This document shows positions 1 to 64,000 of a stretch of DNA of 64,000 bases, piece after piece. Numbering within the stretch: position 1 is the stretch's first letter; the number at the start of each line of letters is the position of its first letter. This DNA is from Polytrichum commune (taxonomy: Eukaryota; Streptophyta; Polytrichopsida; Polytrichales; Polytrichaceae). The notes below the pieces were generated by a model. That model was not told where the DNA came from and ran no database searches. It saw nothing but the letters and a program-made list of their open reading frames with translations. The DNA is taken from positions 56,754,758 to 56,818,757 of the forward strand of contig OX485805.1 in the NCBI GenBank assembly GCA_950295325.1, read 5' to 3'. The position numbers and the translations under genes were made by a program.

Positions 1-1290
1 CAAATTGTGAACATTGAAGTTCTATTATGTAGGAAATTATAACAGGAATATCAATAGTGGTCTTGAGGGGCAGCAGTTTAAAAATAAACTTAGGGTTGGT
101 TTGTTAAGTGAACCTCCACTCAAATCATCTCCGAATGACAAAATTTTACCCTCATTTAGAAGAGGGGCAATATACCTACTCAAATTAGCTCTCATATTTT
201 GAAATTATTATGTTCTAATTTTTTTGGGAAGCTTTGCAATTTGAGTCAGCTGTGCCACCTGGATTCCACATGGATTTACACCCATTGATACATGTCCAAC
301 TGAAATTTCCAACAAAAAATGTTAGGATATGTTGTATTTGAGTGTCATGCAGATTTTCTAGATCAATTGGGAAACATTTGCACATAAGGGATCAACAAAA
401 AAACATGTTTAGGATTTGCTGCCCCTAAGCTCCAAAGGTGACAAATGTCAAGGTTTGGTTTATGGACCGGTTCCACTACAAATGAGTTGAGAGCACACTT
501 TCATATTTGAATTAATCCAAAATTAACTAACTCTATTAAAATTAAAATCATCTATGTGGTAGAATATAGCAAACTTGAATATGAACAAGAATTTATCCAA
601 ACTAGTGTCAAAGGGGTTAGAGTGAATTGCTCACGACTAGATTATGGTCGCATAGGACATTAAGGGTTAAGAAGCAGCTTATTGTAACAAAAGTACTGGA
701 AACGTGGCCATGTCAAGCTTATCCACTTCCAACTACATGAATCTCTCATGTGCATTCAATTTAGCAAACTTCCAATTTGCTTGTCTTTCACTATCATCCA
801 AAAGAATTGTTGAAGTTCCAACACTGAGCTCTTCAGGTTGGATGGCAAAGTTTAGTCAATGTAAGCCATGAACTCAACAAAAAGTTGTTTGAACTTTAGA
901 GCACAATCTATGGAATATCTTGTTCTTTCTCCACACAAGTATCTCCACAAATTGATTCATAACACCCTTACAAGGTCCGTTCATTAAACTGCAATGTCAC
1001 ATGGTTTCATTGCATGAGGTTGAGGTGTCTTAGAAGGTGTACATTTCATAGGGATCATCAGGTTCTCAACAATGGTCTCACTTTGACAACATGTCTCTCA
1101 GATCATGCCCACAAAACAAAAGTGGTGACACTCCTTACAGTTTAAAAGAACAAAAGCTCAACAGAAAGACTCCAGAATCTAGAGCACGTGTTGCCCACAA
1201 CTTGCATCTGGTTCGTATTACATTATTCAACGCAATGTTTCATATTTGTACACATCTTTCATATTTAAGCTCATGCTACACATAATCTCA
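1..1290. other. Non-coding, no gene recognised
   Basis: AT-rich sequence. The open frames here are short and show no domain, codon bias or splice logic. I see no clear repeat structure in it. Confidence 0.5.
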
Positions 1291-1299
1291 CTTACATGA

Positions 1300-1735
1300 T
1301 CTCATGCTGTTTTTTTTTTTTTTGAGACAAACATAACAAAAATTTATTTCATTGCCAAAAAACATACAAGACCATTGGGACCAAAAAAGAGAGCAGAGAA
1401 AGCCTCTTGGGTGCATCCAATGAAACCACAAAACCCCAAGAAGGGTGACCAACTTAAGCACATTTAAGAAAGCAAACATTAGGCGTCTTATTGTTCCACA
1501 TGATTTTAGAATTTGGCTTATGATAGAGAAGGTTGTTGATGCCCCACGAGTGTTTGAACTTAGCAAGGACATCATCATAGACAACCTCCCTCTTTGAGTC
1601 TTTGAGAGTTTTTCCCCATACAATTCTACCATGCCAAGAAGGCCAAATCATATGCTTCACTTTACTAGCGTCCCATCAAGTATTATTGAAAATAAGGTTC
1701 CCCCCCCCCCCCCCCCAAACCAAATGGTCCACAAC
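1300..1735 (-). mobile_element. Possible 3' end of a LINE-like retroposon
   Basis: On the minus strand a short open stretch (about 1680 to 1454, with residues WPSWHGRIVWGKTL near its start) runs into a non-coding tail that ends in a run of A (T run on the plus strand around 1308-1323). A 5'-truncated coding remnant followed by a poly(A) tail is the usual look of a LINE or processed copy. No reverse-transcriptase motif is visible, so the assignment is weak. A retroposed cellular transcript is equally possible. The (C)17 tract at 1700-1716 lies just upstream in this orientation. Confidence 0.3.
1700..1716. repeat. (C)17 homopolymer
   Basis: Seventeen consecutive C on the plus strand. It is one of five long C or G runs in the window. 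Confidence 0.9.
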
Positions 1736-2112
1736 CTGATGCCTCTAAGGAGGAGCCATTGCCGAAAATCTTCATGATTTGATGATGATAATGGAAGGTC
1801 CAATTTGGAGTGCAATATCTATACATAGATTTATGTATCACTTTATCAAATTTAAATCCTACATCTCATTGTTTAAGTTTGCCATTGCTCAAGAGCAAGG
1901 CTCATTGATGCACATTATGTCATCTTCAATATCGGATGGGGATGGGTAGGTTTGCCAACCTCTGGTGCATTAGCTTCATGACCTAGCCATGCGCAAAGAG
2001 ATTCAAACTCATGATATGGAGTCTTCTTCGTAAGTGAGGTCGAGTGGAGAGGTTGAACTTGCATTTTCTAGGAGTTTGTATCATGTACAAGGTAAGTGGG
2101 GTAAATTCCACT

Positions 2113-2195
2113 ACTTATCTCAATCGGACACCTATACTTGAGTTGTGTGTGGTTAGGTGTGGATCTAAGAATGGACATCAAAAAGACAAATATTT
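2113..2195 (-). repeat. Dispersed repeat, ATAGGTGTCC family (reverse copy)
   Basis: The reverse complement contains GTCTTTTTGATGTCCATTCT, then a CACACC stretch, then AAGTATAGGTGTCCGATT. This matches plus-strand copies near 7.9, 25.6, 31.7, 37.2 and 55.8 kb. The neighbouring 2240-2350 stretch (AATTGGGGGACCTATATGA) also recurs near 8,883. Confidence 0.6.
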
Positions 2196-2749
2196 ATAAG
2201 AGATCGGACTATGTGTTCAAAGTTTGTTATTGTTCAAGGTTGAATAATCAACAAAATTGGGGGACCTATATGATCATCTAAGAAGAAAAATAATCTTCAC
2301 TTTAACAATGAATAAGATATTCATGTGAGATTTGAGATTTATGAGAAAAAAGGCTATGGCCTCACTCTGGATTTGCAAATCCTCTTGCATATTCAATATA
2401 TCAAGAGAACCGGATTTATTGGAAAGAAAAGGTAATCATTTAAGACCCATTTACTTTAGGTTTGGTTTTGACAGGTTTTTTTTAAAGGTCAATCTAATGT
2501 GAGCTTAACCAAACCATTCAAAAAAATTTATTAACATTTTTTTTTTCTTTCTTTTCCGGCTATGCAATGACTTTTTGCTAAGCATTCAATGCTTGGAGCT
2601 ATGTTAAAAAATGGTATGTGAAAAAATAAAGGGGCGGGCAACCTAAAAACCTATTGTCCGTAGGCCATTTAGCCCAGTTGGCGTCACAATGGGAGTGTGG
2701 GGAGCCACCATGTTGCACAATCTAGATTGTCAAAGTAGCATGTTCATCC

Positions 2750-4033
2750 TATGGCTAGGGGTTGGGGAGCCCATCCCACTGCCCCCAACCCTAAGGGTGT
2801 TCACTTCTTCCCCACTTGGCCCTCCATTATGGACTCCACCTCCCCCATGGTAGCCAATGCGCACCTCATTATTGTTGGTTGCTTGCCACCTCCCCATGCT
2901 GGCATAACTACCCTTGCTTGTTGTCGACCTTTGGTTGCCACCTCACCCTCAATCATGGTTTCTCTAGTGGCCATTAGCTAGCTTGCTTCTCATTGTCCTT
3001 GCTGTCCTCTTTTTGGTGTTCATTTGCGCTTGTGGTCGTCCACACAATCCTCCTATTTGTGTTTGGTCTTGTAGCTGCTCTACTCACCTTTGTGGTCATC
3101 TTTGCTAAAATGTTGGTGTTGCTTACTTGTCGCAGTTGTTGCGGTCATGTTGGCATCCTCACTTGCCAATTTATTATTGTTTGTGCCGATCCAATACTCA
3201 TTGATGATACTTTTGTTGCTATGTCCTTGCGCCCCCCTTTACCCCTCTCTCACATGTTTGGATCTATTGTTGTTGTATTCATGTTTCCGCTCTTGCTATT
3301 CCTCATCTGTTGATGCTCACATGTGCCAATCCAGTACTCCTTTGCATTTGTGTTGTTGTTGCGTTTGTTGGTGACCCCTAACCCCTTACTCACCAATGCT
3401 GATCTATTGTCGGTGTTCATTGTTGCCGTTGAGTCGCACCTGCTAGTGTTTAGTTGTTGCCGTTGTGCTCCTTGGTCGTCACACTGCTCTTTCGCCTTTG
3501 CTCAATGGCATACCTCTATCATGGTCGTGGTTGTCCTCACACTTGCTCCTCCCATGACCCCCTTGATTGCTTGTTGCCTTTCATGTAATCTTGGTTGTCC
3601 TTGGCTTGGCCATCGCGCTATCTTTGTGTGCCCCCAACCCCTTGCTCACTTGTGCCGATCTGTGTGGTCATGATCATTGTCACCTTCACCTTTGCATTGC
3701 TCCTTGTGTAGATTTGTCCTTGTTGTAGGTGCTAGTCGTCCTTCTTTGCCATCGCCATTGCCATGGACAGGTAAGTTGCCATGTTTGCCTTCATCCTTCC
3801 ATCATTGCCCATGGCCTGCCATAGCTAGTCCACTCCTTGCCCCATCCTCTCATGTGCTGCTCCCTACCTCCTTGGTGGCCATAGCCTTATTTCTTGGATC
3901 ACCTTCCATTGCCGTTGGGATTTGTACCTCCAACATAGTATGGTGTCAATATTTTGCGATTTGGTGGTGGCACACCACCTTCACGGATTCAAATTCAAAG
4001 GCAAGTTTTCCACCCCCAAACTTTGATTTTTGC

Positions 4034-4070
<37 letters not shown>

Positions 4071-4150
4071 TTGTTTTTTGTTTTTATTTTGGTCCTGTTA
4101 CTTGTTTTTTCTTTGTTAAGTTGCACGTTTCCAATGCTCACTCATTTATC
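2750..4150. other. Pyrimidine-rich, strand-asymmetric block
   Basis: About 1.4 kb in which the plus strand is strongly enriched in C and T, with loosely recurring phrases such as TTGTGCCGATC, CTTGCTCACTTG and TTGTTGCCGTTG. Several overlapping open frames (up to about 170 codons) exist in more than one frame, as expected from base bias, and none resembles a protein family. I read it as decayed simple or satellite-like sequence, not a gene. Confidence 0.6.
4035..4067. repeat. (TG)n microsatellite
   Basis: About 16 uninterrupted TG units followed by a T-rich stretch. Confidence 0.95.
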
Positions 4151-4199
4151 TTTGTAGGTAGGAGTTTTTTTTTTTTTAAAAAAAAAATTTAGATTTAAT

Positions 4200-5089
4200 T
4201 AAGAGTTTCAATCTTGCTATTTGTTTTGAGATCTTTGCCACACGTTGTAGAAGTTGTTGGCCATGTATTTGGGATTTCGATGTTGTATTCCATGTGCGAA
4301 TCCACAGGTGTATAGGTGCCACAACTCCATGATTTCTTGCGCTTGGTTGTTTTTGTGAGTGATTTTTTCACATTTCTTTCATTTTCCTCATTTTGTTATT
4401 TGCAAGAGGAATATTGTTAACACCAGTCCAATGGTCGAGGACCTCAAATCCAAACTTAGACATCCACTCTTACATGTCAATCTTTTGAGCAGTACGTGAT
4501 GTACTAACATACTAGGAAAATCCACTATCACAAAAAATCATATGTAGATAAAAAAACTTACTTCCAACTTGAATGTTGTTGCATGCATGGTACCGATGAT
4601 GCAATGGAAATTGATGAGTCTCTCATGGATGTTGGGTCAAGGTTTTGCCAGATTGGAGATATGAACTGATCGTGTTGATGAAGTGAGAGAACATCTCTCA
4701 ATGGACTTGTCAGTAGCGAGCTAGAACCTATTCAAGGGAGTGCAACTTGGCTTAAAGATCGGAATCAAAAAGCCCAAGTTGAAGGCATGAAGCACCCAAC
4801 AAAAAGCTTAAGTTCATTGAATGGAGAGAAGCCCAAATTCATGACAAACAAGAACCAACTTATGCTCAAGCCCAAGGCTTGAGCATGTAGCCAAAAGATC
4901 AAAACAAGAGCCAACACCATAGATTTCAAGTGCCAAGTTGACAAAAATAAAGCCCCAAGCACAAGGCCAAGGGTAGTACCAACAAACTCAAATCCAAGCA
5001 AACAACCTACAAATTTTGTGACACATCACATCCTCTTGGTCTTGAAAATGACCACCATCATATGGTGTGGAGGCAACATTCATATGAAT
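4200..5089. other. Non-coding, no gene recognised
   Basis: No supported gene. The part from 4740 to 5000 repeats AAGCCCAA-type phrases without a clear period. Confidence 0.5.
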
Positions 5090-6190
5090 GTGGAGGAGAG
5101 ATTTTCATGAATATTGATTGATTGATTGATTGATTTTATTTTATTTTTATTTTGAAAATCCAAGCTCAGTTGCATTTTGTATGACACTTTGGGGATTGAG
5201 GGCTTGAGGTTGAGACAAGTATTTCATAGTACTAGTCTTGAATTGAAAAGCTCATATAAGTATAAAGGAGAAAATTTCATGAATATTAAAAAAAAATAAA
5301 AAATAAAAATTGAAGCTCGTTTGCACCCTGCATGAAATTTTGAAGATTGAGGGCTTGAGGTCGGTAATATCGCACAATATTGGTCTTGAATGGCAAAGCT
5401 CATATAAATTTAGAAGAGAGAATATCATGAATATTAAAAAGATTACAAATTAAAGTCAGAGCTCATTTGCACTTTGTACGAAATTTTGGAGATGGAGGGC
5501 TTGAGGTCGGCACTAATACTGCAAAACCCTAGTCTTGAATGGCAAAGCTCATATAAGTATAAAGAAGAGAATTTCTTGAATATTCAAAAAGTAATTTAAA
5601 ATCAGGATTTGGGAGCTCATTTGCACTTTGTATGAAATTTTGGCAATTGAGGGTTTGGGGTTGACACTAGTATTGCAAAGGTTGAACCTTGATGGCAAAG
5701 CTCATTGAAGTATAAAATAAAGAATATCATGAATATTCAAAAATATAAATTTTGAAATTGGGATTCAAAGTTCATTTGCACTTTGTGTGACACTTTTGGT
5801 GATTGAGGGCTTGAGGTGAATATTGTTACTGCAAAATACTAGTCTTGATTGGCAAAACTTGTATAAGTAGAGGAAAGAAAAATTCACGAATTCTCAAGAA
5901 AAGAAAAATTGACATAAGAGCTCTTTTGCACTTTGTATGAAACTTTAATGATTAAGGGCTTGAGGTCTAGACTAGTATTGTATAATACTAGTCTTGAATG
6001 GCAAAGCTCGTGTAAATGTAAAGGATTTTTTTTTCATGAATATTGAAAAATCATTATAAAATTGAGGTTCCTTTGCACTTTATATGAAATTTTGGAGATT
6101 GAGGGCTTGAGATCGGCATTAGTACTACACAATATTAATCTTCCATGACAAAGCTCATATAAATGTAGAAGAGAGAATTTCATGAATTAT
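5090..6190. repeat. Tandem array, about seven units of ~150 bp
   Basis: The landmark TTCATGAATATT recurs near 5106, 5276, 5425, 5572, 5727, 5884, 6034 and 6178, a period of about 150 bp. Each unit also carries a GAGCTCATTTGCACTTTG-like segment, GATTGAGGGCTTGAGG and TCTTGAATGGCAAAGCTC. Units are diverged, so the array is old. The first unit is longer because of an inserted (GATT)n run at about 5115-5135. Confidence 0.9.
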
Positions 6191-6332
6191 AAAAAAATAA
6201 GTTATGTACACTCTCTTCAAGTGAGCCAAAAAATGTATCTTTGAAACTAAAGACCTTTGCCAGTTGGCAACTTCTAAGTGGTGCAAATACCAGAAAACAA
6301 CCTCCATTTCTAGGAGTTGTATGTGAACCCCT

Positions 6333-6457
6333 CCCCCCCCCCCCCCTCCCCACCCAAAGAAAAAAATTGAAGCTAAATATTGATGCCATCCTAACTCTGA
6401 AGTGGTCCAAACAATTGATGAAGCCCGTTTGCTACAACGGCGCGGGGGGGGGGGGGG
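6333..6457. repeat. (C)14 tract facing a (G)14 tract
   Basis: Fourteen C at 6333-6346 and fourteen G at 6444-6457, about 97 bp apart on the same strand. They could pair as a hairpin in single-stranded DNA or RNA. Confidence 0.9.
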
Positions 6458-6459
6458 TG

Positions 6460-7859
6460 GGAACTTCAAGAATCCAAATACAAATCATACAACATGAGCT
6501 CTTGAGCTTACAAGGCTACTTGAATTTTTGGGTTCTTTATGTGAGCCAAAAAGCAAGTGTTTCAAACAAAAAATCATTTCCAACCAACTTCTGAAGTGGT
6601 CCAAACAAAATGTCTTTAGTTAGTGACCTCTTAGCCGCCATGACTTGTAGGCCATCTCATTATCTCATTATCTAAGAAGTCTTTGGAAGCGGATGTTTGT
6701 TTGTTCCTTTGGCCATATTCTCGTTGCTTGATTTGGCAGTACTCATCAAAGTCATATTTCTATAGGGTCCATCTTGCTCCTCTTCCAAACAACCTTTTCT
6801 TGGAGCGCATTTTGAAAGTCATATCTAAATGAACCTTCAATGAGCTTATTGTTCAGCTGAATAACCCATAACTTGTCAATACCGATTGGAGCTAAATGAT
6901 CATAGACCAACTAGAGTGGCTTGCTCGGTTTTAGACAATGTGGGATAACCAACTCTATGTTGCATACAAAATTTGGTTTTGATAGAGAATCTGGAGCCCA
7001 ACCTTAACAATGAGCAAGTGATGTATGCATTAGGGTTTTACAACAATTCCCTATAATTGTGCATGTGAAGATGATTATAATATGGTTGATTAGAACTTCA
7101 TATGTTACTTGCTCTTGTAGTATTGCATCCTTGACTCCTCACTCCATGATAGTGACTTGGCGTTTGTGAACACTGTTGGAGTAGAGTGTTGGAGATGATT
7201 ATAGGAGCTTAACTTTAGACTTTAGTGGTGGAGAATCCAAGCCAAATTTGTTGTTGCTCACACTTAATACTTCAACGAGGTTGTAAATTGTCTTCAAATT
7301 TCAATTGCGCATTTTGTAGAGGCTTTGCAAACATGGACAATGTATGTGAAAAGTGTGTGCCATTTCATCTCACTAGAGAACAACATATACACAAATTGTT
7401 TTTTTAGCATTATGGACATCTCTTTCAATTGATACGCAATACGTAGTTGGGAAATGTTTGTCTACGATGAAATCTCTCACAACTGTAAACCTACATCAAG
7501 GAAACCCTATCCCTGTAACTCCATCCTTGTGCAATGTTGTCTGCTAATTTTGCTAGTATACTTCTATACGTTCACTCACAATTGCACTAAGGAAAAAACT
7601 TTTACAAAGTGTTTTAAATGAGGTATATGGTCGTAAATGGTCACTTTGTCCTACTAGCCCACTTCTCCTCGGAAATGTACCACATGATTAGGAGTAAATG
7701 GAGGTTGTAGGCACTTTCCTCATAATTTTGGGAGCTAGTATGAACACCTAATTTGGTATCAAGGTGAGGATTCTTGTGATCATTGGGTGATCTTTAAACA
7801 ATCATAAAGGTTTTTCATATTATGTTGACAAATGAGTCTAGAATGATATCAATTTCAAG
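6460..7859. other. Non-coding, no gene recognised
   Basis: Only short random frames, with no splice-linked coding pattern or clear repeat. Confidence 0.5.
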
Positions 7860-7995
7860 CCCATTGTCCAAACTTCATTCTCTTCTAGACATGTGTCTTT
7901 TTGGTGTCTATTTTTGGAGCCTCGCCTAATTATATACTACTCAAATATAGGTGTCCATTTAAGATCAATAAATGAATTAGGTACCTCTATCTTAC
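7860..7995 (+). repeat. Dispersed repeat, ATAGGTGTCC family
   Basis: Contains ACATGTGTCTTTTTGGTGTC, then AAATATAGGTGTCCATTTAA, then GAATTAGGTACCTCTATCTT. The same order of landmarks is seen near 31.7 and 55.8 kb. Confidence 0.7.
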
Positions 7996-7999
7996 GTAG

Positions 8000-10394
8000 A
8001 ATATTTCAATTATACAATAACATAAACTAATCCCTCTGTCAAAAAACCAATATTCTAGGCAAAATACGCACCACCTAACCAAAACATCAATCTTCGGTTT
8101 ATAGATGTCTTGAATCTCTTAGCGAATGAATCGTGTTGTCTCAAGGGTTGGACTCGTAGTTGAGACCAATGGTGGAATAGTATCTTCTTTTTGAAAAGGT
8201 CGTTGACGGTATTTGTGTTTTTCATACCATTTGGGTACACATAACATGTAAGAGCCTTCACCTAGGTAAAATTGTCCTGATATCAATATGGTTCATAATG
8301 ATATTGACCCAAATAATAACTTGGGTATACAAACATTCTCTAACCTTGACATATCCACCAAATATGTATGTGTATTAGAGTGGTATTACAATTTTGATAC
8401 CCATGGGTAGATTCTTTCAAGATACCATTGTTGACGTTGATTATTGAGACTATCATCCTTGCATTCACTTGCCTACGTACCGGTCCAACAGTGGTTGGGA
8501 ACTCACACTCCCAATGAAGGCACAAATCGGCTGACAACACAATCCAATATGTATTTGCCCGGGCAACCATAAATTTAATTTGGGCATTCCCAAGAAAATT
8601 ATGGGTAGCCGCCTTAAAAACTTGGTTATAGGGAAATTTATCAATATTAAAAGCATTCTTGAAAGCCCATTGACTTGGAGTCCACACACTAAGAGCTCAA
8701 ACTATGGACAATCCTACTGAGTGACCCAATGAGATGCATTCTCCAAGCTGAGAGTGCAAGGGCAGTGATCAAGTTTCCTCAAATTTCTCCTACCAAACGA
8801 CTTAGTAAGCAAGGTATATTCGATATACCTAACCTATATACTCTGAATTTGTTAACCATCTTAAGCTTCATAGTGAACATAATTGGGGGACTTATATGAC
8901 CATTTAATGAACTCAAGCATCTTTGCTTTGATAATGAATAAGACATTCATACGACCTCCAAAAATTCTCAAGGATATGGGTGCGACCAAGATTTGGACTT
9001 TGCTTAGTCATCTCACACTAATTGTATCAAACTTTCATATCCCACAACAAGTGGGTGCAAAGGTGCCCATTTAAGGCCCACTCACCCTAGTGTGTGAAAA
9101 ACAAAAAGGCCTAACTAGAAGTGAGACCAATCATGAGTAAAACGATTGTCAAAGCTCGCGGCGGGTCGGAAACGTTTCATGGGGATAGTATATATTCGCT
9201 TTGACATTGCCGGCCTCCATAAATCCAGTTGGGGCCTTGTTTACTTATGCAGCCACTCACGGAATGCATGGAAGAAAACGAAATGGGAAGGTCCTCGACC
9301 TCTAGATTCACGTGTCAACACTATTTCAAATAGATTCAAATCGCATTAAAGTACACCATTGAATAGGTTCCTTTCAAACCTAGGGTTACAATTTGACCTA
9401 TTTGTTTTCCATGTTTTATAGTTGCAAGATCGACTTATGAGTTGACTCCATGTTGCATGAATCATTAGTTTAAATGTTGTATTACCGCCAAGCATGTTGG
9501 TGTTATGTCTAGGAGGCATTAGGAGGAGCACATGGTCAAGCCACTAGCAAATTGACTACACTATTTATGGTATTTAGTGCCACAATCATTCTTATTGACT
9601 TGCTCAATACTCAATGTCAACCATGGTGTAGTGTCATCAACATTAAATGTTAACCCAACATTCTTTGTCATTCCTTGTAATTTATTGGGGGGATTATAGA
9701 ATTACAGTGTTGCAACTACTGTCACTTACCAAGTGGTTTGTCATCCACGTTTCGATTATCCATAACAATATTGCATCGCAAGTTGCTGACAAAAGAAGGT
9801 AGGGTTTTGGCCAATGGATGAACTCATCCATCATCCATGACAATATTTGTTCACTTAGTCATAAGAATTGTCATCTGAAAAGTTACCTTAGTGACATAAA
9901 ATACCCTATGACACTATATATATCATATTTAGTGTAGTTTAGATGGTAGAAACAATGTATGTTACTAGTCCATTTCTATGGTATTATGTAGTATGGTGTA
10001 GTATAGTGCAGTGAGACGGAATGAGTGATGGCGCCTGTAGAAATGCAACATTGACCTAGGAAAGTTTGCATACGATCATAATAGTTGCAATTATTAGGAT
10101 TACTCAACCAAAACAAATCCCACCAATTAGTAGGCTTACATCTAGGCCTGCCACCACATGGTGTGGGGCCTACCTTGCGGGTTTACTCCCTCTTATATTT
10201 TGCATACACGTGTGTTTGGGACCTATTTATTGGGGGGCTATTTACCTTGCAGAAAAGATTATAAGGTATGGTATTTTTCAAAATAAAGGTGTGATGGTAT
10301 TTTACATGTAATCCTTTTCATTATTTAAAAACCCCTTATATTATATATAAGTTTTTTACAAAATTTATCTACAATGAATATATTAGACCCTATT
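8000..10394. other. Non-coding with repeat remnants
   Basis: No supported gene. Two diverged copies of a palindromic motif (CACTATTTATGG..ATTTAGTG near 9559 and ACACTATATA..TTTAGTGTAG near 9910) belong to the family described around 15-22 kb. An open frame on the minus strand at 8340-8687 has no recognisable domain. Confidence 0.5.
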
Positions 10395-10570
10395 TTTTTA
10401 TCGCACCTTGTTCTACGATTTTTCGCTAGTGAACCCCCCGAGGGGGCCTACTTGGGGATGCACAACTATATTAAGGGCATTGGCTAAGGGTTTCAAACTC
10501 GGGACCTCATCACCTCATTGGACATGCGCACATTGAGGTTATTAACCACTTTAAAGTAGTCATGCTTAAA
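10395..10570 (-). mobile_element. Candidate tRNA-derived SINE
   Basis: Read on the minus strand, a tRNA-like head (GTGGTTAATAACCTCAATG, then GAGTTTGAAACCC as a relaxed box B) is followed by an unrelated body and an A-rich end (GCGATAAAAAAATAGGG). This head-body-tail layout is that of a SINE. Box A and box B are imperfect and no target duplication was identified. Confidence 0.35.
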
Positions 10571-11642
10571 GTAAGATTTGAAAGGGTCTGGACTCAATGT
10601 GGCATATTAAATTCTCTTATTAGTGTGACCCAAAACAATGATCCCTACTAAGGGAACCATTTTGTAGCTCACAAGAGTTGGGCAAGAGCTCCTTAAATGA
10701 GCTCAAAAGTTGCTCCCCTCTACATGAACTATCTTCAAATGTGTGCATTTAGAACATTCTTCACATTCGAAATGTTATGTAAGTAATAGTGTAATTTTAC
10801 TTCATCACTACCTTTGTGCATGTATTGACATATTTGACCTCAATGGATGCTATAACAGTATTTAGCCATGTGGGTTGGTTCCATACCCCTAGAATATGTC
10901 AATTATATCTTGTGGGCCCCTCAAATAAATTGGGAATATTCATTCTATTCATGCATTCAAGTTGAACTTGGAAAGTTGGGTGGAGTTATGCTCCCAACAC
11001 TATGTGCAACATCCCAATATTATTCCTTGAATCACTATTAATCAAAGAGCTATCATTGAAAATACCAACACTATTCACAATCTTCTTACTATTCAAACCA
11101 ACATTATTCATAATTCGTACCAACGTCAATTTCTTCTAAATTTCTAAGTTTCTTCCCATGAAGGTAAGATAGTGGAGGCCCATGTCATATGCTAAATATT
11201 GAATGAAACACAACCATGCAATTGAATAATGTTATGGTCCTTGATTAGAGAACTTTTAGTAAGATTCCCCAATTGTGCAAGCAATCATGTGGACATAACA
11301 AAGGCTTTGACCACTTCTCCCCACTTTTTGTTAAATTTTTTTGAACCCAATGACATGATCTAGTGGGATGACCACGTGATCCTTGCAGTGAGGAACTTAG
11401 TGCATCAATACTAGGGTGCAAGCATGGTAAAGTGGACCAAAAAATGCTCCAGTATCTTAAAACAATAGTGTTTTTTTGGTCAAACGCTTAAAAGTAGTAA
11501 CAAATTCTTGTTTATGTTGATTTTTTTTTCTTGATAACCTTTATTGTTGTGCTAGTACTCAACTCAAGATGAGATCTTCAAAACAAATGGCTAGATTTGG
11601 TTTTGAACGTAAATTTCACGCCCTTAATTATTTGGAACTTGA

Positions 11643-11905
11643 TTTTTTTTTTTTTTTTTTTTCCATATTCCTTGAATTCATTATACACTTGAGGTCATTC
11701 CGCGGCCTTGGGCAATAATCCAACTCCCGCCAACTCATGAGGAGCTGGTGATGCTACGAGTCATGGAAGCAACCTTTTTAAGTGTAGGTGAACGAATCTC
11801 GACAATAGCCGCTCTTATAAGCTAGGAGGATTATTCTTATCACAAGCTGCCACCCTTACTGAGAATCAACAGTGAAAGGGAGCCCCTAGGGGGGATCATC
11901 GAATA
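11643..11905 (-). mobile_element. Candidate retroposon or SINE with poly(A) tail
   Basis: On the minus strand the sequence ends in a run of about 20 A (T run at 11643-11662). Upstream is a GC-richer segment with TAGCTTATAAGAG and TCGAGATTCGTTCACC, which could be worn box A and box B. The composition differs from the AT-rich surroundings. It could also be a retroposed transcript fragment. Confidence 0.35.
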
Positions 11906-12869
11906 GTTTTGTAGAAAATCATCAATTCAATGTAATATTATCATATTTTTAACAAATTTTGACAATTACTTGTTTAATATCACCACTTGCATTGTCTTCT
12001 AAAATACATAGATTTGAAAGAAAAGTTTTTATCAACACAAATTGCTTGTCTTTGTAGATCAATATGTTTTAAAAATGTTTATGATCTTTTTTTTCACAAA
12101 ACTTCAAGTTAGTATATTGTTTGGAATTACTTTCACTAAAACATGTGCAAAGATCAAGAGTTGTCCACTTTACTGTGCTTGCACCCACTAACTCTACAGT
12201 AATCATTGGTCATTTGCATATTAAGATGTAACTACAAAGCATTGAGGTATCCCAATCTAACAAGATTAAAAAAAAGGATTGGAAAAAGTCTTGAGAGTTT
12301 GGAAAGATGCATGACAAACAATTGTTGACATGTGAAGGCTTGCCAATGTTGAATCTAGTGTCAACATAGATTTAGAAATGATCAAAGTGTTTCCAATCTC
12401 CAACTCTTGTCATCTTGATTACGGTGTGACATATTTGAAGCATTAAACCAAGAGAAATTGTTGCATGGTTGCGGGATGCTTCAATAAATCTTATCCATCC
12501 TAACTAAAACTTTTTCCCTATAAATTTAAGGTTAATTCACCTAAATTAGATCTGGTAAGACTATTTCAAGAGCTTTGGAATAGATTTTGACATGAAACTT
12601 AAAAAAAAATAAAAAAATCTGGGTTATATACGGTTACAACCACTTTCATTGGATGAATGTGAGATATGCTTATATGCAGTAATTCTCCTGGTAGCTAATA
12701 CTTAGGAATGAAAACATCAAGTTACGTAATTAGTGCCCGTGGGCAAGAGATTGTTTTGCTTAATATAAAAAAATAACAAAAATATCACTATTGTACAAGC
12801 CCTTGCTAATGATAGACTTTCCAAACATAAGCACACTTTCTCATGCATATTATACATGCAAAAAAAAAG

Positions 12870-13538
12870 AAGTGCAGGTGTATCCTATGTTCGGGGAAAA
12901 CCGACGGCTAGTTCATTATCAACCGATGGATTTCCTCTCATGGCCGGTCCAAATTTCCAACCATCGGATGGCAATCCGACTGTAATTTCAATCCTCCGGC
13001 AATTAGCCGATGGACCAGAATATGTCCTGGAAATGTAGCCGATTCTTCTTGTGAGTTACTGGATTTCAACCGGAAGCATCCAGAGCGCTATTTGTCTGGG
13101 GTATCCGATGATGCACTTGAGGAAGTACTCTAAACCTTAAACTTTTTGAATTATGCAACCTTTCCATGACCAAATCCAATTGCTTCTATGAAAATCGGGG
13201 GACCCTTGGCCTTCAAGCGGTGAAGGCATTGCTAGGTTCAATTCCCAAGGATATTAACTCTTCAAATTTAAAGTTTTGAACATGCCTTTCTTTTCACTTA
13301 TTCAAGATTTCTAATAACTTTTCATACATTTTTTAAACAATTAGTGCCGATATGAATTCCATTTAATCGGATATTGGCCAATGAAAATATGAAAATATAG
13401 GCAATTGGCCGATTGATTTTACAAAAGACCGGCTGTTGCCGATATAAATTGGAAAAAATCCGACCCTTCGTAGCGACTACCGGCAATTAGCCACTAAGGC
13501 TTCAAAAACTTCCCGAACTCTGGGTGTATCTGAACTTC
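12870..13538. mobile_element. Candidate TIR element rich in GCCGAT motifs
   Basis: The left end AAGTGCAGGTGTATCC..GTTCGGGGAA pairs with the reverse complement of the right end (AAGTTCAGATACACCC..GTTCGGGAA). The interior is unusually rich in CCGAT/ATCGG and CGGCAATTAGCC-type words. Ends are imperfect and no target duplication is clear. Confidence 0.4.
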
Positions 13539-13790
13539 AAAGGTCTAACTGGTCTCACACCTTCAAAAGATTGACTAAAAAGTTGGACTAACATCATGTT
13601 TTGTTTTGTACAATAATCTAAAGTCAACGAGCACTGAGAGCTAGGATGTGAGAGCATGTTCACCTCTTATCAATAGAGGGTTGACATGCAATGGGATAGT
13701 GTCGGGTTTAGCCCTAGGAGTTGGACGCATACGTCAGACCCAATCACTATTGTAACATTGGCAGGACCCAAAAAGCTCTCCTGGGCCGGA

Positions 13791-14091
13791 ATAACTTGGG
13801 TCTATTGCGGCCCTGCCTTCAACTCCTTTATAAGATAATCAACTATCAATATTTCACAATCTTCGACCAAATGGAACCTCAGCTTCAACTATTTCCATGT
13901 AAAGCTTGTGTATCATAAGATATTACTTTTGATCACGGGAATAGGTTGAGTTTTATTGCGGCCCAGCCTTCAACTCCTTCATAAGATAATCAACTATCAA
14001 TATTTCATAATCTTTGACCAAATAGAACCTCAACTTCAATTATTTCGATGTGAAGCTTGTGTATTATAAGATATTAGTTTTGATCACGGGA
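13791..14091. repeat. Two-copy tandem duplication, 150 bp
   Basis: Unit 1 starts at 13791 and unit 2 at 13941. Both contain TATTGCGGCCC, AAGATAATCAACTATCAATA and TTTTGATCACGGGA in the same order with few differences. Confidence 0.9.
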
Positions 14092-14127
14092 CCCATAGTA
14101 TATGAAGCTCATATAGAGTGAATGTGT

Positions 14128-14304
14128 CATAACATTATTAAGCAGTGTGCATTCGTTCATGTGGGCCCTGAGAGTATAACCATGGGATGCCCCAACCTAG
14201 TGCAAGGAGACTCAGATCGAGTCTTAATGTGCACTAGGTTAGAGCATCCCATGATTAGTTTCAGGGCCCACATGAATGAAAGCACACTGCTTAATAATGT
14301 TATG
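14128..14304. mobile_element. Fold-back element, ~76-nt arms
   Basis: The left arm (14128-14204) and right arm (14230-14304) are near-perfect inverted copies, starting CATAACATTATTAAGCAGTG and including GTGGGCCCTGA, CATGGGATG and CTAGTGCA. The ~25-nt loop itself holds the palindrome GACTCAGATCGAGTC. A worn relative lies at 20533-20692, so this is a mobile or duplicated family. A transcript would fold into a long hairpin suited to small-RNA processing. Confidence 0.8.
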
Positions 14305-15008
14305 TGTGAGACACATAGTGAAACTACTCCCCTTTAAAAGAATGTTACATGATTTAGCACCCCTTTGTGTTTGCGTTTGGCGTATAATGTGTGAACACAT
14401 CATGTTTTTTTTCAAAGCACTTCATGTCCTAGAAAGCCATTGTTCAGTAGCTTCATGAACCCAGGCTCCATGGAATGGGCCAGCCTTGGAGAGGACCCGT
14501 TTTCCCGAACAAAATCTAATTTTCCAAGAATACATGAAGTTATTCTTTCCCGGTAGTCAACCTTCTTCAAGTAAGCCGTGACCTTTAACTTGCAAGGAAT
14601 CAACTCACAAAATTCAATACCGGGCTTCCAAAATTAGTTTTTTTTGTGGCCACGGGGTTGACTATCGAACAACTTTTAATGTATGTGTATCCAAGTCACA
14701 TGCACAACATTGAGACCATCTCAAAAACCTATCTCAAGTTGGTGCCATCTCAAATTTCCAATCAAAACGTGCTTGATCCCACGTCACTTGAGTTTGTTTT
14801 ACGCTTGCAAAGTCAACTTGAAGTTTGCAACCTCATTGGGTATGTCGATTTCTAAACCTCATCAACATTGCGATAAAGAGATCAATCTCATTGGTAGCTT
14901 GGAGGACAAGAGCCTTCAAAACGGGCTCAAAATATAATAGTCAATAGAGTGTATATTGGCCCATTTTCCTCTTTATATATATATTGACTTGAAACTCCTA
15001 CCCGTACA

Positions 15009-15033
15009 TCTCTCTCTCTCTCTCTCTCTCTCT
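15009..15033. repeat. (TC)n microsatellite
   Basis: Uninterrupted CT run of 25 nt. Confidence 0.95.
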
Positions 15034-15392
15034 ACGAACCTAGAACGCATGCATTGAAGTAACACTAAATATTTACAATATTTAGTGCAGTCTTCAAGTA
15101 ATATTGCAGTACTATAGAACCTAGATTTGATAAACTCCAAATGAGTACAAAGTGAACTCGACTCTAAAGAGATAGCTTAAAGAATCGAGATTCATGAGTT
15201 TGACGAAGACTTGTGGCTTCTCGGTCTCTTGGCCCTTTAGGGGTTGTCAAGAGTGTAGAATGATTCTATGCAACAATTAAGGGAAAGCAACTCTCATGCA
15301 TCAATAAATTGCTAAATCAATTTGAAGTTAGTCAACTCAAAAGATCACAAATCTCATGCAAACAATCCGTATATTCTAGTAAGTTTTAGACA

Positions 15393-15393
<1 letters not shown>

Positions 15394-15429
<36 letters not shown>
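15394..15429. repeat. (TG)n(TA)n compound microsatellite
   Basis: A TG run passes directly into a TA run. The 143-codon frame spanning it is not a credible gene. Confidence 0.95.
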
Positions 15430-15972
15430 TCCAACGTCAAGAATCTACAATTACCCAAAAGAAAGATAGCCTACCAATTGCACAACAATCAAGCCGGGCT
15501 CAATGTTCGTGAAGAGAGCCCATTTCTTAATACAATGTTGCATGTACTAGGTACCAAGTTTCTCAAAGAACATCATCGCAAAGAATGGATTGAAGACGGA
15601 GTCCGTTTATGTTCTACACACAAAAAAAAATGGTATCTCGTGTCATATGGTATTTTATGTCATTGTGGTAACTTTTCTAACGACGACTCTATAAATATTG
15701 TCATTCCAATCTTACTTTTAGTTCATCCACTTTTGGTGTACTCTGCAATCTAACATTTTTCCGTAGTGAATTACTATCGTGGATGATTGAGATTTGGATG
15801 AAAAGTCAAGTGACAAGAATTGCAATGTTGTAAATCTATAATGGCCAAATGATTTTACAAGGAATGACAAATAATGTTAGATTTACATTTAGGGTTGGTG
15901 ACGCTACACGGGTGGTTTACAATTAGTGTTGAGCAAGACAAATAGAATTGGTGACACTAAATACAATATTTA

Positions 15973-16456
15973 GGGCCACTTCGCACACGAGACTGAGAGC
16001 CCGTGACCATTACATTTCAAGCACTCTCATTGGTGGAAAAGGTGGAGCCGGTCCAAGTTCGCTTCACACTATGCTTGAGGGACCAATGGAGTATGTGAAT
16101 GCAAGAGGGATGTAAATTCTACATGGATTCCTACATGGCACCAAATGGATCATGTTTAAAGGTCACTTTGACTATTTTCAAAAACCACCTCTTGGAGGTA
16201 GGCCTAACACAAAACCGGGAGATTATGGCATTCCAAACACTCACAACCGTTGATTTATTCTATTTCATCATGTGTGAGGATACGCATGAATAGAAATTCA
16301 TTGAAATAGCATTTGGTTGAGGGCCCGGTCACATATGACTTCACGCTTCACTTGAGGGTCCGTGACCACACTACATGATATTGGAGGTGTCTTGGGACGG
16401 CCTTTGGACACTTTCTTTTCACGGTCACAACTCTTGGATCGTGTGTGAAGTGGCCC
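15973..16456. mobile_element. PIF/Harbinger-like MITE, copy 1
   Basis: Terminal inverted repeats of about 35 bp: the left end GGGCCACTTCGCACACGAGA matches the reverse complement of the right end, GGGCCACTTCACACACGATC. It is flanked by TTA (15970-15972) and ATA (16457-16459), a worn 3-bp TWA target duplication. GGGCC ends with a TWA duplication are typical of Tourist/PIF-Harbinger MITEs. About 484 bp long with no transposase frame, so non-autonomous. It interrupts a CACTAAATA..TATTTAGTGTAGTG palindrome whose halves remain on each side. A second copy lies at 36169-36673. Confidence 0.85.
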
Positions 16457-16740
16457 ATAGTGTAGTGTTGTTGGTGCTTACCTTTTAGCAACAACCATAT
16501 TCTACATAGAATCAAACTTGAATTGTTGTAATTTATGGTGATCCTAAACAACAAGCCGCCACAACTTGTAGCTCATGTTTCCTATTCCAAAATTGTACTA
16601 TTACTTTGGAGCACTAAACTAACTATGAAATTTAGTGTGACTTACTATTCGGAGGTACACATTCCTCTATCTTTTTCATGATCAATATAACTTATTTACC
16701 AAGTAAAGATGTTAAGGTTCTATAATGTCCAAACAGTTTG

Positions 16741-16923
16741 AGACGACAATAAACTACCGGATGATGGTGGAGAGATACCCAAATCTCAAGGAAGAGGTTG
16801 GTGGTTCGAATCCCGGCTGTGAAATCTCCTCTCTACTTGATGGAAACTTGCCAGATGGTCAACCCCCTCCTGTACTTTGACACTGGCCTGTCGGTCTCAA
16901 AACAATAAATAAATAAATAAATC
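16741..16923 (+). mobile_element. tRNA-derived SINE
   Basis: A perfect pol III box B (GGTTCGAATCC, 16803-16813) sits about 40 nt after a relaxed box A-like GATGATGGTGGAGAG. A tRNA-unrelated body follows, and the element ends in an (AATA)n tail at about 16905-16923. Its 3' half is repeated downstream inside the ~319-bp tandem units. Confidence 0.65.
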
Positions 16924-17795
16924 CAAACAACCAACTCAACCTTTGTTGGTAAAAAATGAGACGCACAGAAAATTGTTATAGCATTGCGTACTTCCAAATA
17001 GTAAGTCACACTAAATATCATATTTGGTGTGGTATACACCTGCAAATTGTACAAGAAGTACATTTATTATCCGGAGTAGGTAGCACTTGTGAAGCCTAGT
17101 AGACGTTGCATTGACCCCTCTTCCCCTCCCGATTTTCGGTTCAGTCATTGTCTACTTGACGGAAAACTTGTCAGGTGGTCAACCCCCTCCTGAGCTTTGG
17201 CGCTGGCATGTCGGTCTCAAAACAATAAATAAATAAATAAATCCAAACAACCAACTCAACCTTTGTTGGTAAAAAATGAGACGCACAGAAAATTGTTATA
17301 GCATTGCGTACTTCCAAATAGTAAGTCACACTAAATATCATATTTGGTGTGGTATACACCTGCAAATTGTACAAGAAGTACATTTATTATCCGGAGCAAG
17401 TAGCACTTGTGAAGCCTAGTAGATGTTGCATTGACCCCTCTTCCCCTCCCGATTTTCGGTTCGGTCATTGTCTACTTGACAGAAAACTTGCCAGGTGGCC
17501 AACCCCCTCCTGAGCTTTGGCGTTGGCATGTCGGTCTCAAAAAAAAAGAAAAAAAGAAAAAATCCAAACAACCAACTCAACCTTTGTTGGTAAAAAATGA
17601 GACGCACAGAAAATTGCTATAGCATTGCGTACTTCCAAATAGTAAGTCACACTAAATATCATATTTGGTGTGGTATACACCTGCAAATTGTACAAGAAGT
17701 ACATTTATAAGCCAGAGTAGGTAGCACTTGTGAAGCCTAGTAGACGTTGCATTGACCCCTCTTCCCCTCCCGATTTTCGGTTCAGTCATTGCAAC
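16832..17795. repeat. Tandem array, three units of ~319 bp
   Basis: The landmark GTCATTGTCTACTTGAC occurs near 17147 and 17466, and TCAGTCATTGCAACTG ends the array near 17790. Each unit contains a SINE 3' end with an (AATA)n or A-rich tail, CAACCTTTGTTGGT, and the palindrome CACTAAATATCATATTTGGTG. Units are highly similar, so the array is young compared with its neighbours. Minus-strand frames of about 70 codons repeat with the unit and are not genes. Confidence 0.9.
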
Positions 17796-18628
17796 TGTTT
17801 ACGAGCTAATCCAGGGTCATTGATGCTATTTTGGAGTTAAATAGAAAATAATTTAAGGTCCCTTTTATAGCACAATGAATTGCCTCTTCATGATGTTCCA
17901 AATGAATCCGTTTACATACAGTGGGGATTGAACTGTTCGAACCGTGCCAAACATATCTATACGTAAAATATGTTACTACAATCCATCTCAAAATTCACCT
18001 TGACATTCGCACCTTATTCAAGAAAAATGAACATGGAGTACAATAGGAAAGTGAGCGATGAATAGCCGACACTTCGAGCAAATTGAGGCTGTCCACGTGG
18101 TTCATGTGATGAGCATGTTTATACTTCTAGCTAGGAGGTTGGAACACCAAAAAGTGATCTTGCTATTTCGGAGCCACTAAGGTAGGAAAACCATAACCCG
18201 TGAAAATAAGGTGATTCGGCTAGAATGAGTGGCTTGGAATTTTGTGCAATATTTTTCAGAGATGGAGAAGAGGAAATGATGAAGAAAGCAAGTCGTTTCG
18301 TAATTGTATTCTTTGTAAATGATTAGTTACATTTTTTCAAAGAGGCAAGTAAGTCAAACCCCCTACTTGTACAATAGAGTCTCCCTAATCTAAACATCAA
18401 AATATTCTACTCCGCATACAAAGACATGCAAAACGGTTAACTTAATGGCACCCAAAAGTGATCGCAAGTGCTGTGAAACAACACCTATCCGGCCAATCAT
18501 TGCATCCCATCTAGCAATGCATCCTTTTCGGGTCACCACTTTTCCAATAGGTCCACACAAGAACCACTCTGCCCCTAGTCTAGTGTACCACTAGTGGTCA
18601 TTAACGGGTTCTGGTAGTCCTACCTTAA

Positions 18629-18993
18629 GTCTCAAAAGCCCCGCTAGATCACATCTTCGTTCGGTTGGGCCCCGCCTTCATTCGAGACGCCTCCTTCACT
18701 ACCCGGTCTTCCTGTCAAAACCTACGTGGGAACTCTTCCCCGTTGGGAACGAATGTGACAATAACCGGTCACTTAAGCCATTAAGCTCCTTTGGCATGTG
18801 AAGGAACTCCATCAATTAACTTGGGAATATTGAAAGTCATGTCAACTTGAATATTTGTAATTTTGATCGGGTATTGTCACATTGGTTCCCAACGAGGAAG
18901 AGTTCCCACGCAGGTTGGGGCAGGAAGACTAAGTAGTGAAGGAGGCATAGGGGCTAGCCGAATGAAGATGTGATCTAGCTTGGGGCGTCTCGA
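18629..18993. mobile_element. Fold-back element, ~125-nt arms
   Basis: The left arm (about 18629-18769) and right arm (about 18868-18993) are inverted copies sharing GCTAGATCACATCTTC, GCCTCCTTCACTAC, GTGGGAACTCTTCC and AATGTGACAATA. The loop is about 100 nt. GC content is higher than in the flanks, and there is no coding capacity. Confidence 0.75.
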
Positions 18994-20211
18994 AATGCTC
19001 ATCTAGTAGATTTTAAGATTGATATGTTGTCAGATACCTCCATTCTAAACTTGCACTTATATATTGTAGAAATTAATAAACCCATGTACACATTATTTCA
19101 AGAGCTTACATGAGGGGCTTGGAGTTCGTGAACTCATCCACCGTGGATGAAAGGCTTCTAGTATATAACAAGTTTCTTGTCGGGTTGAGGGCCAATTCAT
19201 TCCAATTGAGTTCCACTAAAACAATTCATGTTTTCTAATGTGATTCCCGGAGACAAGTAATCAAAAAACTCTTATTCCAAGATATATAATAGTTCATGAC
19301 GTTTTCACCTTCCCAATGAATGAGTTTACGTAGACATGAATCCCTAGTCGAGGATACAATTACGTGACACCTACCAGGGGAAGTAAAAACGGATGGAACC
19401 ATTATATACCCTAACTATCTCTATTTTAAACAAATTTGACTCTTAGTTGGAAGTCAAAGGCCACAACTTGGTCTAGAGAGACCCAATTACAATGAATTAA
19501 TAACAAACCTGGGAGGGGCATGTAAAATAGTGAACCGAAATCCCTATAAAATAGTTGATTGTTTTTCACCACCCACTTTACGTGCATGCCGTGGCCAGAG
19601 GAAGGTCACATTTACACGACATGGCAATTATCATAAAAAAAGTTAAAATTTCACTTTAATGTGCAATGGACAAAATGCAAGTAAAAAAGCTGGAATCTAT
19701 TTGCCGAAAAGAAGAGGAAGTAGTGTAGTGAGAAAAACCATACAAATGCATTTGTAGAGGTAGCGCGTGCACAAGCGGAAGTGTTTTTGGGTTGCTTCTC
19801 GTGGCGACAATTGTTGTTTTGGGTAAGTTTTCGAGGGCTCTCTTGGGGAATAGAATTTTGGATGTTATGGTTCCAAATGCCATTGTTGGGGAGAATTCAC
19901 AAGGACACTCGCAAGGGGGAGGGCGAATTGAGATAGGAGAGGGTGAAAACGTTGATTACTATTGTAGAGCCTGTAGATTTTTATTTTAGGTTAACTGAAT
20001 TTTTGAATCGGGGTCAAAGACTCTAAATTACACTCTAACCTTCCTAATATCATGCACGTGGCAACCAAAGTGCACGCGATATTTAGGAGGTATGCAATGT
20101 TAACATGGATGCGTGATAGTTAAGATTTAGTGTAGGACCCTATACACTAACAATTTTACTTGGTATAAAATTAGTTCAATAGTTAGAACATATAGCACTG
20201 TGTAAATCCAA

Positions 20212-20255
20212 ATGGTAAGTGACACTAAATACAATATTTAGTGTACCTACTTGGA
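20212..20255. repeat. Palindrome, CACTAAATA family
   Basis: CCAAATGGTAAGTGACACTA and a mirrored TATTTAGTGTACCTACTTGG form an imperfect hairpin. Related palindromes occur near 15063, 15953/16460, 16612, 17018, 17330, 17650, 22381 and 44062. Confidence 0.7.
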
Positions 20256-20532
20256 GAAGGACCATGGTACCAAGATGAAATTCTCCAAGTAGGGAATGCA
20301 CATTTTAGGAGGCATTTATAGAGTAATTTATGGGCCCATAGAGGAGGAGATGATTGTATGCAACTAGTGAATGTTATGTCGGATGACTTGCGGACCAAGT
20401 CCCATGGTAAACTCATTTGACGTTTGGAAGGTATTATTGAATGCAATGAATCGTTGCGGAGAGAGGGCATTATCATCGACAAGTGTACCTCTCATCCATT
20501 CAACATTAACGTTGTCAGTCATATACTCGACC

Positions 20533-20692
20533 CATAACATTATTATTAAGTAGTGTGCGTTCATTAATGTGGACCCCAATAATATAATTATGGGATGTTG
20601 TAGCTAGTGCAAATTTTACACAAACTTTCACATCCCATGTTTATATTCTCGGGGCCCACATGAAAGAACACCCACTGCAGTTAACCATTATA
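20533..20692. mobile_element. Fold-back element, second worn copy
   Basis: Shares CATAACATTATTATTAAGTA, GTGTGCGTTCATTAATGTGG, ATGGGATG and CTAGTGCA with the element at 14128-14304. The right arm (CATCCCATG..GGGGCCCACATGAA) is preserved but the arms have diverged. Confidence 0.65.
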
Positions 20693-22011
20693 GCAATGAG
20701 TAACTCCAAATGGCAACCCACACTAATTAGACAAAACAATGTAGTGGCATACAACCACACTTGTAGAATTCTACCGTTGTGTCTCCACGTGTTAAGTAGT
20801 GAAATTCAATTTACCTCAGTAACTTAAATTAGCTTTAAAGACCCCGAATTAGTCTTGGGGGGTGGACTCTTCATACAACGTATGAACTAACGTGAGTGTA
20901 AGAAGGGTTATTGTTTGATGTGTTAGAGTACATAGTATACATAAAGGATAGGTATTATTTTTCTATATTGTGTACATTTAGAAAGGCTATTAATAAATTT
21001 GAAGTGAATGTAAATGTACAAAAGTGGGCCATAAGGTTTAGAGAAAAAAAGTTGACAATACATGTGTTACTTTCATCCAATTCATGTTTTCTTTCATTGT
21101 TGTCGTGTGGTAATAGTCCTCAATGACTACCTTGTTCATTCTTGTTAGGGTTTGAATTTGGGTTTTAGGTTTTCCAGACTGAAGGTTCTTGGAGCGCTTA
21201 TGGGCCCCCTTGAGCGTTTCTCTTTAAAATTGTGGCTAGGATATTGTGTTCTTGTCTTTGTTTGTTTTTCAATGGAAAGTGAAAATGGATTGTATATGTT
21301 ATAAAGGCCAATTTAATTCAAGATTCATATTTTGAATATTTAGTGGAGGAATATATCACATTAGATTGAGAAGCTTAATATGAATACATCAGTCCGTTTT
21401 GTAGCTTGATTTTAGTATGTATACATTTGTTTTCATATGTAAACTTCTTGTATGTAGGGGACCGTTTAATTTCAAAGTGACCCACGCACATCATTTAGGT
21501 AATATCCAATGAAAGAGTCCACTCCCCAAGGAATTTGTCCAATCCAAGTCATTTGAGATGAATAGTCCACAAACCTACAAGCGGTCAAGTTTTATGCTGG
21601 ATGGATGACACGCACGCTCGTATGCGATATTTCCTCTCTCCCTGCATGTGGGTTGCAAGTCAACACACTAAGTCACGCCATATTTCAATACACATGAACT
21701 CGCACTAAACCCCAAGCCCTATTAAATGTAGATGCAACTGTATTTTGTGAATGCCACTTACATTGTTTATGGTATTCAATGTCACATGCATAATAGTTAT
21801 TAGTGTCACTTACCCTATTTCGAAGCGTAGGATAGGTTACACTAATGATCAACACCTTCACCATTCTACATGTCACCTCATGACACTTGGCGTTTAAGTG
21901 CACCAACTAATATCTTGGCATGTGTATATGTCCAGTAGTGTTAATTATGAGGCGTATGCCGATGTTACAAAATGGCCTACAAGTTGACAAAAGTGTACAC
22001 AACGACACTTG

Positions 22012-22150
22012 CCATTAGCATGCTCAAGAATATAGTCCTCTTGCATACTAAAATGTAAAACACATGACCACTTGCCATTAGTATGCTCAATAAGATCTTC
22101 CCCATTCATACTACAATCTACCCCTCTATAATTGTTAACACTATAAATGT
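22012..22150. repeat. Two-unit degenerate tandem repeat
   Basis: CACTTGCCATTAGCATGCTCA and its near copy CACTTGCCATTAGTATGCTC lie about 60 bp apart, and matching words follow each. Confidence 0.5.
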
Positions 22151-22159
22151 TAACACTTC

Positions 22160-25100
22160 TAATTCGGGGCAATTACAAACCCCCAATTATAAGTGTTAAT
22201 ACTTATAGAAAGCAGTCTGTAAAACGCAAAACTATCATCTCAAGTATCCCAAATGTCATAATTTAAGTATTTTTTTCACACTTCAATGACGAATAGTATC
22301 ATATTGGCAATGAGTGGACGTGACACTTTGAGAGCTCTAGACATGTAGATAGTTGAGGTCCTTCCCAAATAGTGGAGGTGACACTAAACACCATAAACAG
22401 TGCAGAGCAGCTTGCAAAACATGCCTCAAAACAAGCCTCCAATTACTACACGATTCTATGAACTTACCTGTTTTGCAAGTGCCAGTTGCATCTAAAATAA
22501 GATTTTTTTTCACCTACTCCCAGCATATACTAGTCCACTGTATTTCAATACGGCGATCTTGCCAACATTTCATCACCTCCGCCTCATTGAGCGGGGAGAA
22601 GCGACCGCTAGTTACAGATGAGCCGGTGGAGTTTGAGAAATAAGCAGTGGAGGTTCAAGACTTCGGGAAAAGCTACCTGTCATTTTAGAGGAATCTATGG
22701 AACCGAAATTAGTAAAGAGGAGCCGAAAGATCACAACACGTAACCGGTTGGACTTGGAAACACTAGGATCTTGATCGATTATGCCAAAGCTCTCACCGGA
22801 CACTGCCCCGCCTCCAATCATCGTCACTTCGTCTATATATAACTCATGGGGGTACAACCCTCCAAGTAGCGCCTCGGGAAGTGCGGCATTTACCTGTCGT
22901 GGTGGGAGATCAAAAGTTAACATGAAATTGCGTGGGTACCCAAATTAGCATTGCAATTTGCATGTAACAGTTTTGTATAATAGACAGATTTGAATATCGT
23001 CCTGTGATCAAACCCAAAGAGATGGGACAATGTCAACTTCTGGTCTTGTCAACTTTCTCTCAACTTTATTCGAAGAGCCATGACGCTGCCACCTCCCTGC
23101 GATACATAATCTTTGTCTGTGGGGGCAACTCCGGGCTAGATCCACCGAGTTTGAATCAAAAAGTCCAGTCATGCAGTGACGGAGGAATTTGATGATCTGA
23201 GTGCACAAAAAATTATGATTATGTATGATCATTGTCATCTGGTCCTGCAGTACTAGCACTTGACCTTGGGTTGTGTTTCGATCGATCCTCGTTCTTCGAA
23301 GCGAGCTTGAAAGTGCTCTTATCATTTCTTTGACCTGAATCTATACCAATAAGACCCTCGAGGATCAGTCGACGTCAATTAGAATGTTTAGGAACTTTTC
23401 CCAACATTGGTTGAAGCTCAATGGGTTTTGTGTGAATGCAACACATGCACTGCTTCATCAAGAGAGTAGATGAATCCATTCATCATCTCCAGATCGGCCG
23501 ACCGCTTTGCTCAGGTGCGCGGACTACGATAGTAGTTTTTCCTCCTGCAAGCTTTAAAAAACTGTGTTGAGATTATTTGTTGATCATAACCCCCGCCAGA
23601 CGGATCTGACAAAATTACCTAAGCTTGTGAGACATGGGATGTATTCGCATTCAAGCGAGGAAATTGGGGCTAGGAATGCAGTTACACTGGACTCGAAACC
23701 GAGAAATATCCCTGATCTGTAGTTTCAAACTCAATGCATTTGCAGATGCAGGACAACAATCACCTAATTCATAATTTTGTGGGCAATAATTTGGCAGAAC
23801 ATCGGCAACTTATAACTTTAGTCCGCTGTGGGCCTGAAGCTCATGCTGTAAGTTGCTGTCTGCTCTAGATTCAGGCAGACGGCCAAAAAATATTCGGTCG
23901 AAGTAGGATAAGTTTCAGAGGCTCATGGTTGTAAGAAAGCACGAGGTTATGTATATCCACCTGGGTGACCAGAAAGGAAGAGTTTAAACATCGCGTCAAT
24001 TGTATTTCTACGCTGTGATGACTTGCACATGTAGACACACTTATCAATAAATTAGTATAAATTAGTACATTTGCATTGTTTGTCTCGGAGATGGCGATCT
24101 ATCTCTGATCGACGTGTTGTTGATAGTGACAGGTGCATTTCATGGGTTGGGATGCTTGTGTTTCTTCATCGGTTGCTGATTTGACTTAAATCTATTTGGA
24201 ACAACGCGCTTGCTATTAGATGGAGGTCAAGTTGCTGGAGACTGAAAACTGGGTAGAAGATAAACTTAAAGTCTGCAGCAGAAGGGGTAGCACGGAGCGC
24301 TGGAAAATATTAAGGTATGTCCAATGCTTATATTGACAGGTGCAAGGCGCTAGTACATCCGTAGTACTAGTGTGATCGGGAAATCTCCAAAGTGGTTGAA
24401 TTCCAGAAATTTCCAAAATTGTTGATTACTCTAGTTTTCGGGACCCAATGCATCTGTCTGCAGACAGAAGGTCAGGGTGTCAAACCGTGATCGTCTTAAA
24501 TTTTATCTTCAAAAATTGGTGACCTTGTGATTTGTTTCTCAACTGATTCTTGCTAAACTTCCTTGAAGAGCTTGTTCTAAATTTCAGAACTGTCATTCTT
24601 CTTGGAAATTGGCTTCCTGTCACATAGCTAGATCCTGGAGAGTAACTGTACCCATTGTCTGCAGATGTACAGTGACACTAATTCTATTCATCTGGAGTGC
24701 TTAAGTAGCCTCGCAAATGCAAATCCAAGGATTTTCAAAATGAAGATTAATTTGTGAATCTGAGTCGAAACGAGGCTCCATATATATTACTACCTCCAGG
24801 GATTGATTGTGTTCGTTGAAGCACCAGGCTTTTTTCCTGTCTCAAAACCCCTGGATTCTTCTATCACTAAGACCCAAAGTGATGATTCTTACTCCTAGAA
24901 TTATTTCATTTGCTTTCATATTATCGGTGTAGAGTTAATGAGACCAGTGGTCAAGGGCTGGCAACATGATAGTTAATTAATGAAGCAGAGATTCAACTAG
25001 CTTCTTTACACAGGTTATAGATCCAGATTATCAGGGTAGCCACCGATTACCGAAGCATTATAAAGCTCAAACTGTTTTCTCCTTGAAGCTCATAATTGCA

Positions 25101-25347
25101 TCAATGTCAACCAATCAAAGCTCGTGCAAAGCTGGCGTACCCCAAGTTTTGAATCAGTTGACTCCGTAAAGGTAACGGGGTTTTGAAAAAAACGTCTGCC
25201 ATAGTCAGACCATTTGTCAATTTGACCCCTACAAGACATTGAGAATATTTGGTTTTGGGTCAGCCACTAACTGGTTGGGAGGTCTTCCAAGTAAACTTAG
25301 GCTGCATCCTCAGGTGACGTCCACAGGATACGGTTACTGTGGTCAAG
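22160..25347. other. Upstream region of the receptor-kinase gene
   Basis: Less repetitive and somewhat richer in GC than the sequence to its left, especially 22,550-24,400. It may contain the promoter and a 5' untranslated exon of the receptor kinase. The open frames here (about 100 codons at 22612-22923 and 23008-23325 on the minus strand) match no family I know. No element can be placed with confidence. Confidence 0.35.
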
Positions 25348-25700
25348 GTATGTGGGTGTTATTCGGTTCGCTTTTCATGTTCTCCAACCAATTAGATTTA
25401 CACAATGAAACTTGTGTTGCAGTAGCAGACCTGCGATGCGGCATCTGCAAAAATCGGAATCCAAATCGGACTTCCCTTAAGTTAGTTATAGTTATCGAAA
25501 GTACATGTTTGTTGATTCCTTAACTGAATACAGAGGCCCTCCCAATTATGTTCACTAATGAGTGTGGAGTAGTTAGAACAATTTGAAGATGTAGTGCAAT
25601 TGAGTTTTTTAAACATGTGTCTCTATGGTGTTTGTTCTTTGATCTTCACTTTAAAACCACACACCAATCAAATATAGGTGTCCGATTTAAGAAAGTAACC
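25348..25700 (+). repeat. Dispersed repeat, ATAGGTGTCC family (longer copy)
   Basis: Runs from AAGGTATGTGGGTGTTATTC through CATGTTTGTTGAT and CCCAATTATGTTCACTA to AAATATAGGTGTCCGATTTA. The copy at 36905-37265 keeps the same order over about 350 bp. Confidence 0.7.
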
Positions 25701-26079
25701 GAATAACACCTATAACCAAATAACATCCGCATACCTTACTGCAAACCAAAAATTTGGTGTTCAATATATATCACATAGAAAATTACATTAACCTATGATC
25801 TCTTCATGCCTTCTTGGTTCTTTAGAATGTGAGTTATGGCTATCTAATGTATGTATACCCAAATCAATGCCTATAAATCTTGCACAAAAGGTACATATTG
25901 ATCATGAGGATGTACATTCTCTAAACACCTCATATTGGTGTTGGATTGAGGTCGCCAACAAATACAAACTCTAACCTTTATAACTTTTGCATAGGGTATC
26001 CAAATGATGTGTTTTCTAGTGCATTGGAATCCTCTTGATCTTGGAATACTCACATTTGTAGAGAATTCTGGCATGATGT

Positions 26080-29000
26080 ATGTGCAGGTTACACTCTTGT
26101 TATACTACAGTGTGTCATGTAGTAGTGGTATACCTTTGTCTTGCAGCTGCTTCAAGTCCTCGCTGGTGCACATCTTCCAATGGCCTACCAAGCCCAGCTG
26201 GGGCTCCGACAAGTGATACACCAATCTTTAACGGACCCTCATCAGCACCTGCTCCTTCACCGGTAATTAATTGATTAAATGAGTCAGACTTCAATATGCA
26301 TGCTTATTCATGAATGTTCAACTTGATTATTTCGCCCTGGCTTCTTGGACCTATATAAGTTTCATGTTGATGAGACCATAACCTGATTTGAACCTGAGCT
26401 TAAAAATTGCTAATGATTTCATGAGAGTGATACCTATTGTTATCCGATCCCAATATCACCAAGTTTTGCAGGATTTGTAGAGATGAACAAGACTTGTATC
26501 CATTCCATGAATAACAGGATATATACAGTGTTGGTGTTGTAGTAGCGTTGGAATTGAAAGATGTAACTATGTCAATATCTATAGTTGCATTTCGGCGGCA
26601 AAATCAGCGTTGCAATTCAATAGAGTTATCCTTTAATTCAACTAGAGATTTCGTTGGGAGTTGTTTGTTTTGCATACAAAACTTTCCATATTTGGTAAGT
26701 TTTTTAGTGCATGCTTGGAGTCCGTGTGGAGATTTGAACGAAAAACATTTTACATTGGTTCATTGGGGGACGCTCTCATCTTAGCACCTCTTGGCATGCC
26801 AAAATGAGTTCAAACCTCCACCTACCGATATAGAAAGTTCTTCGTTCAAACATCCACACTGACTCCAAGCATGCACCAAAAACTTGGAACATGGAAAACT
26901 ATGTATGCAAAACATCTAATTTTCCACCCAAATCTACCGTTGATATAATGGACAACTCTAATGTGGTTCTTAAAAAATAAAAATAAAAATGTGTACTAAT
27001 TGGATGAATGATTCGGTGATTTCTTCCAGGCATCTACAAGCAATCCGACTGACCCAGGCCAGATGGCAACTCTGTACAGCTTGTACACTTGGCTAGATGT
27101 GTGGAGGCTAAAGGGGACAGTTCCTAACATCACTGACATGACAATAGCCAACAGAGATCCATGTGTTTCGAAATGGGTTGGAATCTACTGCGATGGAGGC
27201 TCACCGTACCAGTTTATCATCAACATCACAGTGGTGGATATGAGTGGGAAATTTCCATCAAATTTTCTCACAGTCATGTCAAACCTCACCACCTTGATTT
27301 ACCTAAGAATCTACCAGAAGGGAAATGCGGCTATCTCCACTTTGTCTGGTACAATACCTGCAAGCCTTGGACAATTGCAGTCTCTCCAGGAACTCAACTT
27401 ACGAGGGAACCAGTTAACAGGTGGTGTCCCAGTTGAAGTTGCTCGCCTTCCTTTACTCAATTACATCAATTTGGCTGATAACCACTTGTCAGGCCCATAT
27501 GACCAGTTTTGTGAGTCCAAGTCCTTGCAGACCATCCTCCTGTTCGACAACCTCTTCAACCAGTCCATTCCTTCGTGCCTCGGCAACATGAACCTAACCA
27601 ACCTTAACCTGGGTGCTAACATGGTCACTGGTGCCATACCTGATAGTTTTGCAAACCTGACATATTTGTCAACCCTGAACCTTGACAACATAACATTAAC
27701 TGGGGGGCTCAACAATTCCATGGTGGCCAAATGGACAAGTTTGACTTCCATCTCTTGTAGGAGGAGCAATTTGTCAGGACCCTTTCCTGAAGCACTTGGG
27801 AGCTTGCCCTATTTGAACACCATCCAACTTGCTCAAAACCAATTCTCAGGCTCCATTCCAAGCTCCCTTGGCAACCTCCAAAACCTCATGGTTTTAGCAC
27901 TCTATGAAAACCGCCTTACTGGAGAGGTGCCTCCTGAGCTTGGAAATTTGAAGAACCTCACCCACTTGTTGTTGGCCAATAACTCTTTATCTGGCTCGAT
28001 TCCTCCTAGCTTGAGTGGATTGTCAACATTGCAACACCTCCATCTACAGGGTAACAACTTCAGTGGGCCTTTTGAAGCGGGAATCATCACCAACATGACA
28101 AACTTGGTGGGGCTCTTTCTTCAGGTAACTATTCTTAGATGCAAAATTTAACAAGTTTTATATGTTTGGAAAGATTTCGTGATAGTACCCGTTGAATTCT
28201 TCTAGCTCTTGATTCAAGTGTGGCTTAAACCCAAGGCCTTAACTTGGATCCCATGGGAACAATGAGGTTAAGCCACGTAAGGCCAAAATAGTACTTGGGT
28301 GGATGACCTTCCTAGTACTTGATTGTTGATGCACCCTACCACCTATAGTCCACCCAATCATAGTGGAGGTATTTGTTGGGTGAACCAAATATTTTCAGCC
28401 AACCATGTGGGCAACCTAAGGGCTTGTCCTTGGGGAGACAGGTGTTAGTTGGCTTGTCTACATCCGTTCAAGGTGTTAACCTTTGAAAGGAGGCAAATGT
28501 CTTTGGGACCCTCTAATTCTCCTAACAAAGGCCCTTGTGTATGCAACCCTCATATTATATGCATGGGGCATCAACATGAAAATGGCTTAGAGGACGGCTT
28601 TTGTAAAACAATTATCAAATTATTAAAAAAAACCAAAAAGTTGGGTGAAGACGAAATTTTAAAAAATGAGATGTAGAAACAATTAGATTGCATATTTATT
28701 TATTTATTAAAAACCTTCACAATGTATATAAATAATTGTAACACTTTTTTTTATAAAAAAAGAAACCTTGTAGAATGTCTAATTTTAAAAGATCCACACG
28801 AGTAGTTGCCTCCAAATAAAATTAAAAGTCATTGGCAATTTTTTATTTATAATGTATAAAATATAAATTAAAAATTAAAAAGCCCAAAAATCTGGGTAGT
28901 TTGGCCTATGGTAATTGCTTTAAAAAAACTCATAAAATCAGGCTCTTGATGCAATTATAAGCTTCAAGGATAATTCATTTCCTGTATATAATTACATTTT

Positions 29001-32000
29001 TGGATTCCTTGTCAAAAGGGCTACAAGAGTTCCCTACATTAAAACAAATTATATCACTCGATATTGGATTAAATTGCATCATATGTGATTATAATCAAGG
29101 CCATATAATATGGGAGTTGTGTACCCAGGCTAAGGCCTTAACCCGGAGCCCATGGGAACTCCAATATTTAGTCCGTCTAAGACATGGATAGTACTCAAAT
29201 GGGTGGCCTTCCTTGCGTTTGATTTTCAGTGCACCCTTACCACCTATGGTCCACCCAGCCATAGTGGAGGTATTCGGCTGAACTGGATCCCAACCAAATA
29301 TTTTCAACCAATCATGTGGGAACTTGGGGGTTTGTCACTAGGGGAGAGAGGTGTTGCTTGACTTGTTTATGCCCGTTCAAGGTGTTCACCTTCGGAAGGA
29401 GACCGTAGTCTAGCGCCCTCTAATTCTCATAATGCATGTTTCGGGATTACATATAGACTTAGACCAACTCACTCGAAGATGAAGAAACACACATGATTCA
29501 TGCCGGTGGCAACATCAGAGGCATCCTTCTTCTTGCTTTCTTTCTATCTTTCTTGCAGCTGCTGATTCGATTCTGCGGGGGCTTATTTGCTTTCACGACA
29601 TATACTGATGATATTGCCTGTGGTTGATTTGCTGTGGAAATGGTTTTCCAACAGGAGAATAACTTCAATGGATCGTTTCCTAGCGGCCAGATTTTTAATT
29701 CCTGCCTGTCACTTGTCAATGTGAGCTTAAGCTACAACGAGTTCACTGGTCCGGTGTTAGAAGAAGGGGCAACCCTGCCTGTCAATCTGACCTTTCTTCT
29801 CATGAGTTACAACAATTTCTCCGGATCCATTCCAAGTGCAATAGGAGAGACGACGAAGTTGCAGTATCTGGATCTGGCGAAAAACAATCTAAGCGGGAAT
29901 GTACCTCCTGAGGTTCTAAGCAAACTTACAACTGTACCTTCGGCTCAGATCAATCTATCATTCAACAAGCTCAATGTTTCCAAGCAATCGACACAGCCTG
30001 GCTTTGGTCTCTTCACCTGCTTACCTCAGGTATATTCCTCATGTCATTAGGCAATGGTCCACCAAATGCTTAGAATTGTAAAGCTCTGTTATGTGAGCAA
30101 AGTATCATCCACGACCTTTATCAAGTTCAGTAATAGATTGACAAGGTTACATATAGTATGTTAATATCTAGTGTCATGGATGATTTTGTGCCCGGGGTGC
30201 ATGGCAACTTATGCACAATTTTTTTTTTTTCTGAAATCTTGTCATGCTAAGGAAGGTGGCTTAAATCCTTAATTATGATCACATTTGGAAGAACATATTG
30301 TGAAACTAATGAGAGATCCGAGCCAATGATATTTATTTCTCAGAAACAGGTCAGTAGTCTAGAAAGTATTATGGTTCATAAAAGTGTCTGTGCATACATT
30401 GGGTTTCAAGTGCAAATATGATTTAGTGGATATGTGCATACATGGTTATGATTAGTGATCGTAAAGCATCATTAGTGGCATAATGAAGAAAAAACTGACC
30501 ATAAGTTAGAAATAATATTAAATCGTAAATGCACAAGACGATGTTCATGATCTGCACACTTCCGGGTATTTGTGCAGGATGCCAATTGCGCAGAATACCA
30601 CGTGGGAAATGGAGAAGGCGTCGCCATAAATGTCGGTGGTCCTCAATATCTCGAATACGAAGCGGATGTGGTGACTCCAGATTTCCCAGTTGGGATGTTC
30701 ACAGTCTCCACTTCATCCATGTGGACTATGAGCGCAACTGGGGTGGATGGTGCTTGGATATTAAACAGGACCCAGACCCTCACGAATGCGGATAGCATTG
30801 ACTACTGGACTTTGTACAACACTGCGAGAACAGGGGCTGATTCGTTCACATATTACATACATTCCTTGCAACTAGGTAAATACAAAGTGGATTTAGGGTT
30901 TGTGGAACTCATTGCTGACATCCGTGCGGGTGAGCGAATATTTGACATCTGGATCCAGGACCAGCTGGTTTTTCAAGGCATGGATGTGGTGGTCCGAGCC
31001 CCGGGACAATTTCGGGCATTTGTTGAGGAGTTTCACGTGGAAATGGCACCTAACGATTTGGGGCTTCTGAGAATTGAGCTTCGAGGCCATGGGAGTTGGC
31101 CGTTGGCGTTCAATAAACGGACCAAACAAGGATATTACTATGGCCCCATCCTCTCGGCCCTTCATGTGTATAGGGTTCATGGGCCTAGTAAACTTGCCAA
31201 GATTGCCATTAGATTAAGTGCGACCCTTGCCGGCTTTCTACTCGTGGCATCAGTTTTCTTGCTGGGGGCGTTCTGTCGGAGACGCCACCGCAGGCTTCAA
31301 GAGCTGGAAAAAGAACATGCAAAACTAGGCCTAAAGTTTTTCAGGTATGTAAAAAACCGTGGCAATTTCTTTTAGTCATTGCAAGGATGGATCATTACTA
31401 ATTAGGTGCAGAATTTGGCACCGTAACCTAGTCTCCTCGTAAGATCCCAAGGAATGGAAAACCATACCAGGGAGGCTGCACACCTATAATTCTATTTTAT
31501 TTTTAGACATCAAAATTTATTTTACCCTCTCACAAAACCTTGCAGAGCACCTATGTGCCTTCAAACGTCATCCCAGCCACTGGTTGTGATGTCACTCATT
31601 TGAACCGTCCATCCATTCAAGACACCAGAAAGAAATTCCTATGAGAATTACATGCCTGGGTACCTCCTCTCGTACGACTTCCTATGTCGAATTTGGGTTC
31701 CAATCTTTTCAACACATGTCTTCTTTGGTGTCTGTTCTTAGATTGACACCCAACCATACAACTCTCCAATATAGGTGTCCATTTAGGATCAAACATTGAA
31801 TTAGGCGGCACATGTATCTTAGTGGCATGTGTGTTGGAATTATGCAGACTCAGTGAACTGGAAGCCGCAACAAACAAGTGGTCAGATGGGAATTTGCTGG
31901 GTGAAGGTGCGTTTGGCAGAGTGTACAAGGGTCTTCTCCTGGACGGAACAGTGGTGGCCATTAAGAAACTGACAACCACGACGAATGGTGCCTTCTGTTC

Positions 32001-34857
32001 CAAGGAGGCCTTCCTTAATGAAGCTCGCATCATCAGTTCCACGCGCCATCGCACCCTGATAGCCCTCTTGGGTTGCTGTTTTGAAACCTCCCACCCTTTG
32101 TTTATCTGCGAGTACATGCCCAATGGCAATCTCCACGATGCACTCTTTGTTCACCACATCCATCTTGACTGGGCTCAAAGGTGCGAGCAAGCAACCTCCA
32201 ATCATGAGCTGTTTGTTTGTTTTTTTTCATTTTTCTTTATTATTATTTCTTTCTTTCTTCATCAATCTTTGCAATGAAACACGAAGTGTCAGCTGTAGAA
32301 AGAAATACAGAAAGACAAACCGGTGTTGCCACTGGCATGGATTATGGTGTTGCTTCATCTTTAAATTGGTCTAAGTCTATATGTAATCCCGAAACGTGCA
32401 CTACGAGAATTACAGGGCCTTGAAGGCTATTGCCTCCTTTCAAAAAACACCTGCAACAGGCGTGGACAAGCCGGCTGGCACCTATCTCCCCCAAGGGCAA
32501 GCCCCTAGGTACATGGTTGGTTTAAAACATCCAGTTCACTTGGATACCCCCACTATGATTGGGTGGACCAAAGGGTGCACTGGAAATCAAGTGCGAGGAA
32601 AGTCACCCATCCAAGTACTATTATGACCTTAGGCGGCTTAACCTTAGTGTACCCAATGTTAAGGCCCTAGGGTTAAGCCCCATTGCCAGTTTCAATAATG
32701 CATCGTCACCAACCAAAAACATGTGCCACATGTCATCGTGTGTTTAGTTGGGACCTATTGAAAGATGACATCGAAATTGAGTTCTAGTGGACAACTGCTC
32801 AATCAGACGTGAACAATACTCCTATTTTTGACTCTGTATATTGTGATCAGGTCGGCAATCTTAAAGGATGTTGCGAGTGGATTGCTGTATTTGCATGAAG
32901 AAACTTCTCATCAAATCATCCATCGCGATGTGAAACCCGCCAATATTCTCCTCGATGACAAGTTCAATGCGCGCGTTGCGGACTTTGGGCTAGCACGCCT
33001 TGTGGCCGATCGAGAAGTAGATGTCATCACAGATGTCATGGGCACCCGTGGATACCTTGCTCCAGGTACATCTCAGAAAAATCAATATCCTCTATTAGAA
33101 GAAACCTTGTGCTTATTAACCAACCATTTCGCCTTCTCCATGGGGACTCTAATATATTATCAATTTGACTGCCCAACCATCCAAAAATTGCAACCAAAAA
33201 CTTCAGGCTGGTAACCAATTGATATATTTATACTTTTTTTCTGTCAAGGGTCACAACAGACCGTTGTAACAGGAAAAAATTATTCACAAGTTCTCTAAAT
33301 TCTGTTCAGGTTGCTTACTTGAACACACTTGAGTGTCAATCACTCAACCTGTGATTTCATTGTTTTTCAAACTTATGATGACAGTACTTAAGTTGCTCGA
33401 TGTTGAATCACGAACATTAAATCATGTTTGCAAATCTTGTGCAGAGTACGCATTGAATGGACAACTGTCTGATAAGGTGGATGTGTTTAGCTATGGAGTG
33501 GTGTTATTGGAGCTTGTCAGTGGGCGTCACGGGTTACAACCGTCACGAGACCTCCCAACTTCTGTCCCAATTTCGATTGTCCAATGGGCATGGGATATGG
33601 TGACAGATGGAAAAGTTCTTTCTATTGCTGACCCTGCGCTGGACTTCAGATTCTACAACGAAGACTTCATTCATATAGTTGAAATTGCCCTCTGGTGCAC
33701 ACAAAGCCACCCTCACATGCGACCTAGTATGAACCAGGTGAGCAACTCCACTAATAAGATAAGCCAAGCAATTTTTCGCCTTGATAATTATACTGTCTTC
33801 TGGAAACTCAATAATGTGCTAGGTTTGAGTATTATTAAGGTGCATCCAATTTCTGTATTTAATATGATGTACTAGATGATGGCCATTGAGTGGACCCAAC
33901 TGAGTGGCGGGTGTCCGCGAGCTAGGTCGAGCCAATGGTCATTCTCTAATGTAAGTGTCCATTGGGATGAGATTTTGCACATTATAAAAGAACTTCTAAA
34001 ACAATATGTCGGACCATATGACATTTTGAATGAGAAGGATGTGTTTGAAGGTGATTCATTCTAAGAAAATTTGGATGGAGGACAATATTAACCTCTACCC
34101 GATGGTAATTATGGACTAGATAAGCATTGAGAAGAGAGTGGATGATGAGCCACAAGAGCAGCAAGTCATCCACCTACTTGAAGCTAGTCATCGGTCATAA
34201 CCAATCAACTCATAAACAAAATCTGAAAATTAATATGGAAGATATTGTGACTCTATGGATGCAAATTTGTGATAAGTTATGTTAAGTCTTCAAATCTTGG
34301 ATGAGCGATCATTGATGGACTTCATAACATGCGAGAGGAGAGCAGATGACGAGTTGCGATAGCATCAAGACATCCGTCAACTTCTCGTTCACCATGGAAC
34401 ATAATTGGTTTGCTCATAAATGTAGACTATAGGTTATGAATGAGATGTCCTCTTCATAGATAGAAAACTACACAAGAATTGTTGGAAGTGCCTTCCACTT
34501 GGATGAGGGATTGGTTATGGACGTGGAATAATCTAATGTTTGTTCGTTTGTTGGTGCTTTGTATGATATTAGGTCTTGCGCATGTTGCATAAACAAGCAC
34601 GGATACCCCCGCTGTCTGCACAGAGAATCCATTATGAGACACGTGACATGACTAGACTACCTTCTACTCCATTCGACGATGTGGAGTGGCAATCATACAT
34701 CTCAATGGCGTCGGAAGCAAGCATGGCCAAATTCAAGGTTTATCAAGGATTCAGCCCCATCTTCAGTCCCAGTGACGCAATTCATCCAAGCATTGGCGAC
34801 CCTTCAAGTTTTGACAGCTCAGCAATATGCCCAATCTCAGGAAGCTTGGCTCGATGA
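26080..34857 (+). CDS. LRR-malectin receptor-like protein kinase (8 exons)
   Basis: Membrane receptor kinase of the plant LRR-malectin class (LRR-VIII-like order). In-phase exons: 26080-26262, 27030-28124, 29655-30029, 30578-31344, 31848-32180, 32851-33065, 33445-33737 and 34573-34857, giving about 1,181 residues. A hydrophobic N-terminus (VCHVVVVYLCLAAA) is followed by a Pro/Ser/Ala-rich linker and an LRRNT-like cap (WVGIYC). LRRs follow to about residue 550, then a malectin domain (about 552-755), one TM helix (about 760-783) and the kinase. Kinase motifs are intact: GEGAFGRVYKG, VAIKK, HRDVKPAN (RD type), DFG, GTRGYLAPEYA and HMRPSMNQ. It should bind a cell-wall or peptide ligand outside and phosphorylate Ser/Thr inside. 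The ligand is unknown. The start is the weak point: TTTGTCTTGCAG just before 26147 is a good acceptor, so a separate upstream signal-peptide exon is possible. Introns carry three 5S-derived SINEs and a fold-back element. Confidence 0.9.
26608..26970. mobile_element. Fold-back element in intron 1 of the receptor kinase
   Basis: Arms of about 130 nt (about 26608-26745 and 26839-26970) are inverted copies sharing GTTTTGCATAC, TGCATGCTTGGAGTC, GTGTGGA and TTTGAACGAA. The loop is about 95 nt. It lies wholly in the intron between the linker exon and the first LRR exon. Confidence 0.7.
28210..28590 (+). mobile_element. 5S rRNA-derived SINE, copy 1 (intron 2)
   Basis: The head GGATCCCATGGGAACAATGA, GGTTAAGC, AGTACTTGGGTGGATGACCT and a final TGCACCC follows the plant 5S rRNA order (GGATCCCAT, GAACTCC, GTTAAGC, AGTACTAGGATGGGTGACCT, TGCACCC). 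The box C region of the 5S internal promoter is recognisable. The ~230-bp body (CCACCCAATCATAGTGGAGG .. GTTCAAGGTGTTAACC .. CCCTCTAATTCTC) is shared with the other two copies and is unrelated to 5S. Confidence 0.75.
29114..29475 (+). mobile_element. 5S rRNA-derived SINE, copy 2 (intron 2)
   Basis: The head contains GGAGCCCATGGGAACTCCAA, then ATAGTACTCAAATGGGTGGCC and GTGCACCC. The body matches copy 1 and continues to the family 3' end GTTTCGGGATTACATATAGA. Same orientation as the gene. Confidence 0.75.
31690..31825 (+). repeat. Dispersed repeat, ATAGGTGTCC family (in an intron)
   Basis: Contains ACATGTCTTCTTTGGTGTC, CAATATAGGTGTCCATTTAG, ATCAAACATTGAATTAGGC. It ends only about 20 nt before the splice acceptor of the first kinase exon (31848), so it supplies part of the 3' end of that intron. 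Confidence 0.7.
32366..32700 (-). mobile_element. 5S rRNA-derived SINE, copy 3 (intron 5, reverse)
   Basis: Read on the minus strand: GGTTAAGCCGCCTAAGG, AATAGTACTTGGATGGGTGA, CTTTCCTCGCACTTG, CAGTGCACCC, then the shared body, ending GTTTCGGGATTACATATAGA. Box C (GGATGGGTGAC) is the best preserved of the three copies. It lies between the exons ending at 32180 and starting at 32851. Confidence 0.75.
34127..34520 (+). repeat. Repeat in the last intron, also found upstream of the second TPR gene
   Basis: Two related ~100-190-bp segments (GAAGAGAGTGGATGATGAG.. from 34127 and GAGAGGAGAGCAGATGACGA.. from about 34332) match the segment at 54825-55005, which has GAGGAGAGTGGATGACGAG, GCTCATGGTTTGTAAACTGT and CTTAGATGAGCGACTG. 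Confidence 0.55.
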
Positions 34858-36165
34858 GTCAAACATGTGAGTTCTAATCACATACCTGTGGATGCTCTCA
34901 CATTGGCCCCAATTTAATTTCCATCACAAATGCAAAGGCTTGTATGTTTAACTCATTCTCTGAAATTCCCTCAACCCTAACTTTCTTTTTTCGACCTTGA
35001 AAAATTCTTGCAGGTGTTGCGAGCCACATGCAGGTTGGGCTGACTCACAGTCTTGTTCAAGGTGGCTGCAGTGAAATGCACATTGGAAAAAAACTACAAT
35101 TAGATGAAGATATTCTTGTCATCACCATAATCAAAAAGACTGATTAATCAGCACTACTAAATTAGTGCTTGAAGTGGTGAGTGTTTAAGAAGCAGCAGAG
35201 GATTGAATAGGTAGCAGATTTGTTATCTCGGAGGTTATTCTCATGATCAGCATGTTGAGTACGTGTACATTTCAGACATAGCCAAATTGTGGACAGGTAT
35301 GACAATGAAAGAACTCAAATGGAGCTCAGAGGCTCCCGTCATGGGCTGTAACCAGACCTGACTTAGTCCTCACAAAAACAACTCAATTTCTTGTACGTGA
35401 GTGTATTCTATAGCATTTTGTTCTGAAGTATGTTATAACCACCTTTGAACATTTTTCCGAAGGAATCACTACACACTAGAAGAAATCTTGTCCATTTTAA
35501 CCATACATTGCAACTCATGACTTAAAATATAATAAATCAATCAATTCAGTTGCCAAGTGTCTGAAAACTGCAACCAATAACCTTTGGTTGACAACCTAAT
35601 TTATTTACTCATATAGTTTCTCACAATGAGTTGCAATGGACAGTTCTAATGGACAAGTTTTCATCTAGTGACAGTTGACGTTCACTGAAATGGGCTTCCA
35701 ATCTTTGAAGTGTGTTTCTTAGAAAGCCATAATTGTTTGTAGATATATTATAATAGGTCGAATTCGGAGCGTTTGAGTATGGGCATGTATGTTAATTGAT
35801 AATATCAATGGTGTCCTTTCCAAGAATCGAATGAACTTTCATCTCTAAGAAAGGAATTTAAATTTCACATCACTGCCTCTGCCCAACATTTTGTCTGCTT
35901 GGCATGATAATCATATATATCGACAGTAAAGAGTTGCTATTTTATCTCGAATAGGCAGGCCGCATATCTCTTTTTCTTCACCAGATTCATTCAACTGAAC
36001 GCCACCAACACTTCTCTGTTTCTTCACCATGGTCCCCAAATGTAATAAACTGGTAATTTTTTATGACAAATCTGAATCAGAAAATGCTGCAAATGTTTTT
36101 CAGCAAATCTGCAGATGTTCTATAATTATCAGTCTCATTTCAAAGCATGGCTGGTACAGACAGAG
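34858..36165. other. Receptor-kinase 3' flank, no gene seen
   Basis: Presumably a 3' untranslated region followed by intergenic sequence. No supported reading frame or clear repeat. Confidence 0.4.
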
Positions 36166-36168
36166 TAA

Positions 36169-36673
36169 GGGCCACTTCAGACACGGGACTGAGAGCCCGT
36201 GACCATTATTACACTTCAAGCGCTCTCATTGGTGCAAAAGGTGGAGCCGGTCCAAGTTCGCTTCACATTACGCTCGAGGGACCAACGGAGTATGTGAATG
36301 CAAGATGGATGTAAAGTCTACATGGATTCCTATGTGGCATCCAATGGATCATGTTTCATGGTCTCTTGGACTATTTTCACAAACCACCTCTTGGAGGTAA
36401 GCCTAACACAAAATTGGGAGACCATGGCACTCCGAACGATCACAACCGTTGATTTATTTTATTTTATCATGCATGAGGACATGCATGAATAGAAATTCGT
36501 TAAAATAGCATTTGATTGAGAGCTCAATCACATATGACTTCACACTATATCACTTGAGAGTCCATGACCACATTACATGGTTTTGGAGGTGTCTTGGAAT
36601 GGCCTTTGGACACATTCTTTTGGGCTCTCACAATTACATGGTCACGGCTCTTGGCTCGTGTGTGAACTGGCCC
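36169..36673. mobile_element. PIF/Harbinger-like MITE, copy 2
   Basis: Same family and similar length as 15973-16456. The left end is GGGCCACTTCAGACACGGGA and the right end GTGTGTGAACTGGCCC. It is flanked by a perfect TAA duplication at 36166-36168 and 36674-36676. Confidence 0.9.
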
Positions 36674-36904
36674 TAAGAAGGCAAGACTATTCACTTGGAA
36701 TCAATGCACATGGTTCAACAGTCACTGTCCAACACATGTACAGTGACCGATTTTTGCCAAAAGATAATTATCAGAAGGCAGGCGTTTGTAAAATATCCTA
36801 TGATTTTCCTCCCAATTCTGAATTATGGGTAGCAATCAAAAACCTTGCATAGCAAGGATGTAAATTCCCAACAAATCTAAGCATCGGTGAGTAGGTACCT
36901 GAAT

Positions 36905-37265
36905 CTAAGGTATGTGGGTGCTATGTGGTTCCTTTTTCATGCTCTCCAACTTCTACCCATTAGATTTGCACAACAAAACTTGTGTTGCATTAGCAAGTCT
37001 ATGATGAAACGTATGTCAAAACGGGATTGAAAATCAGACCTCTCTTGATTTACTTTGGTTATCGGAAATGCATGTTTGTTGATGTTTTTAACTGGATACA
37101 TAGGTCCTCCCAATTGTGTTCACTGTTGAGTGTAGAGTAGTTATTAATATTTGAAGATGTAGTCCAATCTCTTTTAAACATGTGTTTTTATGATGTTTGT
37201 TCATTTATCCTCATGGACCCACATACCAATCCAATCTAAGGGTCTGATTAAGAAAAGTAGCCACT
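36905..37265 (+). repeat. Dispersed repeat, ATAGGTGTCC family (longer copy)
   Basis: Aligned in order with 25348-25700: AAGGTATGTGGGTGCTAT, CATGTTTGTTGATG, TCCCAATTGTGTTCACT, TTTTAAACATGTGT. The diagnostic GGTGTCC word has decayed. Confidence 0.65.
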
Positions 37266-37278
37266 TAAGACCCATCTA

Positions 37279-37649
37279 TAGTAGAGGTGTTTATTCCCAA
37301 TGAGGACCCCATCGGCAATCTATAGGGTACCGTAATTTCAATCAAGCGAGGACTCAATTTCAATAAGGCTAGGATTGAATTTTTATTAGGATGGAATCAA
37401 TAATGCAATGACACATGTCTTGGGTTTGAGTGCTAAAGTGGGGAGGAATGAGCAGTTTAAATGAGCAATTATGGTAGACTCTAGATATCGGTAATATGTA
37501 CAGGCCAATTTAAGGAATAAAATTACCAAAAAAATTTACAACCCTCCTTAATTCTATCTTCTTACATGGGAAAATTTTGCACCGCCTTATACACCTCCAA
37601 ACCTAACGCAAAATCTCGTAAGTGATTGGCTATGGGTGCTTCTACTATA
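37279..37649. mobile_element. TA-flanked TIR element, copy lacking the nested MITE
   Basis: Ends TATAGTAGAGGTG and, reversed, TATAGTAGAAGCACCC. The interior (GCTAGGATTGAATTTT, TGAGTGCTAAAGTG, GGAATAAAATTACCAAAAAA, TAAGTGATTGGCTATGGG) matches 51183-52114. It keeps a single TTA at 37587-37589, where the other copy carries a 549-bp MITE. Confidence 0.7.
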
Positions 37650-39623
37650 CCTTACTTTACATTTTAGAATTTTACAATGATGAAAAGACATCATGTCTGT
37701 TGACGTAGTTGTTGTTCCAAAGTTCCAAAACAGTCGGCCATTGATGTCTGCATGCTAATTAGAAATCGGTGCATGGGTGCCACAGGGCAGAACCTTTTTG
37801 GCACAGACCAAAACTAGAATACTATATGATAGGACCTCCCTCCTAGTCGGGCCACTACCTAGACTAGTACAAAATCACAATGAGAAGTTTAGGTGCACAA
37901 GGCATGAATTCGTATAAAGTGCATTTGGGGGTGGGAATAAGATCAGTTTCTTAGTATATATGTTAGTACATGTCTACACTTTGCATAGTAAAATACCTAT
38001 TTTTATATATGTAAATATCGGAAGCAATCTAGATGTTTCTTTAAAGATTAAAAAAATTATTAGTTATAGTATGCTTCTAAGGAAGTGTTGGGTATGCCAA
38101 AGTACATTCCACATTCATGGCGGAGGTTCGATTAACCATTCCTTCACTACTACCAAACATGTCCAAAAAGCACACATTTTGGCCCCACCCCATCACTTCC
38201 CCAGACTTCTTCAGCCTTACGCTTGCTTACTACTTATATTCTGGAAGTTTGATCTTACAGTGCTCTTGTGCGAACCTTATTAATTGCCTGACAGACTTGT
38301 GCTGGTCTTAGAAGTTGGTCGGCTTCTAATCCGCTATTCTGTTGCAGATTCGTGTGGGGAGAGTTTCTTCCTTGCAGGGAATTGTCCTGACATACAAATT
38401 CTTGATGTCTAGACAACCAGTTTTGGGTTCTCAAATGTGCTCAGCATAATTATAATTTGGTGCTATTCGGTGAGTATCTTGACGTTATTTCTTTGGTCAG
38501 ATCATGAGGAAAGTGGGGTTTGAACCCCGGTTTTAGAAATTTCTTAATGAGAACAGCCATGTGGCAGCTCAGCTATGTATGTGAAAGGTTTTCTGATAAG
38601 TTGGCCTTCTTCGAACACAATGGTAGCTTATATATATTACAAAGAGGAAGTTGACAAGCTCTCTCTAGGATTCAGTCTAATGGTGATTTTTTGGAAGCAG
38701 TTCAACTCATTTCATCTTGATAAAGTGTTGACCTATAGCTTTCCGAGAGCCTTCCCCAGTAAGTTTCTAGTAGATATAGATTGATTCTCAGGTCAATGTA
38801 TACCTCTTGCATGTAAATCACTAGATGTAGTTATTTTCTCCCAAACTTGCTTTTCTTAGAGGTCAAGGTCTACATTGTACTCAAATACGCCACTAGTATT
38901 GACACCTTGAAAATCTCAATCTGCTTAAATTTCTAGTTCCTTTGGGCAAGGCATTGTGTTTTCAGGAGAGAAAGGCTTTCAAGGTGCGCCAATGGTTCAG
39001 TTAAGGGCGCCTTCAACCGCACGTTTTGTATAGGAGATTCAAAGTTGTTGCTGAAGGATTTGGGGTACGCTCTTCTCTTTGAAACCCATCATCTTTGAAA
39101 CCCATCATCATGGTTGACGAACAAAATTTAACACATCTTGTAAGAGTTTGGGATATGTCTATTAAGTGTGTCAAATGTTGGATTCAAATGGGAACATAGA
39201 GGATTTTAAAGAAGGGGCTCGGTAGGAGCGTTGATACAGTATCGTTGATGAATGGGGTTTAGGTAGGTCTTTCAATAATTTGTGGGAAAATTGAGACACT
39301 CTAAAGGTTACGGCATTTAGAATATACATGTCGTTTGTGTTTAACACTACCACTAGTGGTTTTTTCTTGAGCTTATATCATGGTAAAACGTTGTGCATAA
39401 ATAACCTGCATCCTGGGTTGCTCAGTCCACACCTGGACCTTTCACATAGTCTTCAATTACCGGTTACAATATGAATTAGTCGGAATGGTGAGTGCAATCA
39501 TTCAGTAATTGGAAACTCACCTCTTTGTTTGTTGCTTGCAATGAAACTTATATCAGGCATATATTATGATTAAAGGATCTACTTGTTTTGGACAAAAACT
39601 CACCCAAATCAAAAAGCAATACA
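37650..39623. other. Upstream region of the first TPR gene
   Basis: Probably promoter and 5' untranslated sequence. Two short blocks (CATCACTTCCCCAGACTTCT at 38191 and AGACAACCAGTT at 38411) recur upstream of the second TPR gene (54728 and 54780). A tRNA-like stretch on the minus strand near 38510-38580 (TAGCTGAGCTG and GGGTTCAAACCCC) may be a worn SINE head. Confidence 0.4.
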
Positions 39624-42620
39624 ATGTCACAAGAGGTTCTCAAAGTTTTGGTGGACTTGTGCAATGATGCGCTTTCGAGTGATCAAGCTCGTGCTCATTC
39701 CCTCAAGGAAAGTGGAGTTCATGAACATGAAGTTTGGAACTATATTGGTGCACTACATGATTTGAAGGCAAGAATTTACATTGATCCGCATGATGGAGGC
39801 ATCCTTTACCAACAAGGCATTCTTGATGGTTTAAAGCTTGACAAATATGAGGATATCTCGAATTTTGACTTCAACAAGGCTCGTGGATTGGTGGCATGCA
39901 ATGTTGATGTTGTCTATGGCAAAGCAAATGCGAACTGGAGGTTGAATGATGATCATCATGGTGCCTCGGATGTTTTGGACACAAATGAATGTGATACAAA
40001 TCATGCAAATGATTCAAGACAACAAGGTATGGTCAAAAACACATTGGGAGACTGTCAAGGTGCTTTGCAAGGCTTGGATATCTGCAATGAACTTGAACCA
40101 GACACTCATGCCTCTACTCTTTTTCAAGAGGGGAAATGTAAGTATCTTGAAGGTGACTTTGAAGGTGCATTGCATAGTCTCAATAGAGCAAACATGTTTG
40201 AACCTAACAATCCTTCAACCCTGAGGTATTGTGGGATTGTTAAATTTTACATGAAGGATTACAAGGCTGCTTTGAAAGATTTGGACAAAAGCAATGAACT
40301 TGAAGCAAACAATTGGCAGACTCTTAGTGAACGCGGCCGAACTAAACACTTTCTGGGAGATCGTCACGGTGCATTACTCGACTTGGACAAGAGCAATGAC
40401 ATTGATCCAAACAATTGTCAAACCCTTACTGAACGAAGCCGGACGAGATACTATCTAGGAGACCACGAAGGCGCGTTGCTTGATTTGAACAAGGCAAATG
40501 AAATAAAAACAAATGATGTTTTCATTCTTCGAAACCGCGCATTCATTAACGGAACCATAGGTGACTATGAAGGTGCTTTACGAGACGCAAAGAAAGCTTA
40601 TGAACTTTGTCCTGATATCCTCTCTCTAAAATGCCGCGCATTTGCGAGATACTTGCTTAAAGATTGGCACCGTGGTGCACATGACATTCAACGAGCTCTT
40701 GAACTTGATCCCAACAACATTGACACTCTTCAATATCAAGCCGATTTAAAGCGCGCAATGGGCGATTATCATGGTGCTATAGATGACTTGGACAAGGCAC
40801 ACCAACTTCAACCAAGTGAGGTTTACACTTTGAAATACCGAGCAAACATGAAATACTTGTTGCATGACTTCCAAGGCTCATTACATGACCTGGACAAGGC
40901 TCATGCACTCCAACCGCAAGATCCATACATCCTCAAGGAGAGAGTTGCGCTTAAAGTGATGATGAAGAACTATCAAGGAGCCATGGGGGATTTGGAGAGA
41001 GCGCATCAACTTGACCGTGATGAATTTACTCATGGGATGCGAAGAGGTGTAAGACAAAATTCACAGCAATACTTGAAAGCCATGGCCAGCTTGTTGCAGA
41101 AGGTTCTTCACAACAGGAATTTATTGGAAGATGAAGATATTGTTGGTTTATACAAGGAGGTGTCCTCACAAATCTCATTTCTTCTAGATGCAACGACGAT
41201 TGTGTTTCAAATGTGGGCGTATTGCGCCGTGGTTGTCATTTTTGTGTTCATGTACTTGATGGGGTATGTGGAGAGAGGCCAATGGGGCACATATTCAAAT
41301 GGGTCGTGGGAGTTCCGTGCAACATACGTGTGTATAGAGCTAAGGTTGGGAGCCTACCCATTTCAGAAGTTTAGGAGTGCTTCACCTCGTGCATTTCATC
41401 ATGGCCATGTCCAAGATGATCAACCTTTGAATGATCATCGCTCACTTGCAAATCACCACTTCCAGCAACAAAGTGGTGATATGTTTGTACAAAGTCGATT
41501 GTATCCTAAAGTAACTCAGCGCACAAAATGGTGCGGCATTCACCTTCGTCATCGCAGAGGAAAACAAAGCACTCAACTCAAGTATGAGCCACGCGTGTCT
41601 TCACGAAGAGATAAGCTGAAGAGGATCTACCTTGGAGAATATCAATCTCTTGCAGATGCTATCCTCATCCGTGATGTAGCTCACTTTTGCCTTGGCAAGG
41701 CGGGTCCTCTAAACTTGGATCCCATTCTTTACGAAAATCTTGAAGCCATTCCAGAAGGTCTTACACAACAACAGATACACAAACTTGTTTTAGAGCGTGC
41801 AAAACAAGTTGATCACTCGGCTTTCAAGGACTCGCTAGCTCAAGAAATTTTGGAAGATGTAGGGGGAGGTCTTAGTTTACATTGTTTACATTCGAATCAG
41901 CAGGAGTTGGAACATAATAGTTCATACTTCGGATCCGACATTGGGGAGCTGGATTCTACTAACTGGACATCCTTTGAATCGCATGTTGCAACTCATCCAC
42001 AAGATGAGGTCTTATCATCAGATGCTGCAGTCATCATGTCAAGCACCACTTTGTCGACACCAAACGAAACATGGAATCTTCATGCCACAACAGAGCATTC
42101 ACTAGTTGGTGATTATTTTGAAGATGCAAATTTTCGAACTCATGCTCAAAATGTGGACACACACGAAGAACGGACGTCATGTACTAACCACGACCAATCA
42201 GAGGTCGGAGTTGGCAACATGCTTTCAAAGTTTGAACCATTTTATGGTCAAATTTGGTCGCCGCGGGCTGAGGTGTGGACTCGAATTATCATAATCAAAG
42301 CGCCAGTGGGGACAAATCTTCTTCAACACCAGGAAATCAACCAAGAGCTTGTGTTTGCGCCCCATATGCTCCGCGCATTCTCTACGTTCGAAACTTTTGA
42401 ATCAAAAGGGTGGACTGTATGTGTGTCCAATTGTTCCACTCCCTTGCAAAGTGCTTACCCAAGCATGTCGAGTCCTTTGGAGGAGACTCCGAAGCCATGC
42501 CAGCAATATTTGTTCCGAATCCAAAAGTTTGGGACTCACGAAGAGTTGGCAATTTCAGACTCCATTCGAACCGCATTGGATAAGTTGAGTAACCTCCCAA
42601 GTTGGATCGTGTTGTTCTAG
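39624..42620 (+). CDS. TPR protein with AP2/ERF-like module, paralogue 1
   Basis: Single exon, about 998 residues from the first ATG. It has about 13 tandem TPR-like units of 34 residues up to about residue 467 (typical unit: GDYEGALRDAKKAYEL, with the Gly/Ala/Asp positions of TPRs). Next come a hydrophobic stretch at about 524-549 (WAYCAVVVIFVFMYLMGYV), then GQWGTYSNGSWEFRATY. A segment at about 631-709 resembles the AP2/ERF DNA-binding fold: GI.LR.RRGK, then RIYLGEY, then ADAILIRDVAHFCLG. The C-terminal 130 residues carry TRIIIIKAPVGTNL and a closing SIRTALDKL, a domain I do not recognise. The frame is open upstream of the ATG and shares SPKSK with the paralogue, so an upstream coding exon may exist. 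TPRs imply a protein-binding scaffold. Function and location (membrane or nucleus) are open. Confidence 0.85.
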   Translation: MSQEVLKVLVDLCNDALSSDQARAHSLKESGVHEHEVWNYIGALHDLKARIYIDPHDGGILYQQGILDGLKLDKYEDISNFDFNKARGLVACNVDVVYGKANANWRLNDDHHGASDVLDTNECDTNHANDSRQQGMVKNTLGDCQGALQGLDICNELEPDTHASTLFQEGKCKYLEGDFEGALHSLNRANMFEPNNPSTLRYCGIVKFYMKDYKAALKDLDKSNELEANNWQTLSERGRTKHFLGDRHGALLDLDKSNDIDPNNCQTLTERSRTRYYLGDHEGALLDLNKANEIKTNDVFILRNRAFINGTIGDYEGALRDAKKAYELCPDILSLKCRAFARYLLKDWHRGAHDIQRALELDPNNIDTLQYQADLKRAMGDYHGAIDDLDKAHQLQPSEVYTLKYRANMKYLLHDFQGSLHDLDKAHALQPQDPYILKERVALKVMMKNYQGAMGDLERAHQLDRDEFTHGMRRGVRQNSQQYLKAMASLLQKVLHNRNLLEDEDIVGLYKEVSSQISFLLDATTIVFQMWAYCAVVVIFVFMYLMGYVERGQWGTYSNGSWEFRATYVCIELRLGAYPFQKFRSASPRAFHHGHVQDDQPLNDHRSLANHHFQQQSGDMFVQSRLYPKVTQRTKWCGIHLRHRRGKQSTQLKYEPRVSSRRDKLKRIYLGEYQSLADAILIRDVAHFCLGKAGPLNLDPILYENLEAIPEGLTQQQIHKLVLERAKQVDHSAFKDSLAQEILEDVGGGLSLHCLHSNQQELEHNSSYFGSDIGELDSTNWTSFESHVATHPQDEVLSSDAAVIMSSTTLSTPNETWNLHATTEHSLVGDYFEDANFRTHAQNVDTHEERTSCTNHDQSEVGVGNMLSKFEPFYGQIWSPRAEVWTRIIIIKAPVGTNLLQHQEINQELVFAPHMLRAFSTFETFESKGWTVCVSNCSTPLQSAYPSMSSPLEETPKPCQQYLFRIQKFGTHEELAISDSIRTALDKLSNLPSWIVLF

Positions 42621-42743
42621 GCTTGTGTTTGGCGCTCGTGCACCTCCATGGATTTCATGTTTTTAGGGTAGATTGCAAGAATAGGGGATTTGAGAAAGAT
42701 TGCATACCTTGGACAACTAACCATCTAATTCAACTATTAGTTG

Positions 42744-43367
42744 CCTTTCATAACTATAGTTGTTCGTGATTTGACTTGTCAAAAAATGTAGTTAACTATA
42801 GTTGTTTTAATTTCGGTATGCCAAAAAATCTAGTTAACTATAGTTATATCTAGTTAATTGAAGTTGGGTGCATTCTGCAGTGTAGTACCATGATAGATCA
42901 TAGCATCTATATCTTTTCCTTTTCCTTTTATTCAAAACTTTAAATTTGGGACATGATTCCATTTGTGACTCGCACTCAATCAACACCCAATGCGCACGAC
43001 CTCATTATCTTTAAGTAACTTAGAGTATAATGAGTTCAACTGCTACAAGGAACCGTGGGTTCTATTCCTTCTTGGGATGGGTTGGCATAGGTGACAAACA
43101 TTGATTCTAACACATGGTCTCTTAAAGAAGTTATTGTAATATATTTCAATTCATAAATGAAAGAACTTGCCGGTTGGCTCCTTACAGATTTTGGAACTCT
43201 CAAGTTGTAGTTGTTTGAAAAATTCTAGTTAATTGTAGTTGTTTTTGAATCCGGTCTTAATTTTTTTTAGTTAACTATAGTTATTCTTCAAATCAGTTTG
43301 AAATTTTCCTAGTTAACTATAGTTGTTCCCTAAAATGTCTTGAAAAAAATCTAGTTAACTATAGTTA
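42744..43367. repeat. Cluster of TAGTTAACTATAGTT motifs
   Basis: About eight exact or near copies of TAGTTAACTATAGTT(G/A) at irregular 35-40-bp spacing, in two groups (about 42744-42860 and 43200-43367). The motif contains the palindrome GTTAAC. The right-most copy ends in the TTA target site of the next element. Confidence 0.8.
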
Positions 43368-44716
43368 GGGCCGGTTTACACTATGGACCATGAAGTTGGA
43401 CCAGGGCTCTGCAAGGCAGCTAATTGGCTCTTGAAGTTGTCCCGGGAAAATTTTGGTTTACACTAAGGAAAAAATGGCAGAAGGACCATGGAGGTTGAGG
43501 TCCCCAAAATATAAATTTTAAGGCCTAATAAATGCACTGACATGGTCCAACGGGTTTTGAGGTGAGAGAGGCAAGAGAGGTGGTCTGGTAAGAAAAGGCA
43601 AGGGCCCATGTCAAAGAAATGCCATTTCAAGAATGTTTTAATGAATCTACCTTTTATGTGCCTTAATTATATTATAGCCCATGAGACATACCAGCACTAC
43701 CTTGCCCTACCCCTTAAACCGGCTTACACGTGTTTCATCAAACAACGCGGGACATCTAGAACTCAAGAATTCACGTGCAGATTTGTTTTTTTGGTCTACC
43801 AACTGCAATGTTTGGAATTTGGGGGCTTGTAATATACCGTTGGAAAGGTCTTGAAAATATCTTTCCAACGGTATATTACACGCCACATAATGTTTAAAAA
43901 ATACAGTTGCAAAACAAAAAAGAAACATCTGTAGTCATTTAATGACTGTAGATCAGGGTGGTCAAAAGAAGCGCAATGGGAAATCTTCTAACATTAATTA
44001 TCAAATAATTGAAATTTAATGTTGAGCAAGGTAGGGTGGTAACAACATTAGATATGATCAAACACTAAATATCCTATTTAGTGTAGTGACAACACAAGGT
44101 ACATGTCACATGTAAATTACATTGAACATGTACAAATTGAATCACTCATTTTTTTGTAAAAATTGTTGTGAGAAGACCTCTCTTGACTCCATATGTTCCT
44201 CTCTCTACGTCCAATGCTTTCGTAAACCACGCTCAAAATTGCAATTTTTTCCCATCCTCCTTGCAAAATCAGTGTTTGAATGCCCACAACATTCTTCACA
44301 AGCATGTACAAAAATATGTACAATCCTAGTAGCATGACTATCTTCCTCCTCCTCTCCTCCATTTCGACCATACTTGCTGAATTTTAAGGCGAAAAGAAGA
44401 AAAAACTAAGTGACATGAATAAGTGAAGGCATGTGTAGGCAAGTGAAGGCAAATTGAAGTCAACAAAATGGTCAAACTTCAATTTTTCCCAAAACTGCCT
44501 TTTTTGGGCTTATATTAAAGAAAATCAGCACATCCACTTCTTGCCGCATGGTCATTCCTCTTGGTGCACATTCGGTTTACACCTAGTGAGGGGCCCAACG
44601 GCTTTGTAAATCAATTTTTTAAGAACTCGGACCATGAAATGTAGACCATGAACTTGTACCGCGGAATAAGGCATCTTCCGTGGGACGAGTTCATGGTCTA
44701 TGGTGTAAACCGCCCC
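43368..44716. mobile_element. PIF/Harbinger-like TIR element, long form
   Basis: The left end GGGCCGGTTTACACTATGGA and the reverse complement of the right end, GGGGCGGTTTACACCATAGA, form ~35-bp TIRs. A perfect TTA duplication is at 43365-43367 and 44717-44719. It is 1,349 bp long against 549 bp for its relative at 51505-52053, which shares both ends and internal words such as AATCAGCACATCCACTT. No intact transposase frame is seen, so it is probably non-autonomous or decayed. Confidence 0.85.
43830..43878. repeat. Perfect 18-bp inverted repeat
   Basis: TAATATACCGTTGGAAAG and its exact reverse complement, separated by a 13-nt loop, inside the 1.35-kb TIR element. Confidence 0.9.
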
Positions 44717-45760
44717 TTATTTTGGCCGTTGTCCAAGGTATGAAAGATTGCACAACAACTAGCATGTGTGCTTTCATTTTCTTGTTGTTTCGTGACGACA
44801 ACGTATTGCTAGTATGTACTATAGCTTTAAACTTCATTCATGTAAGCTTCCAAGAGATTTTTTTGAGTGTCTATCGATTCATTAAAGTGGACCATCACGT
44901 TGATATGAGCTTCTATCTCACTGAGGCCACTGCACTCCGTTACTCTAGGGTGGTTGCCTTGTCGACACCACCTTGATGTATTTCTAGTCCCATAAGCCTT
45001 TCGGCTTTCTGGACTTTGAAATGAAAGCCATTTTATGTCATAAGACAAGACATTAGAATTGTCATCTTAGCATGCCCATGGGAAATCCACTATACATGGA
45101 AATTTGGCCAATTTACCACTTAAGAGAGAGATAATGTAGGGAAGTGAATAAAACCGATGGAACTACACTAATTATCCCATTTAGTGAGGATGGGCTAATA
45201 ATGCGTGTGAGAAATTAGTGAAGGTGATACTAAATTTCTTTACGCTTTAAAATTAATAATGCTACGGTGATAAGATGTAGGTTTTTGGGAGTCCAAAGTG
45301 TCAAAGTGCCGACACACTCAGTGCAAGCTCTCTTCAATTTCTTGGTGTTAGGAGATAGTGAGCATAATACCAAGAGTGAGTCGAACGGGCATTTCAATCA
45401 CGCTGATCCCACCAGGATCAACGTTTCTTCTCTTTGTCATGAGATGCCTTGGGAATGAGTGGCACCGGGTGAAAAGAAAAAGAAGACTCTTTAAACTCAC
45501 CAAAACTAATTATACACTCTACAAACACCTTAGAACACACATTAATTTTCTTGAAATGTACTGTAAATGACCATGTATTCATGAATACAATATCACTTAT
45601 TAAAAAATTCAAGCCTTACTAATTTTAAGATTTTATCAAAAAAGTATGTTTCGGGAATAAGTACCACATGCACTAACTGGGATATTCAATGTGTTAGATT
45701 CCAAGTGTTAGTTTTGGGCGCCATGTCGACCTTTAAAGTAAGGATGCCGACATAGCCCCC

Positions 45761-46120
45761 TAACATTACCCAACCCAATACTCTTAACTCCGGCGCGGAG
45801 TTCGATGCAGCTCCGATGCAGCTCCGGGGAGGTTCGGATGCCAGCTCCGGTGGGTCCATTTTTCTGGCCCTCCCCGTTTTGGCCCCTTGATGACTTTTTT
45901 TGGTTTTTTTTTTGCTAAATTTGGGTTCTACGGCCCCAAATTACTCTAGGAGGCCCCTTATGAGATCAAGTAAGGCCCCACCCAATCAAAAAAATAGGGG
46001 GCAATTTTTGCCCCAACCCACCCGAACCCACCGGAGCTGGCATCCGAACCTCCCCGGAGCCGCATCGGAGCCGCATCGAACTCCGCACCGGAGTTAAGAG
46101 TATTGGGTTGGGTAATGTTA
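45761..46120. mobile_element. Long-TIR element with 14-bp flanking duplication
   Basis: GC-rich inverted arms of about 92 bp (45761-45853 and about 46029-46120), beginning TAACATTACCCAACCCAATA and containing CTCCGG, GCAGCTCCG and GGATGCCAGCTCCGG words. The direct repeat CCGACATAGCCCCC occurs at 45747-45760 and 46122-46135. The paralogous unit keeps a single CCAACATAGCCCCC near 51129. There is no coding capacity. The class is uncertain because a 14-bp duplication is longer than usual for TIR transposons. Confidence 0.8.
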
Positions 46121-46508
46121 TCCGACATAGCCCCCTTACAGAATCCTTGTGCCTTGCATTGATGACCGGAATATAGGAGGAGGGTGGTCCCCATGGGAAT
46201 CCCGGTCCTGGGTAAAGCGCACCTCAAACTATGTGTACTTGGAATATGGGCTGTGTTAACCTCCAACTACAGTCTAACCTTGATAATATCACACCATCCG
46301 TTTCACCATAAAGTGTGATATAAACAAGGTGTGACATATTTGATAATGTCACATTTTGAAGATTTGTGCATAATGTGATATTATCAAAAAAAAAAGGTAG
46401 AAAATCAAAATGAAATTACAATGTAAAAAAAAAAAAAAAAAAACACAAGACTTCAATGTTTTTGAATGTAAAATATAATTCAAAATTGTGAATAACAACA
46501 TGAGCACA

Positions 46509-46901
46509 TCACAATGTGTCATTGAGATCAGGTAAAGACCTCTCACTAGAGACAAAGAAGCTTCTAATGTCACATTGTTTTAGTGATGTTAAATGTCCAA
46601 CACCAATTCTAATGAGTTTGTCATGGATGTTTTCCATTCCTAACAACTCATGAGTGTTGAAAATTTGAGAACCTTGGCTAGCCATAAAATTCAAAACATC
46701 TTTAGCATATTTTTGTGCATCGCTTAGCTTCACTACTTTAGACTCATCATCATTGCTATCAACAATCAATGGGTCTTCTTCCATGGAATCAAGTACATGT
46801 TCGCCATCTTGCACTAATTGCACAAGCTCCTCAGTAGAATATTCCACCTCAATAGAATATTCCACTTGACATACATCTCGCACCTTGTCCTTAATAATTC
46901 A
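46509..46901 (-). pseudogene. Pogo/Tigger transposase C-terminal remnant
   Basis: About 130 open codons after an in-frame stop. The acidic segment (DSMEEDPLIVDSNDDES) followed by a helical tail is like the region after the DDE domain in Tigger-type transposases. The end SLKQCDIRSFFVSS contains QCDIRSFF, which fits the PCNA-binding PIP box Q-x-x-I-x-x-F-F, a feature known at the C-terminus of pogo-family transposases. The catalytic and DNA-binding domains are missing, so it is dead. Confidence 0.65.
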
Positions 46902-47120
46902 TACGCTACCGAATTCACAAAGCTATGCAACAATGCCAACGAAGGCTTACAAGAGCAAAAAACCAGCCAATCACTAGCTTCCAATGTAGCAACAACAACA
47001 AAAACAACAACACAACGAAGAACACCTGCACTGCATGAAGAAACACAAGCCTATGATAGAAAGTGTGCATTTAAATTCCAAATGAACAATGGTTCATTAT
47101 ATACAAGTGAGCTCGACCAT

Positions 47121-47276
47121 GAGCTTGACTAACCTACCTAGGAGACTGTTTCTACTTATGAGCTTGACTAACCTACCTAGAAGACTGTTTCTACTTATGA
47201 GCTTGACTAACCTACCTAGAAGATTGTTTCTACTTATGAGCTTGACTAACTAATCTAGAAGATTGTTCCTAATTGA
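47121..47276. repeat. 39-bp minisatellite, four units
   Basis: Four head-to-tail units beginning GAGCTTGACTAACCTACCTA. The first three are nearly identical and the fourth is diverged. It lies inside pogo-like element 1. Confidence 0.95.
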
Positions 47277-47904
47277 ATGCCCACTTAGGATGAGCAGCTA
47301 ACACTTATGATCTTACTAGATTCTCCTATGCGACTATTGACTATAGAAACAGTGAAGACCGTGCCACATATCTTGAGATTTCTACATTGCAAACCAATTG
47401 AACTAATTTAGCTTAAGTCGACACTACTCTGTACCAGCTCAGCTAAACCGTAGAACTTAACATCCTAAATTACTTCACACAAGCTGAAACCCTCAAAGAC
47501 ACATAGGTGAACACATGTGACGGAAGGTGGGGTGCATAGAGGCCAAGAAGTCTTGGCAGCGCTGTCAAAGACAACACCTTTGAGTGCCGTGTATAGACAG
47601 CACCGTTCAGGGTTGGTGCACAGAGGCGGCTCATGACCCTTTGAATAACATTGCATTTATCACATGGGTGGCTCATGACCCTTTTGGCTACTACAATATG
47701 TCCATCCAACCATCACATACAATCCATCCATATTTGATATTATCACATTTACACTACGGATTTTGGAAAAAAATAGTGACATTAACAAGGGTGATAGGGA
47801 TAATAACGAGGGAGTTTTACACTAAGAAAATCGGTTTCAAACTTTTAGGTGACAGTATCAAGGTGTCCCATTAACAAGGGTGACATTATCAAGGTTAGAC
47901 TGTA

Positions 47905-48646
47905 CTGTTCTCCCTCTTTAGTATGACACATTTGGGAAACACACAAAAAGTTGTATTATCGAGGTGTCGTCTTCTCATTAATATGATAAATGGTGTAAAG
48001 TTATCGTATTATTGAGGGAATACGAAAACATAAGTAATATGAGCTCAAAATATAAATAATGAGTCTAAGCAATATAGATGGTATGAAATAATAACTTATA
48101 ACTCCAAATAAATATAAATATTCTCAAGAACTTTTGAAATAGGAGTCCAAAGATCTGTGATATTGCCTACCCAAGTTAGCAACTGTCATCTTATCTAAAA
48201 TTTCTAATAACTTTTGAAAACTAATAATTTCGTTAACACCAAAATATAAAGAGGTCTCTAATATGAAACTAGACAACAGTGATGCATGACGCTTAGCATT
48301 AAGATACTGATGATATTGTATCACCCGTGTACAAGGCAACATACTAGGCAGGAGGCCACTCTAACCCTAATCATGCCCATTCTCTATTAGTAACCCTTAT
48401 TATCATTAAGTTCCCAATGATAAGTGAAGTTCCCAAGTGAAAATGAATATATTTTAAATGTATATAACATAGATGAAAGAAATTTTAGCATTAACTACCT
48501 CTTTGATATGACAAAACATAGAATTATCAAGTGTCGTAGTCGTATAAAAGAGGGAGTTTTGAAACTAAAAAGTTTGGTCTTGCAAAAATGTGTCGTAATA
48601 TTGAGGGTGTCGTATAAACAAGTGTCATATTAACGAGGTTAAAGTG
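47905..48646. mobile_element. Pogo/Tigger-like DNA transposon remnant 2
   Basis: It directly abuts element 1, sharing the TA at 47903-47904, and ends at a second TA (48647-48648). The ends CTGTTCTCCCTCTTTAGTAT and, reversed, CACTTTAACCTCGTTAATAT both run into GACAC. Internal ATTATCGAGGTGTCGTC-type words mirror the ends. It carries a second transposase tail on the minus strand. Confidence 0.7.
48124..48342 (-). pseudogene. Second transposase C-terminal remnant
   Basis: The tail ILDKMTVANLGRQYHRSLDS then YFKSS-stop parallels the element 1 tail (IHDKLIRIGVGHLTSLKQ.., SFFVSS) in position and pattern. The PIP-like end (HRSLDSYF) lacks the leading Gln. Confidence 0.45.
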
Positions 48647-49545
48647 TAAACCGAAACTATTTGTGTACCTCTTAAGTTAGTATACTTTTGTAGACTAACA
48701 TTAACTTATTAACTTAATATAATTAAGTAATCTCACATGTACATTAGCCCTAAATGCCTAAGAGGCCTTAATCAACCAATTTTAGAGTGTTTTTGAAGGG
48801 TTTAGGGAAGTAAATTAAATAAAAAATATTATGATGTTCTAGTATGTTAGCTGCTATTAAACTGAATTGTGTGGAACTTGTTTTTATAGATTCATATCTT
48901 TTCTAAAACCTCCAAAATTGTCAAAGTTTCATTAGTTCTTTAAAAGCATGTCAACCTCTTTGGATCTGGGTAGACTTGCAACCGTTGGTGAGTGTGGGGG
49001 TGCCATGTAGCAGTAACCCTAGAACCAAAGAAAATTGGGTTGGGCGTGAGGGTGTACCCCTAGACCTCTACCAGTAGTGGCCAATCACAACTCAGTAAGA
49101 ACAATCACTATATTAGCATTTTCTAGGTATATCTTCCTCAATTGACCATATTTGGTAACCCTCTATTAACCACAATTTCTACCATTTTTTTTGTATCATT
49201 TGGGTCACATGCACCGTTGTGATTTACAATGTGTGCATCCAAAAAATCCACCCCAAATTTAAAGGCATCTCTCCTACGATGTCCATTTTGCACAACAATG
49301 GTTATCCAAAAAATCAAAATGTAGCCATTTGAGGATTCTCACACCTTTTGTTTTCTCAACAACAATTTGGTTTGAATTTTTATTTTCTAGGTGCATAGTG
49401 TAGTTCCCAGAGTGCACCCTTAGTAGAAGCATGACTCAAGTGTGTGCGTCCCCTATTTGTGGGCACAAATCTTTCATCTAATGCTACGTCCCAAGTAGCA
49501 GATTTCCCCCCATTTCCCTCAATGATATATCCTTACTCTAGACCA

Positions 49546-49557
49546 CCCCCCCCCCCC
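49546..49557. repeat. (C)12 homopolymer
   Basis: Twelve consecutive C. The corresponding place in unit 2 (near 53119) has only short C runs, so the tract expanded after duplication. Confidence 0.9.
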
Positions 49558-49979
49558 TAAAACCTCAAAAGTCAAACCAACCCCAAACCATAGAGTGTTG
49601 GGTTGGTGATGGGCAATAACGTGGATAAGCCATCCATAAACCAAATGAAAAATGAAGATGTTGGATGATTATCTCCAACCTAGTAAGCCCTAACCAACTT
49701 TCTATAACCTCCTATATATTTATGAGCTTGTTGTAAATTTACTTATGGGTTCCAATCTTATTGAGGCCATTGCACTCCGTTACTATAGGGATTAACCTAT
49801 TCAACGCCATCTTGATGTATTTCTGGTCCCGTAAGCCTTTGGGCTTTCTAGACTTTAAAATAAAATTCATTTTCATAAGACAAGACATTGTAATTGCCAT
49901 CTTAGCACGTCCATTGAGAATGGCCATTTTACCACTTAGTAGAGAAAATGGTGGAAAAGTGAATAGCACCTATGCACTT

Positions 49980-51060
49980 ACATTGATTGTCCCATTTAGT
50001 GAGGGTGTACTAACAATGCATGTGGGAAATTAGTGAAGCTGATAATAAATTTCTCTACACTTTGAAATTAGGGCCACCATAAGCTCTAGGATTTGGGAGT
50101 CCAAAGTGTCAAAGTGCCAAAAAACTCTCAATGCAAGCTCTCTTCCATTTCTTGGTGTTAGGCAATCCCTCGGGAGTAAATGTTGCCGACTTTATAACAA
50201 AAATGATAATAAAAATAAAAAATAAAAAATAAAAACCTCTTTGAGCTCACCAAAACAAATTATACACTCTACAAACATCTCAGAACATGCACTAATTTTC
50301 TTAGTCAATGATTTGACCCAACACCAATAGGATCAAAGACCTCACATTAGCCCATTAGAACCCGAATGAGTTTAAATGAATGGCACACATCCATAGGCAG
50401 TGGATGAGTGAGGTATACAAACCTAATTTTTCGTATGTAAAACTAACACCAATTATGGACGCAAAATCATTAGTTAACTTCCGCATAAATATGAATTATG
50501 ATTAAATGAATCAACTCACTCTTAGAAATATTTTACAATGGATGACTTGATAAAGAAATTATGTTATTCTTGATTAGCAATAAAAAAATGAGCTAAATGA
50601 AAACCTCATCACTCATGTATGGTACAATGGAGTACTTACACCCTACTTATAAGGTGGGCTATGGATGTGTGCACGACTATTTGTCAAATCTCAAAATTGG
50701 TGAGGGCTAGAATTGTTACTAAGTGATACTATTTTAATGAATATCAGCTCATTTATCATACATCTCAAGAAAATTAGTGCATGCTTTGAGGTGTTTGTAG
50801 AGTGAATTAATTTCTTTGTTGAGCTCAAAGAGGTTTCCTCTTCTTCTTTTTGGTTGGCGCCACTCACTCCTATGGTAGGTTCTAAAACTAAGAATTGGAG
50901 AGAGCTTGCATTTTTCCAACACTTTAAAACTTTGGACTCCCAAAACCCTAGATCATCTGGTGACACTAATTTCATAATGTAAAGAAATTTAGTACCACCT
51001 TCACTATTTTCCCACACGCAATATTAGTCCACCTTCACTAAATTGGATGATTAGTGTAGT
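49980..51060. repeat. Inverted duplication of block a
   Basis: 49980-50290 and the reverse complement of 50745-51060 share the same order of landmarks (TTGGGAGTCCAAAGTGT on one side, ACACTTTAAAACTTTGGACT on the other). About 450 bp of unrelated sequence lies between the arms. Confidence 0.65.
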
Positions 51061-51182
51061 GAAAAGTACGTAGTTGTTAGGTTCCGTCTGTTGGTTTTGG
51101 ACGGCATGTCGACCTTACTTTAAGGTTGCCAACATAGCCCCCTTATAGAATCCACATGACTTGCATTGATAACCGAAATATA

Positions 51183-52114
51183 GATTAGAGACACCAATTC
51201 CCGATCAGGCTAGGATTGAATTTTGATCGGGTTGGGTAATGAATTTTGATCAAGTTGTTTATTGGATTTTGATTAGGGCGGAACCAATAGTGCCATGACA
51301 CGTGTCTTCTATTTGAGTGCTAAAGTGAGGAGGAATGAGCGGATAAAATGAGCGGTTATGTCAAACTCTAGACATTGATATGTTTGGGCCAACTTTTGGC
51401 TTCAAATTTTCACAATAATTTTAATTTAAGGAATAAAATTACCAAAAAAATTGCAATCATCTTGCTTTATATCTTCCTACATGGAAAAAAATTGCACTGC
51501 CTTAGGGGCTATTTACATCATGGACTATGAAGTCATCCCTTGCTCCTCTAAAATATGTGATTGGTTGTTGTAACTCATCCCAAGACCACTTTGGTTTACA
51601 TCAAGAAAAAAAATGAAAGAGTGACAATGGAACTTGAGGCCCCCAAAAGGCCAATTTTTGGCCCTACATTACCCATTGTCGTGGTCCAACGGATTTTGCA
51701 GTGGGAGAGGCAAAAAAGGTTCTCTCGCTGCAAATGTCAGGGGACCATGTAGAGAAATGATGTTTTAAAAGAACTAAACATTTTATTTTATTTTATTGGT
51801 TTTGCCAAACATTTCCATGGTTATGAGGAAAGAAGGGGAGAAGAAGGGGACAACGTCAAACATGGAGAAAATTCCCAAAATTTCCCTTTTTGGACATATA
51901 TGAAAAGAATCAGCACATCCACTTTTTGGTGCATGGTCACTTCTTTTTATTTTAAAAAAATACATTTTTTGAAAATCGAACCACGGAAGTGTGATCATGG
52001 AAAAATGCTCTTTGACATGGGACAACTTCATGGTCCATGATGTAAACAACACCTTATACTTCTCCAGATCTTGCGCATAATCTCTTAAGTGATTGGTTAT
52101 GGGCACCTCTATTT
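51183..52114. mobile_element. TA-flanked TIR element carrying a nested MITE
   Basis: Same family as 37279-37649. TA lies on both sides (51181-51182 and 52115-52116), and the ends are GATTAGAGACACC and, reversed, AAATAGAGGTGCCC. Unit 1 keeps the uninterrupted site GAATATAGGAGGAGG (TA at 46174-46175). The extra length over its relative is the nested MITE. Confidence 0.7.
51505..52053. mobile_element. PIF/Harbinger-like MITE, short form
   Basis: TIRs GGGGCTATTTACATCATGGA and, reversed, GGTGTTGTTTACATCATGGA. A perfect TTA duplication is at 51502-51504 and 52054-52056. The related TA element at 37279-37649 shows the unoccupied site (CACCGCCTTATAC). At 549 bp it is a shortened relative of 43368-44716. 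Confidence 0.9.
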
Positions 52115-53330
52115 TAGGAGGATGGTCCCCACGGGAATCCCAGGTCCCAAGTAAAGTGCAGCTCAAACTCCGTTTACTTGGAATATGGGCTGCATTGAAA
52201 TCCACCCTACACCGACACTATTAGTGTACCTCTTAAGTTAATACACATTTGTAGATTAACATGAACTTACTAACTTAATGTACTTAATTACTCTGGCTCG
52301 TATATTAACCCTAAATGCCTAAGAGGCCCATATGAACCAAATCGTGAGTGTTTTGGAAGGGTTTTGGGAAGTTGATTTCATCGACATTATCTGATTTTCT
52401 AGTATATTAGGTGTTATAGAATTGAACTGCGTGGGAGAAAAGTAATTAAAAATTTTAGATCATTTCTCAAACCTCCAAAATTTTCAAAGTTTTATCGGTT
52501 CTTTAAAAGCCTAGCAACCCCTTTGGATCCAAGCACACTTGCACCCATTGGTGACTGTGGGTGTGCCATAGGCAAAGGAATACTATCCTAGTTGGGCCTA
52601 AGGGTGTACCTCTAGACCCTCTGCATGGACTACCCTATCATTGTTCAATTAAAATATTAAAAAAATTAAAAATTAAAAAAATTGTATTAGCATTTTCTAG
52701 CTATATCTTCCTCAATGGACCATATTTAGTAATCCTCTATCAATCACAATTTCCACAATTTGTTTTGTATTATTTTGGTCACATCTACTATCGAGATTTG
52801 CAAAATGTGCATCCAAAAAACACATCCCAAAATTAAGGGCTTCTTTCCCACAATGTCCAGTTTGCATGGTAGTGCTTATGAGAAAATAATTAGAATTGAA
52901 ATATGAAAACTTTGGCACCTTTAAATTTCTTAATGACGATTTGGTTTGGATTTTTTATTTTCTAAATGTATAGTGCAATTCCTAGGGTGCACCCTTCTTA
53001 GAAGCATGACTCAAGTTTTGCGTCCCCTATTTGTGAGCACAAATCTTTCATCTCATGCTATTTCCCAAGTGGTAGATTTCCTCCCATTTTCCCTAAATGA
53101 TTTATCCTTACTCTAGAGCCCCACCGAAACCTCAATGATTAGATTCAACCCCAAAACCTAGAGTGATGGGCAATAACATCGCGTGAGCCATCCATACACT
53201 GAATGAAACATGGAGATGTTGGATGATTATCTCCAACTTAACCACTATCCAACTTTTTGTAATCTCATATGTATTTATGTGTTTGTCGCAAATTTACGTA
53301 TGGGTTCCAATGTTATAACCCTTGCGAGGA

Positions 53331-54800
53331 TTTTTAGTTTTCTAAGATTTCTAAGATGATCTTGTAAAAATAATCTTGTGGTAAAATACCAATTTTTCAA
53401 CCCTCAAGAGGCTGACAAAGTTGGCAGATGTGAAACATCCTTCATTGCAAATTCAAAAACGCCATTTTGATTGTCACCCCACTATACACTACCAAGAAAA
53501 ATAATACCCCAGTCTTATGTATATTTTGTAATCCATAGTCATAATTAATATCACTTTTGTGCGCCCCACGTCATACAATACAATAAATAATGGTTACAAG
53601 TCGATGAATCATAAGAAAAAGTAATTTAAACAACATGTCCACAATTGAAAACAACAAACACATATCCACCCAACATTTCACATGAATCCTCTTTGGTCAG
53701 ACTTTGATCCAAGATTTATTGTTCGCCACATATAGAATATATGTCATGCAACTGGGTGGAGTTGCGAAAGACATGCCTTATGACTTGTGACTTATTACTT
53801 ATTACTTATTGAGTGAAGTATTCCATTTACGCCACAAAAATATGCAAACAATAAGACTCGTGGACTTCATTTAATAATTCCACATTGGTAGGGGATTTTA
53901 GTATACCAAGTTAGAGATGGAGCGTATTAGGAGAGAAAATACCAAGCAAATGTAAGGGTTTGGCCCCCGCTTTGGAGTGGCCTAAGGGGCTCATGAAAGT
54001 AAAATTTCTACAAACCCTCACTGAGCTCTAAACCATTTCTATCATTCATGGGGCTTGGAACTTTATTTCGCACATTGTCTTATGCCTATAGAAAATAACA
54101 ATATAATCATATGCAACATGGAAGATCAATACATAATAAGTCTGCATTTGCAATCAAAGGCACCCAAGTCATGTATCTGAACCCCAAATCTTCAATCACA
54201 TTGAGATACTCAACCGACTCATAAAATTTGTGTAATGTGAAATTAGAACATATCATTCACAACACAATTGACTTAGTATGAAAACATGTAGCTCACATAT
54301 ACATTTTTGTGCATGGACATGCCCAGATTGGCCTTCTCGGACGCTTAGGGGTTTATAGATTTGTGTCAACTTCTTGAACGCTGAAACAATCCACAAGAAT
54401 GGTTGGTTGTAAAATAAGTGCTCGTCCCAAAGGAATCTGGCATGACAAAATTATGCAGATGACACAAAATATAAGTATGGGGTTCGAATCACCATCTCAA
54501 TATCTACAAGATTTATTCGATCGATCATTCCGCTGATATTCTGAAACTGTGTGCGCACGATCAGGAATCTAGTAGTTTTCCATCTGCACACGGGATTCAA
54601 GTCACAATTTGTGCGCACAGGATTCAAGTTATGAATCCTTTCCGTGCACAAGCATGCAAGCTTCCCCTCCCTGCTTCCCCTTTTCTTCCCCTTTGGTACA
54701 GGGTTTTCCCCTACACGGGCCCACGCCTCATCACGTCCCCAGACTTCTCCCAAACGTATCTTCGGGATCACCAGTTTCCAGACAACCAGTTCCGGGATCC
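53331..54800. other. Non-coding, no gene recognised
   Basis: AT-rich up to about 54,500, then GC-richer towards the second TPR gene. No supported gene. Confidence 0.4.
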
Positions 54801-54810
54801 CAAACGAGGG

Positions 54811-54819
54811 ACTATATAT
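54811..54819 (+). promoter_or_regulatory. Possible TATA box of the second TPR gene
   Basis: CTATATATT lies at the edge of a GC-richer block, about 2 kb before the ATG. A spliced 5' untranslated exon would be needed, which fits the good splice acceptor (TGTCTTGCAG) ending at 56755. Without transcript data this is a guess. Confidence 0.25.
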
Positions 54820-54824
54820 TGAAC

Positions 54825-55005
54825 GAGAGGAGAGTGGATGACGAGACGCGGAAGTGACGAGCCATCCACATCCTCAAGCCGGTTATAAGCCGTGATCGGT
54901 CTGCTCATGGTTTGTAAACTGTAGGTAATAAATGGAAATGCCGTTTGCGCGGATAGAAAACGCAAGAGAGATGTTGAAAGTACTGCCCTCCGCTTAGATG
55001 AGCGA
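54825..55005 (+). repeat. Copy of the receptor-kinase intron repeat
   Basis: Matches the two segments at 34127-34520 (GAGAGTGGATGACGAG, CATCCACATCCTCAAGCCGG, GCTTAGATGAGCGACTG). Confidence 0.55.
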
Positions 55006-55739
55006 CTGCTTTTGTATATATGTATATACCCATTATTGTTGCTTGATAAGTTCGTGCTCTTGATATAAGTTAGATGTCAGATATTGATACAGACAAGGAA
55101 GTTTGAGAAGGGAGTCACAGAAGTTGATGATCTTCCTCTCACCCCCCGAGCCTCGTCTTTGTTTGATATGTAAATTGGTACACTTGTAGTTTCTTAATGC
55201 TTCAGGTCAAGATATTGCACTAGTGTTCATCTACTCATCTAGAATGCTTAAGGTCACTTGAGAGCTCTCTGTTTGAGTTACCGCATACTCTTTGAATTCT
55301 AACATAGATGTCCGCCACATTTTGTGCTAGAGGTTGGGGAATCCGGTGCAGTTTGGTGAGTTGTATTATCGCGGTCAGGTCGTGAGGAATTCTTCCTAAC
55401 GTAGTTTCAGCAGCACCTGCAATCTTATGATTCTCTAAACTTTGAAGGACAGTAGCCAGGTGGTAAATTGTGAAGGTGTGTGCTTTTGAACTGCTTGGCT
55501 TCGAGGAGATTATACTGGCACCAGGGCGCTTAAGGTAAGCACGTCGTAAACTGAGACTATTCTCTCTGCACCCACTTCTCGTAGGATGTGAAACACGAAA
55601 TTGGTGCAAGAGGATTAGCAAATCCAAGTCCCGCTCGTAGTCACTTCCCTCATGACTTTCTGGAGCTTGTATAATTTAGTCATATTCATTGCCAAAGTGA
55701 AGATTCTCCAACTTACTATTAAATGATCATATGGGTTCT

Positions 55740-55925
55740 CCTAATTATGTTGATTATTACATCTAGAACGGTTAACAAAACTTTTCGAACATGTAGTTCA
55801 AGCTTTTTTCAACATATGTCTTTTTGATGTTCATGTTTAGATTCACACCCAAACATACACCACTTAAATATAGGTGTCCGTTTAAGATCAAACACCGAAT
55901 TAGGCACATCTACCTTATAAGGAGA
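55740..55925 (+). repeat. Dispersed repeat, ATAGGTGTCC family
   Basis: Contains ACATATGTCTTTTTGATGTT, TTCACACCCAAACATACACC, AAATATAGGTGTCCGTTTAA and GAATTAGGCACATCTACCTT. It is the most complete version of this core. Confidence 0.7.
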
Positions 55926-56384
55926 TTGTACTAATTTCTTGATGAGAAATTGACAGGCACGTTTGCAGTGGACACCTATATTTATACTAGTAGTGTGTGC
56001 AAGCCTCTCCACTAAGTTCTCCTAGAGACAGATGACTTGTTCATCACATCCCACACTTGACAAATATTGGTTGGGACTATAGCAAAGCAAGGCAGTTATA
56101 AAGCACCCGGGTTTGTAGTTTGCAATTGTGGGACAAGAGGCTAGACGACTAATTAACTTGGCCTTGCTCCTTTGGCCACTCAAGTTCTTAAAGCAAATTC
56201 TAAGCTACACTTACAACAAGAAATATTTCATTTATGTGAATATGTCCATGGAGTCGAGCCCAATAGATAGTAATAACTTCCTTGTTTGCTATGTTGTATC
56301 ATAACATTTGGATGTCCTCCTTCCCCATCCCCCCACCTTCACTTGATGTCTTTATGATCACGGACGTGTATGATCCTCTCTTTC

Positions 56385-56408
56385 TATAGATAGATAGATA
56401 GATAGATA
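56385..56408. repeat. (TAGA)n microsatellite
   Basis: About five to six TAGA units. Confidence 0.95.
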
Positions 56409-56862
56409 TGATGACATGTCATTGTTTAATGGACGTTGAAGCTAAATGGTTGATCTGGCCATTACATATTTTATGGAAAACTTTGTGCAGGACAAAGTTC
56501 TAGGCTATATCTACTCGAGTGTTCAAGGCAACCAACTTTGGGGAGTACTTATTGTGTTTGTCCCAGCAAGTCACTTGTTCAAGCATTGTTCATTGTAAGA
56601 CAACATGTTTTTCAATGATTTTTCAAACAAGTTGTTTGCTTCTGAAGATCATGCTTGATGGACACAACAACCTCAACACGTAAACATTTGTGAATCAAAC
56701 TGGTGATTGTATTTGGTTTAAAGATGTGGGTTTCATCATTTTGTATGTCTTGCAGTCAAACAAAAATTGGCACAACCAATAACAGAGGCGGCGAGCACAG
56801 GACGCATTGTCATTGATGAGCAACTCGCCAAATGTAGGAGTCCAAAATCAAAAGGCTACACC

Positions 56863-59805
56863 ATGTCCAAAAAATCTCTCAAAACTTCAGTTGACCTGGG
56901 GATTGATGCATTTTCAAGTGATCAAGTCCGTGCTCTTTACCTCAAGGATGAGGGCATTCGTAAACGTGGCGTAGGGGATAGTGCAGGTGCTTTACGGGAT
57001 TTGAATGCAGCAAATGGGATCGATCCACAGAACGCGGACATCCTTTATGAGCGAGGAATCGTTTATGCATTCATGCTTCAGAAATTTGAAAAGGCTTTGG
57101 AAGACTTTGGCCAAGCTCATAAACTAAAGCCATGTTTTGTTGATGTTCTTTATTGCCGAGCATTTGCAAAGTGGGTATCGAACGATAATCACGGTGCCCT
57201 GGAAGACATAAACAGCGCTCACGCGCTCGACCCAAACGATGCACATGTTTTAAGGCTACAAGACTTCAAGAAGACGTTGTGCAATTACCAAGGTGCCGTG
57301 GATGATTTGGATGGAGCTCACATATTTCAGCCATACATTGCGTCCGTACTAAGAGAACGTGGAATTCTCAAAGGCATCATGGAGGATAAGCTTGGGGCTT
57401 TGCTAGACCTGGACAAGCACAATGATTCCGAACCGAAGAATGGCTTTACCTTATTCAAACAAGGTAAAACAAAATATTTTCAAGGTGACTTTGAAGGTGC
57501 ATTGCGTGATCTCAATGGAGCAAACGTGTTAGAACCAAACAATGCATCCGTCTTGAGGTATTCTGGAATTGTCAAATTTTACTTGAAGGCCTATAAAGCT
57601 GCGTTGAGAGATTTGGACAAGAGCAATGAACTTGAACCAAACAACTCTCAGACTCTCGCTGAGCGTGGTCGGACCAAACATCTTTTGGGAGATCGTGAAG
57701 GTGCGCTAGTTGATTTGAACAAGGCCAATGAAATCGATCCAAATGATGCATTCACACTAAGAACACGTGCATTTGTGAGAGGAATGCTACGTGACCACGA
57801 AGGTGCTCACCAAGACGCGAACAAAACTTACGCACTGCGTCCTTCGATTGCCTCGCTTCGTTGTCGAGCATTTGCTCGACATTTGCTCAAGAATTGGCAA
57901 GGAGCTGAACGTGACATAGGACGAGCTCTCGAACTCGATCCAAGCAATGTTCACACGCTTGGATACCAAGCTGACTTGAAACGAGCTATGGGAGATTTTC
58001 ACGGTGCTTTAGATGCTTTAAACAAAGGGCATGAACTTCAACCAAATCATGTGGACACTTTGAAAGCGCGTGCGACTTTAAAGCACTTGGTGAATGACTT
58101 TCAAGGGTCATTGTGTGACTTGGACAAGGCTCATGACCTTGAACCACGCAACGCATTTATTCTAAAAGAAAGGGTGGCACTTAAAGTGATGACAGAGGAC
58201 TATCAGGGAGCCTTGATAGACTTGGACAAAGCACATCACTTGGACCCTGATGAGTTCACCCGTGGAATAAGAAAAGCTGTTACACAAAATTCGCAACACT
58301 ACTTGAAAGCCATGGCAAACCTGTTGCAAAAGGTTCTTCACAGCACAAATATCTTGAGGGAGAAAGATATCGTTGGTTCGTATGAGGTTTTGTCATCGGA
58401 AATGTCATTTCTTTTGGAAGTCACAACAATCATTCTTCAAATGACTTGGACATATTATGCTGTGATGATCACTTTTGTGTTTAAATACTTGATGGGGTAT
58501 GTGGAGAGGGGTCAATGGGGAACATATTCAAATGGTTCTTGGGAGTTCCGGGCTACGTACACGTGTATAGAGCTGAGACTGGGAGCATACCCATTTCAGA
58601 AGTTCAGAGAATTGGCCTCTTCATTTCCACAAGGCCAAACCCAAAACAAACAACCTGTTGATAATCTTTGGGTTGGGGGATCCCAGTATTTTCAACAACA
58701 AATTGGTGATAATCTGCTGACAAGATCGCCTCGTGCAAAGAGTACGAAGCCATGGGGTATTCAAAATCGTTGGCGTAAAGGGAAACAAAGTGTTCTCTTT
58801 GAACCACGTGTATCAGCACGTTTATCATCATCACACAATAAGGTGAGCAGGATCTACCTTGGAGAATATCCCATTCTTGACGACGCTATTCTCGTTCGTG
58901 ATGTTGCTCACTATTGCCTCGGCAATTCACGACAGTTTTGTGTGGATTCCGCTGTGTTGAAAAATCTTGCTCCGATTCCACAAGGACAATCTCAACGCGA
59001 AATACGAAGATTTGTTCTAGAGCGTGCGGAGCATGCGAAGGAACTTTGTTCTTTTGGTTTCAAGGACTTGCCAACTCAAGATTCTGTAGAGAACTCAAGT
59101 GTCGGGGGTGACTCGCATTCCAATCAGCAAGAGCTTGATTGTCATTGGGGAGACAACATTGGAGGGTTGAACTCTACTGAAACAAGTGAAGAGCCAATGC
59201 CTTTAGAAACACCTCTTTCCGAAGATCTTAGTGCAGGCTTTGCTGAATTCATTGGGAGCCTTTTGCAAACACCGACAAATGACTCATTTAATGCTCGAGC
59301 CACAAAAGAGCTCTCGGCAGTTGGTCCTCCAAGGAATGCAATTCAATCTTATGATCCAAATGTGGGTGCACATGTGGGGACACTATATTGCCAACTTGAT
59401 GCGGGATTTGGCAATATGTCTTGCTCCTGCAAACCATTTTTTTCAATGTTACATTCGGGTGATTTGTGGACTAGACAAATTATAATCAAAGCACCAGCCG
59501 GTACCAACCTTCAACACAATTACGGCAGCCAATTCGAGCTCCCTTGTGCGCCCGTATTGCTTTCCGCATTCTCTGCACTTGAAGATTTTAGTGCACAAGG
59601 TTGGGCTTTGTCTTTGACCAATTGTTCAATTCACTCGCAAGTCGCATCTCCAAGTCCGTCGAACCACATGGAGGCAAATCTAAATCCATCGGAATGCTTT
59701 TTCCGAATATGCAAGTCTGGAACCGCAGAGGAGCTTGTTATATCCAATTCCATTCGGACAGCATTGGATAAATTTGGTGGTTTGGGATGGATCCCACTGT
59801 ACTAA
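56863..59805 (+). CDS. TPR protein with AP2/ERF-like module, paralogue 2
   Basis: Paralogue of 39624-42620 in the same orientation, with about 980 residues from the first ATG in one exon. Thirteen TPR-like units run to about residue 467, and the N-terminal units are better preserved than in paralogue 1. A hydrophobic stretch at about 524-549 (TWTYYAVMITFVFKYLMGYV) and the invariant GQWGTYSNGSWEFRATY follow. The AP2/ERF-like module at about 629-708 has WGIQNRWRKGK, RIYLGEY and DDAILVRDVAHYCLG. The C-terminal domain has TRQIIIKAPAGTNL and ends SIRTALDKFGG. The frame stays open back to a strong splice acceptor (AG at 56754-56755), so about 35 further N-terminal residues (including SPKSKGYT) could be translated from an upstream exon. 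A role as scaffold or membrane-tethered regulator is inference only. Confidence 0.87.
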   Translation: MSKKSLKTSVDLGIDAFSSDQVRALYLKDEGIRKRGVGDSAGALRDLNAANGIDPQNADILYERGIVYAFMLQKFEKALEDFGQAHKLKPCFVDVLYCRAFAKWVSNDNHGALEDINSAHALDPNDAHVLRLQDFKKTLCNYQGAVDDLDGAHIFQPYIASVLRERGILKGIMEDKLGALLDLDKHNDSEPKNGFTLFKQGKTKYFQGDFEGALRDLNGANVLEPNNASVLRYSGIVKFYLKAYKAALRDLDKSNELEPNNSQTLAERGRTKHLLGDREGALVDLNKANEIDPNDAFTLRTRAFVRGMLRDHEGAHQDANKTYALRPSIASLRCRAFARHLLKNWQGAERDIGRALELDPSNVHTLGYQADLKRAMGDFHGALDALNKGHELQPNHVDTLKARATLKHLVNDFQGSLCDLDKAHDLEPRNAFILKERVALKVMTEDYQGALIDLDKAHHLDPDEFTRGIRKAVTQNSQHYLKAMANLLQKVLHSTNILREKDIVGSYEVLSSEMSFLLEVTTIILQMTWTYYAVMITFVFKYLMGYVERGQWGTYSNGSWEFRATYTCIELRLGAYPFQKFRELASSFPQGQTQNKQPVDNLWVGGSQYFQQQIGDNLLTRSPRAKSTKPWGIQNRWRKGKQSVLFEPRVSARLSSSHNKVSRIYLGEYPILDDAILVRDVAHYCLGNSRQFCVDSAVLKNLAPIPQGQSQREIRRFVLERAEHAKELCSFGFKDLPTQDSVENSSVGGDSHSNQQELDCHWGDNIGGLNSTETSEEPMPLETPLSEDLSAGFAEFIGSLLQTPTNDSFNARATKELSAVGPPRNAIQSYDPNVGAHVGTLYCQLDAGFGNMSCSCKPFFSMLHSGDLWTRQIIIKAPAGTNLQHNYGSQFELPCAPVLLSAFSALEDFSAQGWALSLTNCSIHSQVASPSPSNHMEANLNPSECFFRICKSGTAEELVISNSIRTALDKFGGLGWIPLY

Positions 59806-61233
59806 ACAATGGTAAGGTAGAATTAGAAAGTCAAGAGAGTATTTTGACAGATAATGTTTTCCGTGTTTTAATCTTCTAATCAAGAAGGAATAATGTTTTA
59901 GTCCTGTATATGTGATAATGATATTGAAGACTGAGGGAGTATGCTGTGTTATGCAACTTACAGATACACAAACACTTACTGTATCAAGTGTCATTGACTT
60001 TGAACTCTTGTAACATTCCCACTGCATCACAATGTAAAATACTGAAATGGATTTATTGAATGTATCACAATTAGCATCAGATTTCTGCAGGATTGTTGCT
60101 CCCTAGTTGCTTCATCCTTGCTCTTTCAATACTAGAACATTCTCACATTTTCCAAAGAGGGACAAATTCCTGTACATCTATAGAATTTGTCAAATGAACT
60201 CGTGAAGCACCGGATCCCCCAAAAAACATACTACTTATTTAATTATGACAAACATCGGCAAACAACGTAAACAATCGTATTCAAAGGGGTGCATGAGATT
60301 GTTCTCATGTTAAGGAGAATATGATTAATTACAAAACAAAAAATGAACAAATTTCTGTTTCTGATGAATCAAGTGGATCACATGAATGGTTGTTCCTGAC
60401 TGGAGGCAACCAAATGGTATAAATTGCCGACTCTACAATAGTGCCTTCGTACAGCAGTCGCTACTTAACCTTCGACTCAAATGTTGGGAAAGAATATGAT
60501 GCAGAGTTTCAAAAACCTGTCCCCTGATTATTGTCTGTAGCGGTAGGGTGACCTGCATCAGTCCATATTTAGTGAGGTAAGAACTGGAAACACCCAGACC
60601 TTAGTATCACAACGAGCAACATTCACATTACAACAATCTGGTTGATAGTATCTACCAAGTAATAGGAGATTGAAGGCTATGGTCTAATATCTGTCAAATG
60701 TAATTCCACTACATGTGAACAAGACCACTAATTGGATGTTGTTACACAATGTCACCAATGAATAGGTTACATATATAGAATGAGGGAAGCTCATGAGTTA
60801 GTGACATAAATAATGTAGTTCTTTCTCAACATGAGCTGACATCAGTCAGTGTAAATTCATGACAATTTGAATACATGGAAGGGTTACTTCTGAGTGCTAA
60901 GCAATGGATCGATGTAGGAATAGGCACTTTAGGCAGTCATAGAACAGGCTTAAAATTGAGAGAAAGTGTACAATTTTCTTGATAGAGAGAGTTTCCAAAA
61001 CCTAATGTGCCTGGAGATACCCTGCCAATCTTATTGATACTCCATCATGATTTCCTTCTCTGTGTACAAAGTATGTCAGATTCTACACCAAGCAGGCAGT
61101 GAGATGTCTGCTGTTAAAACAGTTGAAGGTGACAGTGAGACAGGAAACCCACCAGTCAGAGGATCTGCGTGGAGGAAGATCCCATGGCAACTAGTGACGA
61201 TCAGAGGAATGTAGTGGAAGTCACCGAATGCTG
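59806..61233. other. Convergent intergenic region
   Basis: Holds the 3' untranslated ends of the second TPR gene (+) and the SnRK1 gene (-). No further gene or repeat is evident. Confidence 0.5.
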
Positions 61234-63488
61234 TCAGACCGCTTCCACCTCTCTCAAGAATGCCGTGCAGAGGTCCAGAAACAAAAAGTTGGGCCCACCT
61301 ACTCGTTGTACATCCAACAAATACTTCCCGTCTCTTGTCTTGTAAAGCTGCACTTGAAGCCAATGCTTATCAATATGGAGTCAATTGTAAAATATCAATG
61401 ACTATTTGAAGGAACACGCTTGCAAACTAATAACCCCTACTTTATTGCAGTAAGGATCTCCCGGGGGGGCACTAGAGGTATTTTAGAAACGACATGCGAT
61501 AAAATATAGGGTATTTAATATTCATTCGAGGTAAAATTTTGAAGAATTCCATATAAAATATAAGGGGCAAATTAATGTTGGAAACCAATTATTAAAAAAT
61601 AAAAATAAATAAATAAATACTATGCAATATAACATGTATAAGGGACCACATTTTGCTTCATCGTAGAAGATGGAGGGCCCAGTTTTATTCCATGAAGGTT
61701 TCTCTTCATTAAGGATACTTTGAACTCCATTATGTTTGAACGTTGACACGAAGGGGTATATTTGAGACAATATTTGATGTTTGAAATTCTTTTGCAAATG
61801 TTGTACGAACTCTTACTATCTTGCAAATGTTGGACAGTTCCGTTTCTTAACACACTAAATTTTAAGGTTGCACTCTACTTGCATTCTCCATTACAATCTT
61901 GTTGGTGTAATTAATTTCTAGTGTGTTTTCTTCTTGCCATACTACAACAATGCAATCCCATTGTTAAAATGCCAATTCACAATGCACTCCCCCCCCACTT
62001 CGGCTAAAAATTAAAGGCTATCAAAAATATGTAAGAAAAATAGGGCATTTAATATTGAATTCTATAGGGTATTAAAATTTTAAGCTAAGTAGATTTTTTT
62101 CTACTTTAAGGACTCCTTATATTATAATTCTTAAAGATAATACCCCCTTGAAAATAAGTGTTTGTCACAAGTGTCTCCAAAATTTTACTATGAGTGCCCC
62201 CCCCCCCCCCCAAGGATCTTCTATTTGGAAATAATTCAGCACTTTGGCCACAACATAGGATAAGCAGTCTCACTCTTTCTAGCCCTCAGAGGTATATCTG
62301 TGGTAGAGAAGACGATATTAACAGATACTGGTGACCATGGTATGAGAAGAATATGGTTGAGATGGCTATTCCAGAGACTGAAAATTTATATCCTTTGTTA
62401 AAATTCAAGATATCAAGCAGGTGTGACGAAAGCATTGTGACAAGATAATTAGAACACTCAAACAGCCAAGGTAGTGAGTGAACCTGTACCTGGACCTGAA
62501 ATCTCACTAGAAATTCTTCTGCTGGTTCTCCATCACCTGCCAGGATATCGTTTGCTTGGAGCCCAATGTCACAGGTCGGTAGTGATCCCAGGGTCATTGG
62601 TGACTTACTTAGGCTGGTACTTGTTGATGATGTCTGGCTCCTGTTTTGTGAAAGTAGAGGGAGAGGGGGTACCCACCTACACCTGAAGACACCAATTGCC
62701 CGGTTGGTAGTGAAGTAAGCAAACTGTTCCAAAAACTGGGAAAACTTGAGCCTGGATTAGTATTCACAAATCCATGCGTCAACGTACATCTCCCTATAAT
62801 AAATGTATTTTGCGAGAGATCTCACTAAGTGCTGGAGCGATGGACTTTATAAAGGCACTTTTTAATGTCGACAGTAAGTGTTAATAAGGAGCAAGGCCTT
62901 CAGTACCTGACAGAGTATGGCCCTATTTTCTTCCAAGAGATCTCCAACTCTTGCAAGGCCTTCAGGACCTCCTCCATAATATCACTAGGGTGAGCCGGAG
63001 ACTGCATACAGAACTTTCCATGTCAGATTGCTTATCCCAACATCAGAGCACTTCAGCTGTAAGGTAAAATGTCTTCAAATTTATGCAGAACATAGTCTTG
63101 ATGCAGATTTCTCATTTAATCTACTTGCTTCTTGAACTCATTGGAGTACCATCTCAAAAGGGCTCCAGGCCCTGATGGCTTTGAAATGTAACCATTTGCC
63201 AATGCAATGTTAATCTCAAAAAGTTACAAAATAAAATGGAAACAATTCAACACATGAGAATGCTGTGAGGACAACCACCTGAAGACCAACAGCCCAGCTT
63301 CCTTCTTGAGTGATCCTTGTCAAGGGTAAAACTGAAGAGGCTCCCGACTCTCTTGCTGAGAGTCCAGAAGCTCCCTGAGAGGACTCCGCTGATGGAGTAG
63401 GTGTCCCACCAGAGACACTTTGAGAAACTCCATTGCCATCAACAGCATCTTCTTCTTCCTGCAATCCACTCATCCTCATTGCTTTCCA
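61234..63488 (-). CDS. SnRK1: SnRK1/SNF1-type kinase alpha subunit, C-terminal part (5' end outside window)
   Basis: Last four visible exons on the minus strand: 63488-63279, 63001-62907, 62682-62490 and 61347-61234, with phases that join cleanly. The product is the C-terminal regulatory part of the plant AMPK/SNF1-related kinase, which senses energy status and binds the beta and gamma subunits. Diagnostic blocks of the plant family are present: WAVGLQ, then PSDIMEEVLKALQELEISWK and KIGPYSVRCRWVP. The end of the KA1-type domain follows (FQVQLYKTRDGKYLLDVQRV, GGPNFLFLDLCTAFL, stop). The kinase and UBA domains must lie beyond position 64,000, as no further exon is seen in 63,489-64,000. The acceptor at 63,489-63,490 (TTTAG) is inferred. 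The Ser/Thr-rich linker after CRWVP is divergent, which is common in this family. Confidence 0.9.
62197..62211. repeat. (C)15 homopolymer in a SnRK1 intron
   Basis: Fifteen consecutive C on the plus strand (G on the transcribed sense strand), inside the last intron (61348-62489). Confidence 0.9.
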
Positions 63489-64000
63489 CTAAACACTGGC
63501 GAATGGCGTGTGTGCACCACAGTAACTCCACAAGAATTTGCTTCTCTCTCTAACTTCGACTATCTACTATGTTTACATGTAAACCTTAAAAACAAGGAGG
63601 CACATACAAACTACATTACTTCGGTACATTTTAACTAGGTCATTCGAATCCTATTTTAGTCTGATTTCGTTGGCATGAATAATTATGTCCTAGCAAAGCG
63701 CAATTCACATGTAATACACATGAAAATCGAGTCACAAATAGGAATCACATGATTACCTCTCTAGCTGATACAATGCTATACCTTAATTTGTACCAACAGA
63801 ACATATTTGTACGCAAACTAGTTACCTTCATAAATAAATCACCAAAAAAATAAAGTTCAACAAAGTGGAATTGTTAAAATAAACAGAGCTCGGGATGTTC
63901 TCATCCTTGACTTGGACCTAGAGATCATGGCAACCTCCGATAGACCAAACAAATTATGAAAATAATAATAAAAAGATAAACACGTGTAAAGTAATGGCCC

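Follow-up and report, generated by a model that had tools for sequence, protein, structure and literature searches.

Two long open reading frames, here called P1 and P2, lie on the forward strand of the window, the whole 64-kb stretch of DNA that was analysed. P1 is a single open frame of 1010 codons counted from a TTG (39588-42620, +), with its first ATG at 39624; residue numbers are given in the TTG numbering throughout, and subtraction of 12 yields the ATG numbering. P2, a paralogue of P1, is likewise a single open frame, of 1012 codons (56767-59805, +; first ATG at 56863), and the two are 55% identical. Over 949 aligned codons, the differences at codon positions 1, 2 and 3 numbered 283, 251 and 435, and pS was 0.59 against a pN of 0.27, a pattern which indicates that both frames are really coding. 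The pair is under purifying selection, with a dN/dS of about 0.3. Rfam and tRNA scans across the 64-kb window found nothing. The window itself is plant nuclear DNA (C3:56754758-56818757 of a 408 Mb assembly), and the contigs C1-C7 of this assembly measure 77.9, 70.3, 59.2, 59.1, 52.9, 44.7 and 42.1 Mb, together about 406 of the 408 Mb.

P1 and P2 share one order of parts. About 13 TPR units come first and are followed by a helical-looking stretch of 60 residues, a hydrophobic segment and a signature; then come an AP2-like segment, a middle of low conservation and a conserved C-terminal domain. The last of these, recognised by paralogue identity (42252-42617, + in P1; 59428-59802, + in P2), is 47-49% identical between P1 and three paralogues, so that the conserved domain announced behind the AP2-like part by an earlier reading of the sequence alone is present; in P1 it matched nothing in Pfam or the PDB.

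The TPR arrays occupy residues 38-479 of P1 (39699-41024, +) and the corresponding part of P2 (56932-58254, +), and were detected by the Pfam model TPR_2 with E values of 2.4e-24 and 1.1e-22, respectively. With the register counted by eye, each paralogue has about 13 units of about 34 residues, units 1 and 3 of P1 being weak, which bears out the 13 TPR-like units of the sequence-only reading. Judged from sequence, the array of P1 is related to those of a set of TPR-kinases encoded on the same chromosome (C3:54.7-54.9 Mb; L022-L024 and L027), which are also single-frame genes and whose TPR units are about 42% identical to those of P1, with E values down to 2.6e-39. Unlike P1, these end in a protein kinase domain, identified by Pfam in L022 and by eye in the other three, and they lack the hydrophobic segment, signature and AP2-like segment of P1. 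TOM70 and other TPR adaptors share TPR arrays with P1 and P2, as seen in PDB matches and in NCBIfam TOM70 scores of 81 and 100 bits against a cut-off of 757; this likeness is a general TPR resemblance. On the strength of the TPRs, we infer that P1 may act as a scaffold.

Genome searches with P1, L015, L043 and L021, together with reading of the loci found, revealed a wider family; all family counts are lower bounds. The hydrophobic segment, the signature and the AP2-like segment, hereafter the cassette, stand in open frame in at least 16 frames, which fall into three architectures. Four frames (P1, P2, L009 and L010; C3 56.56-56.81 Mb) have a TPR front, four (L015-L018; C3 31.17-31.29 Mb) have another helical-looking front and a coiled-coil-like tail, and eight (L020 and L040-L046; C7 14.43-14.57 Mb) have a short variable front and a Q-rich tail; the labels helical and coiled-coil were assigned by eye. 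They are referred to below as the TPR, coiled-coil-tail and C7 classes. The parts of the cassette have been inherited together, and the sequences indicate that different fronts are joined to this one cassette. L018 and L040 have a stop near the tail where their relatives continue, at six further places (L011, L012, L013, L014, L019 and L047) stops or frame changes interrupt the frame, and C7:14506498 holds a front only.

The signature, which the sequence-only reading had passed over, is the most conserved part of the protein. It was located by pattern match (SNGSWEFR..Y..IEL..GAYPFQKFR) at residues 570-596 of P1 (41295-41375, +) and at 58528-58608 (+) in P2, and across the 41 codons around it (residues 557-597) P1 and P2 are 95% identical, with a dN of 0.05 and a pS of 0.54. 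Such identity in spite of this degree of silent change implies that the block is held by selection. Every one of the 16 open-cassette frames matched the pattern, as did the three broken places that were scanned with it (L011, L013 and L019); L021, a related frame described below, did not match. L012 shows a variant of the signature by eye.

AP2/ERF proteins form one of the largest families of plant transcription factors, and the domain is normally that of a soluble nuclear DNA-binder. The segment of P1 found by profile comparisons at residues 646-712 (41523-41723, +) contains the AP2-like motifs in the order in which they had been described, and its counterpart in P2 lies at 58744-58950 (+). 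A profile of ten family segments (A7), compared with 177,635 PDB sequences, gave six matches, of which the best five were all AP2 domains, from four proteins: WRI1 (E 4e-11, both AP2 domains), AtERF1 in two forms (0.0025 and 0.0029), TEM1 (0.022) and ERF096 (0.039). Profile A11, made of five segments (four from the coiled-coil-tail class and one from the C7 class) with the TPR class and L021 left out, had WRI1 as the first of three matches (E 9.5e-8), the other two not being AP2. Profile A10, which contains five segments of the TPR class alone, also had WRI1 first, among six matches of which four were AP2, at an E of 0.035; this weak value makes the class of the window genes by itself only suggestive of AP2. 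The P1 segment as a single query gave two PDB matches, neither of them AP2.

The same gradation was obtained in profile-to-profile comparison, the check that had been proposed for the AP2 resemblance. Twelve family segments (including L013b, which lies partly in another frame and is absent from the set of 19 segments used below) were aligned by hhalign at 96% probability with six AP2 rows, namely five PDB segments and one consensus. A11 against AP2 gave 94% and A10 against A11 gave 92%; the TPR class alone against AP2 gave 54% over 27 columns, so the comparison upholds the proposal for the family and is weak for the TPR class alone. A profile built from 14 AP2 domains of the same genome gave the P1 segment 11.6 bits, a score that none of 2000 shuffles attained, and scored P2 at 7.2 bits (1 of 2000), L010 at 18.1 bits (0 of 2000) and L021 at 36.1 bits (0 of 2000). 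Among 19 segments, nine were reached by no shuffle, nine by 1-8 and the weakest, L041, by 26 of 2000. When all stop-to-stop frames of the window with 50 or more codons, 412 in number, were ranked by AP2 profile, P1 came first (7.3 bits) and P2 third (2.9 bits), with an unrelated short frame (3.8 bits) between them.

L021, a 260-codon frame of the same genome without the hydrophobic segment, links ordinary AP2 genes with the AP2-like segment of the cassette. In a whole-genome search it matched ordinary AP2 loci (C5:30887325, E 1.7e-8; C6:43680868, E 3.2e-6) and also the TPR class (E 1.5e-7 twice; P1, E 3.2e-5). In a FastTree tree, the remaining 18 AP2 domains were separated, with a support of 0.95, from the 19 family segments, which grouped with two divergent AP2 fragments; the tree was midpoint-rooted, and as the segments are short, little weight is placed on it. 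Pfam gave a much weaker signal. P1 had no match to the Pfam AP2 model, either as a whole protein to E 1 or, with HMMER filters on, as the segment to E 10. In 12 whole entries searched to E 1 (P1, P2 and ten others, among them one TPR-kinase and two pieces of L011), PF00847 was reported once, in L010, at 14.4 bits and E 0.05, below the gathering cut-off of 33.3 bits; two of ten family segments searched to E 10 matched it, with a best E of 0.0021. Chance likeness to AP2 was rejected on the shuffles, the PDB profile matches of A7 and A11 and the links of L021. The AP2 derivation put forward in the sequence-only reading is thus supported by the PDB profile search, the same-genome profile, hhalign and L021, with Pfam below its cut-off, and the AP2-like segment very probably descends from an AP2/ERF domain.

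Besides the profile matches, the family segment shares with the AP2/ERF domain (PF00847; WRI1, AtERF1, TEM1) a YLG strand, a helix next to it and an end strand that come in the same order and at the same spacing. It differs in staying below the Pfam cut-off in everything scanned, in its place behind a hydrophobic segment, and in the loss of two conserved tryptophans and of the first arginine of the sheet (by eye). We take the DNA-contact residues of AtERF1 to be Arg147, Trp154, Glu160, Arg162, Arg170 and Trp172; when these were placed on A7 by eye, Arg147, Trp154 and Trp172 were replaced, Glu160 and Arg162 were kept, and Arg170 was kept in the TPR class. Because of these replacements DNA binding is doubtful, and the AP2-derived domain is less likely than not to have retained it.

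The hydrophobic segment lies in front of the signature, at residues 540-558 of P1 (41205-41261, +) and at 58426-58482 (+) in P2. Residues 537-558 of P1 are hydrophobic, with a Kyte-Doolittle mean of 2.21 over 19 residues and a Wimley-White octanol sum of -13.1 kcal/mol; the values for P2 are 1.43 and -11.5. The Wimley-White values refer to the best 19-residue stretch of each frame, and this stretch fell at the homologous place in 16 of 16 open-cassette frames (-4.3 to -13.1 kcal/mol). A Kyte-Doolittle mean of 1.6 is the usual level for membrane helices. It was reached in 11 of the 16 frames (P1, L015, L016 and the C7 class; 1.61-2.32), and the remaining five (P2, L009, L010, L017 and L018) were borderline at 1.39-1.47. 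The suggestion that the protein is tethered to a membrane is thus supported in part: the segment is the best Wimley-White candidate in every open frame, but on the Kyte-Doolittle scale five of the 16, P2 among them, are borderline. For the TPR class, a genuine membrane segment is predicted as the probable state. A reading of the hydrophobic stretch as a read-through intron was rejected, since in all four TPR-class copies the frame stays open across the stretch and the sequence following it is the most conserved of all, with synonymous change.

With a single-pass anchor, the membrane would lie between the TPRs and the AP2-derived domain, an arrangement hard to square with a TPR scaffold in the cytosol and an output in the nucleus. 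A two-pass hairpin would remove this conflict. On the Wimley-White scale, a second segment is clearly favourable in the coiled-coil-tail class alone (-6.3); it is close to zero in the C7 class (-0.7), and the three best stretches of the TPR class do not include it. For the TPR class, a two-helix membrane hairpin was rejected as unsupported.

Taken as a whole, these features suggest, with a probability of about 0.5, that P1 belongs to a family of membrane-anchored regulators built round one cassette. In such a protein the front would bind a partner or ligand, and so sense or scaffold, and the hydrophobic segment would hold the protein at the membrane. The AP2-derived domain, with part of its DNA-contacting surface lost, would serve as output: it might bind nucleic acid once released by cleavage, or it might have been repurposed for protein binding. 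The sensing, tethering and output roles are those we infer from the parts.

The best-surviving alternative is an immune-type or recognition family, in which recognition falls to variable fronts and the AP2-derived domain stays constant, signalling or acting as a decoy at the membrane, the TPR class being a slowly evolving branch. It draws on the clustering of copies with broken members and on the C7 class, where front pN exceeds pS in several close pairs while the cassette is conserved. Between L044 and L045 the front has 30 non-silent and 3 silent changes (pN 0.118, pS 0.041; Fisher p 0.037) and the cassette 9 and 7 (front against cassette, p 0.008). The corresponding counts for L043 and L045 are 35 and 3 in the front and 11 and 14 in the cassette (p 4e-5), and for L020 and L044 they are 69 and 10 in the front and 15 and 15 in the cassette (p 9e-5). 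Cassette pN was below pS in all 28 C7 pairs, and the ratio of mean dN to mean dS over these pairs was 1.56 for the front and 0.15 for the signature. Seven pairs were tested, with a front-against-cassette p below 0.05 in all seven and pN above pS at p < 0.05 in five; these pairs were chosen after the result for all 28 had been obtained and share members, and their p values are uncorrected for multiple tests, which weakens the argument.

Other observations also tell against this alternative. Front pN exceeded pS in 17 of the 28 pairs but not in the other 11; L043/L044, the closest pair of all, is one of these 11 (7 to 4), and six more involve L040, whose aligned front comprises only 51-58 codons. 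Mean dS in the C7 class is 0.34 in the front against 0.11-0.17 in the cassette. Silent sites too have thus diverged more in the front, so that part of the contrast may stem from swapping of fronts or from gene conversion acting on the cassette. Divergent fronts are also hard to align. In the coiled-coil-tail class no region showed significant pN > pS in any of the six pairs; three regions do have mean ratios above 1, based on few changes and beside very unlike N-termini, and relaxed constraint could account for these ratios. The TPR class, to which the window genes belong, showed purifying selection in each of the three pairs examined out of six, so that the diversifying signal is one of relatives of P1 and not of P1 itself. 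A recognition family is hence regarded as a serious though unlikely alternative. Slightly less likely again is its most specific form, in which a plant lineage has made the AP2 domain the invariable component of a recognition system at the membrane, with one cassette, exchangeable fronts (the TPR array and other helical-looking domains) and one set of fronts diversifying in the manner of immune or self-recognition receptors.

A second alternative concerns the hydrophobic segment, which might be the core helix of a soluble bundle ending the TPR superhelix, so that the protein would be a soluble nuclear or cytosolic scaffold. TPR solenoids often finish in a capping helix, and the Kyte-Doolittle means of P2, L009 and L010 below 1.6 are compatible with one. 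Against this, Wimley-White values at the homologous place are -9 to -13 in the TPR class, and most members of the C7 class show an unbroken run such as AYAVVVAAVVLLSYVYLYLTG and have no TPRs to cap; a soluble bundle is thus rather improbable, and a membrane anchor is preferred. That the AP2 resemblance is a local strand-helix likeness of an unrelated domain is very improbable, for the missing Pfam call and the low hhalign value of the TPR class are outweighed by two branches which, searched apart, both indicate AP2 and stay in register with it through the last strands and the helix, and by the bridging L021.

The order of domains in P1 had been put forward as that of an undescribed protein class. 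Searches of Pfam, NCBIfam and the PDB (the latter two with P1 and P2, or P2, as whole-protein queries) gave only TPR families above cut-off, together with kinase families for L022, and none spanning the whole protein. The protein was not found described in the open-licence literature searched, nor in passages of PMC11289646. The proposal of novelty therefore agrees with these sources and falls short of proof: with literature under open licence and the source genome as the only plant genome searched, relatives from other mosses may already have been deposited as proteins without a name.

If the membrane-anchored reading is true, an anchored AP2 branch with different fronts would be a case of a transcription-factor domain recruited to a membrane role, marked by a conserved and previously unrecognised signature. 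The fast-changing fronts of the C7 class would be candidates for recognition genes in a group of plants with a poorly known immune repertoire. Membrane-tethered plant transcription factors of the NAC NTL and bZIP28 types likewise join a domain of DNA-binding type to a predicted membrane segment; in the present family, unlike in those types, the putative anchor follows a long front and precedes the AP2-derived domain.

The cassette family, whose members carry a hydrophobic segment, a signature and an AP2-derived segment in succession, is bridged to ordinary AP2 proteins by L021, a 260-codon AP2-type frame from the same genome (C5:25659100-25659879) that is without the hydrophobic segment. A Pfam scan of the whole of L021, at E values up to 1, returned no match. 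Elsewhere in the genome, clustered AP2 matches, many of them divergent, were located at G000, at C4:24.3-24.5 and C4:36.8-37.2 Mb and at C3:51.5-51.6 Mb, and this clustering suggests that the Polytrichum commune genome holds further AP2 arrays.

Eight clustered single-frame genes (L020 and L040-L046), all sharing the cassette, were observed at C7:14.43-14.57 Mb. Within the first ~50-110 residues of these genes, amino-acid-changing substitutions per site exceeded silent ones in 17 of the 28 pairs.

On C3, at 54.72-54.90 Mb, four TPR-kinase genes (L022, L023, L024 and L027) were observed, each a single frame of ~800 codons in which a TPR array is followed by a protein kinase domain, as confirmed by Pfam for L022; L023, L024 and L027 were judged by eye to be nearly identical.

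In the window itself, inspection of the translations by eye revealed leucine-rich-repeat receptor kinase pieces with a malectin-like part in between (27012-33875). Two tandem DNA repeats were also present, one of ~150-base units with 72-78% identity (5143-6206) and the other of three ~320-base units with 93-95% identity (16832-17791).
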